Assembly: GCF_923079645.1 (NCBI RefSeq)
Contig: NZ_CAKLPY010000001.1
Coordinates: 2,211,185-2,275,184, forward strand
Length of the DNA stretch: 64,000 nucleotides
Direction of reading: 5' to 3'
Origin: Emticicia aquatica
GTDB taxonomy: Bacteria; Bacteroidota; Bacteroidia; Cytophagales; Spirosomataceae
In this document: in pieces, positions 1 through 64,000 of the stretch
Numbering within the stretch: position 1 is the first letter of the stretch
How the letters are laid out: the number at the start of each line of letters is the position of its first letter
Position numbers and translations under genes: made by a program
The notes under the pieces: model-generated
Told to the model about the DNA's origin: nothing
Databases searched by the model: none
The model's input: the letters and a program-made list of their open reading frames with translations, nothing else

Positions 1-480
1 CCGCAAAGCAACAATTGCTTTTATCAACACAACTGAGGCATTTTCCTTTAATTGTGTGGTGGGTAAATTAAGCCATTCGCTCATTTTAAGCATATTATCG
101 TAGCGATAAGGCGGTGTAAAATGAACTATAGACGCATTTTTGAGTCTTTCTGGTAATTTATTTGGACTTTCAGTGCGGTAAACTCCAACTTTCCGAGCTT
201 GCTCGGCTAAAGTTGGCTGCGGCCCAACCCAAATAATATCATCCATCGTAAATTCGTTTCCGAAAATAATTTCTTCACCCGAATCTACATCAATAATGGC
301 CGCTAATCCAGCAAGACTGATTCCGAAAAAGTACAAAAAATTACTATCTTGACGGTAGCGAAACGTATTATCATGGTAATTCATGGGAGCTTCATCGTTG
401 CCCATTATTAAAATAATACCGCTGCCAACCGCTCTTTTGAGTGCGTTGCGTCGCTCGGTGTAAGTCTGAACTGAAAACAT
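1..480 (-). CDS. Xaa-Pro aminopeptidase, N-terminal part (runs off window)
   Basis: Partial gene: 160 codons are open from the ATG at 478-480 to the window edge, with the C-terminus missing. The translation starts MFSVQTYTERRNALKRAV and continues through MGNDEAPMNYHDNTFRYRQD and SNFLYFFGI. This is the typical aminopeptidase P N-terminal (AMP_N) domain that precedes the metal-dependent pita-bread catalytic domain. The full enzyme would remove an N-terminal residue next to proline and be cytosolic. The metal ligands lie outside the window, so activity cannot be judged. It is divergent from the GbsR-type regulator at 829. Family call from visible motifs; domain fold is known for the family. Confidence 0.85.
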   Translation of the reverse strand, partial: MFSVQTYTERRNALKRAVGSGIILIMGNDEAPMNYHDNTFRYRQDSNFLYFFGISLAGLAAIIDVDSGEEIIFGNEFTMDDIIWVGPQPTLAEQARKVGVYRTESPNKLPERLKNASIVHFTPPYRYDNMLKMSEWLNLPTTQLKENASVVLIKAIVALR

Positions 481-828
481 AGTTTGTTGATATTTATTGA
501 TAACACGAAATAAATAAAAGAAAGCCAATATCGCATTATATCCTTAACTAAAAATGATTATCAAAAACGTGATTTTGTATAAAAACTGGTTTATTTTATC
601 TTTTTTTAATAGTTACTTATTTTACGGATATATCTATTATTATTACAATAAAAAATACTTTTTTTGGTAAACTACTATGAATCAAATAGTTACGGTATTG
701 TGTTTTCTTAGAAGCAATGAAATAACAAATTAAAAAAAACTTTCAGAATATTTTGAAAATTCAAAAAGGTTATTTTACTTTGGGGTACAAATATGCTTAC
801 GTGCTACAATATAAAAGTAAAAAACAAG
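481..828. other. AT-rich intergenic region between divergent genes
   Basis: About 350 bases without a credible gene. The stretch is strongly AT-rich with many A and T runs and must hold promoters for both flanking genes. A near-consensus TACTTTG sits at 777-783, one base short of TAnnTTTG, just upstream of the regulator. No RNA gene or repeat was recognised. Confidence 0.5.
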
Positions 829-1350
829 ATGTCGGTATCAGTAATGGAATTAAAAGAAGCGAAAGATAAGTTTATTCACACGTGGGGAACACTGGCCACG
901 CAGTGGGGTATTAACCGCACAATGGCTCAGATTCACGCACTACTTTTGCTTTCGCCAAAGTCTATGAATGCAGATGAAATCATGGCTGATTTACAAATTT
1001 CGAGAGGAAATGTTAATATGAATTTACGAGATTTGATGGATTGGGGATTGATTTACAAACAGCTCCTTCCTGGCGAACGGAAAGAATATTTCATAGCAGA
1101 AAAGGATATTTGGAAAGTCGCCAAGCAAATCGCAAAAGAGCGACGACGCCGAGAAATCGGACCGCTAATCGAAGCAATGGAAGAATTGAAAGAAAGTATT
1201 CAGCCTGACTCTGCCGAAAAAGAAGAGTTTTTGAAAATAGTAAATGATATCAGTAAAGTTTCTGTTTTTGCAGATAACACCATGACATCACTTCTTAAAT
1301 CAGATGAAAATTGGTTGATTAATAATTTTATCAAGATTTTTAATAAATAG
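829..1350 (+). CDS. GbsR/MarR-family transcriptional regulator
   Basis: A small winged-helix DNA-binding regulator of about 170 residues. The core has WGINRTMAQIHALLLLSP, MNADEIMADLQISRGNVNMN and LRDLMDWGLI, which is the GbsR-type helix-turn-helix seen in proteins that control osmoprotectant or efflux genes. The C-terminal half is a charged helix (KERRRREIGPLIEAMEELKE) suited to dimerisation. The frame is open from 793, but homologous proteins begin close to MELKEAKDKF (ATG at 844). ATG 829 and 844 are both plausible; 829 is used here. It is followed at once by a strong hairpin terminator, so it is monocistronic. The target genes are not evident from context. Confidence 0.85.
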   Translation: MSVSVMELKEAKDKFIHTWGTLATQWGINRTMAQIHALLLLSPKSMNADEIMADLQISRGNVNMNLRDLMDWGLIYKQLLPGERKEYFIAEKDIWKVAKQIAKERRRREIGPLIEAMEELKESIQPDSAEKEEFLKIVNDISKVSVFADNTMTSLLKSDENWLINNFIKIFNK

Positions 1351-1394
1351 TACATGACGGCTATAAGTCATGGTTTTTTGGAGTTTTTGGGGTC

Positions 1395-1437
1395 AAGCAG
1401 TAATTTTCTCATAGATAGAGAATTACTGCTTTTTTTT
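1395..1437 (+). terminator. Rho-independent terminator of the GbsR-type gene
   Basis: An inverted repeat of about 15 bp with arms AAGCAGTAATTTTCT and AGAGAATTACTGCTT (one G-T pair) is followed by a run of T. It lies 45 bases after the regulator stop codon. Confidence 0.8.
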
Positions 1438-1475
1438 GTAAAAAAGAGCGATAGCTATAAACAACCATCGCTCTT
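1436..1475 (-). terminator. Terminator of the 50-aa membrane protein gene
   Basis: Arms AAGAGCGAT and ATCGCTCTT form a 9-bp hairpin. On the minus strand it is followed by T-rich sequence directly after the stop codon of the small gene at 1486-1638. It abuts the plus-strand terminator, so the two convergent units are insulated. Confidence 0.6.
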
Positions 1476-1485
1476 GAAGAATCAA

Positions 1486-1638
1486 TTAAAATTCCTTCTC
1501 AATATTTTTTTTCTTATTCCACGGAGCAACTGTCTGGCGTGATAAATCGTAGAGAAAATAAATCACAATGGCAAGAAATACAAGAAAGATTACTCTAAAA
1601 ATCGTTCGATTTCGGTTAGTTGAATGCTTCGTTTCCAT
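1486..1638 (-). CDS. Small single-pass membrane protein, 50 aa
   Basis: Not a recognised family. ATG at 1636-1638 reads METKHSTNRNRTIFRVIF and continues with LVFLAIVIYFLYDLSRQTVA to a TAA at 1486-1488. There is a short basic N-terminus, one hydrophobic helix at about residues 15-31, and a Lys-rich tail (NKKKNIEKEF). This gives a predicted Nin-Cout topology. A hairpin terminator sits directly downstream on the same strand, and the next minus-strand gene upstream is the SixA phosphatase (1699). That supports a real short gene rather than chance. The function is unknown. Confidence 0.6.
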   Translation of the reverse strand: METKHSTNRNRTIFRVIFLVFLAIVIYFLYDLSRQTVAPWNKKKNIEKEF

Positions 1639-1698
1639 TTTATTAAATTATCTGCTTTTCATAAAAACAGTAAGTACAGAAAAAAGTTTTTACCTTGC

Positions 1699-2208
1699 TT
1701 ACTGCACAATCGTTTGCGGTGAATGATAGCCCAAAAACTTGCCCGATTTATTCGAAACTTCCGCCCATTTCAAATCTTCAAATTCCAAAATAATTACTCC
1801 AGCCGTACTCATTGTGCCACCAATATCAGCACGAGTTAAGTATTCTGAAAAGAACGTAACATCAGGGTTATGTCCAAAAATCGCAACAGTTTTTACAGCC
1901 TCGTCTAATTGGTTAACTACCGAAAGGTAAGTTCTAGGGCCGCCTCCATAAAGCGACTCGTCAAGAACAATAGCATCCGCATCATAGTGTAGCTGCTCAG
2001 CAAAAATCTTTGCAGTTGCTTTTGCACGCTCGGCTGCACTGCTTACAATTAAATCGAATGAAACCTCAGTTCCTGCCAAAAACTTGCCCATTCGAGCAGC
2101 CTCAATAATACCTGTGGATGTTAAATCTCTGTCAAAATCACGAAACATTGGTGTGTTTCCACCATCCTCAGCAATCGCATGACGAATTAAGTAAAGGGTT
2201 TTAATCAT
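1699..2208 (-). CDS. sixA: SixA-type histidine phosphatase
   Basis: A short (169 aa) histidine-phosphatase-superfamily protein. From the ATG at 2208 the protein opens MIKTLYLIRHAIAEDGG, with the catalytic Arg9-His10 pair. Arg61 lies in SSAAERAKAT and a second His is in FGHNPDVT (His113), completing the usual phosphohistidine pocket. SixA proteins remove phosphate from histidine phosphotransfer domains or from phosphocarrier proteins. The frame stays open to 2238 (MYIRAKTNEN), but the family start is MIKTLYLIRHA. No HPt or kinase gene is adjacent, so the substrate is unknown. Confidence 0.88.
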   Translation of the reverse strand: MIKTLYLIRHAIAEDGGNTPMFRDFDRDLTSTGIIEAARMGKFLAGTEVSFDLIVSSAAERAKATAKIFAEQLHYDADAIVLDESLYGGGPRTYLSVVNQLDEAVKTVAIFGHNPDVTFFSEYLTRADIGGTMSTAGVIILEFEDLKWAEVSNKSGKFLGYHSPQTIVQ

Positions 2209-2348
2209 ATTTTCGTTGGTTTTGGCACGAATATACAAGCAATAGCTCGGAAAAGTTTAATTTTCACCAAAAATTTATTCAATGAAAACATTCAACAGAA
2301 TACATTAACACATCAATTTCGTAAACACCAAATATTTTGAAAAAGCCC

Positions 2349-2356
2349 TATATTTG
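2349..2356 (+). promoter_or_regulatory. -7 element (TATATTTG) of the bestrophin-like gene
   Basis: A perfect TAnnTTTG Bacteroidota -7 box 30 bases before the ATG at 2387. The in-frame TTG that could extend the coding region to 2354 lies inside this box, which argues for the 2387 start. No clear -33 TTG is seen. Confidence 0.6.
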
Positions 2357-2386
2357 CATTTAAACAACCATTTGTTCCTAAAATAT

Positions 2387-3259
2387 ATGATGATTTACAA
2401 TCCAAAAGATTGGTGGAAACTAATTTTTTATTTTCACAAAGCTGACACATTTCGCAAACTTTTACCCGCCATGCTAGGTGTAATGGCATATACGGCTGTA
2501 TTTTCTTATTTAGAAAATGACGTATTTCATTTCATGCCAATCAAAAATCCGCTTGCTGTTCACTCGTTGGTTGGCTTTGTTTTATCATTATTGTTAGTTT
2601 TTCGTACTAATAGCTCATACGATAGATGGTGGGAAGGACGAAAAATTTGGGGAAGTTTCACTAATAATTCTCGAAATCTTGCACTAAAACTCAATGCATT
2701 TTTACCAGAAAACCATGAAAGTAAAGAAGTTTTCAGGGTTTTGATTGGCAACTATTTACAAGCCGTAAAAGACCATTTGCGAGATAATACAAATCCAAAA
2801 CATTTAGCATTCGTTAATAAATTTGACGAATCATTCTACGAAAATCACAAACATATGCCGAACCGAATCGGGCAAGCCATTTATTTAGAAATCAATCAAT
2901 TAGCCAAAAATGGTTTATTAAATCCTGAGCAACTTTTGATTTTGAATACTGAATTAACTTCATTTACTGATAATCTTGGAGCTTGCGAAAGGATAAAAAA
3001 TACGCCAATTCCATCTTCATACAATATATTTATCAAAAAAATGATTTTTTTGTATGTTTTCACCATGCCAATTGGTTTTGTGTTAGAATTCAAATATTGG
3101 GCAATTCCGATCGTTACTTTGGTTTTTTACGCTTTTGCTGGAATTGAAATGATAGCAGAAGAAATTGAAGACCCGTTTGGAACCGACAATAATGATTTGG
3201 CTTTAGATACAATTGTTAAAAATGTAAAAGGAAATTTAGCTGAGATTCTCAGAAATTAA
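2387..3259 (+). CDS. Bestrophin-like (YneE/UPF0187) membrane channel protein
   Basis: A 290-residue inner-membrane protein of the bestrophin/YneE family, pentameric anion or cation channels. Family marks are NPKDWWKLIF near the N-terminus, LLVFRTNSSYDRWWEGRKIW (the conserved RWWEGR segment), and a late FAGIEMIAEEIEDPFGTD, matching the conserved bestrophin E(I/L)xxPFG signature. Four hydrophobic segments are visible, two in the first 75 residues and two around residues 215-255. The length is normal. The gene stands alone, and its physiological ion is unknown. Confidence 0.9.
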   Translation: MMIYNPKDWWKLIFYFHKADTFRKLLPAMLGVMAYTAVFSYLENDVFHFMPIKNPLAVHSLVGFVLSLLLVFRTNSSYDRWWEGRKIWGSFTNNSRNLALKLNAFLPENHESKEVFRVLIGNYLQAVKDHLRDNTNPKHLAFVNKFDESFYENHKHMPNRIGQAIYLEINQLAKNGLLNPEQLLILNTELTSFTDNLGACERIKNTPIPSSYNIFIKKMIFLYVFTMPIGFVLEFKYWAIPIVTLVFYAFAGIEMIAEEIEDPFGTDNNDLALDTIVKNVKGNLAEILRN

Positions 3260-3349
3260 AATTGTTTCATCTTCACATTGAATAAAACATTTCTAGCAAC
3301 CAATCGTTTATAATTTACGTCATTACTATCAACAAATACTTATCAAAAT

Positions 3350-4786
3350 ATGAAGACATTTTGGATTAAACTATTGGTTATTAGTGTTTTATTGAATTTC
3401 ATAGCTTGTAAAAAAGACACTTTAGAGCCAACTGATAACACCACAAACACAACTAATAGTCCAAACGAAGCTGCCAATAGTTGGGTTTATGACCAAATGA
3501 AAGAATGGTATTTGTGGGCTGATTTGCTTCCCGAAAAAGCAAAAACTGATTTAACTTTGGTAACAGGAAAAGATGGAGAAAACGATATTAAAAAGTATTA
3601 TTTTTACTCTTTACTCAATGATTATCCAAATACAGACCGTTTTTCATGGATAAATGAAAATATTACCGATCTCACCAATTCTTTAGGTGGCGTAAGCACT
3701 TCATTTGGATTTACAAGAACTGCCGTTTATTTAGATAACACCCAAACAACGGTTGGATTTTTTGTTTCTTATGTAATTCTAAATAGTCCAGCCGAAAAAG
3801 CAGGAATGAAAAGAGGAGATATTATTTTAACAATTAATGGCACTCAAATTGACAAAAATAACTACGCTACCCTACTTGCCAGCACAGAAACAGCTACTTT
3901 TGGATTGGGCGAATTAAAAAATGGAGCTTTTGTATCATCAGGAAAAACCTTACAAGCCACAAAAGCTGTCGTTCAAAATGACCCAGTACATTTCTGGAAA
4001 GTAATCGAAAAGGGTGATAAAAAAATTGGTTATTTGGTTTATACACAATTTATCTCTGAATATGATGCTAAGTTAAAAACTATTTTTGGAGAATTTAAAG
4101 CCCAAGGAGTCAACGAATTAATCTTAGATTTACGTTTAAATGGCGGTGGTTATATCAGTTCTGCTGATTTAATTTCTTCGCTCATTGTAAAAAACCTAAA
4201 CACCAATAATATAATTCATCAAGACGAATGGAATGCAAATATTACTAAAAAATATACGTCATATTCAACACCAACCAAGTTTAGTAATCAAGCCAATAAT
4301 TTAGGAACACTTAATCGTCTATTCGTTTTGACTTCAAACGGCACTGCATCTGCAAGCGAACTTGTCATTAATAGTCTAAGACCTTATATGGATGTTATTA
4401 TTATTGGCGACCATACTTATGGTAAAAATGTTGGTTCAATAACCATAAAAGATGCTTCCAAACCTGTTCGTTGGTCTTGGGGATTGCAACCAATTGTGCT
4501 GAGAACGAAAAACTCAAAAGGAGAATCTGATTACGGCACTAAAGATGGATTTACGCCAAATTATTTAGTAAAAGACAACATTTATCCATATAAACCTTGG
4601 GGTGATGAATCAGAACCTTTGTTTAAAAAGGCGTTAGAAGTAATTACTGGAGTGACAATTCCTGCGGAGGTAACGGTAAATGCTAGACGTTCGACAAGAG
4701 AATTAAACTCGCAAGTGTTAGAGCTACATGAATCTGACAATCCAGATTTGAAACTAAAAGATATGTTTGTTTCATTTCCAAAATGA
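3350..4786 (+). CDS. S41-family (C-terminal processing) peptidase, lipoprotein
   Basis: A 478-aa lipoprotein protease. A lipobox ending at Cys20 (LNFIAC) predicts attachment to a membrane facing the periplasm or surface. A PDZ-like domain spans about residues 120-205 (NSPAEKAGMKRGDIILTING). The S41 catalytic domain follows with LDLRLNGGGY, the nucleophile Ser334 in NGTASASE, and Lys359 in DHTYGKN. The Ser-Lys spacing of 25 matches the Tsp/CtpA dyad. Related proteins cleave unstructured C-termini. The Asn/Thr-rich linker after Cys20 is typical of exported Bacteroidota lipoproteins. It ends at a terminator shared with the convergent gene. Confidence 0.9.
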   Translation: MKTFWIKLLVISVLLNFIACKKDTLEPTDNTTNTTNSPNEAANSWVYDQMKEWYLWADLLPEKAKTDLTLVTGKDGENDIKKYYFYSLLNDYPNTDRFSWINENITDLTNSLGGVSTSFGFTRTAVYLDNTQTTVGFFVSYVILNSPAEKAGMKRGDIILTINGTQIDKNNYATLLASTETATFGLGELKNGAFVSSGKTLQATKAVVQNDPVHFWKVIEKGDKKIGYLVYTQFISEYDAKLKTIFGEFKAQGVNELILDLRLNGGGYISSADLISSLIVKNLNTNNIIHQDEWNANITKKYTSYSTPTKFSNQANNLGTLNRLFVLTSNGTASASELVINSLRPYMDVIIIGDHTYGKNVGSITIKDASKPVRWSWGLQPIVLRTKNSKGESDYGTKDGFTPNYLVKDNIYPYKPWGDESEPLFKKALEVITGVTIPAEVTVNARRSTRELNSQVLELHESDNPDLKLKDMFVSFPK

Positions 4787-4805
4787 TTCTAAAATAGATA
4801 AACAA

Positions 4806-4837
4806 AAATGCCCTCGAAGTGATCGAGGGCATTTTTT
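4806..4837. terminator. Bidirectional terminator between convergent genes
   Basis: Arms AAATGCCCTCGA and TCGAGGGCATTT with a 5-base loop and T-runs on both strands. It serves the S41 protease (+) and the coiled-coil protein (-). Confidence 0.85.
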
Positions 4838-4854
4838 ATGATTAAATTTTATGA

Positions 4855-5808
4855 TTATTTTACATCAAAAGAACCACGTCCGATGCTGAATCCTTCAGAA
4901 TATAATTCGATTGAATATTTACCTTTAGAGTAATTAGAACCACGAGCATAAATAAAATCTACATTCTGACCAGAATTATCATACATAACCGATTGTTTCG
5001 CTGTATAAACCATTTCTTTTCCACCAAACATAAACGCACCCGAACCAGTTGCCATGTCAGAAATACAATTTCCTTGTGGGTCAAGCATACGCATATATAT
5101 TACTTTATTTTCTGTTTTAGTCAACGGATTTTCAGATAATTTGAAAGAAATTTTGACTTTCTCTACACGTTTTGCTTTGTATTCACCACCATCACGCTCT
5201 TTACCACGAGAATTAATAGCATTAACCGATACATTCATAGCTTTCAAGGCTGCCGCAAGTGTTACTTTTTCCGAAAGCTCTTTGTTTTTAACAGTTGTAG
5301 CATAAACCGAATCTGCTAACGCTTGTTTATCAGTTTTTAAGCTCGAAATGTTTGATTTAAGGTCTGTATTTTCACTGCCTAAAGTTTTCACTTCTGTTGT
5401 CAATTGAGCATTTTCTTGTCTCAATTTAGCTATTTCAACATCTTTTGCAGTCAAAGCAGCTTCATAACCTTTGATTTTATTTTCAAAGTCTCTGATACTT
5501 ACGTTTTTTGAATTAACCAAATTCTTTTTATCTCTTTCCAACTGAGCTTTAAGTGCTTCCAAATCAGCAACTTGGCCACCAAGTGAAGTAATTTCTGCTA
5601 TTTTGGCATCTAATTGCGTCGAAATTGAGTCTAATTTTGTATTAGTTAGCAACAATTCCTTTGTTTTAGTTGAAATATCAACATTTTTCGCATCAATATC
5701 TTGGCGAGCATTAAAATAAAGGAAACCAAAAAGGGCTGCTAAAGCACAGGCTAATACTAGGCCGGCCGTCATCGCCGTATTACTTTTTCTTTCTTGCATT
5801 TGTTCCAT
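4855..5808 (-). CDS. Membrane-anchored coiled-coil protein of unknown function
   Basis: 317 aa, not assigned to a named family. After a short polar start there is one transmembrane helix (about residues 13-32, AGLVLACALAALFGFLYF). A long coiled coil runs from about 35 to 190 with regular heptads (SLGGQVADLEALKAQLERDK). The C-terminal beta-rich domain of about 110 residues starts at KVEKVKISFKLSENPLTKTE and includes MRMLDPQGNCISDMATGSG. The topology suggests a periplasmic rod with a terminal sandwich domain, possibly in envelope scaffolding. A -7 box lies 43 bases upstream. No operon partners are visible. Confidence 0.8.
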   Translation of the reverse strand: MEQMQERKSNTAMTAGLVLACALAALFGFLYFNARQDIDAKNVDISTKTKELLLTNTKLDSISTQLDAKIAEITSLGGQVADLEALKAQLERDKKNLVNSKNVSIRDFENKIKGYEAALTAKDVEIAKLRQENAQLTTEVKTLGSENTDLKSNISSLKTDKQALADSVYATTVKNKELSEKVTLAAALKAMNVSVNAINSRGKERDGGEYKAKRVEKVKISFKLSENPLTKTENKVIYMRMLDPQGNCISDMATGSGAFMFGGKEMVYTAKQSVMYDNSGQNVDFIYARGSNYSKGKYSIELYSEGFSIGRGSFDVK

Positions 5809-5850
5809 AGGAATGAGTATTAAGTATTTAATTTACAGGTTTATTAACGG

Positions 5851-5858
5851 CAAAGTTA
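5851..5858 (-). promoter_or_regulatory. -7 element (TAACTTTG) of the coiled-coil gene
   Basis: The minus strand reads TAACTTTG, matching TAnnTTTG, 43 bases before the ATG at 5808. No convincing -33 TTG was found. Confidence 0.5.
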
Positions 5859-6002
5859 TGTTTTTATTGAAACTATTTATATTTTAAAGATAAAAAGTTC
5901 CTATTTTTTTTATATAATAATCAATGAATGACTATTTTGCAAAAAGTTCATGGTTGTTTATCACAAATCTTAGGTAAAATTTCCTAATAAATATAAATCA
6001 GA

Positions 6003-7025
6003 ATGGCACTCATCACCAAAAAGAAAATACCTTTCAAAATATCTCCACGTTTACGCAAGTATTTAGTTAAATATGGACGAGAAAAAGTATTACCAATCAA
6101 ATACAGCGATTTACTTCGGTTTGACAATGCCTTTCCGCTTTATGACAAAAAGGGTAAAGATACCCTTTGGGAAACCGTCATGTATCCACAAAACGACCTT
6201 GAAGAAATATATGAAGCTCTAAAAATAATCTATGCCGATTTAAAAACCGACGGCGATGCATCTGTAATTAAGCACCTAGTGGTTGATAGAGTTGATACCT
6301 GCACTTACGCCAACACCAAGCCTTTCCGAATCAGAATTGTAAATAAAATAAACGATAACCATGATTATTTTTATATAAAATTGGCTGATGCTTCTCGTAT
6401 TTATGGCTTAGAGTTAGAACATTTATTATCGCCCAATGTGATGGGCTATTGCACGCATGAGGATACTTTGGTTGAAGAACATATTGCAGGAATCCCAGCC
6501 GACCAATTTATGAATAATCATTTAAATGATGCCAATTTTAATCCTATTCGACTAAGTAAAGAATTTATTAAGTTTAATGAACGTTGTTTTGTAAGACTTT
6601 TAGGCGATATGCACTCATCAAACTTTGTAATTATTGTTACGCCAGATTTTGAAGATTTTCACTACCGATTGCGTGCGATTGATTTTGACCAACAATCTTA
6701 TGAGTCGTCGAAATCTGTTTATATGCCTCAATATTTCAAGCAAAATAATGCAATGATTGCAATGGGCATGAAATATCTCACGCCCGAATCGGTGCATCAA
6801 TACCAAGCTGAAGAACGTACACTTATTGCAAATCGTTTGAAAGAAGAAAAAATCCGTATGCACGATTTAATCGAAACCATGAAAAAAGACACGCTTTCCC
6901 TTCCTGAAAATCTTGAATCGCTCAAACATGATTTATCTCGTCATTACCACAATCAAGAATTTTTGAGTTGCAGAAGTATGGGCGAAGTAGTCGAATTAAG
7001 TTTAAAATTGGTCTTAGTTCACTAA
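6003..7025 (+). CDS. Kinase-fold (APH/PKL-like) protein of unknown substrate
   Basis: 340 aa. The protein carries the signature of a protein-kinase-like fold. GDMHSSNFVI (Asp202, His204, Asn207) resembles the catalytic loop of aminoglycoside/choline kinases, and RAIDFDQQ (Asp227, Asp229) resembles the metal-binding DFD motif. A candidate ATP Lys is K126 in FYIKLADA, and Glu159 in LVEEHIAG could mark the hinge. There is no signal peptide, so it is presumably cytosolic. The N-terminal 100 residues are not recognisable. The substrate cannot be told; a small molecule or a protein are both possible. It ends 4 bases into the convergent DUF423 gene. Confidence 0.75.
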   Translation: MALITKKKIPFKISPRLRKYLVKYGREKVLPIKYSDLLRFDNAFPLYDKKGKDTLWETVMYPQNDLEEIYEALKIIYADLKTDGDASVIKHLVVDRVDTCTYANTKPFRIRIVNKINDNHDYFYIKLADASRIYGLELEHLLSPNVMGYCTHEDTLVEEHIAGIPADQFMNNHLNDANFNPIRLSKEFIKFNERCFVRLLGDMHSSNFVIIVTPDFEDFHYRLRAIDFDQQSYESSKSVYMPQYFKQNNAMIAMGMKYLTPESVHQYQAEERTLIANRLKEEKIRMHDLIETMKKDTLSLPENLESLKHDLSRHYHNQEFLSCRSMGEVVELSLKLVLVH

Positions 7026-7393
7026 TTTTTCCAAACTGACCAAAATAACAATAACCAAGCGGCAACCAATAATGTACCACCAATGGGTGCAACTGCTCCA
7101 AAAACATTGATTCCTGTGAAACAAATCAAATATAATGAGCTACTAAAAATCAACGTACCTGCCAAGAAGCAATATCCGCTATAATTGATTGTTTTGGAAC
7201 GAAATTCTTTTGATAAAATCCCAACTAAAACCAATGCTAAGGCATGATAAAATTGGTATCGCACACCCGTTTCAAAGGTTTCAAATCGACCGCTTGCCAA
7301 TAACATCGGTTTGAGTGCATGAGCTCCAAAAGCACCAACCATCACGCCAACTGCTCCCAAAAATGAGCCTGCTTGTAAAAAAAGTTTATTCAT
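7022..7393 (-). CDS. DUF423 family small membrane protein
   Basis: 123 aa with four hydrophobic segments and the family signature GVMVGAFGAHALK near the N-terminus, followed by ETGVRYQFYHALALVLVG and IFSSSLYLICFTG. This is the YgdD/DUF423 inner-membrane family, whose function is unknown. The length is normal. Its stop codon overlaps the stop of the convergent kinase-fold gene by 4 bases, so no terminator separates them. Confidence 0.9.
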   Translation of the reverse strand: MNKLFLQAGSFLGAVGVMVGAFGAHALKPMLLASGRFETFETGVRYQFYHALALVLVGILSKEFRSKTINYSGYCFLAGTLIFSSSLYLICFTGINVFGAVAPIGGTLLVAAWLLLFWSVWKN

Positions 7394-7446
7394 TATAATA
7401 TGATTTTAAATTGATGCGTGAAATTACATAAAATTGACATTTGAAT

Positions 7447-7466
7447 AAGCTCAATTCTTTGAGCTT
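7447..7466 (-). terminator. Possible weak terminator
   Basis: Arms AAGCTCAA and TTGAGCTT form an 8-bp hairpin just after the DUF3472 gene, with only a poor T-tract. Confidence 0.35.
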
Positions 7467-7484
7467 AAAATTTATTTTGCTTAT

Positions 7485-8786
7485 CTAAGGTAATTTTGAA
7501 AAATCAATCACAGGTTTAATATTTTGATTTGGCCTAGAAAACTTTTGATTGAGCAATGTATTATCACTAAAAAAACCACAATTTCTTAGATAAAATTTTC
7601 CGTTTTTAGTACCACCGCCATAATCTTTTCGATAACCTTTTCTAGCAGTATTATCAGCAGTAAAAGTTACCTGATTCAGTTCTTTCCAACCATTTTTTGA
7701 ATCATAAATCCATTGGTTATCAAAATACCCCATGCGTTCTTGATTACCTGTTTCAGGTATGAAATTTTCAAGGAACGAATACAAATTTTTTAGGTAAGTT
7801 GACGTTTTAGGACGTTTAAAACTTGCAATCAAAAGCCATTTGTTTTCTTCAGGTGCAAAAAAATAAGCTGAATAAATCGTATAATTATCACTCGTTGGTT
7901 TCCCTTGAAGTAAAAATTTATATGTGTTATCTGCTTTCCAATTATACTTTAAATAACTCTGACCGCCCGAACCTTCATTGCCAAATTCGCCTGTATAAAC
8001 ATTTGTTCCTTTTTTGAGTAGTAATATTTTTTGGTCTTGAGGAATCGTTTCTGGATTATCTGTTTCAAAAGGACTCCAAACAGAAAATAAAATTCTACGC
8101 TCTTTTTCAGAGTTTACTTGCATTCCGAAATATCCTTCGCCAAATCCGTTTGCCATAAAATATGAACCAATTACATCATTATTTTTGGGAACCGTAATTT
8201 CATTATAAAACCATTCAATTTCATTGTTTTTATTGGTTTCATAACGTAAATGTACCGAAGGCCCTCGCCTTCCCCAATAAAAGAAATTTCCTTCATTATT
8301 CTTGACAAATGATAATGCAGGTGAAATGGCTGTACCGCTTACGGCCATATTTGAAATTGTCCCAAAAGTGGTTTCTGTTTTGGAAATGCCAATAATATCA
8401 ACTGAAATATACCCAGCTTTTACGATATTCCATTCTCCAACAAACTGTTCTTTTTCAGTATTTCCCTCCGCCTCTACATTGATACTTTTGTTTAATATTT
8501 TTACTAAAATCTTGCTTTTCCCTCCATTTCCCGTCAAAAAAAGCGATAATTTAATTGTACCTGTTTGTTCAACTTTAAAATAAGTTCGGCAAATTGTTTG
8601 TTTACTATCCCAATTTGAAAACCCATTTTCATCAATATTTCCACCATTTGAAGTCCAAGCATTTCCTCCAATTGGAATAATTTGCTTATTAATATCATGT
8701 TCTTTGGGAATATTTTTTGAAACTTTTTCAGCTTTACATTGAGAAAAAAGACAAATAATAAGGAATACTAAGTAGTTAAATTTCAT
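7485..8786 (-). CDS. DUF5077-DUF3472 lipoprotein
   Basis: 433 aa with a lipobox (LFSQCKAE, Cys17). Residues about 35-150 (IPIGGNAWTSNGGNIDENGF) fit the DUF5077 beta-sandwich. Residues about 160-350 begin NFFYWGRRGPSVHLRYE, which is the DUF3472 opening. This pair occurs in secreted Bacteroidota proteins thought to bind or modify carbohydrates, but no activity is established. The C-terminus ends LRNCGFFSDNTLLNQKF, a region often seen in the same family. It is divergent from the pirin gene, and no sugar-utilisation genes adjoin it. Confidence 0.82.
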   Translation of the reverse strand: MKFNYLVFLIICLFSQCKAEKVSKNIPKEHDINKQIIPIGGNAWTSNGGNIDENGFSNWDSKQTICRTYFKVEQTGTIKLSLFLTGNGGKSKILVKILNKSINVEAEGNTEKEQFVGEWNIVKAGYISVDIIGISKTETTFGTISNMAVSGTAISPALSFVKNNEGNFFYWGRRGPSVHLRYETNKNNEIEWFYNEITVPKNNDVIGSYFMANGFGEGYFGMQVNSEKERRILFSVWSPFETDNPETIPQDQKILLLKKGTNVYTGEFGNEGSGGQSYLKYNWKADNTYKFLLQGKPTSDNYTIYSAYFFAPEENKWLLIASFKRPKTSTYLKNLYSFLENFIPETGNQERMGYFDNQWIYDSKNGWKELNQVTFTADNTARKGYRKDYGGGTKNGKFYLRNCGFFSDNTLLNQKFSRPNQNIKPVIDFSKLP

Positions 8787-8914
8787 TTCGGATATAGTAA
8801 ATTGTTGTAATTTGTGTGAAGTTAATTAAAAAAGAAATCTATCGGAACTTTATCAAAATAAATTTAGTTGTATATACATACAATGTGAATGTATTTATTA
8901 ATCCGACAATAAAA

Positions 8915-9796
8915 ATGAAAAATATAAAATCAGTTCAACAGGTGTTAGCTCCACCGCCAGCCCATATGGTTGGAGATGGATTTAGGGTTCATAATTTTTT
9001 CCCAAGTGGGTATAATATGGGTTTACAACGCATGAGTCCATTTTTTATGCTTGATTATAACTCAAAAGTCGATTTTTCACCAAAAGATGAGCCAAGAGGC
9101 GTGGGAGTACATCCGCATCGTGGTTTTGAAACAGTGACAATTGCTTATCAAGGTAAAGTTGCACATCATGATAGTAGCGGTAATCAAGGTGTTATTGGCG
9201 AAGGCGATGTACAATGGATGACTGCAGGAAGTGGTGTTTTACACAAAGAATACCACGAAAAAGAATTCAGTAAAAATGGTGGATTATTCCAAATGGTTCA
9301 GCTTTGGGTTAATTTGCCAGCTAAATACAAAATGACACCACCAAAATATCAAGGAATTGAAAATAGTCAATTAGGAAAATATTATTTACCTGATAATCAA
9401 GGACTTGTAGAAGTTATTGCTGGTGAATATAATGGAATCAATGGTGCCGCTTCAACTTTTACACCAATGAATATGTACAATATTCGAGTTAAAAAAGGAA
9501 CTTTATTAGATATTTCATTAGTTGAAAAACATAATACAGGAATTTTGGTGATTGAAGGGAATGCCAAAATAAACGAAGCAGAAACCGCTCCAACAGACCA
9601 TTTTGTTCTTTTCAGAAATGATGGCACTGAAGTTAAAATAGAAGCTCTCGAAGATTCGGTTTTATTGGTTTTAAGTGGTGAACCAATCAATGAACCAATT
9701 GTACCTTACGGCCCTTTTTTGATGAATTCTAAAGCCGAAATCTTGCAAGCGTATGACGATTTAGCAAAAGGAAAATTTGGCGTTTTAGAAGATTAA
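8915..9796 (+). CDS. Pirin family protein
   Basis: 293 aa bicupin. The N-terminal cupin holds the four pirin metal ligands: GVHPHRGFETV (His66, His68) and SGVLHKEYHE (His110, Glu112), plus AHHDSSGN between them. Pirins are cytosolic iron proteins, and several have quercetinase activity or act as redox-linked regulators. The frame is open from 8816, but the extra 33 residues are hydrophobic, AT-rich and unlike pirins. The ATG at 8915 gives the normal length and start (MKNIKSVQQVLAPP). It is followed by a DOPA-dioxygenase-like gene in the same direction, 54 bases away. Confidence 0.92.
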   Translation: MKNIKSVQQVLAPPPAHMVGDGFRVHNFFPSGYNMGLQRMSPFFMLDYNSKVDFSPKDEPRGVGVHPHRGFETVTIAYQGKVAHHDSSGNQGVIGEGDVQWMTAGSGVLHKEYHEKEFSKNGGLFQMVQLWVNLPAKYKMTPPKYQGIENSQLGKYYLPDNQGLVEVIAGEYNGINGAASTFTPMNMYNIRVKKGTLLDISLVEKHNTGILVIEGNAKINEAETAPTDHFVLFRNDGTEVKIEALEDSVLLVLSGEPINEPIVPYGPFLMNSKAEILQAYDDLAKGKFGVLED

Positions 9797-9850
9797 TCAA
9801 TTTAGGTGAATGAATGATTTTTTGCCATTAGCATTTTACAAATTTGAACC

Positions 9851-10726
9851 ATGAAAAGAAAAGATTTTTTGAAAACAATTGGCGTTTTACCTTTCTCAAA
9901 TATGAACTTAAATGAATTAAAGAATATTTCGGACGAATTTCCGAAATCTGACAAAATGCCAATCGTGTTTATTGGACATGGAAGTCCAATGAATGCATTG
10001 GCAGATAATAAATTTACGGATAGTTTGGCTCTTTTGGGCAAAAGTATCGAAACGCCTAAAGCAATTTTGGTGATTTCAGCTCATTGGTTAACAATGAATA
10101 AAACTTACGTTTCGGTAAATCCATTTCCAAAAACAATTTATGATTTCGGAGGTTTTCCAGAAGCCTTGTATAAAGTAAAATATGAACCAAAAGGCTCACC
10201 TGAAATGGCCCGTGAAGTGATAAAAGAGGTTAAATCAATCGGAATTTTGGAAGAACATCAGATGGGTCTCGACCATGGTGCTTGGACAGTCTTGCGTCAT
10301 ATTTATCCTGAAGCCAATATTCCAACTTTTCAAATGAGTATTGATTATTCAAAGCCACCACAATATCATTTTGAACTAGCAAAAGAGTTACAAAATCTTA
10401 GAAATAAAGGAGTTTTAATACTTTCAAGTGGAAACATTGTGCATAATTTACGTCAAGTAAAATGGGGAGAAACCGACCCAAAACCATTTGATTGGGCATT
10501 GGAATTTGACACAATCGTAAAAAATAAAATTGACCAAAGAAAATTTGCTGATTTAGCCGACTTCAATGCTTTTGGAAAAGTGGGAACTATGGCTCATCCA
10601 TTTTATGACCACTATTTGCCCATGGTTTATAGTGCTGGACTCATTCAGCCAAAAGAGGAAATTAAATATACTTTTGAAGGGATTGAAATGGGAAGCATCA
10701 GCATGAGATGTTTTCAAGCTGGATAA
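9851..10726 (+). CDS. ygiD: 4,5-DOPA extradiol dioxygenase-like protein (YgiD family)
   Basis: 291 aa. It is an LigB-type extradiol ring-cleavage dioxygenase homologue. Metal ligands and pocket residues are visible in FIGHGSPMNAL (His43), VISAHWLTM (His78), MGLDHGAWTVLRH (His142 region) and MAHPFYDHYLPM near the C-terminus. E. coli YgiD cleaves L-DOPA in vitro; the physiological substrate is unclear. The N-terminal 35 residues are an extension with a weak Tat-like look (MKRKDFLKTIG) but no twin Arg. It may be cotranscribed with pirin upstream and ends at a hairpin. Confidence 0.9.
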   Translation: MKRKDFLKTIGVLPFSNMNLNELKNISDEFPKSDKMPIVFIGHGSPMNALADNKFTDSLALLGKSIETPKAILVISAHWLTMNKTYVSVNPFPKTIYDFGGFPEALYKVKYEPKGSPEMAREVIKEVKSIGILEEHQMGLDHGAWTVLRHIYPEANIPTFQMSIDYSKPPQYHFELAKELQNLRNKGVLILSSGNIVHNLRQVKWGETDPKPFDWALEFDTIVKNKIDQRKFADLADFNAFGKVGTMAHPFYDHYLPMVYSAGLIQPKEEIKYTFEGIEMGSISMRCFQAG

Positions 10727-10733
10727 TGCTAAC

Positions 10734-10769
10734 TGCGAGATTTGGCAAATGTTTTCACCAAATCTCGCA
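10734..10769. terminator. Bidirectional hairpin between convergent genes
   Basis: Arms TGCGAGATTTGG and CCAAATCTCGCA (12 bp, perfect) lie between the dioxygenase (+) and yggS (-). The T-tract is poor on both sides. Confidence 0.6.
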
Positions 10770-10774
10770 ATTAA

Positions 10775-11440
10775 TTATTTGTTGTAAATTCTATTACCGA
10801 AAATCTTACTGCCAACCCGAATCATCGAGCTACCTTCTTCGATGGCAATGGCATAATCGCCACTCATGCCCATTGAAAGAATTTTAATAGTCGAATATTT
10901 AGCCGATAATGTTGAATAAAAAACTTTTAATTTAGCGAATTCTTTTCGGATTTGGGTTTCATCATCGGTAAGAGTTGTCATTCCCATTAAACCTACAATT
11001 CTTATGTTTGGCAAATTTTTAAAATTCTCAGGTTCTAAAATTTCCAAACACTCCAACTCCGTCATTCCACTTTTAGTATCTTCTTCAGCAATATAAATTT
11101 GAAGCAAACAATCTATTATTCTATTATTTTTTGCAGCTTGTTTATTGATTTCCTGCAATAATTTAAAACTATCAACCGAGTGAATCAAGCTAACGAATGG
11201 AGCTATATATTTTACTTTATTTGATTGTAAATGCCCAATAAAATGCCATTCAATATCTTTCGGCATGGTTTCGTATTTTTCAACTAATTCCTGCACATAA
11301 TTTTCGCCAAAACGCTTGAAACCAACGTTATATGCTTCCATGAGCATTTCAACGGGTTTTGTCTTAGAAACCGCAATGAGTGTTACATTTTTTCCTTCGA
11401 TTTCCTGTTCGATAAATCGAATATTTTCTACAATTGGCAT
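10775..11440 (-). CDS. yggS: YggS/PLPBP pyridoxal phosphate homeostasis protein
   Basis: 221 aa, single-domain alanine-racemase-like barrel. The PLP lysine is Lys26 in TLIAVSKTKPVEML. Other family segments are FGENYVQELVEKYE, WHFIGHLQSNKVKYI and LSMGMSGDYAIAIEEGSSMI with RVGSKIFG at the C-terminus. These proteins bind PLP without catalysis and buffer vitamin B6 and amino-acid pools in the cytosol. The next upstream gene on the same strand is an aldo/keto reductase 61 bases away, so the two may share a transcript. Confidence 0.95.
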   Translation of the reverse strand: MPIVENIRFIEQEIEGKNVTLIAVSKTKPVEMLMEAYNVGFKRFGENYVQELVEKYETMPKDIEWHFIGHLQSNKVKYIAPFVSLIHSVDSFKLLQEINKQAAKNNRIIDCLLQIYIAEEDTKSGMTELECLEILEPENFKNLPNIRIVGLMGMTTLTDDETQIRKEFAKLKVFYSTLSAKYSTIKILSMGMSGDYAIAIEEGSSMIRVGSKIFGNRIYNK

Positions 11441-11501
11441 AAAAATTAAGTTTTCTTATATGGGTTTTGTTGGAAAATCTTTTCCTGATACCCATTTATC
11501 T

Positions 11502-12377
11502 TCAAGAAGCAACGCAAGTTTGGTAAATATCGTACCAATCTTCTCGACTCAATTTGATTGACGACGCACTCGCAGCATTTCTAATGCGTGTTTCTGACAA
11601 CGAACCAATAATTGGCAAAGTGCCGAGTTGCATTAACCATGCAACGGCTGTTTGTTCAACATTGGCATCGTATTTTTTACCGATTGCTTCTAATTTTGTT
11701 TTTAAAACAGCCGATTTTCCTTCTTTTCCATCCAAAATCTCGCCTCCTGCCAATGGAGCCCAAGCTAAAGGTTTACTAAAACTTTGCTTGATAAAATCCA
11801 AACGTCCATCTTCAATAGCCGAAATATTCATCAAGTTTAGTTCAATATGATTCGTTACGATTGGAATTGTTAAGTAAGAAGCTAATAATTGGTGTTGAAA
11901 AGCCGTAAAATTAGCAACTCCGATATGTTTTACCTTTCCTGAATTAACAATTTCTGCCAAAACCATTGCTGTTTGCTCTGGATCGGCTAAAAAATCGCTT
12001 TGATTTAGCAGAAAAATATCTAAGTAATCAGTTTTTAAATTTTTCAGTGAATTTTCAACACTATTTACAATATAATTAGGTGAATTATCGAAATAACTTA
12101 CTTTTCCATTACTAGATTTGCGAATACCGCATTTACTAAACAAAACAATATCTTCACGCTTAAAAGATTTATTGCTAATGATTTTCCCAAAATGCTCTTC
12201 AATGGTAAAATCACCGTAAATATCGGCGTGGTCAAACGTATTTATACCTAAATCCAAGCATAAATTGATGATTTGTTCCATTTTTGCAGTGGTATTGTCA
12301 AGATTTTCCCATCTCCAAAAACCATAAATTGCCTCCGATACTTTCGGGCCAGAATCGCTTAGATATACTTTTTTCAT
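11502..12377 (-). CDS. Aldo/keto reductase (YdhF-like) with Asn in place of catalytic His
   Basis: 291 aa from the ATG at 12377 (an in-frame TTG 9 bases upstream is less likely). A TIM-barrel aldo/keto reductase is clear from GINTFDHADIYG (Asp49, Tyr54), LFSKCGIR (Lys82) and GKVKHIGVANFTAFQ. Three of the four catalytic tetrad residues are present. The fourth, normally His in LxHRPD, reads LLNQSD, so Asn125 replaces it (codon AAT). NADPH-dependent reduction may therefore be slowed or redirected. The C-terminal cofactor segment (LPIIGSLSETRIRNAASA) is intact, which argues against a pseudogene. The substrate is unknown. Confidence 0.9.
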   Translation of the reverse strand: MKKVYLSDSGPKVSEAIYGFWRWENLDNTTAKMEQIINLCLDLGINTFDHADIYGDFTIEEHFGKIISNKSFKREDIVLFSKCGIRKSSNGKVSYFDNSPNYIVNSVENSLKNLKTDYLDIFLLNQSDFLADPEQTAMVLAEIVNSGKVKHIGVANFTAFQHQLLASYLTIPIVTNHIELNLMNISAIEDGRLDFIKQSFSKPLAWAPLAGGEILDGKEGKSAVLKTKLEAIGKKYDANVEQTAVAWLMQLGTLPIIGSLSETRIRNAASASSIKLSREDWYDIYQTCVAS

Positions 12378-12465
12378 GTTGTACAAGAATTTTATTAAGT
12401 GCAGTAAAGATAATAGATTTAATTTAGAGGTTATTCAAAAAATTTATTTCTGATTCCTAAATCTA

Positions 12466-13368
12466 TCAATGATGTCCGTAATTTTTTTCGCCAGCCTTTA
12501 TTTCAATTGATAATTGATTTTGTTTGGGTGGCAACGGACAAGTTGCATACGGCGTAAACGCACAAGGTGGATTATAAGCTTTATTAAAATCAAGATATGT
12601 AACACCTTCACTATCAGGCTTTTCCGCTGTCAAAAAACGACCAGAACCATACGTTTCCACTTTATTTGTTTTGTCACCAAACAAAATAAATAAGTGTTCG
12701 CCCTCTAGAAGTGCATCCAAAGTGTAATTTTTTCCTGCAATTGTAAAATGTAGTGTTCCTGGAGAATCTTGCTGCGAAGTTTGTCCTGTAATATCAATTA
12801 TCGGAATTTTCTTACCAATTGTTGGTTCAAAAGTAGCTTTTATTTTCCATTTTTCGTCAATCGGGAAAGTATCAATTCCATGAAATTCTTTTAAAAAAGG
12901 GCTTTCCAAATCTCTCAATCGAATTGCATAACGGTCGCCACGTTTTATGACAAACCAACGCAAAGACTGATGTTTTAAAGTAATATTTTTTTCTGAAGGA
13001 AAAATTTTCAACTTACCAACTGTTTGTTCGTCATTAAAAATTTCGGCATCAGCTTTGGTTTCAATATAAACTTCATTTTTTGACAAAATAAAATCACCTA
13101 AAAACGGCTTACTTTTATCTTTTGGAAATACAATTTTATTGTCAGAATTTGAGCCGAACGAATTTTTTCCTTCTTCTAGCCAAAATAATCCAGCCAAATT
13201 TAACCAACCATTTTCTTTCTTTAAATTATCAATTCGTTGCTGATGCCATGCTTTTATTTCTTTTTCGTAAGCTGAGTCTTCTTCTGTTTTTTTAAAAGCA
13301 AACAATGAAACAATGATTAGCAGGAATGATAATACCGACTTATATGGTGTTTGTTGTTGTTTTTTCAT
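12466..13368 (-). CDS. DUF1684 family exported protein
   Basis: 300 aa with an N-terminal hydrophobic signal (about residues 12-27, SVLSFLLIIVSLFAF). Family marks are EKEIKAWHQQRIDNLKKENG, LNLAGLFWLEEG, then GRFLTAEKPDSEG and YLDFNKAYNPPCAFTPYATC near the C-terminus. DUF1684 proteins are widespread in Bacteroidota and Actinobacteria without an established function; the conserved NPPCAF-Y-TCPLPP segment looks like an active or metal site. It is a solitary gene. Confidence 0.9.
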   Translation of the reverse strand: MKKQQQTPYKSVLSFLLIIVSLFAFKKTEEDSAYEKEIKAWHQQRIDNLKKENGWLNLAGLFWLEEGKNSFGSNSDNKIVFPKDKSKPFLGDFILSKNEVYIETKADAEIFNDEQTVGKLKIFPSEKNITLKHQSLRWFVIKRGDRYAIRLRDLESPFLKEFHGIDTFPIDEKWKIKATFEPTIGKKIPIIDITGQTSQQDSPGTLHFTIAGKNYTLDALLEGEHLFILFGDKTNKVETYGSGRFLTAEKPDSEGVTYLDFNKAYNPPCAFTPYATCPLPPKQNQLSIEIKAGEKNYGHH

Positions 13369-13481
13369 GATTTTATGATGATGTAATTTTATGCTTATAA
13401 AAATAATATAAACATTGATTCAAAACACAAAACTACACCATCATACTTAATCTACCAAATAAGTAGAATATTTATTTATTT

Positions 13482-13991
13482 TTATAAAATTTTGCTGATA
13501 TGAATTTGCTCGCCTATTGATTCTTCAAAAAAATGATGAATCGTGAAAGTCTGCTCTGCTCCTACTTTTTGTCCAGTTTGAGCCATTAGCCACAAAATTG
13601 CCGAACCGCCGATAAGAAAAGGTACAATCCACAAAATTGAAGCATCAAGTTTTAGATTCATTCTGACAAAACCTATCATGGTGATGAAAAATGTTCCTAA
13701 GCCAAAAAGTACATAGCCCATCAAAAAAGCTGCCCAAACACTCGGATGTGGACCGTACATTCCACGAATAATTGTTTTATTTTCATCTGTTTCTTCAAAA
13801 GAAATGCTCAATTGAGGCGACCAAAAATGCTGTTGTGAAGGAATAATTCGTAATAATCCATGTGTACTAAAGACCTTTCCTTCCACAGGAAGAATGGTCT
13901 TTTCTAATCCATCAGCCAAAAGCGTGACGAGGTCATCAATTTTCTTGTCAGAAGTGATTTTAAATTTAGGACGAACTCTAAAACTAGTCAT
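13482..13991 (-). CDS. Membrane protein of unknown function, 169 aa
   Basis: Not recognised. The first 85 residues are soluble and begin MTSFRVRPKFKITSDKKIDD. They look like a ligand or lipid-binding half followed by RGMYGPHPSVWAAF. Two hydrophobic segments at about 88-110 and 118-138 form a hairpin in the membrane, and a polar tail (FEESIGEQIHISKIL) follows. The soluble N-terminal part resembles SRPBCC-like cytosolic domains only loosely. It is flanked by a 110-base gap upstream of the DUF1684 gene on the same strand. Confidence 0.7.
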   Translation of the reverse strand: MTSFRVRPKFKITSDKKIDDLVTLLADGLEKTILPVEGKVFSTHGLLRIIPSQQHFWSPQLSISFEETDENKTIIRGMYGPHPSVWAAFLMGYVLFGLGTFFITMIGFVRMNLKLDASILWIVPFLIGGSAILWLMAQTGQKVGAEQTFTIHHFFEESIGEQIHISKIL

Positions 13992-14204
13992 TTTGTAAAA
14001 GGTTAGAATTAGTGAATATTAACCAAATCTATTGATTGATTTTTCAACTCAAAATGATGTAAATCATATTTTTAGTAGCCATTTGCAAAATAAAAATTAA
14101 AAAGCTTCAACATTTTCGCAATATTTTGCCAAGAAAATTGCCACTTCTAAAATCCAACATTTTTACTAATTTTACGCCAAATTTTAATCTCCAAACTATT
14201 AAAG

Positions 14205-16358
14205 ATGAAAAAAACACTATTACTATTGTGTCTTGCAAGTACAGCGATTTTTGCACAAAAGAAAGATTTTGATGACAAAGATTTGATTGCAGGAAAAACA
14301 CCTCAAAATTTTTCACAAAGCCTTCCAACTATCAATCGCTGGATTGATGATGAGCGAATATTAATAACACAAAAACTTACGCCTGACGGTGAAAGTAAAA
14401 CAATGGTTTTGGAGTTGAGCAGTGGAAAAATAACCGAAGCGACACCAGAAATTTTGAATCCAAAAGCAAAGCCTGTAAAATCAATCATTACCAAAAATGG
14501 CAATCTTTATTTGAAAAGTGGCAATGACGAGATTCAATTGACCAACGATAAAGCAGAAGAAAAGAATGCCCTTTTTTCGCCAGATAGTAGCTTTATTGCC
14601 TACACAAAAGAAAATAATCTTTATACATTTAGTTTTAAAAATAACAAAGAAATTCAGCTCACCAATGACGGCACAAAAACTATCTTAAATGGCTACGCTA
14701 CGTGGGTTTATTGGGAAGAAATATTTGGGCGACCAACTCGTTTCCGTGCTTTTTGGTGGAGTCCTGATAGCAAAAAAATTGCTTATATGCGTTTTGACGA
14801 ATCAAAAACACCGATGTTTCCACTTTATAGCAGTGAAGGACAACATGGTTTTATTGAAGAAACTCGCTATCCAAAAAGTGGTGATCCAAATCCTGAAGCA
14901 AAAGTTGGTTTTGTTTCTCCTGATGGCGGAGCTACAACTTGGGCAGATTTCAATGAAAAAGATGAACAATATTTCGGTTGGCCAGCATGGTTGCCTGATG
15001 GTAGCGGCTTAATGCTTCAATGGATAAATCGTGGAAATGACAATTTAAAACTCTACAATGTTTCTCCAAAAGATGGAAGTAAAAAGGAAATTTACAACGA
15101 AACGCAAACATCTTGGATAGGTATTGACGAAGCCGATGAACGCCTCACGATTATGGATGGTGGCAAAGAAATGATGATTATTAGCGATAAAACAGGTTGG
15201 AAACAATTGTATTTGTATGATATTAATGGAAAATTTAAAAACAATATTACTGATGGAAAATATACGGTAAAATCTGTTGAAGGAATTGACCAAAAGAACC
15301 GTGTTGTTTATTTCTATGCTCGTGGTTTAGAAAATACTGCTCGTTTCGACCTTTATAGAGTTGGATTCGATGGAAAAGGTTTAAAACGTCTCACTTTTGG
15401 TGAATTCAATAACAGAAATATCAATTTTTCGCCAAATCTAAAATACTTTATTACAACCTATTCAAATATTAATACACCAACACAAATGGCTGCTGTTGAC
15501 AATAGCGGAAAATTAGTAAGAGAATTAGGCACAATAAAAGGTACGGAAATGGAAAATTATAATTTAGCCAAAACCGAACTTTTAAGAGTAAAAAGTGATG
15601 ATGGAATTTATGATTTGCCTATGACCATTACTTATCCGCAAAACATGATTGCTGGTAAAAAATACCCTGTTTTGATTAGTATTTACGGTGGTCCAGATGC
15701 AGGAACAGTTTATGACCAATGGACATGGAGTGTACGTCAACAATGGTATGCAAAAGAAGGCATTATACAGGTTGCTTTAGATCATAGAGCAAGTGGGCAT
15801 TTTGGAAAAGAAGGCGTTGCATATATGCACCGTAATTTGGGATATTGGGAAATGAAAGACTACAAAACTTTGGTTAAATCATTGATAGACAAAGGAATAG
15901 CAGACCCAACAAAAATTTGTATCACAGGATTTAGTTATGGTGGTTACATGAGTTGTTATGCTCTTACTTATGGAAGTGACGTTTTTACGCACGGAATGGC
16001 GGGCGGAAGCGTAACCGACTGGGGACTTTACGACAGTGCTTATACCGAAAGATATATGGATACTCCTGTCGAAAATCCAGAAGGTTATAAGTCAGCGAGT
16101 GTAATGACGCATACTGATAAATTGAAAGGCGTTTTACAAATTGTTCACGGTACAATGGATGATAATGTACACATGCAAAACAGCATTCAATTGATAAGTA
16201 AATTGCAAGACTCTAAAAAGAACTTTGAATTTATGCTTTATCCAAATGGCCGACACGGTTGGGGAGGAAACAAAGGGCTTCATTTCGATAATTTGAAAAC
16301 GCAGTTTATCTACAAGCATCTTCTAGAAAAACCAATTCCAGAAGGTCTTCTAAAATAA
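14205..16358 (+). CDS. S9 family prolyl/dipeptidyl peptidase (DPP-IV type)
   Basis: 717 aa exported serine peptidase. A signal peptide (MKKTLLLLCLASTAIFAQ) precedes an eight-bladed beta-propeller (about residues 40-470), with YWEEIFGRPTRFRAFWWSPD matching the DPP-IV Glu-containing segment that binds the substrate N-terminus. The C-terminal alpha/beta-hydrolase domain has Ser577 in GFSYGGYM, Asp652 in GTMDDNVH and His684 in NGRHGWGG, a complete triad. The enzyme should release Xaa-Pro dipeptides in the periplasm. It is a single gene bounded by a terminator. Confidence 0.95.
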   Translation: MKKTLLLLCLASTAIFAQKKDFDDKDLIAGKTPQNFSQSLPTINRWIDDERILITQKLTPDGESKTMVLELSSGKITEATPEILNPKAKPVKSIITKNGNLYLKSGNDEIQLTNDKAEEKNALFSPDSSFIAYTKENNLYTFSFKNNKEIQLTNDGTKTILNGYATWVYWEEIFGRPTRFRAFWWSPDSKKIAYMRFDESKTPMFPLYSSEGQHGFIEETRYPKSGDPNPEAKVGFVSPDGGATTWADFNEKDEQYFGWPAWLPDGSGLMLQWINRGNDNLKLYNVSPKDGSKKEIYNETQTSWIGIDEADERLTIMDGGKEMMIISDKTGWKQLYLYDINGKFKNNITDGKYTVKSVEGIDQKNRVVYFYARGLENTARFDLYRVGFDGKGLKRLTFGEFNNRNINFSPNLKYFITTYSNINTPTQMAAVDNSGKLVRELGTIKGTEMENYNLAKTELLRVKSDDGIYDLPMTITYPQNMIAGKKYPVLISIYGGPDAGTVYDQWTWSVRQQWYAKEGIIQVALDHRASGHFGKEGVAYMHRNLGYWEMKDYKTLVKSLIDKGIADPTKICITGFSYGGYMSCYALTYGSDVFTHGMAGGSVTDWGLYDSAYTERYMDTPVENPEGYKSASVMTHTDKLKGVLQIVHGTMDDNVHMQNSIQLISKLQDSKKNFEFMLYPNGRHGWGGNKGLHFDNLKTQFIYKHLLEKPIPEGLLK

Positions 16359-16364
16359 AACATC

Positions 16365-16393
16365 AAAAAGGGCGTATCAGATACGCCCTTTTT
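16365..16393. terminator. Bidirectional terminator
   Basis: Arms AAAAAGGGCGTAT and ATACGCCCTTTTT with a 3-base loop. It lies between the DPP-type gene (+) and the acyl-CoA synthetase gene (-). Confidence 0.88.
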
Positions 16394-16411
16394 ATTTATC
16401 TACAAAATAAT

Positions 16412-18073
16412 TTATTCCCAAACTACAATTTCTGATTTTTCGTACCAGCCTTCTAATTTAGTAGCAAATTCTTTTTCTATTACATTTCGTTTAATTTTAA
16501 GTGTGGGTGTCATTTTGTTATTTTCAACTGTCCATGGTTCACGCAAAACTATTAATCGCTGTACTCGTTCGTATGATTTCAAATGAGGGTTTAGGGTTTT
16601 AAGCGTAGTTTCCAAACTTTCTCTAACTACTTGTTTATCAGTTGCTTTACCCAAATCTGACAGAACAATTAAAGCAATTGGTTGAGGTAGATTTCCTCCT
16701 GCAACACATATTTGTTCAATAAAATTATTATCAGCAAAACCGAATTCGATTTGGGCTGGAGCAACATATTCTCCTTTAGATGTTTTGTACATTTCTTTTA
16801 CACGACCCGTAATTTTGAGATAATTTTCGGTATCAAGTTCGCCTACATCACCTGTATGAATCCAATTATCTGCATCAATTGTTTCGGCAGTTAAAGTTGG
16901 CTCTTTATAATAACCCACCATATTCCATTTTGAACGAGTAAGAATTTCTCCATTTTCAGGAGAAATTTTCACTTCCATCCCTGGATAAAGTTTTCCAACA
17001 GTTCCATCTTTAATATTGTTTTTAGGCATCATGCAAACTGCTCCTAAATTTTCGGTCATTCCGTAGGCTTCTTGGATAACAATTCCTAATTTTCTGAACC
17101 AAACAATCAAACTATTTGGCATCGGAGCAGCTCCAGTTAAAATAACAATGGCCTTGTCTAAGCCTAATCCTTGGCGAATTTTTTTCTTTACTAAACTACT
17201 TACAATTGGTATTTTAAGTAGCGTATTTAGTTTCTTTTCGGGCATTTTGGCTAAAATTCCTAACTGAAACTTTGTCCAAATCCGTGGAACAGCCAAAAAA
17301 TGGGTAGGTTTGGCATCAGCCAAGTTTTTCGCAAAACTTTCGAGCGTTTCTGCAAAATAGATTGTTCCGCCAATGGTTACAGCGGCTGCTTCAATAATGT
17401 TGCGTTCGGCGATATGACAAAGCGGTAAATACGAAAAAAAACGGCTATTCGGATAATTCAACTGAGCAATATCTCGTGTTTGATAAATTCCGTTTGACAT
17501 CGCACTGTATTTCAACATTACACCTTTCGGGTTTCCTGTCGTCCCAGAAGTATAAATAATGGTAAAAACATCCTCTAAATCAGGCAAATAGTTGGTTTTT
17601 AAAGGAGCATAGTTTTTCAAAATATCATTCCATTGTACATGAGCAGCATCAGGGTTATATGTCGGAAATGATATACATTTTACATTTTCAGGAATCCCTG
17701 ATTTCATTCCTGCCCAATCATCTAATTTACCTACAAAAAGCACTTCACAACCACTATGAGTAAGTACTTGATTGATTTGTGTATGTGTTAGCGTCGCATA
17801 AAATGGCACTGAAACATGACCAGCCATCATAATTGCAAAATCAGCTATGAGCCATTCGGCACAGTTTTTTGACACTAAACCAACATTACTTTTTGGAGGT
17901 AAATTTAATGACAGTAAATATGTTGCCAAACTTCTTGCTTGCTGCCCTGTTTCTTTCCATGTAAAATCTTTAAAAGTATCTCCAAAGGGTTGTCTTAAAT
18001 ATATATTATCTGGTGTAGTGGCTTCCCAATGGTAAAAATAATCCAATAAGGTCTTATCGGGTGAAATGTTCAT
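16412..18073 (-). CDS. Long-chain acyl-CoA synthetase (AMP-binding)
   Basis: 553 aa ANL-superfamily ligase. The P-loop motif IIYTSGTTGNPKGVML, the adenine motif QEAYGMTENLGAVC, and the WIHTGDVGELDTENYLKITG hinge are all present, with GRVKEMYKTSKGEYVAP leading into the C-terminal lid. It matches the FadD15-type long-chain synthetases that activate fatty acids with ATP and CoA on the inner membrane. The length is near the short end of that group. No beta-oxidation genes are adjacent. Confidence 0.92.
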   Translation of the reverse strand: MNISPDKTLLDYFYHWEATTPDNIYLRQPFGDTFKDFTWKETGQQARSLATYLLSLNLPPKSNVGLVSKNCAEWLIADFAIMMAGHVSVPFYATLTHTQINQVLTHSGCEVLFVGKLDDWAGMKSGIPENVKCISFPTYNPDAAHVQWNDILKNYAPLKTNYLPDLEDVFTIIYTSGTTGNPKGVMLKYSAMSNGIYQTRDIAQLNYPNSRFFSYLPLCHIAERNIIEAAAVTIGGTIYFAETLESFAKNLADAKPTHFLAVPRIWTKFQLGILAKMPEKKLNTLLKIPIVSSLVKKKIRQGLGLDKAIVILTGAAPMPNSLIVWFRKLGIVIQEAYGMTENLGAVCMMPKNNIKDGTVGKLYPGMEVKISPENGEILTRSKWNMVGYYKEPTLTAETIDADNWIHTGDVGELDTENYLKITGRVKEMYKTSKGEYVAPAQIEFGFADNNFIEQICVAGGNLPQPIALIVLSDLGKATDKQVVRESLETTLKTLNPHLKSYERVQRLIVLREPWTVENNKMTPTLKIKRNVIEKEFATKLEGWYEKSEIVVWE

Positions 18074-18188
18074 AGCGTTTTAACAGGTTTAGTGATTTAT
18101 ATTCAAATTTGCACAAAAAAACGAAAAAATAAAATATTACCAAGAAAAATGATTTTGATTTTAGCTATTAAATCTATCAAACAAATAT

Positions 18189-18196
18189 TAGTTTTG
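18189..18196 (+). promoter_or_regulatory. -7 element (TAGTTTTG) of the alpha/beta hydrolase gene
   Basis: Matches TAnnTTTG and lies 18 bases before the ATG at 18214. No -33 TTG at the usual distance. Confidence 0.5.
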
Positions 18197-18213
18197 CTAA
18201 AAACAACCTAAAA

Positions 18214-19170
18214 ATGAAAACCTTAACAAAAATTTTAAAGTATATTTTACTTTTTTTTATAATTATTATCGTTGGAAGTACAACTTTTTATTGGGAAAAT
18301 GATATTCCGCTCGACGTCCTCATCAAAAAATATACAGATAAAGAATCTGAATTTGTTACAATTAATGGATTACAAGTGCATTACCGTGATGAAGGAGATC
18401 CAAATGATAGTATTCCGCTGGTTTTGTTACACGGCACAGGTGCAAGTTTGCATACTTGGGATGGATGGGTAAGTGCTTTAAAAACAGACAAACGAGTTAT
18501 TCGACTAGATTTACCTGCTTATGGACTAACAGGCCCAAATCCTGCGGGTGATTACTCCCAACAATATTACGCCACTTTCGTGAATGATTTTTTGACGAAA
18601 ATTGGTGTAAAAAGATGTATCATTGGTGGAAACTCTCTCGGTGGCTCAATTTCATGGAATTTTGCGGTTAAATATCCAGAAAAAGTTTCAAAAATGATTT
18701 TAGTTGATGCTGGTGGATACGCTATGAAATCAAAGTCAGTTCCGATAGCGTTTCAACTTGCGGGGCTTCCAGTTATAAAAAATCTATTCAAATATGTAAC
18801 ACCTCGGTCAATTATCCAAAAAAGCGTAGAAAACGTGTATAGCGACAAAAGTAAAGTAAGCGAAAAGTTAGTAGATAGATATTTTGAATTATCGCTTAGA
18901 GAAGGCAATCGTCAAGCATTCATTGACCGAATGTCGGCATTTAGAGCAAAGGGTTTAGAAAGTGATAATAGCCTAAAAATCAAGAGTTTACAAATTCCAA
19001 CACTTATTATTTGGGGAGAAAATGACTTTTTGATTCCGTTGGATGTGGCTCAAAAATTTCATACTGATTTGCCAAATGACACGTTAGTTATTTTCAAAAA
19101 TTTAGGGCATACACCAATGGAAGAAGATGCTGAATCAACGGTGGCTGTTGTAAAAACTTTTCTCAAATAG
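18214..19170 (+). CDS. Alpha/beta hydrolase, membrane-anchored
   Basis: 318 aa. One N-terminal hydrophobic helix (about residues 8-26) precedes the hydrolase fold. The oxyanion region is LVLLHGTGASLHTWDG, the nucleophile Ser141 lies in IGGNSLGGSISW, the acid is in IIWGENDFLIP, and the His is in NLGHTPMEED. The triad is therefore complete, as in esterases and meta-cleavage hydrolases. The anchor places the enzyme at the periplasmic face or as an uncleaved exported protein. The substrate cannot be deduced. It is a single gene with its own promoter and terminator. Confidence 0.9.
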   Translation: MKTLTKILKYILLFFIIIIVGSTTFYWENDIPLDVLIKKYTDKESEFVTINGLQVHYRDEGDPNDSIPLVLLHGTGASLHTWDGWVSALKTDKRVIRLDLPAYGLTGPNPAGDYSQQYYATFVNDFLTKIGVKRCIIGGNSLGGSISWNFAVKYPEKVSKMILVDAGGYAMKSKSVPIAFQLAGLPVIKNLFKYVTPRSIIQKSVENVYSDKSKVSEKLVDRYFELSLREGNRQAFIDRMSAFRAKGLESDNSLKIKSLQIPTLIIWGENDFLIPLDVAQKFHTDLPNDTLVIFKNLGHTPMEEDAESTVAVVKTFLK

Positions 19171-19174
19171 TGAA

Positions 19175-19214
19175 ACAGAGCTGATTTAGCATCTACTAAA
19201 TCAGCTCTGTTTTA
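19175..19214. terminator. Bidirectional terminator
   Basis: Arms ACAGAGCTGATTTAG and CTAAATCAGCTCTGT, a perfect 15-bp stem with a short loop and TTTT after it. It lies between the hydrolase (+) and pepT (-). Confidence 0.85.
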
Positions 19215-19221
19215 ATGACTT

Positions 19222-20469
19222 TTAGGCATTTTTCTCCCAAATTTGCACCAAATTAATGATAACTTGGGTTGCTTTTTCCATATCTTGCACCGAAACCCAC
19301 TCTAATTTTGAGTGGAAAGCATGTTCTCCTGCAAAAATATTCGGACACGGCAACCCCATAAAAGACAATCTTGAACCATCCGTTCCACCTCTTATGCTTC
19401 GCCTTTCTGGTCTGATTCCTGTCATTTCAATTGCTTCCATCGCAAAATCAACCACATGCGGATAATTGACTAAAACCTCTTTCATATTACGATATTGCTC
19501 AATAATTTTAAAATCAATGCTTGAATTTGGATAAAACTCAAGCGTTTGATTAACAATATTTTGCAAGAAGTTTTCTTTTTCTTTAAGTCCTTTAACAGTA
19601 AAATCACGAATAATAAAATCAAGTTTTACAGATTCTTGAATTCCTGAAATTTGAGTTGGATGTATAAAACCTTCCATTCCTTCAGTTGTTTCGGGAGAAA
19701 GTGTATCTTTTGGTAAAGCTGACAAAATATCACCTGCAATTTTCATTGCATTTTCAAGTTTACCAATCGCAAAGCCTGGGTGCGTACTAACTCCATGAAT
19801 CGTCAAAGTCACTGCATCAGCCGAAAAAGTTTCATCTTCAAGTGTTCCTAAACTTTCGCCGTCCATTGTATAGGCAAAATCAGCTCCAAGTTTTTCTAAA
19901 TCAACTTTTTCAGTCCCACGTCCAACTTCTTCATCAGGAGTAAATAATATTTTAATTGTTCCATGCTTTATTTCCGAATTATTCATCAGAAATTTCGCAG
20001 CAGCCATTATTTCGGCAATTCCTGCCTTATTGTCCGCTCCAAGTAGCGTTGTCCCACTCGCAGTAATTATATCATTCCCAATCTGACTTTTCAGGTCTGG
20101 ATGCTCCTCAACTTTGATAATTTGAGCGTTATCATCGGGTAAAATAATATCATTTCCTTGCCAATTAAAATGAACAATTGGCTTCACATTAGCACCGCTA
20201 CAATCGGGCGAAGTATCGACATGCGAACAAAAGCAAATTGTCGGCACTTTTTTATCAGAATTACTAGGAATAGTTGCATAAACATAGCCCCATTCATCCA
20301 AATGAGCATCCGATATACCAATATCTAATAATTCTTGTACCAAAATTCGACTTAAATCTTTCTGTTTTTCAGTCGATGGATTTGTATTTGAGTTAGGGTC
20401 TGACTGGGTATCAATCTTTACATAATTCAAAAATCTGCTACCAACATCAAGGGTTATATTATTACTCAT
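19222..20469 (-). CDS. pepT: Peptidase T (tripeptide aminopeptidase)
   Basis: 415 aa M20-family zinc metallopeptidase. Metal and catalytic motifs are visible: FCSHVDTSPD (His83, Asp85), TLLGADNKAGIAEIM, and FTPDEEVGRGTEK with the Glu-Glu pair. The dimerisation domain follows (HGVSTHPGFAIGKLENAMK), and GGTDGSRLSFMGLPCPN is the late PepT signature. The enzyme trims the N-terminus of tripeptides in the cytosol. The gene upstream on the same strand is the MazG-like protein, 15 bases away, so they are probably cotranscribed. Confidence 0.96.
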   Translation of the reverse strand: MSNNITLDVGSRFLNYVKIDTQSDPNSNTNPSTEKQKDLSRILVQELLDIGISDAHLDEWGYVYATIPSNSDKKVPTICFCSHVDTSPDCSGANVKPIVHFNWQGNDIILPDDNAQIIKVEEHPDLKSQIGNDIITASGTTLLGADNKAGIAEIMAAAKFLMNNSEIKHGTIKILFTPDEEVGRGTEKVDLEKLGADFAYTMDGESLGTLEDETFSADAVTLTIHGVSTHPGFAIGKLENAMKIAGDILSALPKDTLSPETTEGMEGFIHPTQISGIQESVKLDFIIRDFTVKGLKEKENFLQNIVNQTLEFYPNSSIDFKIIEQYRNMKEVLVNYPHVVDFAMEAIEMTGIRPERRSIRGGTDGSRLSFMGLPCPNIFAGEHAFHSKLEWVSVQDMEKATQVIINLVQIWEKNA

Positions 20470-20484
20470 TAATATATTCGATTT

Positions 20485-20952
20485 TTAAGCATTGACAATT
20501 TTAGCCAATTCAGCAGGTGAGTAATTGATATTTTTCAAGGTTTTGTCATCGCCTTTTCTGTACACCAAAAACTTGCCTTCTATTTCCTTATAATAGGATT
20601 CTGTTCCTTTTCCCGCATAATGTTTTATTGTAGCTTCCGCTTCTTCCACCGTTTCACAGGCCTTACTCATATTTGACCGTTGCACTTCGTCAAAAATTTG
20701 TCTAAATTTTTCACCCAAGCCAAACTCCAAGATTGCCCCTGCAAGTACATATTGAATATCAGCTAAAGCATCAGCAATTTCTACAATGTTTTTATCATTA
20801 ATTGCTTCCTGTAGCTCCTTGAGTTCTTCAGCAATCAGAGACACTCTTAGGTCGCATCTTTGTGGAGAAGGAATTGTAGGTTGGTCTAAAATTGGGTGTT
20901 TAAAAGTCCGATGAAATTCGGCAACTTGATTAAGGCAATCTAAATTTTGCAT
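20485..20952 (-). CDS. MazG-like / PRA-PH family nucleotide pyrophosphohydrolase
   Basis: 155 aa from the ATG at 20952. The all-alpha NTP-PPase signature is present: RVSLIAEELKELQEAINDK (the EExxE metal motif) and IVEIADALADIQYVLAGAIL (ExxD). Such enzymes hydrolyse non-canonical or excess nucleoside triphosphates or phosphoribosyl-ATP to the monophosphate and pyrophosphate. The C-terminal extension (KGTESYYKEIEGKFLVYRKG) is typical of the phage/Bacteroidota PRA-PH-like group. The frame stays open to 21072, but that extension is A/T-rich and Lys/Phe-biased, so the shorter start is chosen. It precedes pepT. Confidence 0.88.
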   Translation of the reverse strand: MQNLDCLNQVAEFHRTFKHPILDQPTIPSPQRCDLRVSLIAEELKELQEAINDKNIVEIADALADIQYVLAGAILEFGLGEKFRQIFDEVQRSNMSKACETVEEAEATIKHYAGKGTESYYKEIEGKFLVYRKGDDKTLKNINYSPAELAKIVNA

Positions 20953-21182
20953 AAAATGGATATTCTGATTTATTATTTGTAAAATAAGTTGTTTTAGTCG
21001 AAAAAACGTTATTTTTTGTGTTTTTTTGTAGAAAAATGCTTTTCCTAATTTTTTATACTCATTTTGTTGCAAAAAAATTTTTGCCGTAAAATAAATAAAG
21101 CGATATTAGCGTTTGCAAAGTTGAACAAATTTCAATAATATTGCTACGTAACTGAAGCCAAAAAATCAAAACCCATCAAATC

Positions 21183-21836
21183 ATGAACAAATTTTATAGA
21201 GTTCTTTCAGTATTATCATTAACATTATCGATTGCTTTATGGTCATGTAGAGGAGATCAAGGTCCAACTGGCCCAACTGGTGCGACTGGTCCTCAAGGTC
21301 CTACTGGTGCAACGGGGGCGACTGGTGCAACAGGGGCGACTGGTGCAACGGGGGCTACAGGTGCTACTGGTGCTACTGGTGCAAACGGAACAAATGGCAA
21401 TGCCAATGTAAAAGGAACAGAAGTGACAGTAAAAGTAGCTGACTGGGTAACAGTTGATGCAGCTGGAATTGGAACTGGTGCAACTGGTAAAACAGGTGCT
21501 TATGCAGTAGCTGATGCTAACGTAAAAGCAACTATGTTTGTTGTAGCTTTTGTTAAAGTTGGTACTCAATTTGTAGCTTTACCACGTGTTATTATCAAAG
21601 AAACTGACGGTGCAACCGAACAAGTTAATTTTGGTTATGAAACTGGCAAAGTAACATTCTATTACAGTTCACAAACCGCTGCAATCGGTGGTATTAAGAG
21701 CTATGCACCACAAACAGACCTTACTTTCTCTTATGTAACAATTGAGAAAACAGTTGGTCAAGCAATGCAAAACGAAGGTGTAAACCTAAGAAGCCGTGAT
21801 GCAGTGATGACTTACTTAGCTGAACACAAGTATTAA
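21183..21836 (+). CDS. Collagen-like Gly-X-Y repeat lipoprotein
   Basis: 217 aa. A signal peptide with lipobox (LWSC, Cys22) is followed by 15 uninterrupted Gly-X-Y triplets at residues 27-71, mostly GAT with GPT and GPQ at the start. A beta-rich C-terminal domain of about 145 residues follows ([16 protein letters not shown]). Bacterial collagen-like proteins form trimeric triple helices on surfaces. GAT-rich triplets lack the usual Pro content and are probably stabilised by Thr. The C-terminal part may act as trimeriser or binding head; I do not recognise it. It is flanked by a terminator and precedes two exported-protein genes. Confidence 0.85.
21261..21395 (+). repeat. Tandem 9-bp Gly-Ala-Thr codon repeats
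   Basis: The DNA encoding the Gly-X-Y tract is nearly repetitive, with units such as ACTGGTGCA and ACGGGGGCG alternating. Gain or loss of 9-base units would keep the frame and change the helix length. Confidence 0.8.
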
Positions 21837-21873
21837 TCGTAAACTACACAATTACAGTAAGTTACGAAGCCTC

Positions 21874-21905
21874 AAAAAAAGCCTTCCATTCGGGAGGCTT
21901 TTTTT
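21874..21905 (+). terminator. Terminator of the collagen-like gene
   Basis: Arms AAAAAAAGCCTTCC and GGGAGGCTTTTTTT (one G-T pair) with a 4-base loop, ending in a T-run. Confidence 0.85.
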
Positions 21906-21946
21906 GCATAATATTCGTTAGTAATATTATACATCTCAACGATTAC

Positions 21947-23056
21947 ATGAAAAGACTATTCTTATTTTTAATTTTATTTCTCCTTGAAATCCCTTCTTTT
22001 GCACAACTTCTTAATGATAACGACTCTAAACAATTAATAGTTAAGGGTTTAGATAAATTATATAATTATGATTTCAAGGAAGCTAGTGTATTTTTTCAAC
22101 CTGTAAAAATCAAATATCCAAAACATCCTGTTACACCTTTACTTAATGCCCTTGAAATTCAATGGCAAAATTTACCTATCGAACAGAGTCCAAAAGCTCT
22201 AAATCAATACCTCATTTTATTAGAAAGATGTATCGAATTAGCAGAAGGAATGCTAGACGACCCATCAAAAAAAGCAGAAGCTACATTTTTTTTGGTTGCA
22301 TCTCATGGTTATATTGCATTGGTTCTTAACTACAAAAAAGAACAAGTAAAAGCTGCCAACGAAGCTCGAAAAGCATATGGTTATTTGAGAGATGGCAAAC
22401 AGCTTACTGAAAAAAATCCTGAGTTTTTATTTACTTCTGGCATTTATAATTTCTATCGAATTCAATATCCTGAAACCCATCCAATTGTTAAACCAATAAT
22501 GCTATTTTTTGAAGAAGGAAATAAAAAATTGGGACTTCAACAACTCGAACAAGCGGTTGTAAAATCTACTTTTTCTCGAACGGAGGCAGCCTATTATCTT
22601 ACAGGTATTCATCTAAAATATGAACCTAATTATCAAAAATCATTGATTTATTCAACATGGCTTAATGAAAAATACCCCAATAACTTAATATACCTCATGC
22701 GTCATACAGAAAGTTTGATTATGAATGGAAAATATGAAGAAGCGGCTCCCTTAATTAATAGATTAAAAAAATCAAACGACCGAGTATATATTTTAGCTGG
22801 CAATTTATTTGAAGGTTTGACAAACGAAAAAGCCAAAAAAAATGACAAATTAGCCATAGAATCTTATCTAAATGTATTGAAAATACAACCAAGCGATAGA
22901 TACACAAGTGATTATTATGCAATGGCTTATGCGGGTTTAGCTCGAATTTCATTGCATGGAGGAAATAAAAAAAGAGCGGAAGAACTTTATAAAAAATGCT
23001 TAGAGTATGCCGAATATAAATCAACCATAAACGAAGCAAATAAATTTTTAAAGTAA
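21947..23056 (+). CDS. Exported tetratricopeptide-repeat protein
   Basis: 369 aa. A signal peptide (MKRLFLFLILFLLEIPSFAQ) leads into alpha-helical repeats across the whole length. Helical pairs with TPR spacing are seen in VKGLDKLYNYDFKEASVFF near the start and SDYYAMAYAGLARISLH with KKRAEELYKKCLEYAEYK at the end. TPR proteins of this kind bridge partners in the periplasm. I cannot name the partner. It is followed 94 bases later by the T9SS-cargo BNR protein in the same direction. Confidence 0.82.
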   Translation: MKRLFLFLILFLLEIPSFAQLLNDNDSKQLIVKGLDKLYNYDFKEASVFFQPVKIKYPKHPVTPLLNALEIQWQNLPIEQSPKALNQYLILLERCIELAEGMLDDPSKKAEATFFLVASHGYIALVLNYKKEQVKAANEARKAYGYLRDGKQLTEKNPEFLFTSGIYNFYRIQYPETHPIVKPIMLFFEEGNKKLGLQQLEQAVVKSTFSRTEAAYYLTGIHLKYEPNYQKSLIYSTWLNEKYPNNLIYLMRHTESLIMNGKYEEAAPLINRLKKSNDRVYILAGNLFEGLTNEKAKKNDKLAIESYLNVLKIQPSDRYTSDYYAMAYAGLARISLHGGNKKRAEELYKKCLEYAEYKSTINEANKFLK

Positions 23057-23150
23057 GCACTTTTAACTTAAATTTCGTCAATATAAAAAACTACTTTTTC
23101 TTTGATTCAAAATAAAAGTATTTGATGGCAACTAATTAATTCAACCTTAC

Positions 23151-25787
23151 ATGAAAAGAACCTTTACTTTATTTCTCATTTTATATAAATTAGTTGTCTT
23201 TGCTCAAAATGCTCCTGAAAATATTCCAAGTTTAGATAATGCTTCAAACTTGTTTCAACATGAACAACAATTTAAGAATTGGTTGAACCGTCAACCGGTT
23301 GGAACTCGTGGTTGGAAATGGATGGCTCGCTACGAAAATGAATTACTTAGACGCATTGATACAGCTGGCAAAATGCCTTCAAGCGAATTACTTTTAAATA
23401 CTTCAAATGAACTAGAAAACCTTCGAAAAACGTCAGAAAATGCTCGAAAAAAAGCTTCGGGATGGGTGCCAATTGGGCCGTATGGAAGCTCGGAATTATT
23501 TGGAATTGGAAGAGTCAATTGTATCGCTTTTCACCCAAAAGATAGTCTCACCTTTTATATTGGCTTTGGTCAAGGTGGTATTTGGAAAACAACAAATGGA
23601 GGAGAGTCATATACACCGATTGGAGATAATTTGCCCATTCTTCGGATTAGTAGCATAGCCATTGACCCTAATAATGCCGAAACTATTTATATTTCACTAG
23701 CTGATTTTGCATATATTGGCTATGACTTGTACACCGCTGACCGCAAAAGAAATACTTACTACGGAATTGGGGTTTGGAAAAGCACAAACGGCGGCCAAAC
23801 TTGGCAACAAACAGGGCTAAAAAATCAATTATCAGAAGGAATTAACTCAATCACTCGAACAATTTGGGTAAATCCACGAAACTCGAAAGAAGTAGTTGTT
23901 GTCGGAACCAAAGGAATTTATAAATCATTCGATGGTGGAGACTCTTGGTCTAACAAAGTTTTGGATAAAATGTCCTCAGCATTGGTTCAGCATCCCATCA
24001 ATTCAAACATATTATTTGCATCAGCAGTATATGTAGCTACCACAAAACAAGGTGAAGCTGGACTTTGGAAATCTGAAGACGCAGGTAATACCTGGAAATT
24101 ACTTCCGACAAATATAGGTGCAAAAACTGCTCAAAGAATCGAAATAGCGATTTCACCAAGTAATCCGAATCTCATTTATGCCGTTACTTGCGATATAAAC
24201 AATGGTTTTGAAGGATTTTACCGAAGTTTTGATAGTGGCGAAACTTGGCAAAAATCTACCTTTAAAGGTAATTTATTATCAACTGCTTATGGTCTTTCGG
24301 GCGGACAAGGCTTTTATGATTTATGTATCATGGTTCATCCAACTAAACCTCAAACCGTTTATGTCGGAGGCTTAGTTTTAAACGAAACATCTGACGGAGG
24401 CAATACTTGGAAACAAGCAACGGGCTATAATACCATTCATCCAGACCAGCACGCTCTCGAATATAATCCGCTCAACAAAACAATTTACCTCTGCAATGAC
24501 GGTGGCGTTTTTTCAACCAAAGAAATCATTGCCAATACTAACTTTAATATTTCTTGGAAATTTATTTCAAAAGGCATTAATGCTACTTCTTGCTACAGAT
24601 TAGGACTTTCGACGGACGGAAAAAAAATTATCACTGGAGCTCAAGATAACAATATGTTTTTGAGCCAAAACAATAATCCATGGACAAGCGAATTCGGCGG
24701 TGATGGTATGGAAGGTGCATTGACTAACAATTTTGTTTATGGCTCTTCTCAGTATGGACTGATTTCATTTTTCGACCAACTTGACACTAAAAAACAAGAA
24801 ACAACGGTATTTCCTCCAATAAATAATAAAGATACAGGAGAATGGACAACCCCATTTTTGATTAACGAAAAAAGTAATCAAGTAATAATTGCGGGAGGAA
24901 ATGTACATAAATTAGAAATTGGGCAAGATAGAAGTAAAATCAAAACTATCTCAAACTTCAAAATTTATGGAACAACTCGTTATCCACAAGTTTCAACGGC
25001 ACTGGCGGTACCAAAAAACAATGCTAACATTATTTATATCGCAAAAAAATCTACTCCAACGCTAAAACAATCGGCAGAACTGTGGCGAACTGAAAACAAT
25101 GGCCAATTTTGGGAAAATATTACCAATGATATTTACAAAGATTCGTATGTGACTTATCTCGAAGTTGACAATAATTTTCCAGACCGAGTTTGGGCTACTT
25201 TAAGCAATTTTGAAGAGGGGAAAAAGGTTTATTATTCAAGTAATGGTGGAAAAAACTGGGAAAACATTAGCTTTAATTTACCAAATCTTCCTGCAAATTG
25301 TATCGTTTATCAGTCAGACCAACAAACCGACATATTGTATGTAGCGATGGACATTGGCGTATATTATTTGGTAGAAGGAACAAAAGAATGGAAACCTTTG
25401 ATGAGCAATTTACCAAATGTAATAGTGCATGAACTCGAAATCAATCAATCCACCAAAAAGCTATATGCCGCTACTTTTGGGCGTGGAATTTGGGAAACTG
25501 ATTTATTGACCGAAAAATCTCCTCAATCTGATGATTTCTATGGAATGACAGTTTCTCTTTTTCCGAATCCAAATACTGGTAGTTTTACCATTAAAACCGA
25601 CTTTATCAATATTAATAAAATACAAATTGTTGATATTTTAGGTAGAACATGTTATGAAGAATCGCTACAACCAAAAGCTTTAAAAATTGGCAAGAAATTC
25701 GAGTTAAATAACTTTCCATCAGGACTTTATTTCATTAAAATAATGTCTGGAAATTTAACAAAGGTTTTAAAAACAATCATCGAATAA
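23151..25787 (+). CDS. Secreted BNR/VPS10-like repeat protein with T9SS sorting domain
   Basis: 878 aa. A signal peptide (ending VVFAQ) is followed by two propeller-like halves with at least eight Asp-box motifs of the form S-x-(D/N)-x-G-x-x-W. Examples are GVWKSTNGGQTW, GIYKSFDGGDSW, GLWKSEDAGNTW and YYSSNGGKNW. Residues from about 795 form a type A T9SS C-terminal domain (SLFPNPNTGSFTIKTDF, then FPSGLYFIKIMSG and a basic end). The protein should be exported through the outer membrane and anchored or released. Such propellers bind glycans or peptides, and some are sialidase-like or sortilin-like. No catalytic residues were identified. Confidence 0.93.
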   Translation: MKRTFTLFLILYKLVVFAQNAPENIPSLDNASNLFQHEQQFKNWLNRQPVGTRGWKWMARYENELLRRIDTAGKMPSSELLLNTSNELENLRKTSENARKKASGWVPIGPYGSSELFGIGRVNCIAFHPKDSLTFYIGFGQGGIWKTTNGGESYTPIGDNLPILRISSIAIDPNNAETIYISLADFAYIGYDLYTADRKRNTYYGIGVWKSTNGGQTWQQTGLKNQLSEGINSITRTIWVNPRNSKEVVVVGTKGIYKSFDGGDSWSNKVLDKMSSALVQHPINSNILFASAVYVATTKQGEAGLWKSEDAGNTWKLLPTNIGAKTAQRIEIAISPSNPNLIYAVTCDINNGFEGFYRSFDSGETWQKSTFKGNLLSTAYGLSGGQGFYDLCIMVHPTKPQTVYVGGLVLNETSDGGNTWKQATGYNTIHPDQHALEYNPLNKTIYLCNDGGVFSTKEIIANTNFNISWKFISKGINATSCYRLGLSTDGKKIITGAQDNNMFLSQNNNPWTSEFGGDGMEGALTNNFVYGSSQYGLISFFDQLDTKKQETTVFPPINNKDTGEWTTPFLINEKSNQVIIAGGNVHKLEIGQDRSKIKTISNFKIYGTTRYPQVSTALAVPKNNANIIYIAKKSTPTLKQSAELWRTENNGQFWENITNDIYKDSYVTYLEVDNNFPDRVWATLSNFEEGKKVYYSSNGGKNWENISFNLPNLPANCIVYQSDQQTDILYVAMDIGVYYLVEGTKEWKPLMSNLPNVIVHELEINQSTKKLYAATFGRGIWETDLLTEKSPQSDDFYGMTVSLFPNPNTGSFTIKTDFININKIQIVDILGRTCYEESLQPKALKIGKKFELNNFPSGLYFIKIMSGNLTKVLKTIIE

Positions 25788-25901
25788 ATTTTCAGAATCA
25801 GTCTTAGCATTTTTGTATCCATTAGCTAACAATATTATTTAATAACTGGCTTTGGCATTGATATTGTTATTTGCATAGCTACAATTCAAAACTATAAAAC
25901 T

Positions 25902-26087
25902 ATGCAAGAAACTATTCAAATTCCGAACGAGTATATTGAACAAATTCTCGAACAAACGAGAGGCGTTAGACCTGATTTTCAGGATGAATTAATTTATTTA
26001 AGAACATCGCTTGCTTATCTTGGACAAGGAATGAGTGTTGAAGAAGCAACCGATTTGGCTACAATAGACTATCTAATGGCGAGTTAG
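25902..26087 (+). CDS. Small conserved-looking hypothetical protein, 61 aa
   Basis: Acidic 61-aa protein (MQETIQIPNEYIEQILEQTR onwards, with MSVEEATDLATIDYL near the end). No signal peptide or membrane segment. The helical, charged composition looks like a real soluble domain. The last 29 bases overlap the 3' end of the convergent membrane-protein gene, so a terminator for either is missing. I do not recognise a family. Confidence 0.6.
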   Translation: MQETIQIPNEYIEQILEQTRGVRPDFQDELIYLRTSLAYLGQGMSVEEATDLATIDYLMAS

Positions 26088-26781
26088 AAGTTTTAGAAGA
26101 TTTTGAATTATTTCTTAATATGCTCTGTACAATTAAAAATTGAGATACAGCATAAAGGAAAAAATAAGACGAAATCTTGTATGGAAAGGTATTATAAAAA
26201 AGGTTTATGGTTAACCACAAATTGGACATCACTAAAATGAACACGCCAACTAAACCTTCTATGTATTCTTTTTTGGCAATTGGTCTATAATAGGCCATCC
26301 AACACAATAACATCATTTGAGTTGAATAGATAAAACTCAATACCAAAAGTGTTGTTGGAATAAATCGAACTATCAAGAAAACCAATCCGATTAGAAATAA
26401 TGTGGTGAGAATAAGCATTTTCCATTCTCTAAAAACAGTATTAAAAGGCGGAAGAATACTCCCTTCATTGCGAAAGATATTGATATAAACAAACTGTGTG
26501 AGATAGAATCCGATTGTGTTGATAAACATCAGTAATTCACTTTCTTGAAAAAGCAACAAAAGTGAGCCACAGGCACAAGTAAAAAGTAATGCTTCGAGCA
26601 ACAGCCAATCTCTGTGTATAAACTTTGATTTTCTAAATTGAACACAATAAAAAATCAGAATTAAATTAGAAATTGCCTCGAAACCCCCAATTTCTCTTAA
26701 AAAACTGGAATTTTCGCAAAAATCAGAATAAATGGCAACAGGAATTACTCCAAAATAAATTATTTGTATAAGAGTCTTCAT
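26059..26781 (-). CDS. Seven-helix membrane protein of unknown function
   Basis: 240 aa from the ATG at 26781 (MKTLIQIIYFGV); the frame is open 21 bases further. Seven hydrophobic segments alternate with short loops, without charged motifs that would mark a transporter. The loop HRDWLLLEALLFTCACGSL is typical. Overall topology and size resemble the gene at 50462-51172 and the YhhN-like group, but no signature is convincing. It lies downstream of a long A/T-rich palindrome. Confidence 0.7.
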   Translation of the reverse strand: MKTLIQIIYFGVIPVAIYSDFCENSSFLREIGGFEAISNLILIFYCVQFRKSKFIHRDWLLLEALLFTCACGSLLLLFQESELLMFINTIGFYLTQFVYINIFRNEGSILPPFNTVFREWKMLILTTLFLIGLVFLIVRFIPTTLLVLSFIYSTQMMLLCWMAYYRPIAKKEYIEGLVGVFILVMSNLWLTINLFYNTFPYKISSYFFLYAVSQFLIVQSILRNNSKSSKTSNSPLDSLL

Positions 26782-26837
26782 GTAAAATAGCCCATTTATC
26801 AAGATTAGAAAAACAGTTTGATATTTAGTTTGTAATA

Positions 26838-26884
26838 TGCAAAAAAGTAATCAAAAAAATATATTTTTTGATTACTTTTTTGCA
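26838..26884. terminator. Long A/T-rich palindrome, probable terminator
   Basis: A 47-base near-perfect inverted repeat with arms reading TGCAAAAAAGTAATCAAAA and its complement around a TATA-like centre. It probably terminates the YcxB-like gene on the minus strand; its length and symmetry also suit a bidirectional terminator. Confidence 0.65.
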
Positions 26885-26914
26885 TAAAAACGAATGGGCT
26901 ACGAAGCGATTTAT

Positions 26915-27403
26915 TTACAATAATTCTTTTCTTTTCAAAATTGATTCAAATAATTTCAAATCGTGTTCACTATTAAACACAGTAAATGGAAAGCGTAAAA
27001 ACTGCCCTTTTCCAATAATAAGTAAAAAAGCGTCAGCCATTTTTTCAGCAGATTGAATACTCTCCCACTTCATCACACCACCTTCCTTCGCATTAATTTT
27101 CACTAAAATTTGGCGACTATCAATTTCGTACAAAAACTTATCAAACATTTGTTTGTTTTGTTCCATTTGTGAGGCTGCATAAAATTGAGCATACCAAAAA
27201 AGCACATAAAGTCCTCCACCAATAACTGAAACCACTGGAATCCACCAGTTTTTATACGTTCCTGTAAAATGTAATACTAAGCCTAATAAAAAAATTGCTG
27301 CTGGAATCAACAACCATTTCCAATCACTTTTCATGTGACGCTTAAACGAAATACTTACATACTCTTTTTTGTCTAAAGCAAATTTTTTGGTTTTAACTAT
27401 CAT
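26915..27403 (-). CDS. YcxB-like membrane protein
   Basis: 162 aa. A short cytosolic N-terminus (KKFALDKKEYVSISFKRHMK) precedes two membrane helices (about residues 33-53 and 56-72). A soluble C-terminal domain of the YcxB type follows, recognisable from FYEIDSRQILVKINAKEG-like order and KWESIQSAEKMADAFLLIIG, FRFPFTVF. These proteins have no assigned biochemical role. It is a single gene. Confidence 0.75.
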   Translation of the reverse strand: MIVKTKKFALDKKEYVSISFKRHMKSDWKWLLIPAAIFLLGLVLHFTGTYKNWWIPVVSVIGGGLYVLFWYAQFYAASQMEQNKQMFDKFLYEIDSRQILVKINAKEGGVMKWESIQSAEKMADAFLLIIGKGQFLRFPFTVFNSEHDLKLFESILKRKELL

Positions 27404-27462
27404 TTTATTTTGTTGTCATTAATTGCTAAATCAGCTTTATTTATATTCTAGCCACAAAAATA

Positions 27463-27495
27463 GAAAAAGGCTCTGATAATAACAGAGCCTTTCTT
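27463..27495 (-). terminator. Hairpin terminator of the DUF4783 gene
   Basis: Arms AAAGGCTCTG and CAGAGCCTTT with flanking A/T runs. It lies between the stop of the DUF4783 gene at 27564 and the start of the YcxB-like gene. Confidence 0.7.
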
Positions 27496-27563
27496 ATTAT
27501 TTTACGAATTGAAGCTTTAATTTCGTTTAATTCTTGATTAACAAAGATAAATACTAACTTTTA

Positions 27564-28001
27564 TCATCCTTCTCTAAACTGAATCGTATCAATAACATAT
27601 TTATTGGCTTCAGCTCTTTTAACTAGAATATAAACCAAAAAATCTTTGTTTCGGCTTCGATATGTGCCAACACTATACCGTAAATCTGTATTTGAGGCTC
27701 CTTGATAAACATATTGAAATGCCAAAGGTGGATTTTTTTGAAAAAATGTCTTGAATATTTGTTCTGCTTGTTGAGACGAAATTTTTTGAAAATCAATTTT
27801 TTCAGAATCAATCACGAGTTCAATCTGTTGATTTAAGCAACTTGCAAGCATTCGAGGATTCCCCCCTCTAAACGACATCCTAATTCGGTCAGCAAGCTCA
27901 TTATCTTCCTTAGTTCTCTTTACAATGTTGTCATTTGGTTTGGTTGCACTTGTAAGAAAAATAAAAATGATTACTGACATTAAGTATTTCACGGCCTTCA
28001 T
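27564..28001 (-). CDS. DUF4783 exported protein
   Basis: 145 aa with a signal peptide (MKAVKYLMSVIIFIFLTSA). The mature part has RIRMSFRGGNPRMLASCLN, then FKTFFQKNPPLAFQYVYQG and VGTYRSRNKDFLVYILVK. This is a cystatin/NTF2-like periplasmic domain family restricted to Bacteroidota (DUF4783). Its function is unknown. It is divergent from the phosphoribosyltransferase-gldD pair. Confidence 0.85.
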   Translation of the reverse strand: MKAVKYLMSVIIFIFLTSATKPNDNIVKRTKEDNELADRIRMSFRGGNPRMLASCLNQQIELVIDSEKIDFQKISSQQAEQIFKTFFQKNPPLAFQYVYQGASNTDLRYSVGTYRSRNKDFLVYILVKRAEANKYVIDTIQFREG

Positions 28002-28092
28002 AATGATTAAGTTTTAGTATCTTTGTTTCATAATACTCTTTAAGGAATATTCTACATAAATCACTCGCACAAATTATGCCAAATAATTATCC

Positions 28093-28108
28093 AACGGACA
28101 CGTTTTTT
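28093..28108 (+). repeat. Single copy related to the 58.7-59.1 kb repeat
   Basis: AACGGACACGTTTTTT differs by one base from the core AACGGATACGTTTTTT of the three repeats near 59 kb. It lies in the divergent promoter region between the DUF4783 and phosphoribosyltransferase genes. It could be coincidence. Confidence 0.35.
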
Positions 28109-28162
28109 AGCAATTTATTTTATTGTTAATTAAAAATATTTCTATTGAATATTATGGCAGAA

Positions 28163-28170
28163 TAGCTTTG
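28163..28170 (+). promoter_or_regulatory. -7 element (TAGCTTTG) for the PRTase-gldD operon
   Basis: Matches TAnnTTTG 44 bases before the ATG at 28214. A TTG at 28145-28147 leaves a 15-base spacer, slightly short of the usual one. Confidence 0.55.
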
Positions 28171-28213
28171 ATTTGAATAAATTTAAGTTGAAACAAAAAA
28201 ATAGTTATTTTTC

Positions 28214-28714
28214 ATGTCGAATCAATTATTAACCCGTACCCAAACGCTCCAAAAAATTCGTAGAATTGCTTATCAAATTTATGAGCAAAATTTCGATGAA
28301 TCTTCACTTATCATTGCAGGAATCAACGGCGAAGGTTATCATTTTGCAGCATTACTCAGTAAGGAGTTGAGACAAATCTCAACACTAGAAATTCATCTTG
28401 CAAAACTAACATTCGACAAGTTAGCAAATGAGCAACCAGATATTAAGATTGAAAGTGACGTAGATACTTTTCGTAATAAAAATATCGTTTTATGTGATGA
28501 CGTGCTTAATACTGGCAAAACTTTGGCATTTAGTTTGAGACCTTTTTTAAGCATTCCAATAAAAAAATTACAAGTAGCAGTCATTGTTGACCGTAATCAT
28601 CCACTATTTCCTATGTCCGCCGATTTTGTTGGTTATTCATTATCAACTACTCTAAACGAACATATTCAAGTAATTTTGGGTGATGAAGAAAAAACAGGCG
28701 TTTATCTATATTAA
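28214..28714 (+). CDS. Phosphoribosyltransferase family protein (PyrR-like)
   Basis: 166 aa type I phosphoribosyltransferase fold. The PRPP-binding loop is IVLCDDVLNTGKTLAFSL, with the hood opening near IIAGINGEGYHFAALL. The nearest well-known relatives are PyrR/HPRT-type enzymes. Whether this one is catalytic or regulatory is not shown. It lies 9 bases upstream of gldD and is probably cotranscribed with it; placement of a PRTase next to gldD is common in Bacteroidota. Confidence 0.88.
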   Translation: MSNQLLTRTQTLQKIRRIAYQIYEQNFDESSLIIAGINGEGYHFAALLSKELRQISTLEIHLAKLTFDKLANEQPDIKIESDVDTFRNKNIVLCDDVLNTGKTLAFSLRPFLSIPIKKLQVAVIVDRNHPLFPMSADFVGYSLSTTLNEHIQVILGDEEKTGVYLY

Positions 28715-28723
28715 AACAAAATT

Positions 28724-29320
28724 ATGCGTAAAAAATTGATAATCAAGGCTTTTGGATTAGTACTTTGTGGATTTGGACTGATGGGCTGTCATTCTTCTAA
28801 TAACGAATTCGCTCCTAAACCAAGAGGTTTTAATCGAATTGATTTACCAATGCACGAATATCAAACACTTGCAAATGAGCATCCTTATTCATTTGAATAT
28901 TCAAAAAATGCAATTATTCAAAAAGATACATTTAAAAATGCAGAACCACATTGGATTATTGTTTTTTATCCAAAATTTAATACCCGTATTCAGTTTACTT
29001 ATAAGCCAGTAAACAATGACCCTAATAGGCTGCAAAAAATGATGGCAGATGCCGCAAAATTAGCTTTTAACCATGATAAAAAAGCATATTCAATCACGGA
29101 TAAACTTCTTACAACAAAAAATGGGAAAAAGGCAGTAATTTTTGAGCTAGAAGGTGAAGTGCCAAGTCCATATCAATTTTTTGTAACTGATAGTACCAAA
29201 CATTATTTGCGTGGAGCAGTATATTTAATGACCGCTACCGAAAATGATTCGCTAAAACCAATTATTGACTATATGAAAGTGGATTCTCGCCATATTTTAG
29301 AAACACTCAAATGGCAATAG
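28724..29320 (+). CDS. gldD: Gliding motility lipoprotein GldD
   Basis: 198 aa lipoprotein with lipobox GLMGC (Cys22). The mature start FAPKPRGFNRIDLPMHEYQ and the following HPYSFEYSKNAI are the GldD signature. The later KPIIDYMKVDSRHILETLKW segment also matches. GldD is required for gliding motility and T9SS function in Flavobacterium, acting at the inner membrane/periplasm. Here it is separated from the other gld genes and paired with a PRTase gene. The presence of three likely T9SS cargos in the window agrees with a working T9SS. Confidence 0.9.
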   Translation: MRKKLIIKAFGLVLCGFGLMGCHSSNNEFAPKPRGFNRIDLPMHEYQTLANEHPYSFEYSKNAIIQKDTFKNAEPHWIIVFYPKFNTRIQFTYKPVNNDPNRLQKMMADAAKLAFNHDKKAYSITDKLLTTKNGKKAVIFELEGEVPSPYQFFVTDSTKHYLRGAVYLMTATENDSLKPIIDYMKVDSRHILETLKWQ

Positions 29321-29323
29321 ATT

Positions 29324-29872
29324 TTAAAGATTAAAAATCAGTTTGAATTTCACATTAAAAATATCATCTGTTTTTAATCCAAAAAGTGATGGACGTTCAA
29401 CTTTGAAATCTGTCAATGAAACATCAAATTTACCTTCAATTACTAATTTATTAATAAAATCTTCCCTTGATGCTACAATTGTTATTGGTTTAGAGATTCC
29501 ATGGAAATTCAAATTTCCTTCCACGGTTAGCATATCACTTAAGCTTTTTATTTTTGAACTAACAAAGGTTACTTTCGGAAATTTCAGTGATTCCAATACT
29601 TCCATTGCGTGCGAATCACGGTTAGCATTACCACTATTAAATGCATCAACTTTAATCGACACTGCTACTTGTTGAATAGTTTTTGTGGCTTTATCATAAA
29701 CAATAACCGAATTTACATCCTTACAAACGCCCTCCCAAGCATGCATAGGATGATTCATGGCATAAGTAACAGTTGATATTCTTTTATCTGCAATCAGCTT
29801 CGAACTGTCTGATTTTGACGTAAATGCCAATAAAGGTAGCAGTAATAATAAGTATTTGTGGTATATTTTCAT
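29324..29872 (-). CDS. YceI-family periplasmic protein
   Basis: 182 aa from the ATG at 29872. After a signal peptide (LLLLLPLLAFTSK) the lipocalin-like YceI fold shows in NHPMHAWEGVCKDVNSVI, then NRDSHAMEVLESLKFPKVTF and VEGNLNFHGISKPITI. YceI proteins bind isoprenoid quinones or other lipids in the periplasm. It is the most downstream gene of a minus-strand group with a b561-like membrane protein and a Rieske lipoprotein, which suggests a redox or quinone role. It is convergent with gldD. Confidence 0.9.
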   Translation of the reverse strand: MKIYHKYLLLLLPLLAFTSKSDSSKLIADKRISTVTYAMNHPMHAWEGVCKDVNSVIVYDKATKTIQQVAVSIKVDAFNSGNANRDSHAMEVLESLKFPKVTFVSSKIKSLSDMLTVEGNLNFHGISKPITIVASREDFINKLVIEGKFDVSLTDFKVERPSLFGLKTDDIFNVKFKLIFNL

Positions 29873-29920
29873 TTTTAACATTGCTATAATTTCTGTGTAT
29901 AACCCAACAACTAGCTAATA

Positions 29921-30556
29921 TTAAAATTCAAATTTTAATACTATCATCGAACCTAAATATGCTCCAACAGCCGTGTAAGCAGAAGCACGATGATAAGGCT
30001 TTAGCTTGTAATCTTCTTTTATTTTAGGACCTAAAATATTTGTCGAAATCATAGCCGAAAGATGTATGTACGACAAGTATTTATGTACTTTAATATTGCT
30101 TATTCCTTTACGATTAATCAACGGCGGAGGTGCAGTGAAAGCCATCAAGGCTGTTGTTATATAACCAACATTAACGCCTGTGGCAGTTGCTCCATGTATT
30201 TTCTTCAATTTATCGCTGTATGTATCTGGGTTATATAATCTCGAACCCAATATCCCTTGAGTAATCATTCCTGCGGCCGTCAAAAACCCAACTGCTTGGT
30301 GAATTTTAAACATATTACGGCGAATTTTCAATTCTTTTTCTCTATTTGCAAGCGTTAATTTTGGAGCAATGCCAACCGCTCGGTAAAGCCCCTTTTCTCC
30401 CCAAAAAATTCGTTGAGACAAAAGCATTCGTTTAGGTAATAGTCTTGTTGTTTCAGATGTTTTATCTAAATCATTTAAAAGGCTATCTGCATCATTTTGA
30501 GCAAAAGTGTAGGTAATTGAAGCAAAAAATACAATTAATAGATAGATTTTTTTCAT
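29921..30556 (-). CDS. Cytochrome b561-like membrane protein
   Basis: 211 aa from the ATG at 30556. A signal peptide (ITYTFAQ) precedes a soluble linker (ERLLPKRMLLSQRIFWGEKG-like). Four membrane helices follow, each with a His at a membrane edge: IHQAVGFL (His86), KIHGATATG (His121), HKYLSYIHLSAM (His158, His165) and YHRASAY (His189). The spacing fits a di-heme b561-type electron carrier across the membrane. The N-terminal helix bundle is unusual for classical b561. Its neighbours are YceI and Rieske proteins. Heme binding is inference from His placement. Confidence 0.7.
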   Translation of the reverse strand: MKKIYLLIVFFASITYTFAQNDADSLLNDLDKTSETTRLLPKRMLLSQRIFWGEKGLYRAVGIAPKLTLANREKELKIRRNMFKIHQAVGFLTAAGMITQGILGSRLYNPDTYSDKLKKIHGATATGVNVGYITTALMAFTAPPPLINRKGISNIKVHKYLSYIHLSAMISTNILGPKIKEDYKLKPYHRASAYTAVGAYLGSMIVLKFEF

Positions 30557-30608
30557 TTTTAAAGTCCTTGACAAGAATGAATAAATAGAAATTTAATTTT
30601 TAAGTTAA

Positions 30609-30640
30609 AAAGAAAGCCAAAATTAGATTGGCTTTCTTTA
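30609..30640 (-). terminator. Terminator after the Rieske gene
   Basis: Arms AAAGAAAGCCAA and TTGGCTTTCTTT with a 7-base loop. On the minus strand a T-run follows. It would limit read-through from the Rieske gene into the b561-like gene. Confidence 0.75.
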
Positions 30641-30736
30641 TTTTTTCACTACACATACCCCTAATCATTTACCATATAATTCAGATACGAAATAGCTATA
30701 AAGTTGGTTTTATCGCACCTGAAATATGAAAAAAAA

Positions 30737-31258
30737 TTACTCAGTAATCTTAATCGAATTACCGTTATTCAAAACTTCAACCTTGTATGCTTTTAAAGCT
30801 TTTGCAGCAGGGTCTTTTTGTACTGTACCATCAGTTTTAAACTCCGAACCATGATTTGGGCATTTAAAATCAGCCGTTCCACTTCTGTAATCAATCGTAC
30901 TTCCTTGGTGTGTGCATATTTTAGACAATGCTACATAAACACCTTTTGCATTTGCAATAATAATATCTTCAACGTAAGTGTACTCCCCATCGGTTTTCAA
31001 TTTTTTAAAGTTTGTATTAGTAAGGTCTATGGTAAAATCAATAGAACTTCCTTTCGTTGTACCAGTAATACCAGTATCGGTTGAGCCATTTCCTGATGGA
31101 GTTGTAGTTGAAGGTGTTGTACCAGTTGGTGTTGGGTCATCCGATTTGCTCGTACATGCTGTCATAGTTGTTCCTAAACAATAAAATGACATCAATGCTG
31201 CACTGCTCAATCCGAGCTGCTTTAAAAACTGGCCTCTACTTAATTGAGTTGTTTCCAT
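30737..31258 (-). CDS. Rieske [2Fe-2S] lipoprotein
   Basis: 173 aa. The N-terminus mixes a Tat-like start (LSRGQFLKQLGLSS) with a lipobox (TMTAC, Cys35), followed by a Pro/Thr/Ser-rich linker to about residue 70. The Rieske cluster ligands are Cys115 and His117 in ICTHQGSTIDY and Cys133 and His136 in FKCPNHGSEF. The domain lacks the extra disulfide cysteine pair of bc1 Rieske proteins and looks like a stand-alone arsenite-oxidase-small-subunit or QcrA-like form. It is separated by a terminator from the b561-like and YceI genes downstream. Confidence 0.9.
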   Translation of the reverse strand: METTQLSRGQFLKQLGLSSAALMSFYCLGTTMTACTSKSDDPTPTGTTPSTTTPSGNGSTDTGITGTTKGSSIDFTIDLTNTNFKKLKTDGEYTYVEDIIIANAKGVYVALSKICTHQGSTIDYRSGTADFKCPNHGSEFKTDGTVQKDPAAKALKAYKVEVLNNGNSIKITE

Positions 31259-31534
31259 GGTTGAAAAATATAATTAATTTGGATTAGAATTCTTTTTATG
31301 AAGAGTCTTCGTCAATTCAGAAAACCCAGTAATTTTAATTTATAATACTTACGGAGATAATTGGAGCAAGGTTGCAGCGAATTGAAAAAAAAGATTTATA
31401 AAATTAAAGTAGATTCTTACGTTTTAATTTTCTGAGAAATTAAAAAAATGAAGATTCAAAAACAGCATAAAACAAAAATGCCTGACAATTAGTTGATTAT
31501 CAGGCATTTACGATTTGCATAACGCATTCAATTG

Positions 31535-31606
31535 TGACCCTAAGGGGAATCGAACCCCTGTTTAATCCGTGAAAGGGACTTGTCCTAACCGCTAGACGAT
31601 AGGGCC
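31535..31606 (-). tRNA. tRNA-Glu (UUC)
   Basis: The minus strand starts GGCCCTATCGTCTAGCGG at 31606 and ends in the acceptor complement TAGGGTC plus discriminator A at 31535. The anticodon loop CTTTCAC carries UUC, with a 5-bp stem AGTCC/GGATT. The T-arm is CAGGGGTTCGATTCCCCT. No CCA is encoded. The D-loop GCGGTTAGGAC matches other tRNA-Glu genes. It is isolated, not part of a tRNA array. Confidence 0.93.
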
Positions 31607-31828
31607 GGCTGGTTCCATTTATCGTCTGCGTTTGTAAATCGTGGTGCAAAAGTACAACAAAGATTTTAATACGCAATAGCCCACCTAAAAAAAAAACAAA
31701 ATAATTAAACATTCTTCTAAAATTCATATAATAGCTTCGTAAAATCATATTCAACCCATTAAAATTGGTTTTTTCAAATAATTTAATAAATACTTGGCTT
31801 GTCTATCGTAATTTATTTTTCTCTTATC

Positions 31829-31836
31829 TATATTTG
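31829..31836 (+). promoter_or_regulatory. -7 element (TATATTTG) of the M14 peptidase gene
   Basis: Perfect TAnnTTTG 41 bases before the ATG at 31878. TTG triplets lie 27 and 32 bases upstream, rather far. Confidence 0.5.
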
Positions 31837-31877
31837 AAGATTCTTTAATATAACACTTCTAAAACACTTTTTGCCTA

Positions 31878-34373
31878 ATGAGAAGGATTTCCTCAATAAT
31901 GATTCTGCTTTTTTGTTTTCTAAACTTATCAGCTCAAACTACCAAAACTCCAGAAGAATTTCTTGGCTACAAACTTGGTACAAAATTCAGCTTTCATCAC
32001 CGAATAGTTGATTACGTAAAATACGTTGCGGCTCAAAATCCAACTCAGGTGAAAACTATTGACTATGGCAATACTTTTGAAGGCCGCCCGTTGATGATTG
32101 CAATCATCGCTTCGCCTGAAAACTTGGCAAAAATTGAAGAGATTAGAACCAACAATCTTAAAAGTATTGGACTTCTTGATGGAAACCCAACAGCAAAAGT
32201 TCCTGCCATTGCTTGGTTGAGTTATAATGTACATGGCAATGAAGCAGTAAGTTCGGAAGCAGTTTTACAAGTTTTATATGAATTATTAAACAAAAGTAAT
32301 GCAACGACTCAGGCAGTATTAAAAAATACCGTCATAATCCTCGACCCTTGCATTAATCCTGATGGTAGAGACCGTTACGCCCAATGGTACAACAGAGTGG
32401 CTAATCAAGGCGGAAATGCAACTCCATTTGCCATTGAACACAATGAACCTTGGCCAGGTGGACGATTTTCGCATTATATTTTTGACCCAAACCGAGATTG
32501 GGCATGGCAAACACAAGAAATTTCGCAACAACGGGTGAAACTTTATAACCAATGGATGCCTCATTTACATGCCGATTTCCATGAAATGGGCTATAATACC
32601 CCTTACTATTTCCCACCTTCGGCAAAACCATATCACGAAGATTTAACCAAATGGCAACGTGAGTTTCAACAAACTTTGGGTGAATTCAATAAAAAATATT
32701 TCGACAAAAATTATTGGCTTTATTTCTCGAAAGAAAATTACGATTTACTCTACCCTAGCTATGGCGATACTTATCCGTCGTACAACGGTGCAATCGGTAT
32801 GACCTACGAGCAAGGTGGTGGCGGACGAGCTGGTTTGGCAATTGCCAAAGAAGATGGTGACACACTCACACTTTCGCAGCGAATTTCTCATCATTTTGCT
32901 ACGAGTATGGGTTCTTTAGAAGCAATTTCGAGTAGAGCGGATAAAACTGTGGAAGAATTTACTAAGTTTTTCACCGATAAAACAGCAAATGGTTACGGCG
33001 TTTATAAATCTTTTGTGATGAAAACCAAAGGCGATGAAGCCAAAGTTCAAGCCTTGACAAGCCTTTTAGATAAACTCCAAATTAATTATGGTTTTGCTGC
33101 CAAAGAAGCAACTTCAACAGGTTTTGGTTACCAAAGTCTAAAAGATGAAAGTTTTAAAATAGAACCAAACGACTTGATTATCAGCACTTTTCAACCAAAA
33201 GGCACTTTAGTGAAAATTCTTTTTGAACCAAAAACTGCTCTCGAAGATTCTGTCACTTATGACCTGACAAGCTGGTCACTAGCTTATGGTTATGGCTTAA
33301 AAACATTTGCAACCAAAGAGAAAATTGTTGCAGGAAATAATAAAAGTAGTAACGCTATTTCACAAAACTTTGAAGGAAAACCATACGCTTATGTAGCTGC
33401 ATGGAAATCATTTGAAGATGTAAAATTCTTATCACAAATAATGTCAAAAGGTATCAAAGTGAGATTTAATGAAAATCCATTTGAAATGGACGGACTAAAA
33501 TTTGATGCAGGTTCATTGGTTATTACTCGAACAAATAATGAAAGATTAGGCGAAAATTTTGACAAAATCATTCAATCGGCTGCTAAAACTTTCAATATCA
33601 ACTTATTAGCAACTACATCAGGAATGGTTTCGAGTGGTAATGATTTTGGTTCGAGTTCAGTAAATGTACTTAAAAATCCAAGAGTAGCTCTAATTGCGGG
33701 TGATGGAGTTGTTTCAACCGCTTTTGGTGAAGTTTGGCATTTCTTTGAACAACAAATCAAATATCCAATTACTGTAATTGAAGGTAGTTCATTCTCTCGT
33801 GTACCACTAAATGAATTGGATGTAATAGTGCTAGCCGATGGAAGTTATGATAGAATATTTGGCAATGGCGATGCCTTAAAAAAATGGATTCAGAATGGTG
33901 GAAAAGTGATTGCCCTTGAAGGTGCAACTGGGTATTTTGCTGACAAAGATGGTTATGCCCTTAAACGTAAAAAAGAATCAAACTTGAATGATAAAGTCGA
34001 ATTAAAAACCTACGGTACTCGTGAACGTGAAGCCATCATGGATCAAATTCCTGGTGCTATTTTTAAGGTTGAAATTGATAAAACTCATCCACTCGGCTAC
34101 GGTACTGACGGTGTTTATTATTCACTTGTCAGAGATGTATATAATTTTGATTATTTGAAAGATGGCTGGAATGTGGGTTATCTTAAAGACAATAATCATA
34201 TAACTGGTTTTGCAGGAAAAATTGCCAAAGAAAAAATGAAAAATAGTTTAATTTTTGGGGTACAAGAATTGGGAAAAGGAAAAATCGTTTACATGGCCGA
34301 CGGCCCACTTTTTAGAGGTTTTTGGTATTCAGGAAAATTAATTTTTGGCAATGCTCTTTTTACAGTGAACTGA
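31878..34373 (+). CDS. M14 zinc carboxypeptidase with C-terminal glutamine-amidotransferase-like domain
   Basis: 831 aa exported metallopeptidase. A signal peptide (ending NLSAQ) precedes the M14 domain. Zinc ligands are His119 and Glu122 in NVHGNEAVSSEA and a third His in HLHADFHEMGYN. The Arg/Asn substrate residues are in DPCINPDGRDRY, and the catalytic Glu is probably in GMTYEQGGGG. From about residue 590 a ThuA/GATase1-like domain follows (LDVIVLADGSYDRIFGNGD, GGKVIALEGATGYF). This two-domain form is common in Bacteroidota periplasmic peptidases. It probably trims C-terminal residues of peptides. It is followed by a long hairpin. Confidence 0.92.
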   Translation: MRRISSIMILLFCFLNLSAQTTKTPEEFLGYKLGTKFSFHHRIVDYVKYVAAQNPTQVKTIDYGNTFEGRPLMIAIIASPENLAKIEEIRTNNLKSIGLLDGNPTAKVPAIAWLSYNVHGNEAVSSEAVLQVLYELLNKSNATTQAVLKNTVIILDPCINPDGRDRYAQWYNRVANQGGNATPFAIEHNEPWPGGRFSHYIFDPNRDWAWQTQEISQQRVKLYNQWMPHLHADFHEMGYNTPYYFPPSAKPYHEDLTKWQREFQQTLGEFNKKYFDKNYWLYFSKENYDLLYPSYGDTYPSYNGAIGMTYEQGGGGRAGLAIAKEDGDTLTLSQRISHHFATSMGSLEAISSRADKTVEEFTKFFTDKTANGYGVYKSFVMKTKGDEAKVQALTSLLDKLQINYGFAAKEATSTGFGYQSLKDESFKIEPNDLIISTFQPKGTLVKILFEPKTALEDSVTYDLTSWSLAYGYGLKTFATKEKIVAGNNKSSNAISQNFEGKPYAYVAAWKSFEDVKFLSQIMSKGIKVRFNENPFEMDGLKFDAGSLVITRTNNERLGENFDKIIQSAAKTFNINLLATTSGMVSSGNDFGSSSVNVLKNPRVALIAGDGVVSTAFGEVWHFFEQQIKYPITVIEGSSFSRVPLNELDVIVLADGSYDRIFGNGDALKKWIQNGGKVIALEGATGYFADKDGYALKRKKESNLNDKVELKTYGTREREAIMDQIPGAIFKVEIDKTHPLGYGTDGVYYSLVRDVYNFDYLKDGWNVGYLKDNNHITGFAGKIAKEKMKNSLIFGVQELGKGKIVYMADGPLFRGFWYSGKLIFGNALFTVN

Positions 34374-34382
34374 TAAGAATAA

Positions 34383-34435
34383 GGTCTGAGATACGAGAAA
34401 CAAAATTGCAGATTTTTTCTCTCGTATCTCAGACC
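34383..34435. other. 16-bp perfect inverted repeat with 21-base loop
   Basis: Arms GGTCTGAGATACGAGA and TCTCGTATCTCAGACC are exact complements around an A/T-rich loop. No T-run follows on either strand, so it is not a classical terminator. It lies in the 87-base gap between the M14 peptidase and the isomerase-like gene and may modulate transcript stability or distal expression. Confidence 0.75.
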
Positions 34436-34460
34436 ATGAATCTCAAACCTAACAATACTT

Positions 34461-35390
34461 ATGAATAATACTCGACGCTCATTCTTGAAAACTGCGGCTT
34501 TAAGTTCCGCTGCTTTTGCAACACCAGCTTTTGCCGAAGTTCAAAAACCTACGCTTAACACTACAAGTAGAATCAAATTAAGTGTGTCAAGTTATTCATA
34601 TTGGCACTTCAAAGGTGATAGATTTCCTATTGAAAAAGTGATTGATGAAGCTGCAAAAATGGGCTTAGATGGCATTGATGTACTTCACAGACAAATGGAT
34701 GGTGAAGATAATGCTTATCTACAAAAACTCAAAAAACACGCATTTGTTAATGGAATTGCAATGACTTGCCTTTCTATTCATCAAGGTTTTGTTTCACCAG
34801 ATAAAGCAGTTTTGAAACAGCACATCGACCATACAATTCATTGTATTGAATTAGCCTATAAAATGGGCATTCCTTGTATGCGATTAAATACGGGACGCTG
34901 GGGAACAATCAAATCCTTTGATGATTTCATGGCAAAACGAGGTATTGAACCTGCCATTGAAGGTTATACCGAAGATGAAGCCTTCAAATGGTGTATTGAT
35001 AGTATTCAACAATGTATGAAAAAAGCCGAAGAATGCGGAATTTTATTGGCTCTTGAGAACCATTGGGGGCTGGGTTCAACGCCAGAAGGAATGTTGAGAA
35101 TCAAAAATGCCATTGATTCACCATGGTTGGGATTATTGATGGATACAGGTAATTTCTTGGAAAATCCGTATGATAAATTAGAGAAAATTGCTTCGCAAAC
35201 AAGTTTTGTTCAAGCCAAAACATATTATGGTGGCGGAGAATGGTACACGCTTGACTTGGATTACAAACGCATTGTAGATATTTTGAAAAAAAATAATTAT
35301 CAAGGTTACATTTCAATTGAATTTGAAGGAAAAGAAGACCCTAAAACAGGCGTTCAAAAAAGTGTTGATTTATTAAGAAGTGTTCTGTAA
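34461..35390 (+). CDS. Tat-exported sugar phosphate isomerase/epimerase-like protein
   Basis: 309 aa. The N-terminus is a twin-arginine signal (TRRSFLKTAALSSAAFATPA). The rest is a xylose-isomerase-like TIM barrel: KLSVSSYSYWHFKGD, AAKMGLDGIDVLHRQMD, CMRLNTGRW, LALENHWGLGSTPEGM with the metal Glu and His, GLLMDTGNFLENPYDK, and YISIEFEGKEDP near the end. Related exported proteins act on keto-sugars or inositols. The substrate is unknown. It follows the M14 gene by 87 bases with a hairpin between. Confidence 0.88.
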   Translation: MNNTRRSFLKTAALSSAAFATPAFAEVQKPTLNTTSRIKLSVSSYSYWHFKGDRFPIEKVIDEAAKMGLDGIDVLHRQMDGEDNAYLQKLKKHAFVNGIAMTCLSIHQGFVSPDKAVLKQHIDHTIHCIELAYKMGIPCMRLNTGRWGTIKSFDDFMAKRGIEPAIEGYTEDEAFKWCIDSIQQCMKKAEECGILLALENHWGLGSTPEGMLRIKNAIDSPWLGLLMDTGNFLENPYDKLEKIASQTSFVQAKTYYGGGEWYTLDLDYKRIVDILKKNNYQGYISIEFEGKEDPKTGVQKSVDLLRSVL

Positions 35391-35474
35391 TCAGCATTTA
35401 TTTTGTATAAATCATTGTCTATCAAGGCTTTTCAAGCATCAAAAATCATTAATTGGTAATACAAATATTTGAAA

Positions 35475-35834
35475 ATGAGTTATAATATTCAAGTTTATAC
35501 AGCACAAACCATGCTGGCTGAAATGGAAGCTGAATCAGAAGTTTTTTTTGATAATGATAAAAATTTAATTCCTTTCACTGAAAAACAAATACAGTCGCTA
35601 AAGGAAAGAATTTTAAAACATAATTATGAAATAACGAAAGAATACAAAAGGGGGATTTCGCTAAAAAACCCCCTTTTTGAAGGAATGAAAGCAATAATTA
35701 CTTCTACTGGCTTATTCCTACGAGCAAGTTATGATGATGCATTTGAAATAGGAATGTTGGCTTCCGAGTTATGTGATTCGGGAGAATTTGCAAAATATGA
35801 CCCACAAGCTGATGGCTGGGAAATATTAGAATAA
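35475..35834 (+). CDS. Hypothetical soluble protein, 119 aa
   Basis: Read from the ATG at 35475 (MSYNIQVYTAQTMLAEMEAE); an in-frame TTG two codons earlier is less likely. No signal peptide or membrane helix. It is acidic, with a conserved-looking central GISLKNPLFEGMKAIITSTG and C-terminal SGEFAKYDPQADGWEI. The order suggests a small alpha/beta domain. I do not recognise a family. It ends 4 bases before the convergent beta-barrel gene, so the 3' ends nearly abut. Confidence 0.72.
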   Translation: MSYNIQVYTAQTMLAEMEAESEVFFDNDKNLIPFTEKQIQSLKERILKHNYEITKEYKRGISLKNPLFEGMKAIITSTGLFLRASYDDAFEIGMLASELCDSGEFAKYDPQADGWEILE

Positions 35835-35838
35835 AAAA

Positions 35839-36741
35839 TTAAAAACCTACAGTTAAATAAACAGCACATTGCGGTAGTATTTTTAATTCACCACCACCTA
35901 AATTTTGTACAATTGGTTCTTGAAAAGTAAAACCAGTAGATATTTTACGATAATACGCTTGAAATCCTATACTTCCCAGTAACGAATAGCCACCTGTTAG
36001 AGAGTTAAGTTTACCTTCTTTATGGTCTTTAAATCCATAGTCAATTGTTGTTCCGACATTTGGCATTATCGAAAAACTACCCCAGTTTTTTGTATAAAAC
36101 ATTGTTATTGACGCATTTACACGATTCCCAAAACGATAATGTTCATTACTTTTGGTCGAAAGTCTTCCACCGATTTCAGTGTTCAAACCAAACTTTTTAT
36201 ACCTAATAGTATGAATTGCACTGAGCAAAAAATCTGTACTACCTGTTCCCAATTGAAAATTTGGATTAACTTCTGCATCACTATATCCGTATTCAAACTT
36301 ACCTGTTGGCAGTTTAATTCCGCCACCAATCATCAAATTATGGTATAATCCAGATGTGTTTGTTGTGTCTAGAAACGTATTCAGCACATTATAATGAGCC
36401 AAAAGTAAAGCATCGCCAATACCACTTTTACTTGTCTTTGTACCCGAATAAAGCATTGTTTGTTGGTTGTCATTGTAAGGCAAAAAAGTCAATACTTGCA
36501 GTTTTTTTACAGGATAAAAGCGTCCCCAAACCTCAAGGGTTTGGTATTCTTCTTTTGTTTTCAATAATTGGCTATTTAAGTGCGAGTCAAATGTGCGGAT
36601 GCGGTATCGCATTCCAACAAACTGTGTACCCGAACGAGGCAAAAGCCCAACAAAAGCACTACCATTTGAACAACCGCATAAGTCACAAGCTGCTGCTGAT
36701 AAACGATTCATAATCAACAGTATAAGTAGTATTTTCTTCAT
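35839..36741 (-). CDS. Outer-membrane beta-barrel with N-terminal CDLCGCS motif
   Basis: 300 aa. A signal peptide (MKKILLILLIMNRLSAAA) is followed at once by CDLCGCSNGSAFVGLLPRSG, three Cys within six residues. The rest alternates aromatic and polar residues as in a 10-14-strand beta-barrel (TQFVGMRYRIRTFDSH, LPTGKFEYGYSDAEVNPNF) and ends in an aromatic residue (AVYLTVGF), an outer-membrane insertion mark. Proteins with this Cys motif and barrel occur next to MbnP/di-heme genes in Bacteroidota, so it may be a metal-binding porin. It is the last gene of a four-gene run, 2 bases after the HMA gene. Role inferred from context. Confidence 0.8.
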   Translation of the reverse strand: MKKILLILLIMNRLSAAACDLCGCSNGSAFVGLLPRSGTQFVGMRYRIRTFDSHLNSQLLKTKEEYQTLEVWGRFYPVKKLQVLTFLPYNDNQQTMLYSGTKTSKSGIGDALLLAHYNVLNTFLDTTNTSGLYHNLMIGGGIKLPTGKFEYGYSDAEVNPNFQLGTGSTDFLLSAIHTIRYKKFGLNTEIGGRLSTKSNEHYRFGNRVNASITMFYTKNWGSFSIMPNVGTTIDYGFKDHKEGKLNSLTGGYSLLGSIGFQAYYRKISTGFTFQEPIVQNLGGGELKILPQCAVYLTVGF

Positions 36742-36743
36742 AA

Positions 36744-37091
36744 TTATTTACAAATTTTCACATCCATTAAGCAACAATCTCTTATTTGCTCTCTTTTATA
36801 TACATCTGCTCGCAATTCGTCAGCATCGTAGCCAATTGAAACGATATATTTCTTTATTCTTTCTGACGTAGTTCTGCTAGAATCATATTTGATTGTTATT
36901 AATTTTTGAGAAACATCAACTACTACATCTTTCACGCCTTTTTCAAAAATAATATTTCTACCCAAATTGTATTTGCATCTATCACAGACCCTGCTTGTAT
37001 GAATAGTACATTCAGCAGGCTTATCAAAGGCACTCGCATAAACACCTGATAATGATAGTGTTAACGTAGAAATAAAATCTTGGCGATTCAT
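36744..37091 (-). CDS. Exported heavy-metal-associated (HMA-like) domain protein
   Basis: 115 aa. A probable signal peptide (ISTLTLSLSGVYASA) precedes an HMA/ferredoxin-like fold: SRVCDRCKYNLGRNIIFEKG carries the metal CxxC (CDRC), followed by VVVDVSQKLITIKYDSS and IKKYIVSIGYDADEL. This is the order of copper chaperones, but with SRV in place of the usual GMT before the first Cys. Two more Cys pairs occur at the C-terminus (RDCCLMDVKIC), so extra copper sites are possible. The gene lies between the YHS (8 bases) and barrel (2 bases) genes in one operon. Confidence 0.83.
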   Translation of the reverse strand: MNRQDFISTLTLSLSGVYASAFDKPAECTIHTSRVCDRCKYNLGRNIIFEKGVKDVVVDVSQKLITIKYDSSRTTSERIKKYIVSIGYDADELRADVYKREQIRDCCLMDVKICK

Positions 37092-37099
37092 AAAACTTC

Positions 37100-37354
37100 T
37101 TAGTTCTTGATATATTTATCTGGATTTTTCACAAAACTTTCTTTACATGATTCACCGCAAAAACCGTACGTATTATCTTTATGTTTAAAGGTTATTTTAG
37201 TATTTTTTGCTACTTTCATGTGACAAACAGGGTCTTGCGATTTTACCTCTTTTTCAGCAATTTTCTTGTCTTTTTGTGCTGGTTTGTCTTCTTGGGCATA
37301 AACAGAAAAGCTAACGAATAAGACAAAAAGAGAGGTAATCAATTGAGTTTTCAT
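37100..37354 (-). CDS. Exported YHS-domain protein
   Basis: 84 aa. A signal peptide (LFVLFVSFSVYAQ) and a Lys-rich linker lead to a YHS domain: SQDPVCHMKVAKN, HKDNTYGFCGESCKESFVKN and PDKYIKN. The Cys residues of PVCHM and FCGESC are the expected metal ligands; His replaces the usual Gly after the first Cys. YHS domains bind copper or other soft metals and are often fused to CopA-type ATPases. Here the domain stands alone in the periplasm next to an HMA protein and a PepSY protein. Confidence 0.88.
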   Translation of the reverse strand: MKTQLITSLFVLFVSFSVYAQEDKPAQKDKKIAEKEVKSQDPVCHMKVAKNTKITFKHKDNTYGFCGESCKESFVKNPDKYIKN

Positions 37355-37361
37355 ATTATTT

Positions 37362-38462
37362 TTAAATTTTATTTGTTTTTACTTTTCGTCTCCACCAAAG
37401 CATAAAGCCCGTAATGGCTAAAAAACCAGGGGTTAATCCAAGAATTACGTAAAGAATTTTGACTGAAATTCCGCCATAATTTCCAACATGAAGCGGGAAA
37501 AACAAGGCTTCTACTTTATCCCAAAATGTTAAATCACTGAATCGACCAATATTTAGGAATTCGCCTGTATTAGCATCAAATCTTACCACATTTCCACCTG
37601 CAAACATTAGGTTTTGGCCTTTCAGATTACCACGAACACTAAATTTTTTCTCAGGCTGCGTGGGTAAATACACATAACTTGGAACTAAATCAGGCATTTT
37701 TTCAAGACTTTCGACATACATTTTATCAAGCGATACCTTCACCAAAGTATTATTTGGAGTCGGGATTGTTTCTTTTTTCCACGTTTCAGCTTCAAATGCA
37801 AATAAATTCATCCAAAAACCAGTAAAAAACACAATCACATTAAGCAAAAGAGACCAAACTCCTACAACTCGATGTAAATCAGAGCTTAACATTCGCCAGT
37901 TTTTGGTTTTGATTTTTACTTTGAAAGTCAATACTTTCCAAATAAATTTTCTGTAAACAATAAAACCAGTGATGATAGAAATGAGCATCGTCAGTCCAAA
38001 AATGGCGGCTAATGCTGCCCCAGGCATTCCAAGATGAAATGAAAAATGAAATTCAAAAATCCATTCAATCCAACCAACTTCCAAATCATCGCTTCGCCCT
38101 GAACGCAATATTTCACCTGAATATTGGTTAATATTTATCGCTCCTAAATCATAAGATTCTAAGCGAGCATCGTTCAAATAGAGTCTAAAATGATAAGATT
38201 GGTCCTTTTCTGCCAATGGATTTAGCCAAGCAATTCCGTCTAAATTTTGGTATTTATTTGTAATAATTTGATACAAACTATCCAGCGGAAGTTTTTTCTC
38301 CTCAGGCTTGACAGTCAAAACTTTATGATAAATAATCTCATCAAGTTCATCCTTGAAAATTAAAATCGAGCCACTAAGCCCCAACAGCAGAAGAAATATT
38401 CCAGTGATTAGTCCGAACCAACTATGTATGCTAAAAAGTAAGCGTTTGAATTTGTTGTTCAT
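37362..38462 (-). CDS. PepSY-associated transmembrane protein
   Basis: 366 aa. Four membrane helices: IHSWFGLITGIFLLLLGLSG near the N-terminus, GMPGAALAAIFGLTMLISII, LHRVVGVWSLLLNVIVFFTG and a last one after VKILYVILGLTPGF. Periplasmic PepSY domains sit between helices 1-2 and 3-4. Conserved His residues at helix ends (IHSWFG, FHLGMPG, LHRVVG, PLHVGNYGG) fit heme or metal reductase roles proposed for this family, which is usually linked to siderophore or copper uptake. It is the first gene of the PepSY-YHS-HMA-barrel run, with its own -7 box. Confidence 0.9.
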   Translation of the reverse strand: MNNKFKRLLFSIHSWFGLITGIFLLLLGLSGSILIFKDELDEIIYHKVLTVKPEEKKLPLDSLYQIITNKYQNLDGIAWLNPLAEKDQSYHFRLYLNDARLESYDLGAININQYSGEILRSGRSDDLEVGWIEWIFEFHFSFHLGMPGAALAAIFGLTMLISIITGFIVYRKFIWKVLTFKVKIKTKNWRMLSSDLHRVVGVWSLLLNVIVFFTGFWMNLFAFEAETWKKETIPTPNNTLVKVSLDKMYVESLEKMPDLVPSYVYLPTQPEKKFSVRGNLKGQNLMFAGGNVVRFDANTGEFLNIGRFSDLTFWDKVEALFFPLHVGNYGGISVKILYVILGLTPGFLAITGFMLWWRRKVKTNKI

Positions 38463-38503
38463 ATTTTCTACATTTCATTATACTTTAATAGAATCTTGGT
38501 AAA

Positions 38504-38511
38504 CAAAAATA
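38504..38511 (-). promoter_or_regulatory. -7 element (TATTTTTG) for the PepSY-YHS-HMA-barrel operon
   Basis: The minus strand matches TAnnTTTG 42 bases before the ATG at 38462, in the 100-base gap after the di-heme gene. It suggests an internal start within the copper block. Confidence 0.5.
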
Positions 38512-38564
38512 GCTATTTGTGCTTAAAGTGACTTTCATGAATCTTGATAAAAAAATCTTTAGTA

Positions 38565-39608
38565 TTACGGTGCTGCAAATCTTTTATTTTTCAGAAACTC
38601 ATCATCTGTCAACGTTTTCAAAAAAGCAATGAGTTTTTTTTGCTCATCGGCCGTTGTTTGAATACCTAATTTTTGTCCATTTTTAAGTGCAGGGTCAAGT
38701 GTTGGCACATCCAAAACAGATTCAGAATAATGTTTCAGCACAGCTTCGAGCGTATAAAAACGGCCATCATGCATGTAAGGTGCAGTTACTGAAATATTTC
38801 TGAGACTCGGAACTTTAAATTTGTACTTATCTGAGTCTTTTTGTGTAATTCGATGCCTTCCAGTATCATCAATATTATAAACGGCAATACCATTATTTCG
38901 ATAACTTTGGTCGGTAAAAAGTTCACCTGAATGACACGAAGCACATTTTTGCTTGAAAATCCACATTCCTGCCAATTCTTCCTCTGTCAATATTCCACCT
39001 GTTTCTTTTCTGACGTATTTATCATACCGAGAATTGGCCGAAACCAAAGAAGTCATAAATTGTGAAAGTGCCTTCAAAAAACGCTCAGTTGTGATCTCCT
39101 TACTTCCGTAAGCTTTCTGGAAAAGTGCAGTGTATTTTTCTTTTTTACAAAGTTTTGCTAACACATTTCCCAATTTTTCATCCATTTCAACTGGATTTTC
39201 AATCGGAGCAATCGAAAATAGGTCTAAATCAAAAACACCACCATCCCAGAAAAACTCTTTCTGAAATGCCATATTCTGAATCGGCGGAGCATTTCGGATA
39301 CCTCTAAGATTATCAATTCCATGACTAACATCGTGTCCATGATGCGTAAAACCTGAAGGTTGACTGTGGCATTCGGCACATGAAATCGTTCCATCTCTTG
39401 ATAAATCACCTTCATAAAATAATGCTCTACCCAATTCAAAACCATTTTCGGTAATAGGATTTTTAGCAAAATCATATACAGGATTTGGAAAATTAGCTGG
39501 AGCCGAAAATAACTTGTCAGGTGCAATATCTTGGGAGTTGTCATTTTTACATGCAACTCCCAGATAAACAGCACTACTAACTACCATAGCTAGGATTTTA
39601 AATTTCAT
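38565..39608 (-). CDS. Di-heme cytochrome c peroxidase family (MbnH/MauG-like) lipoprotein
   Basis: 347 aa with a lipobox (LGVAC, Cys20). Two c-type heme sites are present: CAECH (Cys77, Cys80, His81) and CASCH (Cys222, Cys225, His226). Other family segments are ELGRALFYEGDLSRDGTISC, FWDGGVFDLDL and FKVPSLRNISVTAPYMHDGR. In the MbnH/MauG group such enzymes store oxidising power in a bis-Fe(IV) state and modify a residue in a partner protein. The start codon overlaps the stop of the MbnP-like gene (TAATG at 39606-39610), which indicates translational coupling. A plain peroxidase remains possible; context favours MbnH. Confidence 0.9.
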   Translation of the reverse strand: MKFKILAMVVSSAVYLGVACKNDNSQDIAPDKLFSAPANFPNPVYDFAKNPITENGFELGRALFYEGDLSRDGTISCAECHSQPSGFTHHGHDVSHGIDNLRGIRNAPPIQNMAFQKEFFWDGGVFDLDLFSIAPIENPVEMDEKLGNVLAKLCKKEKYTALFQKAYGSKEITTERFLKALSQFMTSLVSANSRYDKYVRKETGGILTEEELAGMWIFKQKCASCHSGELFTDQSYRNNGIAVYNIDDTGRHRITQKDSDKYKFKVPSLRNISVTAPYMHDGRFYTLEAVLKHYSESVLDVPTLDPALKNGQKLGIQTTADEQKKLIAFLKTLTDDEFLKNKRFAAP

Positions 39609-40417
39609 TATTCTTTGTCATTATGAACATGGTCAACAATGAAACTTTGAGCATAATTGTCAGCAATTGCTGTACCCGCCGCAGGAGCATGCACCATATA
39701 CGATGTTGCAATACTAATTTTATTTTTTGCACTAAAAACCTTTGAAACATCATTAATTATATGAATTTCTGGAGCAATATCTTTTCTTACGGTTGCTGAC
39801 GAAGCTAAAGAAAATTTAAAAGTTTTTAGGTTATTTGGTGTTGTGGCAGTTCGACCACCAAAACCGCCAATATGAAACTCATATTGAGTCATTCCCATCA
39901 TGTTATTTGCTGGAATGGCTGCTGATTTTCCTTCCATTTTGAAGAAAATATAACCCGAATTCCACGACCAATACATATTATCTGCACCATAAGATGCAGG
40001 GTCAAGAACGCCAGTTCGTTGACTTACATCAGAAATAGATTTTAAACTATCAACGCCAATCACATAACTCAATTCGGTATAATTACCCGCTGGAACATCT
40101 TTTAAAGTTACAACCAAAGAACTTTCGTCTGATTGACGAATCAAAAAGTAGTCATTCAGAAAATTCACAACTTCACCATTCTCATTTTTCAAAGAAATAT
40201 TTGATACAAAATAATTAAGTTTAGTTACTGTAAAATCTTCTCCCAACACATTTGTAGCTTTGGTTGTTCCTAGAACTAATTTTTGGTCGCCAATTCGGTT
40301 ATCAAACTCAATGCTAATTGAATTTTTATCATTTGGCCCAATTTCCTCTTCTTTTTGACAAGAAATAATTAATACCGTTGCGAAGATTGCTAAGAATAAT
40401 TTTGATAAGTTTTTCAT
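39608..40417 (-). CDS. MbnP-like copper-binding lipoprotein
   Basis: 269 aa, lipobox LIISC (Cys20). The order VTKLNYFVSNISLKNENGE, TGVLDPASYGADNMYWSWNS, GYIFFKMEGKS, YEFHIGGFGG and the end SFIVDHVHNDKE is the MbnP-like pattern. Trp150 and Trp152 lie in MYWSWNSGY, and His182, His263 and His265 are candidate ligands. In characterised MbnP proteins a conserved Trp is oxidised to kynurenine by the partner MbnH, creating a tight copper site; which Trp here corresponds is inference. It has a strong promoter with a very short leader and is coupled to the di-heme gene. Confidence 0.9.
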   Translation of the reverse strand: MKNLSKLFLAIFATVLIISCQKEEEIGPNDKNSISIEFDNRIGDQKLVLGTTKATNVLGEDFTVTKLNYFVSNISLKNENGEVVNFLNDYFLIRQSDESSLVVTLKDVPAGNYTELSYVIGVDSLKSISDVSQRTGVLDPASYGADNMYWSWNSGYIFFKMEGKSAAIPANNMMGMTQYEFHIGGFGGRTATTPNNLKTFKFSLASSATVRKDIAPEIHIINDVSKVFSAKNKISIATSYMVHAPAAGTAIADNYAQSFIVDHVHNDKE

Positions 40418-40433
40418 GAGTTTTAACTAAAAA

Positions 40434-40461
40434 CAAATATAAGTATGTAAACCACGGCCAA
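40434..40461 (-). promoter_or_regulatory. Promoter of the mbnP-like/di-heme operon
   Basis: The minus strand reads TTG (40459-40461), 17 bases, then TATATTTG (40434-40441), a full Bacteroidota sigma-A promoter. Only 16 bases separate the -7 box from the ATG at 40417. Confidence 0.78.
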
Positions 40462-40618
40462 TAAACCGTAGCATTACAAATAATTGATAATGAATGATTT
40501 ACAAATAAATCAAATAGCTATTAGAAACTATTTGAAAAAAATGCATAAAGAAAATACGTAAAAAACTACAAAGTTAGGAAGCTAACTTTTGCAGCATTAT
40601 GCAATAAAAGGGAAGAAA

Positions 40619-41017
40619 TCAGCCTAAACAAGGTGGACGAAAAAGAGAAGTAGCAAGCGTAAAATAATGGCGTTGCTTATAAATAAATAAATTTTGAGTC
40701 GATGAAACTACACTTGTGAATGTTTGTGAGAAGACAAAGTTTTCATGATGGAAGGTTTCTTCTAAAAGTTTCTTGAAACTTTGTTCTTGGCGGTCGGCTT
40801 CTTTGCTCGCTTTGTCTTCGGCCACTTTATGAAGCTGTTTGGCCAAATAACATTTACCATTACATTGCAACTCAGGCTTAAAGCGGTTTTCGCAGAGATT
40901 TTTAACGATGTAATCTTTGTTCAATTCAAAATCAAGATAAACCACAGGCACTACCAGTATGCGTACACTGGTAAGCAAAAGCAGAAAAACCGCCAAGCCT
41001 CGTTTACTATTTGACAT
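40619..41017 (-). CDS. Small Cys-containing membrane protein near the mbnP-like gene
   Basis: 132 aa from the ATG at 41017 (another ATG at 41026 lies right at the predicted transcription start). One N-terminal hydrophobic helix (GLAVFLLLLTSVRILVVPVV) is followed by NLCENRFKPELQCNGKC and YLAKQL, a three-Cys block in a short loop, then a charged helix (EDKASKEADRQEQSFKKLLE). The C-terminus ends HYFTLATSLFRPPCLG. This family is recurrent in Bacteroidota upstream of metal-related genes, but I know no function. Metal binding through the Cys block is inference. Confidence 0.78.
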   Translation of the reverse strand: MSNSKRGLAVFLLLLTSVRILVVPVVYLDFELNKDYIVKNLCENRFKPELQCNGKCYLAKQLHKVAEDKASKEADRQEQSFKKLLEETFHHENFVFSQTFTSVVSSTQNLFIYKQRHYFTLATSLFRPPCLG

Positions 41018-41030
41018 TAAATTCATGCTG

Positions 41031-41056
41031 CAAAATTATGCCACGTTTTATATCAA
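41031..41056 (-). promoter_or_regulatory. Promoter of the small Cys-protein gene
   Basis: The minus strand has TTG (41054-41056), 15 bases, then TAATTTTG (41031-41038). Its closeness to the gene favours the ATG at 41017. Confidence 0.55.
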
Positions 41057-41070
41057 ACCTATGATTATCA

Positions 41071-42111
41071 TCATTTTTTTAACGTACCGAGCAGCACTTT
41101 ATTTTCAAAAACAGTTCCAATTAATAATTTATCACCAAAAACCGCCCCAACACTAGAGCCAGAAACTGGTTTTCCATCATTCAAATAAATGCTTTTCAAC
41201 GTAAAATCACTTTTAGCTTTGTAGGCAATTTTAATGATTTCTGAAGGCGAAGGCTTTGAATGGTCTTTTGAATGAGCCAGAAAAGCCAATAATTTCGGGT
41301 GGCAACCTACCCAAAGATTCCCAACTTCGTCGAGTTCAATATTATCTGCACCTCTGACTGGAATTTCATCTGTTTTAGTCAATACTCCCGTCGTAATATC
41401 TCGGTCAAAAACTATAATTTTTTGTCCTGTTGTTGCTGAAGTAAATAATTTTTTACCATCAAGACTTACATTTACTCCATTGGCATACAAAAATCCGCTT
41501 GCAAGAATGCTTGCTTTTCCTCCATCAAAATAACAAACATTTCCTGAAGCAATTTGTAATAAATCCTTTTTTGCTCGCCAATTTGAAATTTCTTCATCGT
41601 GGTCATTCGTTACATAAAACTTTCGCTCACCAACACCAACAACGTCATTTGGACTTACAAATAAAGGGTCGGTAATACTTTCACGGTGAATGAGTGTACT
41701 ATCTGTAAATTGAAAAATTTCGATAAAATCCCCTACTTTTCGGTGATTAACCACAAATAAAATTTTGTCTCCATTAAGTGCTTTATACAAACTAATTCCG
41801 TGTGGATGAAAATCGTCAAAAGGCAACTTATCAGTTAATTTGATCGGTTTTGGAGAATTTTCATTGAGATTGAGTAGATAAATTGCTCCATTTGGTAGAA
41901 AAGGAGAAAAATCACTTGCAGAAATCAACGCTAAACCTTTCGCTTTATCAATAGTAATATCTTCTGCTCCATGAAAACCATTAATTTCGACAGTTTTTCC
42001 ATCAAAATGTGGTTCGATTTTAGTAAAAAAGCCCGCATTTGTAAGTGTTTTTCCTACAAAAAAAACAATGATTACGACAATACCTATTACTATTTTAAGC
42101 CAAGTTTTCAT
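41071..42111 (-). CDS. Paraoxonase/arylesterase-like (SMP-30 type) lactonase
   Basis: 346 aa, six-bladed propeller with an N-terminal membrane anchor (KIVIGIVVIIVFFVGKTL). Family marks are GFHGAEDITIDKAKGLALIS, DFHPHGISLYKALNG, SPNDVVGVGERKFYVTNDHD (the Ca-binding SPND and NDH motifs of PON1) and ANGVNVSLDGKKLFTSATT. PON-like enzymes hydrolyse lactones and some esters outside the cytosol. The anchor suggests a periplasmic face. No quorum or lactone genes are adjacent. Confidence 0.88.
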   Translation of the reverse strand: MKTWLKIVIGIVVIIVFFVGKTLTNAGFFTKIEPHFDGKTVEINGFHGAEDITIDKAKGLALISASDFSPFLPNGAIYLLNLNENSPKPIKLTDKLPFDDFHPHGISLYKALNGDKILFVVNHRKVGDFIEIFQFTDSTLIHRESITDPLFVSPNDVVGVGERKFYVTNDHDEEISNWRAKKDLLQIASGNVCYFDGGKASILASGFLYANGVNVSLDGKKLFTSATTGQKIIVFDRDITTGVLTKTDEIPVRGADNIELDEVGNLWVGCHPKLLAFLAHSKDHSKPSPSEIIKIAYKAKSDFTLKSIYLNDGKPVSGSSVGAVFGDKLLIGTVFENKVLLGTLKK

Positions 42112-42178
42112 TTTGAATGAAGGTTATATTTCCACAAAAGCACTAATTCGTAATCAGTGCCTTTGTGCTTGTTAAAAA

Positions 42179-43075
42179 TCAAATATCACAAATATTAACT
42201 CCTTGTTTAAGCGAAGCTAATTTATCAGCTCTGGCAGGAATGAATTCTTGAGCGACGAAACCTCGATAACCAGTTTCTACAATTGCATTCATAATTGACG
42301 GGTAATAAATCTCTTGGGTTTCATCAATTTCATGTCGCCCTGGCACACCACCTGTATGATAATGAGCAATATATTTACTATTTGCTCGAATGGTATTAAT
42401 GATATCACCCTCCATAATCTGCATGTGATAGATGTCGTAAAGTAGCTTAAAATTATCAGAATCTATCTTTTTGCACAATTCAACACCCCAATCGGTATGG
42501 TCGCACATATAATCTTTATGGTCAATTTTACTATTGAGTAGCTCCATTACGATGGTTACTTTCTTTTTTTCTGCATAATTTAAGATTTTTTTTAAACCTT
42601 TAGCACAGTTTTTTAAGCCATCTTCATCATCAATTTTCTTCGCACGATTTCCTGAAAAACAAATCAAATTGGTAAAACCCGCTTTTGAAGTTTCGTCAAT
42701 CAAATATTTGTACCATTCTTCCAAACCATCGTGATTTTCTTTAGTATTCCAGCCTTTCGTGATTCCATAATCTTTGCCAATTCCCGAAACCATCGCACAA
42801 GTAAGATCGTGTTTTTTGACCGTAGAAAACTCCTCAACTGTCAATAGTTCAATCGATTGTAAACCAATGGTTTTGGCAGCTTTACAAAGAGCCTCAAGTT
42901 CGATTGAATCGTAACACCAACGGCAAACCGAATGATTGATTCTTCTTTTTAAGGCAACTCCCATCTCGTTATCAGCGGCATTCAAACGGGAGGAAATTGC
43001 TCCCGTTAGGGCTACGGTTGCTGCACCTTCAACAATTTTTTTCATAGCATTTCGGCGAGAAGTTTTATTTTCCAT
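42179..43075 (-). CDS. Hydroxypyruvate isomerase-like TIM barrel protein, exported
   Basis: 298 aa from the ATG at 43075 (MENKTSRRNAMKKIVEGAAT); the frame is open to 43096 from a TTG. The Arg-Arg and following hydrophobic stretch (ATVALTGAISSRLNA) look like a Tat signal. The barrel has INHSVCRWCYDSIELEALCK, NLICFSGNRAKK, VIVMELLNSK, FKLLYDIYHMQIMEGD and HYHTGGVPGRHEID, which match the hydroxypyruvate isomerase pattern with the metal Glu, Asp and His. Export makes the substrate uncertain; a keto-acid or sugar derivative is likely. Confidence 0.88.
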   Translation of the reverse strand: MENKTSRRNAMKKIVEGAATVALTGAISSRLNAADNEMGVALKRRINHSVCRWCYDSIELEALCKAAKTIGLQSIELLTVEEFSTVKKHDLTCAMVSGIGKDYGITKGWNTKENHDGLEEWYKYLIDETSKAGFTNLICFSGNRAKKIDDEDGLKNCAKGLKKILNYAEKKKVTIVMELLNSKIDHKDYMCDHTDWGVELCKKIDSDNFKLLYDIYHMQIMEGDIINTIRANSKYIAHYHTGGVPGRHEIDETQEIYYPSIMNAIVETGYRGFVAQEFIPARADKLASLKQGVNICDI

Positions 43076-43295
43076 GAGAATAATTTTGCTTCCCAAAAGG
43101 GTAATTTATAAATATTTGGATTAAAAATAGACAATCGGAAAAGACGAGTAATTTTAATAAAAAAAAACTTCACAAATAGCATATCGAGCAAATTTGATTT
43201 TCAAATATAATAAAAATCATAGTTTAGCGTATTTGCTAATGAAAGTAAAAAAGGCTCAAACTTTATGCAAATCACTCATTAAAAAACCAACAATT

Positions 43296-43745
43296 ATGAA
43301 AAGCATCTCAAAAGTTTTTATTTTATGTTTATTCACAATCATTGCTAGCTCATGTGTCAAGAAAATAATTGATGATATTTTGCCGTCAGGTTCGGCAAGT
43401 ATTGTTGCCAACGGAAATACAATTAATTTAGGAAAACCAACGGCTGTAACGCTTTTAGGCGTAGTAACCATTGAGGCAATGAAAGATAAAAACGGCTTTA
43501 CTTTACTCCTAAATAAGTCTGATATTAAAACTGGAAAGACTTATGACTTAAAAAGTTCAACAGGAGTTTTTACATTTCTATATGATGGGGCATATTATTC
43601 GCCAAGTACTGGAACTTTGGAAATCACTAAATTTACAGATAACAAAATTGTGGAAGGAAAATTTAGTTTTGATGGCTCAGTTGTAGGCATTTCAAACAAA
43701 AAAATGACTGCAACTGGCACTTTTAGCATTGATATTGTTTTGTAG
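43296..43745 (+). CDS. Small lipoprotein of unknown function
   Basis: 149 aa from the ATG at 43296 (MKSISKVFILCLFTIIASSC), with the lipobox Cys at residue 20. The mature part is beta-rich (SASIVANGNTINLGKPTAVT, GKTYDLKSSTGVFTFLYDG and EGKFSFDGSVVG). The frame continues upstream to 43194, but that sequence lacks a start-like context. No family recognised. It is a single gene ending at a terminator. Confidence 0.72.
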   Translation: MKSISKVFILCLFTIIASSCVKKIIDDILPSGSASIVANGNTINLGKPTAVTLLGVVTIEAMKDKNGFTLLLNKSDIKTGKTYDLKSSTGVFTFLYDGAYYSPSTGTLEITKFTDNKIVEGKFSFDGSVVGISNKKMTATGTFSIDIVL

Positions 43746-43773
43746 AAAATTGTTTTAAATTACTTCCTTCAAG

Positions 43774-43806
43774 AAGCGTGGTGAAAGTTTCATCACGCTT
43801 TTATTT
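43774..43806 (+). terminator. Terminator of the small lipoprotein gene
   Basis: Arms AAGCGTGGTGAAA and TTTCATCACGCTT (one G-T pair) are followed by TTTTATTTT. Confidence 0.8.
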
Positions 43807-43927
43807 TTATTTATTTGAATAAGATATAAGCGTTCAACAAATAATTTTCGTTAGGTGTTGAACGGTGGTATAATTTTAGGTGTTATCTTTCGGGCGACGC
43901 TCGATTTAAAACTAATTGTAATAATTT

Positions 43928-44737
43928 ATGAACAAGGACTTTTTTCAGCATATTTTTGATAAACATCAACAAGCCGAACCTGTTCCGCCTACTAAAGAAA
44001 TAGCCGCTTGGGCTTTACGGATTATTCGATTACTTTTTCCTGAGCAAACAAAAGAATATTTTCGTTCAGAAGAAGAAATTGAGATTCAGTTTAAAAACCT
44101 TGAATTAGATTTAAGAAATATTCTGATTTCGACTTATCAGTGCAAAAATTGCAATCCTGAATGGAAAGCAAATGAATTTATTGAGCGAATTCCAGAAGTT
44201 TATCGTCTTTTGAAAACAGATATTCAGGCAATTATTCAAGGTGATCCTGCTGCCAAAAGCGAATTTGAGGTAATTAGAGCTTATCCAGGTTTTTTTGCTA
44301 TTACTTTTTACAGGCTCGCACACGAATTATTCAATCTAGAAATTCCTCTTTTACCAAGAATTTTGACTGAATATGCTCACTCCAAAACGGGGATTGATAT
44401 TCATCCAGGAGCAACAATTGATGAATATTTTTTCATTGACCATGGTACAGGAATCGTCATTGGTGAATCATGTATCATCGGAAAACACGTAAAACTTTAT
44501 CAAGGAGTAACATTGGGAGCTTTAAGTGTTGAAAAAACGATGGCCAATACTAAACGTCATCCAACTGTTGAAAACAATGTAGTTATTTATTCAGGAGCAA
44601 CAATTTTAGGCGGAAATACCATCATCGGTGAGCATTCGATTATAGGCGGAAATGTTTGGCTCACCAAATCTGTTCCGTCTTACTCAACCGTTTATCACAA
44701 ACCCGAAATCAAAGTTGTGGAGCGTGTAATGGATTGA
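43928..44737 (+). CDS. cysE: Serine O-acetyltransferase
   Basis: 269 aa. The N-terminal helical domain precedes hexapeptide repeats of the left-handed beta helix: DIHPGATIDEYFFIDHGTGI, VIGESCIIGKHVKLYQGVTL and TILGGNTIIGEHSIIGGNVW. The catalytic His in FIDHGTG and the acetyl-CoA site near GALSVEKTMANTKRHPTVEN are visible. It transfers acetyl from acetyl-CoA to L-serine, the first committed step of cysteine synthesis. It forms an operon with cysM 43 bases downstream. The C-terminus VERVMD is unlike the classical CysE tail, so complex formation with CysK/CysM is uncertain. Confidence 0.93.
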   Translation: MNKDFFQHIFDKHQQAEPVPPTKEIAAWALRIIRLLFPEQTKEYFRSEEEIEIQFKNLELDLRNILISTYQCKNCNPEWKANEFIERIPEVYRLLKTDIQAIIQGDPAAKSEFEVIRAYPGFFAITFYRLAHELFNLEIPLLPRILTEYAHSKTGIDIHPGATIDEYFFIDHGTGIVIGESCIIGKHVKLYQGVTLGALSVEKTMANTKRHPTVENNVVIYSGATILGGNTIIGEHSIIGGNVWLTKSVPSYSTVYHKPEIKVVERVMD

Positions 44738-44780
44738 TAAATACCACAATCAATTTGATTTTTTAATTACCCATCTGAAT

Positions 44781-45653
44781 ATGGCATCAATTATTGACCT
44801 TGTTGGCAATACACCACTGGTTGAGTTACAGAAACTTAACCCTAATCCAAACGTAAAAATTTACGGCAAACTCGAAGGAAATAACCCAGCAGGCAGTGTA
44901 AAAGACCGCCCCGCATTAAATATGATTCGTAGTGCAGTTGAGCGTGGCGATATTAAACATGGCATGAAACTTATCGAAGCCACCAGCGGAAACACTGGTA
45001 TTGCGTTGGCAATGATTGCACGATTATTTGACTTAGAAATTGAATTAATTATGCCATCAAATTCTACTCGTGAGCGAACACTTACGATGGAAGCATTCGG
45101 TGCAAAGGTAGTTTTACTAGAAAATATTGAAAAATGTAGAGATTATGCAGAAGAACAAGCAAAAACAGGCAAATATTTCATGCTTGACCAATTTGCAAAT
45201 CCTGATAATTATTTAGCTCATTACAAAACAACTGGCCCTGAAATTTGGCGAGATACCAATCAAAAAGTAACTCATTTTGTGAGTTCGATGGGTACAACTG
45301 GTACAATTATGGGAACTTCCATGTATTTGAAAGAAGTAAATCCAGCAATTCAAATTGTAGGTTGTCAACCCACCGAAGGTTCGTCAATTCCTGGAATTAG
45401 ACGATGGCCAACTGAATATTTGCCAAGAATATTTGACCCTAATAGAGTTGATAGAGTGATGGACATTGCCGAAGCCGAAGCAACAGAAATGGCTCAAAAA
45501 TTAGCAAAGACAGAAGGAATATTTGCTGGAATGAGTTCGGGAGGAGCAGCATCAGCCGCAATTAGATTAGCTCAAGAATTAGAGTCTGGCGTAATCGTTT
45601 TCATCTGCTGTGACCGCGGCGATAGATACTTATCAAGTAATTTGTTTGGCTGA
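44781..45653 (+). CDS. cysM: Cysteine synthase (CysM-type)
   Basis: 290 aa PLP enzyme of fold type II. PLP lysine Lys41 in NNPAGSVKDRPAL, substrate loop EATSGNTGIALAM, and the phosphate-binding GTTGT in SSMGTTGTIMG are present. FIC-CDRGDRYLSSNLF at the C-terminus is typical of CysM. It joins O-acetylserine with sulfide or thiosulfate to give cysteine, using the product of the upstream cysE. It ends at a perfect terminator. Confidence 0.95.
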   Translation: MASIIDLVGNTPLVELQKLNPNPNVKIYGKLEGNNPAGSVKDRPALNMIRSAVERGDIKHGMKLIEATSGNTGIALAMIARLFDLEIELIMPSNSTRERTLTMEAFGAKVVLLENIEKCRDYAEEQAKTGKYFMLDQFANPDNYLAHYKTTGPEIWRDTNQKVTHFVSSMGTTGTIMGTSMYLKEVNPAIQIVGCQPTEGSSIPGIRRWPTEYLPRIFDPNRVDRVMDIAEAEATEMAQKLAKTEGIFAGMSSGGAASAAIRLAQELESGVIVFICCDRGDRYLSSNLFG

Positions 45654-45674
45654 TTTACCTTAAAATTTACTTTT

Positions 45675-45711
45675 AAAAAGTCGTTAGAAAAATTTTCTAA
45701 CGACTTTTTGT
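45675..45711 (+). terminator. Terminator of cysE-cysM
   Basis: Arms AAAAAGTCGTTAGAAAA and TTTTCTAACGACTTTTT form a perfect hairpin with a minimal loop, followed by further T. Confidence 0.88.
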
Positions 45712-45826
45712 TTTAAAATCAATTGCTTTTTTACCATTCAAACCAACTATTTACCATTTATCCTCAAATTTCAATATAAATCGTTTGAATACGTCTTCAA
45801 ATCAAACAGTGAATGTTTAGCAATTA

Positions 45827-46381
45827 ATGAATACTATCGAACAAAATAAACAAATTCAAAAAAACGTCAGCGGTGAACGTAAACGATTGTTGGGTTTTAT
45901 CCGACAACGCATTCCTTCGCTACCTGATGCAGAAGATGTGTTGCAAGAAGTATTTTATGAATTGGTAGAAATGTATAGGTTAACAAAGCCAATTGACCAA
46001 ACCGTAGCTTGGATGTTTACAGTTGCTCGTAATAAAATTAATGATTTTTATCGCCGAAAAAAAGTAGATGCTCTCGAAGAAATAACAAGCATTGCTTCTG
46101 ACGAAAATGAAAAATTATCATTATTTGATATTTTGCCTGATGGGTCAAACCAAGACCCAATGATGCAAGAAACCATATTGGAAGCACTTACTGAAGCACT
46201 CGAAGAACTACCAACACACCAAAGATTAGTTTTTGAAATGCACGAATTAGAAGACAAATCGTTTAAAGAAATTTCGGAAATAACGGGTGTAAAAGTAAGC
46301 GTTTTGATTGCAGAAAAACGACAAGCGATTTTGTCTTTGCGGGAAAAATTAAGTTATCTGTACGAAGATTTATTTGAGTAA
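45827..46381 (+). CDS. ECF-type RNA polymerase sigma factor
   Basis: 184 aa. Region 2 is clear (GFIRQRIPSLPDAEDVLQEV, then WMFTVARNKINDFYRRKK for -10 recognition). Region 4 follows (LEELPTHQRLVFEMHELEDK and SFKEISEITGVKVSVLIAEK). A long linker between them (ITSIASDENEKLSLFDILPD) is typical of extracytoplasmic-function sigma factors. It is followed 36 bases later by two small membrane-protein genes in the same direction. No FecR-type anti-sigma gene is present, so one of the small proteins may be the regulator. Confidence 0.93.
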   Translation: MNTIEQNKQIQKNVSGERKRLLGFIRQRIPSLPDAEDVLQEVFYELVEMYRLTKPIDQTVAWMFTVARNKINDFYRRKKVDALEEITSIASDENEKLSLFDILPDGSNQDPMMQETILEALTEALEELPTHQRLVFEMHELEDKSFKEISEITGVKVSVLIAEKRQAILSLREKLSYLYEDLFE

Positions 46382-46417
46382 ATTTTATTGGAAAAATTAC
46401 ATTAAAAAAAAACAAAA

Positions 46418-46702
46418 ATGACAACATTATGGATTTTGGGCGGAATCGCTATCGCAATTGTAGCAGTCGCCGTTATGAGTTTGGCAGTTATGTATTTATG
46501 GAATTGGCTCGCACCAACCGTTTTCAAATTGCCAACAATCAAGTTTAAGCATGCTTTGGGTTTACTTATTTTGAGTAAACTACTCTTCGGAGGTTTTGGT
46601 GGCTGGCACGGTGGGCATCATGGTTTTCATCATGGAATGAAGCACGAGCAATGTAAAGAATGGAAAATGAATCACGATAAAAAAGATTCAATTATTAAGT
46701 AA
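46418..46702 (+). CDS. Small His-rich membrane protein downstream of the sigma factor
   Basis: 94 aa. One strong N-terminal membrane helix (LWILGGIAIAIVAVAVMSLA) and a second weaker one near HALGLLILSKLLFGG. They are followed by a His/Gly-rich tail (WHGGHHGFHHGMKHEQC), a likely metal-binding or sensing segment. It shares VMxLWNWLxPxxF and ALGLLxLSKxLFGGF with the next gene, so the two are paralogues. It may act as a regulator or target of the ECF sigma factor. No database family recognised. Confidence 0.82.
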   Translation: MTTLWILGGIAIAIVAVAVMSLAVMYLWNWLAPTVFKLPTIKFKHALGLLILSKLLFGGFGGWHGGHHGFHHGMKHEQCKEWKMNHDKKDSIIK

Positions 46703-46723
46703 TTTATTAAATTTTATAGAAAA

Positions 46724-47068
46724 ATGAAAAAGTTTTGGTTTTTAAAAGGTTTTGCCATCGTTGCAGGTTTTATTTTTATTGGTGGTTTTGCAGTAATGAC
46801 TTTGTGGAATTGGCTTATTCCTAGCATTTTTGGGCTTACAACAATCACTTGGTTACAAGCATTAGGTTTATTGGTTTTGTCTAAAATTCTCTTTGGTGGT
46901 TTCCGAGGCGGTAGTGGCTGGGGAGGTGGTTGCGGTGGCAATCGACATCAATTTTGGAAACAAAAAATGGCTGAACGCATGGCAAATATGTCGCCCGAAG
47001 ATAAAGAACATTTCAGAGAAAAAATGAAGAATCGTTGGGGAAAATGGGTTGAGAAAAGTGAAGAGTAA
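46724..47068 (+). CDS. Second paralogous small membrane protein
   Basis: 114 aa. Two membrane helices (GFAIVAGFIFIGGFAVMTLW and ITWLQALGLLVLSKILFG) are followed by a Gly-rich stretch with one Cys (GGSGWGGGCGGNRHQFW). A charged helical tail (MAERMANMSPEDKEHFREKM) recalls the LTxxQ/heavy-metal-resistance type of periplasmic helix. It lies 21 bases after its paralogue and ends at a hairpin terminator. The two proteins differ mainly in the tail (His-rich versus helical). Confidence 0.82.
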   Translation: MKKFWFLKGFAIVAGFIFIGGFAVMTLWNWLIPSIFGLTTITWLQALGLLVLSKILFGGFRGGSGWGGGCGGNRHQFWKQKMAERMANMSPEDKEHFREKMKNRWGKWVEKSEE

Positions 47069-47069
47069 A

Positions 47070-47113
47070 ACAAGGAATCTCGTAGAAATAACGTTCTACG
47101 AGATTCCTTGTTT
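47070..47113. terminator. Bidirectional terminator
   Basis: Arms ACAAGGAATCTCGTAGAA and TTCTACGAGATTCCTTGT, a perfect 18-bp stem. It lies between the sigma-factor operon (+) and the helicase gene (-), overlapping the last base pairs of the latter. Confidence 0.82.
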
Positions 47114-50100
47114 ACATCACCCGTACCACTTCATTTGTTTCCAAATAAACTAGCATCATTGCTACATTTTCGTAGCCCATTTGTTGGTAAAGTTTAGCGT
47201 AGCTCCTTACTTGTCTAGCATATTTTTCTTGCAGTTTCGGGTCTGTACTTTTACCTGTTTTGTAATCAATAATATGTACAATTCCATCTTTTATAACTAC
47301 TCGGTCGGGGCGTTGCATTTCGCCATTTGGTACAATAATTTCTCTCTCATTTTCTATTTGTAACCCTTCTTCAAAAAGTGGGGCTAATTCAGGCAAATTG
47401 ATTACTTTTTCAATCGCTTCACTGATTTCTGTTCCTTCTTTTTGGCTGATTATCCCTTCAAATTCTAACGACTGAATGGCTTTCGGTACATCATTCTTAG
47501 TCTTTATTTTGGCAAAAGCACTATGAACTTTATTCCCTTTATCCTTGCTTTTATCAAGTGTTTCTGGGTCAAAAATCTTTTCTGAAGTTCGACGTAATCG
47601 CAAACGGTCGCTTCTATCTTCGCTTACTATTTTATGTAATTTTATAATTTCTCTTTCTTCAGCTGTAAGCGTTTCTTTTTTAATAAAATATCCTCGACTG
47701 ATTTCATATAAATTTTCTTCGGGATTAAATATTTCGGCTGATTCAAGAAAATCTCTCATTAATTCCCCTACTCCTTGTACTTTTTGATAATGATTTTTGC
47801 CTGAAAGTACAAATAATTTATCGACTGCTCTCGTAAAAGCTACATAAAGCATATTGAGGTTTTCCAGAAATGTAGCTTCCATTTCTGTATCGTATTGTTT
47901 CGATAAATCGGTCATACTCATTTTATCATTTAGCTTGATAGGTGATGATAATAGTTGTACAATTTCGCCATCTTTTTCGTGCATAAATTCCTGATAATCA
48001 AGAGATTCCAAGTCTGCCCAAACTTCCGAATAATTGTTGGGCTTAATTGTCCATTGGGCATAAGGAATAATTACGATTGGATATTCTAAGCCTTTTGAAC
48101 GATGAACAGTTGTAATTGTAATGGCATTTTGCTCTGATGGAGATTTTACTGAAAGTGCCGAAGAATCTTTTTTTTCATCCCAATATTTCAAGAAATCTTG
48201 TAAGTGGTTGCTTTCCTTCAAGCTATAATTTAAAACGACATCTAAGAAACGAAAAAGATAAGATTTTCGGTCTGTTCGCTCAAATAGCCCAAAAACACTG
48301 ATAATTTTTTCTGCTAATTCATAAATTCCAGCTTTATTCAAACCTATTGCGTTCAATTCAAAGCCATGATTTGCAAAAAGCACATAAAAATCACTAATAT
48401 GCGGAGCATCAACAGCATTTGTAATCAAATCATTGGCTTGATTATCAGGTATTTGTCCCAAAATTGTTTGGTAAAATAAATACGAAACTTCAGATTTTGC
48501 CAAACGATTATCTGGCTGATTGACTACCCGCATGAATGCCACTAACAGACGAACAGTTGGAGAGTTTTTGAGTAAAAGTGAATCTCTTGAAATAATTTGA
48601 AAATCGGCCTCAGTCAAAAAATTAGCAATTTCTGCCGACTCTTTATTTTTACGGCAAAGAATTGCAATATCTCCTTGTGTATAACCTTCATCGAGTACTT
48701 GCTGAATCAATTCGACGGTGCGAGTAAGCATCAAACTTGACTCTTTTGAATAGTCTAAAAACTCAATTTGTACGTGGCCTCCAGTTTTCGCACTCGGTGG
48801 AATTTGTTGTAAAAAATCAGCATAAACATCTGGTAGAAAGCTAAATTGAGGCGTATATTTAGCAAGAATCGAGGCAAAAAAACGATTATTAAATTCAATC
48901 ACTTCTCGGCTACTACGATAGTTAGTTGCGAGCGATTTTGGTTCAATATATTGTGCAATCGTCATAAATTGCTCTACTTGAAAATCTTGCACCAATGGGC
49001 TACTTATTAACGGTCGAATATCACCTTTAAACAAATGCACAATGAGTTCCATTTTCCCACCCCGCCAACGATAAATAGCTTGTTTGGCATCGCCTACTAT
49101 GAGATTAAAATGGTTGTTCGCCAATGAGTTTTCGATAAGCGGCAGCAGGTTATAAAACTGCATATCAGACGTATCTTGAAACTCATCAACAAGCAAATGA
49201 TTGTATCTTTCGCCAATGCGTTCGTAGATAAACGGTACTGGTTCGGACAAGATAATTTGCAGGATTTTTCGGTTAAATTCAGCAATAAAAACTTGGTTTT
49301 TTTCATCTAAAACCTCATCAAATTCTTTCTTTATTTTTTTCAATAAAGACAATTTCCGAAGATTAGGTTTGAGTAAATTTAGTAAGGTATATTTTTTTAG
49401 ATGATTTTCTTTGAAAGTCTGCATTTCATAAAAAATACCTTTTAAATCATCTTTTATAGAATCAATGGCAGCTTGGGTAGGTAATGGCGATTTTGCTCCG
49501 TACCATTTGTCATCATTGATAGCTGCCCAATGATAACTATTGGGTGATTTATCTTTTTTTGTATAGTATTCGGTCTCAAAGTCTTCTCGCATATTGTAGA
49601 AATAGCCACCGATTCCTTTATTTTTTTGCGTAAAATCATCAACGTTAAGTCCTTGGTTTTCAATGTATTGAATGGCTTTTTCTGCCAAAGACATTATTTC
49701 ATTTTCAAACCATTTAAGGTAAGTGTAAATGTTATTTGAAATAGCCCAAAAATCTTTCGGTTCGAGGTTTTCTAGTTTTACAAGTGACGAATAAAATTGG
49801 TCATTGATAAGATGATTGCCAAATTTTGCCAATTCATCGGTCACGAAATTCCAACTTTGTCCATCAGAAACTTTTTCACCGATAAAATTTTCTAAAATTC
49901 GTGTAATGTCAAGATATTCGTCATTACCCGCTTTTTCAATCAATCGTTCGACAGCTTCAGTCATTATTCGATTAGAATCGAGCACGATTTCATAATTAAA
50001 AGGCAAGCCCAAATCTTCAGTAAAAGCACTCACCAATTGATTAACAAAACTGTCAATAGTTTTAACAGCAAAATCGGAATATTCTTGAATAATATGATTA

Positions 50101-50402
50101 AAAACTGCCGCAGCTCTTAGCTGAATTGTTTCTTCAGGTAATTTCAAATCTGTAACAATCATTTGAAACATTCCCCAAAACTTCGATTGTTCATTAAAAT
50201 TTTGAATATCAGCAATATCTTTCAAGGCAGCCAAAATTCGCTCTTTCATTTCGGCAGCGGCATCGTTGGTAAAAGTAATCGCTAAGATTCGTTTATAATA
50301 ATAAGCTTTATCGCTTCCGAGAGCTAGTCTTAGGTATTCTTTTGTGAGTGTAAATGTTTTTCCCGAACCTGCCGAAGAGCTATAAATACTAAATTTTGGC
50401 AT
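47112..50402 (-). CDS. UvrD/RecB-type helicase-nuclease (AddA-like)
   Basis: 1096 aa. Superfamily 1 helicase motifs are present: Walker A SSAGSGKTFTLTKEYLRL (residues 9-16 core), motif II LLVDEFQDTSDMQFYNLL, motif III VGDAKQAIYRWRGG, motif IV in ATNYRSSREVIEFNNRF, and motif VI MLYVAFTRAVDKLFVLSG. A C-terminal PD-(D/E)XK nuclease follows (RPDRVVIKDGIVHIIDYKTG). This is the AddA-like end-processing enzyme that resects double-strand breaks and loads RecA. Its AddB partner is not in the window. The 60-base gap to the next upstream gene allows an independent promoter. Confidence 0.95.
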   Translation of the reverse strand: MPKFSIYSSSAGSGKTFTLTKEYLRLALGSDKAYYYKRILAITFTNDAAAEMKERILAALKDIADIQNFNEQSKFWGMFQMIVTDLKLPEETIQLRAAAVFNHIIQEYSDFAVKTIDSFVNQLVSAFTEDLGLPFNYEIVLDSNRIMTEAVERLIEKAGNDEYLDITRILENFIGEKVSDGQSWNFVTDELAKFGNHLINDQFYSSLVKLENLEPKDFWAISNNIYTYLKWFENEIMSLAEKAIQYIENQGLNVDDFTQKNKGIGGYFYNMREDFETEYYTKKDKSPNSYHWAAINDDKWYGAKSPLPTQAAIDSIKDDLKGIFYEMQTFKENHLKKYTLLNLLKPNLRKLSLLKKIKKEFDEVLDEKNQVFIAEFNRKILQIILSEPVPFIYERIGERYNHLLVDEFQDTSDMQFYNLLPLIENSLANNHFNLIVGDAKQAIYRWRGGKMELIVHLFKGDIRPLISSPLVQDFQVEQFMTIAQYIEPKSLATNYRSSREVIEFNNRFFASILAKYTPQFSFLPDVYADFLQQIPPSAKTGGHVQIEFLDYSKESSLMLTRTVELIQQVLDEGYTQGDIAILCRKNKESAEIANFLTEADFQIISRDSLLLKNSPTVRLLVAFMRVVNQPDNRLAKSEVSYLFYQTILGQIPDNQANDLITNAVDAPHISDFYVLFANHGFELNAIGLNKAGIYELAEKIISVFGLFERTDRKSYLFRFLDVVLNYSLKESNHLQDFLKYWDEKKDSSALSVKSPSEQNAITITTVHRSKGLEYPIVIIPYAQWTIKPNNYSEVWADLESLDYQEFMHEKDGEIVQLLSSPIKLNDKMSMTDLSKQYDTEMEATFLENLNMLYVAFTRAVDKLFVLSGKNHYQKVQGVGELMRDFLESAEIFNPEENLYEISRGYFIKKETLTAEEREIIKLHKIVSEDRSDRLRLRRTSEKIFDPETLDKSKDKGNKVHSAFAKIKTKNDVPKAIQSLEFEGIISQKEGTEISEAIEKVINLPELAPLFEEGLQIENEREIIVPNGEMQRPDRVVIKDGIVHIIDYKTGKSTDPKLQEKYARQVRSYAKLYQQMGYENVAMMLVYLETNEVVRVM

Positions 50403-50461
50403 GACTTTAAAAGCGAAAAATATGAATGTTGTGTTGTAAATATTGGATATTTAATAAAAAC

Positions 50462-51172
50462 CTATTGTTTCCCTTGCGTCGGTTGTTCATTATAATTTAT
50501 CATTCCATAAATCATCATACACCTCGATGTAACTGTTAAAGTACGAATAACTGGGTAAGCCCAAGAAAGTTTTTGAAGAAAAGTATGATAACCATTCATA
50601 AAATTAACAATCACTAAAATCACAATGGCAATAATTATCCAAAGTTTTTTTTCTTCTTTGATGGGTAAAAAACCTGCTAATAAGCCTGTATAAGAAAAAA
50701 ATATAATGTAACTAAATACAAAAATTGAGTACAAAAGTGGTAGCGACTGGTACAAAGAAAAATAAAAGAAAAGCATGGGTAAAACCAAAAAAGCAGGCAT
50801 TAACTTTATGATGGTTCGATTGGAATCTTTGAAAGTAATAAAAGCCCCTAATTGCTTAAAAACATAAACCCATGAAGCAAACATCATCGAATTTACGGAA
50901 ATATTGACAATTATTGCAATTTTTTCATCTATCAAATACGACGAAAGTGAAACGGCAATCGGAATAAATATACTGATTAAAAATACCTTTTGAATAGTGC
51001 CGAAGTTTTCTTTTTGTTTGTCATAGTACCAAAATCCCATAATAAAGTACGAAACAATTCTAAAATTATTACTCCATAAATCTGCTTGGTTTTTATTTTC
51101 TAGTACTTGTGCGTAACATTCACACACAAGTACTAAAAATATTGCTGTTATAAAGATGATATTTTTCATCAT
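50462..51172 (-). CDS. Seven-helix membrane protein of unknown function
   Basis: 236 aa. After a short exported-looking start (ITAIFLVLVCECYAQ) seven hydrophobic segments follow, with NSMMFASWVYVFKQLGAFIT and FFSYTGLLAGFLPIKEEKK as loops. The topology and ending (RCMMIYGMINYNE) resemble the protein at 26059-26781 and the YhhN-like group; I could not confirm a family. It lies 31 bases downstream of the sugar-acid dehydratase on the same strand, so cotranscription is likely. The ATGATG start allows 51172 or 51169. Confidence 0.72.
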   Translation of the reverse strand: MMKNIIFITAIFLVLVCECYAQVLENKNQADLWSNNFRIVSYFIMGFWYYDKQKENFGTIQKVFLISIFIPIAVSLSSYLIDEKIAIIVNISVNSMMFASWVYVFKQLGAFITFKDSNRTIIKLMPAFLVLPMLFFYFSLYQSLPLLYSIFVFSYIIFFSYTGLLAGFLPIKEEKKLWIIIAIVILVIVNFMNGYHTFLQKLSWAYPVIRTLTVTSRCMMIYGMINYNEQPTQGKQ

Positions 51173-51203
51173 AAGCTCATTAAAAGAAATATTTTTATAA
51201 ATT

Positions 51204-52931
51204 TTAATGAGATTCTCGCTTCACTTCATGACCTGATTTACCAACTAAAAAGTCTAAATCTGCTCCTTTATCGGCCTGCATGACTGTATTGATATAAAGT
51301 TGAGTATAACCTCGGTCATAACCTAAATCGAGTGGTTTCCAATTTTTACGGCGTTCGGCGAGTTCTTCATCAGTTACATGCAAATGTACTTTTCGGTTCG
51401 GCACATCCACTTCAATTTCATCGCCGTTTTGTACTAAACCAAGATTTCCTCCAACAGCCGATTCGGGCGAAGCATGTAAAAACACCGTTCCGTAAGCTGT
51501 TCCGCTCATGCGTGCATCGGAGATTCTCACCATATCAGTTATTCCTTTTTCTAATAATTTTTTAGGTAATTGCATATTCCCAACTTCAGGCATACCTGGA
51601 TAGCCTTTTGGACCGACATTTTTCAAAACCATTACCGATGTTTCGTCGATTTCCAAGTTTGGGTCATCAATTCGGGCATGGTAATCTTCGATTGTTTCAA
51701 ACACAACGGCTTTTCCCTTATGTTGCATCAAATGTGGTGAAGCAGCCGAAGGCTTAATAACTGCCCCATTTTCGCATAAATTTCCTTTAACGACCGCAAT
51801 TCCACCTTCTCTCAAAATCGGGTTTTCTGAACTGGCAATTACATCATCATTCCATATTTTTGCTCCTTTTGAATTATCAACTAAACTTTTCCCATTGACT
51901 GTGATAGCATCATTATTTAAAAACTGAGCCATTTCTTTAATCACCGCAGGAAGTCCGCCAGCATAATAAAAATCTTCCATTAAATATTTCCCCGAAGGCA
52001 TTAAATTCAATAAAAAAGGCATTTTACTACCAATTTTATCAAAATCCTCGAGTGATAAATCAACGCCAATTCTGCCAGCAATTGCCAAAAGATGCAAGAC
52101 AAGGTTTGTCGAACCACCAACGGCAGCATTCATCATGATTGCATTTTCAAAAGCTTCACGCGTTAAAACTTGAGAAATATTCATTTTTTCTTTTGCCATT
52201 TCAACGGCACGCATCCCAGACATGTGAGCCAAAACTCTCTTGCGAGAATCGGCCGCAGGAATCGCCGAAGCCCCTGGCAATGTCAACCCTAAGGCTTCAA
52301 CCATTACAGCCATCGTAGAGGCCGTTCCCATGGTTGAACAGTGACCAATACTCCTACTCATACATGATTCTGCTTCTTCAAATTCTTCGGGGGTCATTTT
52401 GCCAGTTTTTAAGTCGTCAGCAAAACGCCAAGTATCAGTACCTGAACCAATTACTTTTCCTTGAAAACGACCGTTGAGCATTGGGCCTCCTGGTATAACA
52501 ATTGTTGGAAGGTCACAACTTGCTGCACCCATAACGAGGGATGGCGTTGTTTTGTCGCATCCTGTTAGCAATACTATGGCATCGAAAGGATTTCCACGAA
52601 TACTTTCTTCGACACTCATAGAAGCCAAATTTCGGTAAAGCATAGCCGTTGGACGGATCAGTGTTTCTCCAAGTGACATTACAGGGAATTCTAGTGGAAA
52701 GCCACCTGCTTCATAAACACCATTTTTTACAACTTGAGCTAATTCTCTAAAATGGCCATTACATGGTGTAACTTCCGACCATGTATTGCATATACCAATA
52801 ACTGGTTTACCCTTAAATTGATGTGCAGGATAGCCTTGATTTTTTATCCAACTTCGGTAAAGAAAACCATCTTTTCCTTCTTTTCCAAACCAATCGTGGC
52901 TGCGTAATTTGTCATTTTCTTGCTTAGGCAT
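51204..52931 (-). CDS. IlvD/Edd-family sugar-acid (arabinonate/xylonate-type) dehydratase
   Basis: 575 aa. Iron-sulfur ligands are Cys57 (TPCNGH), Cys125 (LLTGCDKTTPS) and Cys198 (IGHCSTMGTAS). The N-terminus LRSHDWFGKEGKDGFLYRSW and the C-terminal KNVGPKGYPGMPEVGNM, PDARMSGTAYG-like MVRISDARMSGTAYG fit the pentonate dehydratase group (L-arabinonate, D-xylonate, D-fuconate) better than true IlvD. These enzymes dehydrate an aldonic acid to a 2-keto-3-deoxy acid in oxidative pentose catabolism. No aldolase or transporter for that pathway is adjacent, so the substrate is inferred. Confidence 0.92.
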   Translation of the reverse strand: MPKQENDKLRSHDWFGKEGKDGFLYRSWIKNQGYPAHQFKGKPVIGICNTWSEVTPCNGHFRELAQVVKNGVYEAGGFPLEFPVMSLGETLIRPTAMLYRNLASMSVEESIRGNPFDAIVLLTGCDKTTPSLVMGAASCDLPTIVIPGGPMLNGRFQGKVIGSGTDTWRFADDLKTGKMTPEEFEEAESCMSRSIGHCSTMGTASTMAVMVEALGLTLPGASAIPAADSRKRVLAHMSGMRAVEMAKEKMNISQVLTREAFENAIMMNAAVGGSTNLVLHLLAIAGRIGVDLSLEDFDKIGSKMPFLLNLMPSGKYLMEDFYYAGGLPAVIKEMAQFLNNDAITVNGKSLVDNSKGAKIWNDDVIASSENPILREGGIAVVKGNLCENGAVIKPSAASPHLMQHKGKAVVFETIEDYHARIDDPNLEIDETSVMVLKNVGPKGYPGMPEVGNMQLPKKLLEKGITDMVRISDARMSGTAYGTVFLHASPESAVGGNLGLVQNGDEIEVDVPNRKVHLHVTDEELAERRKNWKPLDLGYDRGYTQLYINTVMQADKGADLDFLVGKSGHEVKRESH

Positions 52932-53203
52932 AATTAATATGTTGTAGTTTTATTGTATTAAAAAGAGTCAAGCATTTTATAAAAAGCTTCAATACAAATG
53001 ATTATTTTTGTTAATATATTATTTGTTAATCACAATTATATCTTACTAAAGTATTAATTTAGTAGTTCTATTTAACACTTCCTTCTCAATGAAGTAGAAA
53101 AAGGTGAGAAATTTCTATCAAAAATCCTTACTTTTTTGTTGTTTTGCACCAAATTAGAAATTTTGCAGGAAACAATTGCGAATAATCACAAAAAAATAAA
53201 CCT

Positions 53204-54472
53204 ATGAACTTATTTGATACGTTGAACGAGGCTTTGACTGATGAAGTGGTATCAAAAATTGCCAAACTTTCTGACGAAGAGCCAGAGAAAACAAGAAAAG
53301 CCCTAGATGGTATTTTTTATACATTAATTGCAGGATTGGTTCGTCGAACTGGTAGTATGATGAGTGTAAGCATGCTTTACAATCAGGTACAAAAGGGAAA
53401 TCAAGGAGGCGAATTGATTGGCGATGTAATGTCATATCTCAATAAAAAAGAAAAATTAGACACTATTCTTAAAAATGGCGATGGTCTAATTAGCCAAGTT
53501 TTTCCTGCTTACAAAAGTCCGTTGGTAAGCATGATTGGTATTTATGCAGGTATCAAGAAAAATTCATCCACCATGTATTCTAGTTTAGCAGCTCCGATTT
53601 TGATTGATGCTGTTAGTAAGGAAATTGATACTAATAAATTAGATGTTGATGGCTTGGTTTCATTTTTGGGTGAACACCTTGACCAGTTATTCAAATTAGT
53701 TCCAGAAGAGTTGTTGGAAAAAATGATTCCTCAGCTTGGTTTGCAAGAATTACTTTCACCTAAGTTTTCTGGAGTAAAAAGAACAATGACGGCAAAATTA
53801 GTTTCAATTAAAGGCAAATCAAGTAGCCCCGAAGAAACTACTTCTACAATAACCTCTTCGGATGAAGAAGAAAGTACAAGTTCTCCTTTTCCTGTCAAAT
53901 GGTTGGCTATTTTTCTGATTGCTGTGGCTGTAATTGCTGGTGGAATTTATTGGTACAAAAATGTTTATGAGCCATCATTAACAATTACAGATGAATCTCT
54001 GGCAAATATTGACTCAACTGCTATTCAATCTGATAGTTTGGCAACTACTGGGGTTGATTCGGCTGCTGTTGTAAAAGACACTGTAAGCTCACCATCTTTA
54101 AATACAACTGAACAATTTAGTACTTTTGGTGAAGGCGTCAATGCTTATCTTTCGGATGCAACAAAACCTGTCGGACAAATATTCCCGATGACAAATGTAG
54201 CTTTCATTAGAGGTTCACAGGCGTTAGATGCAACATCGGAAGTTGTCATTGATGAACTTGCAGAATTGATGTCAAAATATCCAAAAATGCAAATCCAATT
54301 ACAAGGACATTCAAATAACGCAGTTGGAATGGATAACAAAACGATGGCAACAAAAAGAGCATTTGCCATTAAAAAGAAATTATTGGTTAAAGGAATTATT
54401 GATACAAGAATTGACGCAATTGGCACTAATGGTGCTGGCGATGGAGCTGATATTAAAATTGTTTCAAAGTAA
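53204..54472 (+). CDS. DUF937-OmpA fusion membrane protein
   Basis: 422 aa. Residues 1-190 form a DUF937 domain (SDEEPEKTRKALDGIFYTLI, MIPQLGLQELLSPKF). A Ser/Thr/Glu-rich linker and one membrane helix (about 228-246, WLAIFLIAVAVIAGGIYW) precede an OmpA-like peptidoglycan-binding domain (about 300-422). This domain is recognisable from FIRGSQALDATSEVVIDELA, IQLQGHSNNAVGMDNKTM and GADIKIVSK. The order suggests a cytosolic DUF937 part and a periplasmic OmpA part bound to peptidoglycan. Function is unknown; an envelope anchor is likely. Single gene with its own terminator. Confidence 0.9.
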   Translation: MNLFDTLNEALTDEVVSKIAKLSDEEPEKTRKALDGIFYTLIAGLVRRTGSMMSVSMLYNQVQKGNQGGELIGDVMSYLNKKEKLDTILKNGDGLISQVFPAYKSPLVSMIGIYAGIKKNSSTMYSSLAAPILIDAVSKEIDTNKLDVDGLVSFLGEHLDQLFKLVPEELLEKMIPQLGLQELLSPKFSGVKRTMTAKLVSIKGKSSSPEETTSTITSSDEEESTSSPFPVKWLAIFLIAVAVIAGGIYWYKNVYEPSLTITDESLANIDSTAIQSDSLATTGVDSAAVVKDTVSSPSLNTTEQFSTFGEGVNAYLSDATKPVGQIFPMTNVAFIRGSQALDATSEVVIDELAELMSKYPKMQIQLQGHSNNAVGMDNKTMATKRAFAIKKKLLVKGIIDTRIDAIGTNGAGDGADIKIVSK

Positions 54473-54484
54473 TAATTTATTCAT

Positions 54485-54522
54485 AAAAAAAAGCGTGATG
54501 GTTAAACTATCACGCTTTTTTT
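54485..54522. terminator. Bidirectional terminator
   Basis: Arms AAAAAAGCGTGAT and ATCACGCTTTTTT flank a 9-base loop between the OmpA-like gene (+) and hslU (-). Confidence 0.86.
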
Positions 54523-54536
54523 ATGGGCTTTTTCTA

Positions 54537-55931
54537 CTATAAAATATACTGACTTAAATCACGGTTTTTAACTAAACCAGAAAGTCTTTCAGAAACTAAC
54601 TCTTTGGTTATCAATATTTTAGAATCAGCTCCGATCTTATCTGGCACATCAAACATAATTTCATTGAGTAAGTGACTCATTACTGTTTGAAGTCTTCTTG
54701 CACCTATATTTTCAACATCACTATTGGCTTGAAAAGCAATTTTTGCTAGCTCACGTAAAGCATTATCTTCAAAAGTCAAAGTTACTCCTTCGGCTTCAAG
54801 CATTGCTTCATATTGTTTGGTAAGAGCATTTTTTGGGGCTTTCAAAATTTGATAAAAATTGTCTTCGGTGAGGCTTTCGAGTTCAACTCTAATTGGAAAA
54901 CGGCCTTGTAATTCAGGAATTAAATCTGATGGTTTTGACACATGAAATGCTCCTGCCGCTACAAATAAAATATGGTCAGTTTTTACAGTTCCGTGTTTGG
55001 TATTGACCGCACTTCCCTCCACAATTGGTAACAAATCTCTTTGAACACCTTCACGACTAACATCTGCACCGCCCGATTTTCCGCTTGCATTGGCTATTTT
55101 GTCGATTTCATCAATAAAAATAATTCCAAGATTTTCGGCTTTCCAAATGGCTTCTTCTTTCACTTCATCCATGTCAATTAACTTTGAAGCTTCCTCTTCA
55201 AGCAAAATTTTTCTTGCTTCGGCAATCGTTAATTTACGTTTTTTTCCACGTTTTGGCATCATTCCGCCAATCATTTCTTGAATATTCATCATTGACATAT
55301 CGTCAATTGGGCCGCCCATTACGCCAATATTAGGCATTCCGTTGCTTTGAACATCAATTTCTACTTTGCGATGATCGAGTTCGCCATTCGATAATTTTAC
55401 TCGAAAAGCATCACGTGTTTTTTCGTTCAAAAGCGTTTCGGTATAATCTTCGATTTCTTTTTTGGCTTCGGCTGGTACAAAACCTGTGTCTTTTTGTTCT
55501 TTTACTGGTGGAATCAAAATGTCAAGTAACATATCTTCCACCACATCCAGTGCTTTTGCTTTTACTTCTTCTTTTTTTGCCAATTTTACCATATTTACTG
55601 ATTGTTCGACTAAATCACGAACCATACTTTCGCAATCTCGACCAACGTAACCAACTTCAGTAAATTTTGATGCTTCAACTTTTATGAATGGAGCATCCGC
55701 AATTTTTGCTAAACGACGAGCAATTTCGGTTTTTCCAACGCCCGTTGAGCCAATCATCAAAATATTATTTGGAATAATTTCGGAAACCATGTCAGCCGTT
55801 GCATTCATTCGACGCCAACGATTGCGGAGTGCAATAGCAACGTTACGTTTGGCATCTTTTTGTCCGATTATGTATTTATCGAGTTCTAATACGATTTGTT
55901 GCGGTGTGAGGTTTTCTATTTTTTTCGACAT
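54537..55931 (-). CDS. hslU: ATP-dependent protease ATPase subunit HslU
   Basis: 464 aa AAA+ unfoldase. Start LTPQQIVLELDKYIIGQKDA, Walker A MIGSTGVGKTEIARRLAKIA, the pore loop VGYVGRDCESMVRDL (GYVG), Walker B LGIIFIDEIDKIA and the sensor segments SDVENIGARRLQTVM are present. The I-domain insertion (around residues 110-240) is of normal length. HslU unfolds substrates for the HslV peptidase; hslV is not next to it in this window. A full promoter lies 79 bases upstream. Confidence 0.97.
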   Translation of the reverse strand: MSKKIENLTPQQIVLELDKYIIGQKDAKRNVAIALRNRWRRMNATADMVSEIIPNNILMIGSTGVGKTEIARRLAKIADAPFIKVEASKFTEVGYVGRDCESMVRDLVEQSVNMVKLAKKEEVKAKALDVVEDMLLDILIPPVKEQKDTGFVPAEAKKEIEDYTETLLNEKTRDAFRVKLSNGELDHRKVEIDVQSNGMPNIGVMGGPIDDMSMMNIQEMIGGMMPKRGKKRKLTIAEARKILLEEEASKLIDMDEVKEEAIWKAENLGIIFIDEIDKIANASGKSGGADVSREGVQRDLLPIVEGSAVNTKHGTVKTDHILFVAAGAFHVSKPSDLIPELQGRFPIRVELESLTEDNFYQILKAPKNALTKQYEAMLEAEGVTLTFEDNALRELAKIAFQANSDVENIGARRLQTVMSHLLNEIMFDVPDKIGADSKILITKELVSERLSGLVKNRDLSQYIL

Positions 55932-56009
55932 TCTTTTAAAAAATACATTAGACTATAAGCAAGCTGCTTGGTGCTAAAAAGTTTTGTTTTTGAATTGATT
56001 TTTTCTTCA

Positions 56010-56038
56010 CAAAGGTAGCTTTCGTTGTGATAAAACAA
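56010..56038 (-). promoter_or_regulatory. Promoter of hslU
   Basis: Minus strand: TTG (56036-56038), 18 bases, TACCTTTG (56010-56017). Both elements match the Bacteroidota sigma-A consensus. Confidence 0.75.
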
Positions 56039-56096
56039 AATTTGTGAGGTAAAGTTTGTAGCCGACAGTGCATTTTTAGACACAAAAGTTTAAAAA

Positions 56097-56131
56097 CAAA
56101 AAAAAACAGAAATCTCAAATGTGATTCCTGT
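56097..56131 (-). terminator. Terminator for the T9SS cargo gene (minus strand)
   Basis: On the minus strand the arms ACAGGAATC and GATTTCTGT are followed by nine T, downstream of the gene ending at 56275. Confidence 0.72.
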
Positions 56132-56274
56132 TTCCGATAAAGTCTTGACTATTTTAAAAAAATAGTCAAAAACCCTCCTAAAATTAATCCCTTTGCAACG
56201 AAGGACTCTTATAGAAGAGCCTTCGTGCGGTCCACTCAAAAGACAGGGATATTACTCAATTTATCTTTTATAAA

Positions 56275-58281
56275 TTAATTGTGTACTACAATAAATTTAT
56301 TGCTTGTCATTTTGCGACCATTCACTAAAAGTTGGTAAAAATAAGTTCCTTCTGTCCAAGTTGATGTTGCTACTTGAATTTTGGTTTCACTATTCTCTAA
56401 GCCATAAGAAGCAATAACCGTACCTGAAAGATTAAAGAAAATTAATTTTGCTGATGGTAAACTTTCAGGAATGCTATAATCAAGTGTTAAATGGTCATCA
56501 GCAGGATTTGGATAAAGAGCTGTAATTGTTACTTTGCTGAAATCGTCATCTGGTAAAACTGTTGCACTTTCACATTTACAAACTTTAGTAGCAAATACTG
56601 CTTCTTTTGGAGCAACTAATTCTTTCAAAATTAATTCTTTTTTAGTGCTAATGGCTCTTGTTTTACGGTCACGTGCTGCTACGAAATAAGTACCTGCTTT
56701 TTCAGGAGTAAATACAGTTCCAGTTGAAATTGGAGTAGTAGCTTCTTCGTCATCATACCAAACTACTTCAGTTCCTTTTGGTACACTTACTACACTAAAT
56801 GAAGGGATTTCATTTCCAGTAGCAAATGTTTCTGTTTCGTTTAAAACTACTGGCGTTCTTAAACTTGGCACATTACAATTTGGAGCATTTACTATTTTGC
56901 TACTGTTACATTTTCCTGAAATATCTGTTGCTACGATTGTAACATTTGGCATGAAAGCAGGAATATTTTCGATTGTATAATAACCATCCCCGTTTGCAAC
57001 TACATAACCAGCGGTTGCTTGAACTGGTAAACGATTAAGGCGTTTTAAATAATCAGTTGAAGTTGGGAAACCAATATTTGCAGTTGCTAAATATACTTGT
57101 TGAACAATGCTCCAATCGTCATCAAGAAGTTTCACACGTACATTGTAGCTATCAACTTTTTTATTGCAATAGATTGAATCAATTTGAATTTTAGGACCAA
57201 CACATCCTTCAACAATAATTGGGCAACAGCTTCCTACATTACAAGTACCAACTAATTTTGAGAATGTATATTCGCCACCTTGTAAAATATTTAAAGAACT
57301 ATCAGCGTTGATTGATGCAATGCTTGCTGGTGTATTTTTTGTAATTTCTTCGTAAACTCCAGAAGCAATATTTTTATAATACCATTTTACACCATTGTAT
57401 TTTTTGAGTGTAACTTTATAATTTTCTCCTTTTTTTAATGAAATCGGAACACTTACACAACTTACGCCATAATCGTCGCCACCTTCAGAATTGTTACGTG
57501 CTTTGATGTCTCTTTCAGTACCATTTTGACGCCAAATGTAAGAAGTCAAGTATGATAAACCTTGTTGTAAAACTTTTGCTTTCACTACTAATTTTAAAGT
57601 TTCACCACCATTAATGCTTCCTAAACCCCAAACACCGTTATTTGAATCGAACATTCCTTTATCAGCATAAAAATAAACAACTTTTAAACTGCTGCTAAGT
57701 AAAGTTTGAATATCAACTGTTGTTGCTGCTTTACCACCTTTGTTTACAATGATTGTTGTAAAAGTTACGATTTCGTCAATTTGTGGGTTACGATTGTCAA
57801 CCGCTTGAATCAATTCTAATTTACTTTCGTCTGCCAATTCAGCAAAGTTTACGTGTTCTAAAGTGATAGTTTGGTCAACAAAACAAGTTTCTGAATTATA
57901 AACTCTTACAGTGTATGAAGTAAAGCTTTCTGGATTTGGTAAGCCTTTTATTACTATTTCTTTTTTAGATGGGTCAATAAGTGTTGCTTTTGCATAAGTC
58001 ATTCCAGCAGTACCATTTTCTGAGTAAGAATAACGTTTTGCATTTTTAATATTTGAGATAATTAATTGAGCATCATTAGAATTTGCTTGCGTTACGTCAG
58101 CACTTCTGAAAGAAAACATTGGAGGTAAACAGTCAGCAGGAATTGACTCATCAATTGTTGCATCTGAAGAAGAAGTAGTAGCAAAAGTGTTTAAGTTTAT
58201 TAGTGATAAACACAATACCAACAATACAGTAGTTAGATTGTTAGTAGCAGTTTGCTTTTGTAATCCTGATAAAGTTTTCAT
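56275..58281 (-). CDS. Secreted multi-domain protein with T9SS type A sorting domain
   Basis: 668 aa from the ATG at 58281 (MKTLSGLQKQ); the frame is open 33 bases further. A signal peptide (SLINLNTFA) is followed by module 1 (about residues 50-150: SNDAQLIISNIKNAKRYSYS to LEHVNFAEL) and a DUF11-like domain. Module 2 comes next (DDYGVSCVSVPISL to NVGSCCPIIVEGC), with Ig-like parts after it. A T9SS sorting domain at about 590-668 (ALYPNPADDHLTLDYSIPES, WTEGTYFYQLLVNGRKM) completes the order. It is probably a surface adhesin or structural protein. Modules 1 and 2 recur in the next gene. Upstream lies a 1.1-kb non-coding region with repeats. Confidence 0.92.
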   Translation of the reverse strand: MKTLSGLQKQTATNNLTTVLLVLCLSLINLNTFATTSSSDATIDESIPADCLPPMFSFRSADVTQANSNDAQLIISNIKNAKRYSYSENGTAGMTYAKATLIDPSKKEIVIKGLPNPESFTSYTVRVYNSETCFVDQTITLEHVNFAELADESKLELIQAVDNRNPQIDEIVTFTTIIVNKGGKAATTVDIQTLLSSSLKVVYFYADKGMFDSNNGVWGLGSINGGETLKLVVKAKVLQQGLSYLTSYIWRQNGTERDIKARNNSEGGDDYGVSCVSVPISLKKGENYKVTLKKYNGVKWYYKNIASGVYEEITKNTPASIASINADSSLNILQGGEYTFSKLVGTCNVGSCCPIIVEGCVGPKIQIDSIYCNKKVDSYNVRVKLLDDDWSIVQQVYLATANIGFPTSTDYLKRLNRLPVQATAGYVVANGDGYYTIENIPAFMPNVTIVATDISGKCNSSKIVNAPNCNVPSLRTPVVLNETETFATGNEIPSFSVVSVPKGTEVVWYDDEEATTPISTGTVFTPEKAGTYFVAARDRKTRAISTKKELILKELVAPKEAVFATKVCKCESATVLPDDDFSKVTITALYPNPADDHLTLDYSIPESLPSAKLIFFNLSGTVIASYGLENSETKIQVATSTWTEGTYFYQLLVNGRKMTSNKFIVVHN

Positions 58282-58742
58282 AGTGTAATCCTCAATAGCA
58301 TTTTTATAAATCATGGCTGCGTCGTTAAGACATTACAAAAATCTTAACTATGTGGCACATGAAACCCTCATTTTCGATAAACGACCGAATTTGGGGGCTT
58401 TTTTGAACGAAATAGCAGTTAAAGCAAATGGCGTTTTTGGCAAAAACAGGCCATTATGCTCGAAAGCATTTTCATTCATTTTTATTCACTCAAAATTTTT
58501 ATTTCACTAACTCAGTATAGATTCTTGTACTTTTTGATTCACTAGCACTTTTACTTTATTTATTCTTTTTAATTGGCTAAATCAAAGTTGCATTTTTTGA
58601 TTTTTTAAGGCTTGAAAACCTTTTTGCCAATTACACTTCTCGGGAAAATATTTTCAACATTTTCACTCGTTTTACTAATTATTTTTAGGTCATAAAAAAG
58701 GCTGAAAATAATGCTACCGAAAAATCATTTTTTTTGTACCTT

Positions 58743-58770
58743 AAAATGATTAAACGGATACGTTTTTTTT
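58743..58770 (+). repeat. Direct repeat copy 1
   Basis: AAAATGATTAAACGGATACG followed by at least eight T. Preceded by AATAATGCTACC and a first T-run. Confidence 0.85.
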
Positions 58771-58921
58771 TGGACAGTCGTTTCCCACACAAGGCTAAAA
58801 AACCTTATTGTTTTTTAATCCAATACATTGATTTACAAGTATTTATAAAGAAATATTTGATAAATCAGTTTTCAAGAACACATTTTTAGAATAATACCGA
58901 AAGGTACGATTTTTTTTCAAT

Positions 58922-58949
58922 AAAATGATTAAACGGATACGTTTTTTTT
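58922..58949 (+). repeat. Direct repeat copy 2
   Basis: Identical to copy 1 over AAAATGATTAAACGGATACG plus the T-run; 179 bases downstream of copy 1. Preceded by AATAATACCGAAAGG and a T-run. Confidence 0.85.
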
Positions 58950-59080
58950 ACTACTTTTTTATTTAAAAAATACACTGGTTTTAAGGTTAAAAATTGTGTC
59001 ATTTTAATTCTTAAAAAAAACAATTTTTAAAGCTAAATCTAGACAAATAATACTACCACTTAATCAGTATTTTTAATTTA

Positions 59081-59109
59081 AAAATGATTGAGCGGATACG
59101 TTTTTTTTT
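59081..59109 (+). repeat. Direct repeat copy 3
   Basis: AAAATGATTGAGCGGATACG plus nine T; two substitutions (TTAAA to TTGAG) relative to copies 1 and 2; 159 bases after copy 2. Preceded by AATAATACTACC. Confidence 0.82.
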
Positions 59110-59332
59110 AGGCGTTTGATTCCAACATACGACGCATCTGCCGTATTATTTTTAAACATAAAAAAGCTCAACTAAATACTATATGCGTGAATAAACTCTT
59201 GTAAAAATCCAAATGATGGGGGCTTATCAATGCTTTATTTTAACCAAAAAGTAATGAAATGGCTTGGCTAAAGTCAAATTGATGAATGGGTACAAAGTTT
59301 TGTCATCATTTGGAACTTAAATTAAGGCTTAA

Positions 59333-59366
59333 ACCCAGCTCACTCCTATTAGAGAATGAGCTGGGT
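59333..59366 (-). terminator. Hairpin downstream of the Ig-repeat protein gene
   Basis: Arms ACCCAGCTCA and TGAGCTGGGT, 10 bp, 54 bases after the stop of the minus-strand gene; followed on that strand by TTTAAG, a weak T-tract. Confidence 0.6.
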
Positions 59367-59419
59367 AGCTAATTTGGGTAATATCAATAAGGAATTTAAT
59401 CCATATTTTTCAAACTAAA

Positions 59420-59761
59420 TTATTTTGTTTTGGTAATCGTTGCTGGTTCGCAATAGCCACCTGGACATCCACAATCTGTTTTTGTAAGCGTTGCAACTCG
59501 GTCAATTGTACAACCATAAGAGTTTTGGATTCTTACTGCATAATCTTGAGATGCCGTAGTTGGGTTATTCAAGTTACTAGCAAATACACCACCTGAATAT
59601 GGTTTAACTAATATTGGTGATGTTGAACCTGTAATTGTTGAACCCGTGTTGTACTGAATTACTTCATCAGAGTTACGGTATCTTGTCAAAATCAATTTAG
59701 CATTGTTTTGAGATACTGTACCGATACAAAGTGAATTTACAGCGATAACAGTTGCTACTGG
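59420..59761 (-). other. C-terminal module of the Ig-repeat protein
   Basis: The last 113 residues of the gene, beginning PVATVIAVNSLCIG and ending CPGGYCEPATITKTK. It has the NNAKLIL ... YAVRIQNSYGCTIDRVATL pattern that parallels module 1 at the N-terminus of the same protein, and it matches the C-terminus of the next protein over its whole length. Confidence 0.75.
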
Positions 59762-62700
59762 TTTAGGGTCAATTGTTACTGGAAGACCCGACATACCTGA
59801 TTCACAACCTGTTCCTGGAATAGCTTGAGAAACATAGAAGTAAGTCAAACCTGCTGTTCTAGTATCAGGAGTTGGAGCGGTAGTTGAAGTTGCACCACCG
59901 TTGTACCAGATAATTGTGTTTCCTGTTTCAGCTGAAGCTGTAAGTGCTGTTGCAGTTGCATCTTGACAGTATTTCACATCAGCAATTGTTGGAGCAGCTG
60001 GCGTACGATTTACAATTACGATTGCATCGTCACGGTTAGATTCGCAACCTGTTGTATTGTCTTTTTGACTTACATAGTATGTAGTTGTACCTGTTGCATT
60101 TGTTGGAGGAACAGGAGCTTCAAGTGAACTTGAACCGCCTGTTGCCGACTGACCATACCATAAGAATGTATGTTGAGCAGCACCAGTTACAGCAAGAGCT
60201 TGAGAAGCTACACCTTGGCAATAGGTTTTGTTTTCAGCAACTGGAGCAAGTGGTTTTGGTTTTACGTCAACAACCAATTCGCTACGATGAGATTCACAAC
60301 CTGTTATTCCGCTAACTTGGCTTGCATAGTAAGTTGTGATACCAGCCGAAAGTGGATTAAGTGTTGGAACAGTAGTTGATGAAATTCCGCCTGTTGATGC
60401 GTCTCCATACCAAAGAATTGAATTTCCTGATAAGGCAGTTGCTTCAAGAGTAATTGTTGGACTTTCTTGGCAAATAGTTCTATCAACAATTGCAGGAGCA
60501 GCTGGAAGTTCATTTACAACTACAACTACTGAAGTACTAGCCGAACAACCAACACCATTAGTTACTGTTACATTATATGTTCCTGCATTTCCTGTGGCAG
60601 CATTTGCAATCGTAGGATTAGCAACATTGCTTCCTGTGAAACCAGATGGTCCACTCCAAATATATGTAGTTGCTCCTGAAGGAGTAGCTGTTAAATTGAT
60701 AGTTGCTTCAGCACAAACTGGGCTATTAGATGCAAGAACTGGTACTGGAGTTGAACGAATTTCGACAGCTAAAGTAGCACGATTCGATTCACAAGTAGTT
60801 GCATCATCTTTCTTAGTTACGTAATATGTTGTTGTTCCAACAGAAGCAGTTGGAGCAATATCAGCAGTTGTCGAACCTGTTCCACCTGTTGAGTTTACAC
60901 CATACCAGAACAATGTATATCCCGTAGAACCTGCATTGGCTGTTAAAGTAATAGGGTCTGAGTTTTGACAAGCCGAAACTGGAGCAGTTATTGGTGCTTC
61001 TGGTTTAGCATTGACTCTTACACGCAACTCAGAAGTATTAGATTCACAACCAGTTGCATCAACTTTTTGTGTAACAAAATAACTAGTCACACCTGCAGAA
61101 GTCGGCGTAACGATTGGAGCGGCAGTTGAACTAACTGTTCCACCAGTGCCGTACCATAGAAGTCTGTTTCCACTTAAAGCAGTTGCTGTAAGTTCAGCCT
61201 CTGGATCTTGAGCACAGAATACTTTTTCAACAACAACTGGAGGTAGTGGCTTAGAATTAATCACAACTGTTGTAGATGCAGTTGCAGAACATCCAACACC
61301 ATTAGTTACTGTTACTACATAAGTTCCAGCACTTGTAAGAGCTGCACTTGTAATTGATGGATTAGCAACATTGCTTCCCGTAAAACCTGAAGGTCCTGAC
61401 CAAGCATAATTCGTTGCACCTGCTGGAGTTGCTGTTAAATTAAGCGGACTTTCTTCACAAACTGGTGTGTTTGAAGCAAGAACTGGTTCTGGCAATGCTT
61501 TGATTTCTAAAGTTACAGTTATTGAATCAGCACAATTTTCGTGTCCTTGTTCGTATGCTTTTAATTTGTAAACATAAGTACCTACCGCTGTTGGTAATGC
61601 AGTAAATGCTAAAGAGTTTTGTCCTGTAATAGCTGTTTTAGATGGGTTCGCTGCACCGTTATCATTATACCATTGGTAAATATATGTGCCATTTGGAGAT
61701 GTTTCTGTATTTGAAGCAGCTACTGCATCGAATGATTTAGCAAAACAAACTGCTTGAGCAGTTGGAGCAACCAGAACAGGTGGCTTACCAGCTTCAACTC
61801 TAATAGGGCAACATCCGCCACTAGGACAAGCATTTGGTCCAACAGTCATACTGTATGAAAAATCACCAGTGGTAAATACTGTTAATGAGCCATCACTATT
61901 TAATCTCACACCATTACTAGCTTCATTTCCAGCCGTAATTTCTGTAGTTCCTTTAAACCATTTGATACCCGCAGGATTTGCAATGGCAATGGTATATTCA
62001 TCATTTGAGCAATAATCAAATGGTGTTGAAACGCAAACCGAGCCATAATCATCTTCCCCAGCAGAATTATCTGGATTTAAAACAGACGTTGGTCTTGAAT
62101 CAGAATCATTTTCATTTTCACCCGTCAAATCGGCGGTTAAATATTTCACACCACGACTAGAAACTGTACCTGTCAAAGTTAGTTTTATATTACTTTGACT
62201 AACAGCAACATTACCAATTGTCCATTTTTTTGTTCCAGAATCATACGTTCCATAAGTAGGAACACCCGAAGTAATAGTTAAACCAGTAGGAATACCAACG
62301 GTATATTCAACACCAGTAGCAGGGCCTGTACCTGTATTTTGAACAACTACTTCAATAGTTACAGATGCACCTAATGCATAAAAACCTAAATCTGGTGTTT
62401 TTGCTACTGACACCTGAATATCAGGAAACTTCGGAGCTTCATTAAAGTTAACGTATTCTAAAGTAAAAACTTTGTCATAATAACAAGTTGTATCTGCTTT
62501 ATAAACCCTGATTGTGTATTCAGTTCCAGCGATATTCGTTGGAGTTGGGAGGGTTTGAGAGATATATCCACCCGTAAGTGTAGATAACTTAGCTGTTCCT
62601 GCAAAATTAGTTCCAGTATAAGTATTTCCTACGGAATAACCTACCCTGTCATCTCCAGATAAAGCTCCAGAAATACGAATTTTAGCATCATTTGTCGTTG

Positions 62701-62881
62701 ATGACGTTGCATCTTCACCAATGATTGTGAATGGTCCTGGGCCAGTACAAGCAACTGGGACTCGTTGGGCAAAGGCAGTCTGCCCGACCAACATAAATAA
62801 AGCACTCATCATCAGAAGGCTTCTCCAACATTTGGATAGCCTGAGATTTGTGTTTATTGAGTTTTGTAATCTGTTTTTCAT
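59420..62881 (-). CDS. Giant secreted Ig-like repeat protein
   Basis: 1153 aa. A signal peptide (ALFMLVGQTAFAQ) is followed by module 1 (about 41-148, ending FTLEYVNFNEAP). A DUF11-like domain comes next (ALGASVTIEVVVQNTGTGPA). Module 2 (DDYGSVCVSTPFDYCSND to PSGGCCPIRVEAG) follows. At least seven Ig-like/CHU-type modules of about 70-85 residues come after it. One type carries WSGPSGFTGSNVANPSI and TNGVGCSAT, the other LWYG with TTYYVSQ and GCESNR. The last 113 residues form a module-1-like end (SLCIGTVSQNNAKLILTRYR) finishing CGCPGGYCEPATITKTK. No standard T9SS type A or B domain was recognised, so the end is a candidate sorting or anchor domain. Confidence 0.9.
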   Translation of the reverse strand: MKNRLQNSINTNLRLSKCWRSLLMMSALFMLVGQTAFAQRVPVACTGPGPFTIIGEDATSSTTNDAKIRISGALSGDDRVGYSVGNTYTGTNFAGTAKLSTLTGGYISQTLPTPTNIAGTEYTIRVYKADTTCYYDKVFTLEYVNFNEAPKFPDIQVSVAKTPDLGFYALGASVTIEVVVQNTGTGPATGVEYTVGIPTGLTITSGVPTYGTYDSGTKKWTIGNVAVSQSNIKLTLTGTVSSRGVKYLTADLTGENENDSDSRPTSVLNPDNSAGEDDYGSVCVSTPFDYCSNDEYTIAIANPAGIKWFKGTTEITAGNEASNGVRLNSDGSLTVFTTGDFSYSMTVGPNACPSGGCCPIRVEAGKPPVLVAPTAQAVCFAKSFDAVAASNTETSPNGTYIYQWYNDNGAANPSKTAITGQNSLAFTALPTAVGTYVYKLKAYEQGHENCADSITVTLEIKALPEPVLASNTPVCEESPLNLTATPAGATNYAWSGPSGFTGSNVANPSITSAALTSAGTYVVTVTNGVGCSATASTTVVINSKPLPPVVVEKVFCAQDPEAELTATALSGNRLLWYGTGGTVSSTAAPIVTPTSAGVTSYFVTQKVDATGCESNTSELRVRVNAKPEAPITAPVSACQNSDPITLTANAGSTGYTLFWYGVNSTGGTGSTTADIAPTASVGTTTYYVTKKDDATTCESNRATLAVEIRSTPVPVLASNSPVCAEATINLTATPSGATTYIWSGPSGFTGSNVANPTIANAATGNAGTYNVTVTNGVGCSASTSVVVVVNELPAAPAIVDRTICQESPTITLEATALSGNSILWYGDASTGGISSTTVPTLNPLSAGITTYYASQVSGITGCESHRSELVVDVKPKPLAPVAENKTYCQGVASQALAVTGAAQHTFLWYGQSATGGSSSLEAPVPPTNATGTTTYYVSQKDNTTGCESNRDDAIVIVNRTPAAPTIADVKYCQDATATALTASAETGNTIIWYNGGATSTTAPTPDTRTAGLTYFYVSQAIPGTGCESGMSGLPVTIDPKPVATVIAVNSLCIGTVSQNNAKLILTRYRNSDEVIQYNTGSTITGSTSPILVKPYSGGVFASNLNNPTTASQDYAVRIQNSYGCTIDRVATLTKTDCGCPGGYCEPATITKTK
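62438..62761 (-). other. N-terminal module 1 of the Ig-repeat protein
   Basis: Residues about 41-148 (TNDAKIRISG ... YTIRVYKADTTCYYDKVFTL ... VNFNE). The same order is found at residues 50-150 of the neighbouring T9SS cargo protein. Confidence 0.7.
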
Positions 62882-62990
62882 TTTGACGAATTGAGTATGT
62901 ATAATTTGAGTATGAGTGATTTTTAAGTTTTTAGGATATAGTTTTTGCTAAAACCAATGTTTGCAAAAACTATACCATTTAATAATTTTT

Positions 62991-63311
62991 TTATTTTGTT
63001 TTAACAATTGTTGCTGGTTCACAATACCCTGCTGGACATGGACAACTTGTAATCGGCATTATTGCGGTAATATCATTTGTACAGCTAGTAACTGTATTCT
63101 TTAATCTTACTGTATAGGTTGTTGCTGCATTGGCCAATCCGCTTGCAAAAATTCCTCCTGCTGGTACACTTGCGAATGTTGGACTTGCTGCAATTGGAGA
63201 ACCATAAGCAACTTGGTCTGTGTCACGGTATTTGTTAAGCATTAATTGTCCGTTATTTTGAGCAACGCTACCCAAACACAATGAAGGGATTACGATTACC
63301 TCTGCGGTTGG
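62991..63311 (-). other. C-terminal module of the partial Ig-repeat protein
   Basis: 106 residues starting PTAEVIVIPSLCLG; aligns end to end with the C-terminal module at 59420-59761, with the same CxCPxGYCEPATIxKTK ending. Confidence 0.75.
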
Positions 63312-64000
63312 TAATGCTTTCACATCAAGCCAAACAGTTTTTGTAACCGAACAAGCAGGACTTGATGCAGATGTTACTGTAAGTGTATAACCTGTTGGTT
63401 CTGTTGGACTTACTGAAATGGTTGACGTCGTTGCACCTGTGCTCCATAGGAATGTTGCAGCATTGGTTGTTGGTGTTAGAACTGTTGTTGTTCCAGCACA
63501 TACTGATGGAGCAGTAAGCGTAAGTGTTGGCAAAGGATTAATTGTTATATTAACCGTTGCAGTTGACGTACATCCACCTGTTGCTGAGGTTATCGTTACA
63601 GTATAAATGCCGCCCATAGCCAATGTTACATTAGTTCTGGTTGGGTTTTGTAAAGTTGAACTAAAGCTACTTGGCCCTGACCATGAATAACTCAAACCTG
63701 TTGTTATTGAACCATTCGTGTTCGATGATGCCAAATTAAGTGTTCCACTTTCACAAACTGCTGCCAAAGCTGGAGCCGAAGCTATTGGTGTTTGGTTTAC
63801 TGTTACATTTACCGTAGCGGTTGAGGTACAACCTCCTGTTGCTGACGTTATTGTTACTGTATAAATGCCGCCTGCTGCTACCGTTGCATTTGGGATACTT
63901 GGGTTCTGTGCGGTCGAACTAAAGCTATTCGGCCCTGACCATGAATAACTCAAACCTGTTGTTATTGAACCATTCGTGTTCAAGGAGGTTAAATTAAGTG
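62991..64000 (-). CDS. Ig-like repeat secreted protein, C-terminal part (runs off window)
   Basis: Partial: the frame is open through position 64000 (CTT AAT TTA ... reads LNLTSLNTNG). The TTG near 63983 is therefore only an internal codon. Visible are two 86-residue tandem PKD/Ig-like repeats (SYSWSGPNSFSSTAQNPS ... GGCTSTATVNVTVN), a shorter Ig-like module (CAGTTTVLTPTTNAATFLWS, VTSASSPACSVTKTVWLDV) and the same 106-residue C-terminal module as the preceding protein (SLCLGSVAQNNGQLMLNKYR to CPAGYCEPATIVKTK). The N-terminus and signal peptide lie outside the window. It is a paralogue of the gene at 59420, separated by 109 bases, in the same direction. Confidence 0.88.
   Translation of the reverse strand, partial: LNLTSLNTNGSITTGLSYSWSGPNSFSSTAQNPSIPNATVAAGGIYTVTITSATGGCTSTATVNVTVNQTPIASAPALAAVCESGTLNLASSNTNGSITTGLSYSWSGPSSFSSTLQNPTRTNVTLAMGGIYTVTITSATGGCTSTATVNITINPLPTLTLTAPSVCAGTTTVLTPTTNAATFLWSTGATTSTISVSPTEPTGYTLTVTSASSPACSVTKTVWLDVKALPTAEVIVIPSLCLGSVAQNNGQLMLNKYRDTDQVAYGSPIAASPTFASVPAGGIFASGLANAATTYTVRLKNTVTSCTNDITAIMPITSCPCPAGYCEPATIVKTK
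63540..64000 (-). repeat. 258-bp tandem repeat encoding Ig-like modules
   Basis: Two copies of an 86-codon unit; the markers GTTATTGAACCATTCGTGTT recur at 63703 and 63961, exactly 258 bases apart. Copies differ at scattered sites, so this is not a recent exact duplication. Further copies probably extend beyond the window edge. Confidence 0.85.

Follow-up and report, generated by a model that had tools for sequence, protein, structure and literature searches.

Known MbnP proteins bind Cu(I). Outer-membrane copper import and its control are, to our knowledge, poorly known in Bacteroidota, and a gene set from this phylum that may serve both therefore matters. The closest described counterpart of the locus is the MbnP/MbnH pair of methanotrophs (7l6g and 6e1c; TIGR04052 and TIGR04039), considered here together with that of Methylocystis parvus (L027). 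Shared features are the MbnP fold, a WxW motif with a nearby Met, the His of an HxG motif, a MauG-like enzyme with an axial Tyr, and adjacent, overlapping genes. In contrast to the methanotroph proteins, both members of the pair studied here are predicted lipoproteins, the MbnP lacks the four-Cys motif and carries a surface-export signal and three extra His, and the pair has a barrel partner and no MbnB-family gene that we could find. The surface copper proteins MopE and CorA with SACCP and CorB are similar in that they include a kynurenine copper protein (MopE) and a di-heme neighbour; the sequence of MbnP is described as having no marked similarity to MopE/CorA, and the same source regards what MbnP/MbnH pairs do outside methanobactin operons as unclear (PMC3621798).

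A second comparison is with leader peptides. CruR, a copper-sensing leader of Proteobacteria, shuts off a TonB-receptor operon with copper. The copper response of CutF, a related leader, runs the other way (PMC9973294; further literature drawn on, PMC12914433 and PMC9426467). The CruR-CrtA-CrpH operon of Bordetella and the CutF leaders (DUF2946) share with the small Cys gene of the locus an export segment, a Cys motif, a C-terminal Pro-Pro, the spacing and the gap to the next gene; the known leaders head copper operons with TonB-dependent receptors (TBDT) and PepSY proteins. MbnPH-like genes also occur in CruR-headed operons. The receptors NosA and OprC, finally, represent outer-membrane copper import, proposed there for N2O reductase; a later study, as reported in PMC8610252, saw no effect of nosA on NosZ. 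Unlike these receptors, the MbnP set combines a small barrel without a predicted TonB plug with a separate MbnP lipoprotein.

The locus and its core genes

The open reading frame list of the window (the whole 64,000-nt stretch of DNA analysed) contains seven minus-strand ORFs at 35839-41026, in the order and at the coordinates given by the first-pass annotation (Table 1), whose region ended at 41056 and thus extended 30 bases beyond where the small Cys ORF has its first start codon. The motifs it had read, namely CAECH, CASCH, MYWSWNSGY, VDHVHND and the CDLCGCS N-terminus, are all in the sequence, as is the TAATG stop-start overlap of the mbnP-like and di-heme genes. A same-strand lactonase-like gene ends 44 bp upstream of the small Cys gene. 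The 10 flanking ORFs scanned have ordinary functions with no copper genes among them. That methanobactin genes are not visible agrees with a search of the window's genome (94% complete), in which PF05114 (MbnB family) had no match.

Table 1. Features of the locus, in coordinates of the window
Feature	Position	Strand	Basis
Predicted outer-membrane beta-barrel, ~12 strands	35839..36741	-	structure model
CDLCGC at predicted mature N-terminus of barrel, putative metal relay site	36670..36687	-	alignment
HMA-domain protein, accessory, rare	36744..37091	-	PF00403, 31.4 bits
YHS-domain protein, likely signal peptide, accessory	37100..37354	-	PF04945, 39.5 bits
PepSY_TM membrane protein, accessory; may reduce copper in the periplasm (CrpH-like)	37362..38462	-	PF03929, 205.1 bits
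MbnH/MauG-like di-heme enzyme, 347 aa, predicted lipoprotein	38565..39608	-	CCP_MauG, TIGR04039
Y294 at axial-ligand position (classical bacterial peroxidases have Met)	38727..38729	-	alignment
CASCH, haem site 2	38931..38945	-	sequence
CAECH, haem site 1	39366..39380	-	sequence
MbnP-like lipoprotein, 269 aa	39608..40417	-	PF20243
H263-V-H265, C-terminal tail; with H219 predicted second metal site, barrel-coupled	39623..39631	-	co-occurrence
H219, one of three all-or-none extra His	39761..39763	-	alignment
H182, predicted Cu ligand (HxG motif)	39872..39874	-	alignment
M148-Y-W150-S-W152 (WxW motif); W150 predicted kynurenine site, M148 predicted Cu ligand	39962..39976	-	alignment
Lipid Cys20 then QKEEE, fitting the Bacteroidetes lipoprotein export signal	40343..40360	-	sequence
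Intergenic gap of 201 bp, leader to mbnP-like gene	40418..40618	-	ORF map
Small Cys protein (135 aa), CruR analogue predicted to be a copper-sensing leader	40619..41026	-	ORF
P131-P132 near C-terminus (LFRPPCLG), putative ribosome-arrest motif	40631..40636	-	conservation
C45-x9-C55-x-G57-x-C59 of small Cys protein, putative metal site	40850..40894	-	conservation

MbnH adjoins MbnP in all 25 named relatives and in 20/20 loci from across the phylum; of the named relatives, 24 carry the small Cys gene and 23 the barrel, and with such counts the association is not due to chance. This core of four genes (small Cys, MbnP, MbnH, barrel) recurs in many Bacteroidota. The seven genes together, which the first-pass annotation had presented as one system, are complete in a single named relative (L003), and the larger set was dropped as a unit: a YHS gene is found in 10/25, a PepSY gene between MbnH and barrel in 7/25, and an HMA gene in 2/25. 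HMA and YHS domains occur in copper handling. By analogy with CrpH, the PepSY protein is a candidate periplasmic copper reductase (PMC13038864). Within the family (150 genomes), MbnP was found in 112 genomes and the barrel in 69, the small Cys gene lies within 3 kb of 72 of the 150 MbnP places listed, and many MbnPs do without barrel or small Cys partners.

MbnP-like protein, di-heme enzyme and barrel

The MbnP-like protein reaches 181.2 bits against PF20243 (Pfam cut-off 27) and matches the MbnP fold. Against TIGR04052, the equivalog model of four-Cys MbnPs, it scores 46.3 bits, below the cut-off of 140, and it has no Cys after C20. Both Trp of the WxW motif are present in 36/36 MbnP rows and M148 in 34/36 (window included), and H182 in 35/36, as well as in all 20 phylum rows. 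The M148-W152 stretch aligns with M-A-W-N-W of 7l6g, and H182 with the His of its HVG. The first Trp of WxW is the one that we take to be modified in the known proteins, which would make W150 the modified residue here.

The three additional His (H219, H263 and H265) are present together in 26/36 MbnP rows and jointly absent in 10/36. Among MbnPs of other families all three occur in 13/13 barrel-linked and 0/7 barrel-less proteins, a count taken from aligned columns examined post hoc; the tail pattern used first, [DE]H[VILF]H, gave 9/13 versus 0/7 (Fisher p 0.005). Two of the three are present in L056 and L057, and one in L052. Of the ten family rows without the three His, seven still have a barrel at most 6 kb downstream, in tandem arrays. 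The surface-export signal of Bacteroidetes lipoproteins has been given as C-X-K-(D/E)2-X (PMC5080379), and at least two acidic residues are found at positions +2 to +7 in 25 of 27 lipobox-bearing MbnP rows. The MbnH proteins mostly lack such a signal (present in 6/22), which we count against the main explanation given below.

The di-heme enzyme scores 182.2 bits against the Pfam model CCP_MauG, and C77, C80, H81, C222, C225 and H226 are invariant in its alignment (A2). TIGR04039 is its top NCBIfam model (230.5 bits, below the equivalog cut-off of 362.85). A profile search of solved structures ranked 6e1c, an MbnH, first, by a small lead over a di-heme peroxidase (227.9 versus 220.8 bits), and phmmer with the single sequence placed three peroxidase entries above MbnH. 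Such rankings would suit an H2O2-scavenging bacterial peroxidase with MbnP as an unrelated neighbour. This is very improbable, as the axial position is Tyr in 25/25 A2 rows, in one MbnH and in two MauG references, but Met in four classical peroxidases (and His in the references L036 and L037), the enzyme adjoins MbnP at every named and phylum locus, and that neighbour matches the MbnP fold.

A grouping with bacterial peroxidases was also addressed by phylogeny. The Bacteroidota enzymes form their own clade, nearest MbnH without firm support (SH-aLRT 74 for the branch uniting the two), and the alternative groupings are not rejected (AU p 0.141, 0.176 and 0.275), the first of these values being that for Met-type peroxidases. 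This tree includes eight added MbnH-type proteins and leaves out L035, L036, L037 and the Bacteroidota row L009 8246-9340; an earlier, small tree with 12 plasmid references had long branches and likewise gave no firm grouping. The Pfam match, the alignment of WxW and His to 7l6g, the profile match to 6e1c and the MbnP fold all support the MbnP/MbnH-type pair proposed in the first-pass annotation.

The barrel has no Pfam family above cut-off and no predicted TonB plug. Its model (pLDDT 78, pTM 0.76; below 50 in the CDLCGC stretch) is closest in Foldseek to FapF (5o67, E 7.9e-11) and to a COG4313 channel (4rl8, E 3.3e-8), which share the architecture of about 12 strands. At approximately 13-15% identity to these, the window-type barrel differs in its CDxCGC N-terminus, with C19, C22, G23 and C24 invariant in 22 rows, and in having MbnP as a neighbour in 69 of 72 places.

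The small Cys protein as a predicted leader

The small Cys protein has no Pfam family above cut-off and, in contrast to CruR, no DUF2946 (PF11162) match (0/21 members at E <= 10, HMMER filters on). Its N-terminus has a hydrophobic stretch, after which C45, C55, G57 and C59 are invariant in the alignment (A4, 21 rows), as are P131-P132. The motif C-x8-10-C-x-G-x-C, which differs from the CXXC or CxxxC of the CruR and CutF leaders, is present in 60/61 relatives, and PP lies 2-7 residues from the C-terminal end in 61/61; among the other assigned proteins PP occurs within the last 10 residues in 6/346. PP is mostly preceded by FH or FR, not by the RA of RAPP. The distance from the last Cys to PP is near-fixed in both, at 64-71 residues here despite a variable spacer, a range wider than CruR's one or two. 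The gap to the next gene is usually long, as for CruR, with a median of 116 bp before MbnP (n=38, range 12-346) and 149 bp before TonB receptors (n=17, range 18-525), compared with 2 for MbnP-MbnH and -4 for MbnH-barrel.

Because of this CruR-like layout the small Cys protein is probably a sensor rather than part of a relay, and the relay role was demoted after the CruR comparison and retained as a rival. A periplasmic copper chaperone with a structural PP tail would account for the invariant Cys motif after a hydrophobic segment and for the many copper-linked loci with which the gene is found. We regard it as a serious but rather doubtful alternative, given the terminal position of PP in every relative, its steady distance from the last Cys, the usually long gap and the layout shared with CruR.

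TonB receptors, nos loci and proposed copper import

The small Cys gene precedes both TonB-receptor and MbnP sets, and in nos (N2O reductase) loci it lies downstream of the nos genes. In 22 such loci it is followed by a TonB receptor in 15, by MbnP-MbnH in 6 and by both in one. At one locus (G034), the slot behind it is occupied by a homologue of the copper importer OprC with ACPNRMD at the CxxxM stretch. Since the OprC homologue and TonB receptors share the slot and the leader layout resembles that of CruR, copper acquisition, put forward in the first-pass annotation, is the best reading: the gene set probably brings scarce copper into the periplasm, controlled by the small Cys protein as a predicted copper-sensing leader. 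Points against it include the many MbnPs that lack a barrel or small Cys partner, the missing four Cys of MbnP, the tree with its MbnH grouping short of firm support, the absence of DUF2946 homology, the reverse response of CutF, the lactonase-like gene just upstream in the window and a common TonB receptor (TonBc27) that bears no copper signature.

The analysis shows gene families, the order of the genes, conserved residues, co-occurrence and, as predictions, folds; the chemical and regulatory steps that follow are inferred. By analogy with CruR, ribosomes at low copper would stall on the Pro-Pro near the C-terminus of the small Cys protein, which would keep the downstream genes transcribed; once copper occupies the Cys motif, the stall would be lifted and these genes turned off. 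By homology, MbnH may convert W150 of MbnP, a lipoprotein with a surface signal, to kynurenine, which with M148 and H182 would form a Cu(I) site. Co-occurrence suggests that the barrel may receive copper from the three extra His, its CDLCGC tail taking up the metal on the periplasmic side. The PepSY, YHS and HMA proteins may assist with reduction and with handling in the periplasm, without being obligatory.

The same genes could serve copper defence, with MbnP storing excess copper in the periplasm or on the surface and the barrel letting copper out. The HMA and YHS proteins beside the window's copy would fit this, as would CutF, a leader of similar layout under whose control a multicopper oxidase increases with copper (PMC9973294). 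We consider defence unlikely: TonB receptors and the OprC homologue occupy the same slot, CruR turns its TonB-receptor operon off with copper, and no efflux pump was found among the scanned cluster and flank proteins. Import of another metal or chelate (iron, nickel, a siderophore) appears unlikelier still. The common receptor in the alternative slot, TonBc27, would be its importer; it has no copper signature and its top model is a siderophore receptor family, below cut-off, and PepSY proteins include ferrisiderophore reductases (PMC13038864). On the other hand, nos clusters, to which the operon is linked, produce a copper enzyme, the OprC homologue carries its CxxxM-stretch motif, and the precedent for MbnP is Cu(I).

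More tentatively, and with clearly less than even confidence, we propose that Bacteroidota import copper without a TonB receptor, from a surface MbnP with a kynurenine site via its three-His tail to a dedicated CDxCGC barrel, interchangeably with TonB receptors. Both routes would stand behind one copper-sensing arrest peptide of convergent origin, which would govern how copper crosses the outer membrane throughout the phylum. Among RAPP/RGPP leaders, a survey describes TonB-related ones throughout Gram-negatives and Cu-related ones in various lineages, excepting groups such as Bacteroidota (PMC12992588), for which a copper-responsive leader is proposed here. The MbnP/MbnH pair thereby gains a testable role as a stand-in for TonB receptors, beside N2O reductase genes in several genera, and the analysis names a barrel together with the second metal site predicted in MbnP, with which it co-occurs. 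No prior description was found in the open-licence literature searched.

For the window itself the nos link is indirect, as NosZ was not found in its own genome. Seven of nine nos-linked family genomes were taken to be the same as L008, L014, L018, L019, L021, L023 and L024; in G059 (L023) a NosZ piece at a contig end, under cut-off, was used, the remainder being on another contig. As a phylum-wide rule the linkage was set aside, being mostly confined to the window's family plus G404: among 296 phylum genomes, 98 with NosZ above cut-off and 78 with MbnP (lists compared by eye), G404 has the one NosZ-MbnP pair within 12 kb outside the family.

The cluster in the window and the extent of its core

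The seven ORFs of the putative copper cluster match in sequence their description in the first-pass annotation. The small Cys gene is separated from mbnP by 201 bp, mbnP and mbnH overlap by one base, the PepSY gene follows mbnH after 102 bp, and the remaining genes are spaced by 2–8 bp. The genome, which is 94% complete, contains a single match apiece for MbnP, the barrel, and the small Cys protein; the closest named relatives are Emticicia species. Ten ORFs scanned in the flanks all have ordinary functions (peptidase, helicase, dehydratase, and similar). The lactonase-like neighbor (see the table) precedes the small Cys gene in loci L002 and L003 as well; no copy was detected at any of the remaining named loci.

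All 25 named related loci contain MbnH, 24 have the small Cys gene, and 23 have the barrel. The YHS gene occurs in 10 of these loci, the HMA gene in two, and a PepSY gene between MbnH and the barrel in seven; these counts do not support the seven-gene unit that had been proposed. In the family sample of 150 genomes, MbnP was found in 112, the barrel in 69, and the small Cys gene in 130. MbnP lies less than 6 kb from a full-length barrel at 69 of 72 places, always on the same strand, and for two of the three barrels without a nearby MbnP (G032, G033) the MbnP place of the genome is not among the matches listed. The small Cys gene lies less than 3 kb from at least 72 of 150 MbnP places, again among the matches listed. 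From the 78 genomes of the phylum sample that carry MbnP, 20 loci were picked by hand so as to represent different families; all 20 contain MbnH, 15 contain the small Cys gene, and 13 have all four core genes. This four-gene Bacteroidota core is a new element, and MbnP/MbnH is retained as the best reading of the central pair.

Two multi-helix proteins carrying cytochrome c domains (c25, c26) were observed near the core in L009, L012, and L016, together with the small protein c24, whose L012 copy ends with PPRFV. The MbnH gene of Methylocystis parvus carries a methanobactin exporter label that is also found on several other named proteins, and here looks like a propagated mis-annotation.

Coordinates of the cluster and of individual genes discussed in the text
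Locus	Position	Strand	Feature	Observation
Window	35839–41026	−	Seven-ORF putative copper cluster	
Window	41071–42111	−	Sugar-lactonase/arylesterase-like gene	Upstream neighbor of the small Cys gene on the same strand, with a 44-bp gap
L012	6909–7307		Small Cys homologue	Lacks all three Cys (HHKGKG), keeps C-terminal PP; stands in front of an MbnP-MbnH pair that lacks the three histidines
L027 (Methylocystis parvus)	4001–5161		MbnH gene beside mbnA	Record annotation: "methanobactin export MATE transporter MbnM"

The small Cys protein as a predicted leader

A relay role suggested earlier for the small Cys protein is considered less likely here, as its layout matches that of the CruR leader, a copper-sensing peptide of Proteobacteria. 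CruR is described as heading TonB-receptor/PepSY copper operons, which it switches off in response to copper and in which MbnPH-like genes also occur (PMC9426467). The motif C-x8-10-C-x-G-x-C is present in 60 of 61 small Cys proteins, and a Pro-Pro pair (PP) stands 2–7 residues before the end in 61/61, at 64–71 residues from the Cys motif. The PP count is not independent of the search, since the search profile includes PP. One further profile match (L097) lacks the PP end. No match to DUF2946, the CruR domain, was found among 21 members of the small Cys family. The median gap from the small Cys gene is 116 bp to MbnP (range 12–346) and 149 bp to TonBc27 (range 18–525), the common TonB receptor in the slot behind it. 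The predicted leader is itself a new element.

Within the broader CruR group, the leader CutF is reported to respond the other way, its target increasing with copper (PMC9973294), and therefore the direction of control by the small Cys protein is a guess from CruR. A survey of RAPP/RGPP leaders reported Cu-related ones in various lineages, Bacteroidota being among the groups excepted, and TonB-related ones throughout Gram-negatives (PMC12992588). CrpH, the PepSY protein of the Bordetella CruR operon, is described as aiding copper oxidases and as a possible copper reductase (PMC13038864); such a role would suit the PepSY gene of the window.

Linkage to N2O reductase genes and the slot behind the predicted leader

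In six of the 25 named loci (L008, L018, L019, L021, L023, L024), the core begins 79–121 bp behind a nos cluster that encodes NosZ, NosL, and NosD along with an ABC transporter and a fasciclin protein. A seventh locus, L014, differs in having a TonB-receptor set between the nos cluster and the core. NosZ scores 907 bits at a cut-off of 625. Of the 150 genomes in the family sample, 36 have NosZ above the cut-off, and MbnP lies within 12 kb of it in at least nine of these (at least 4/14 genera; expected 0.16). For the small Cys gene, the respective numbers are at least 22 genomes and at least 7/14 genera (expected 0.22), five of the 22 cases being from one genus (g13) with the small Cys gene on the opposite strand, 2.7 kb off. 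On the MbnH tree, built without two Runella copies upstream of nosZ, the linkage requires three changes, at least two of them forced by well-supported branches. It is rare in the phylum sample (G404 at 9.5 kb, G390 at 15 kb). The window's own genome (94% complete) yielded no NosZ match and one COX2-family match.

At the 22 NosZ-near small Cys loci, the first or second position behind the small Cys gene is taken by a TonB receptor in 15 cases, by MbnP-MbnH in six, and by both sets in tandem in one. Twenty further small Cys genes were picked by hand, 18 of them from the 52 of 150 listed that have neither MbnP nor NosZ nearby. A TonB receptor is first or second behind 14 of these 18, often with a PepSY or BNR protein; the remaining four are followed by a YHS protein (two) or by nothing readable (two). 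In the remaining two of the twenty, L084 and L093 (repeats of L010 and L016), MbnP is within 8 kb, and behind the small Cys gene stands a TonB receptor in L084 and PepSY in L093. The apparent exchange between the MbnP set and TonB receptors in the slot following the same predicted leader is a new element, and copper acquisition stands as the best reading of the system.

The slot receptor of G034 is a homologue of OprC (E 8.2e-38); in place of the CxxxM copper site described for OprC (PMC8610252), the G034 receptor reads ACPNRMD. It scores 215 bits against TIGR01778 (cut-off 472). NosA, an OprC orthologue, was once proposed to supply N2O reductase, and a later study saw no effect, according to the same source (PMC8610252). 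In a TonBc27 receptor inspected for a copper signature (L060), none was seen. A BNR-repeat protein follows the slot receptor in 14/16 TonB-bearing nos loci (L060, L061, L063, L067–L077); the L025 copy contains CQCC.

MbnP histidines, the predicted barrel, and a putative surface-export signal

Of 36 family rows, 26 have all three extra histidines of MbnP (H219, H263, H265) and ten have none of them. In the 20 phylum loci, the complete trio occurs in 13/13 barrel-linked MbnPs and in 0/7 barrel-less ones. The number of barrels equals that of three-histidine MbnPs in each named locus except L017, which is at a contig end. In tandem arrays of the named loci, MbnPs without the histidines can also sit near a barrel. 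This three-histidine/barrel coupling is a new element, and the histidines may form a second metal site in service of the barrel. Tandem MbnP or MbnH copies were observed in L004, L005, L009, L011, L012, L016, L022, and L025; barrels and three-histidine MbnPs stay one to one because the extra MbnPs lack the histidines, L009 additionally having two full sets.

The barrel model has about 12 strands (pLDDT 78), with a fold similar to those of FapF and the COG4313 channel. The motif CDxCGC, located in a low-confidence part of the model, directly follows the signal peptide in 22/22 barrel rows.

The predicted mature MbnP of the window starts with CQKEEE. For Capnocytophaga surface lipoproteins, C-X-K-(D/E)2-X is given as the optimal export signal, and two other Bacteroidetes have acidic variants of it (PMC5080379). 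Two or more acidic residues at positions +2 to +7 were found in 25 of 27 MbnPs with a recognizable lipobox, 6/22 MbnHs, and 13 of 62 further ORFs with a lipobox-like sequence in these loci (MbnP vs. others, Fisher p 1.5e-10); nine MbnP and 15 MbnH rows without a lipobox by the pattern used were left out. A stricter acidic pattern retained 11 MbnPs, two MbnHs, and one other ORF.
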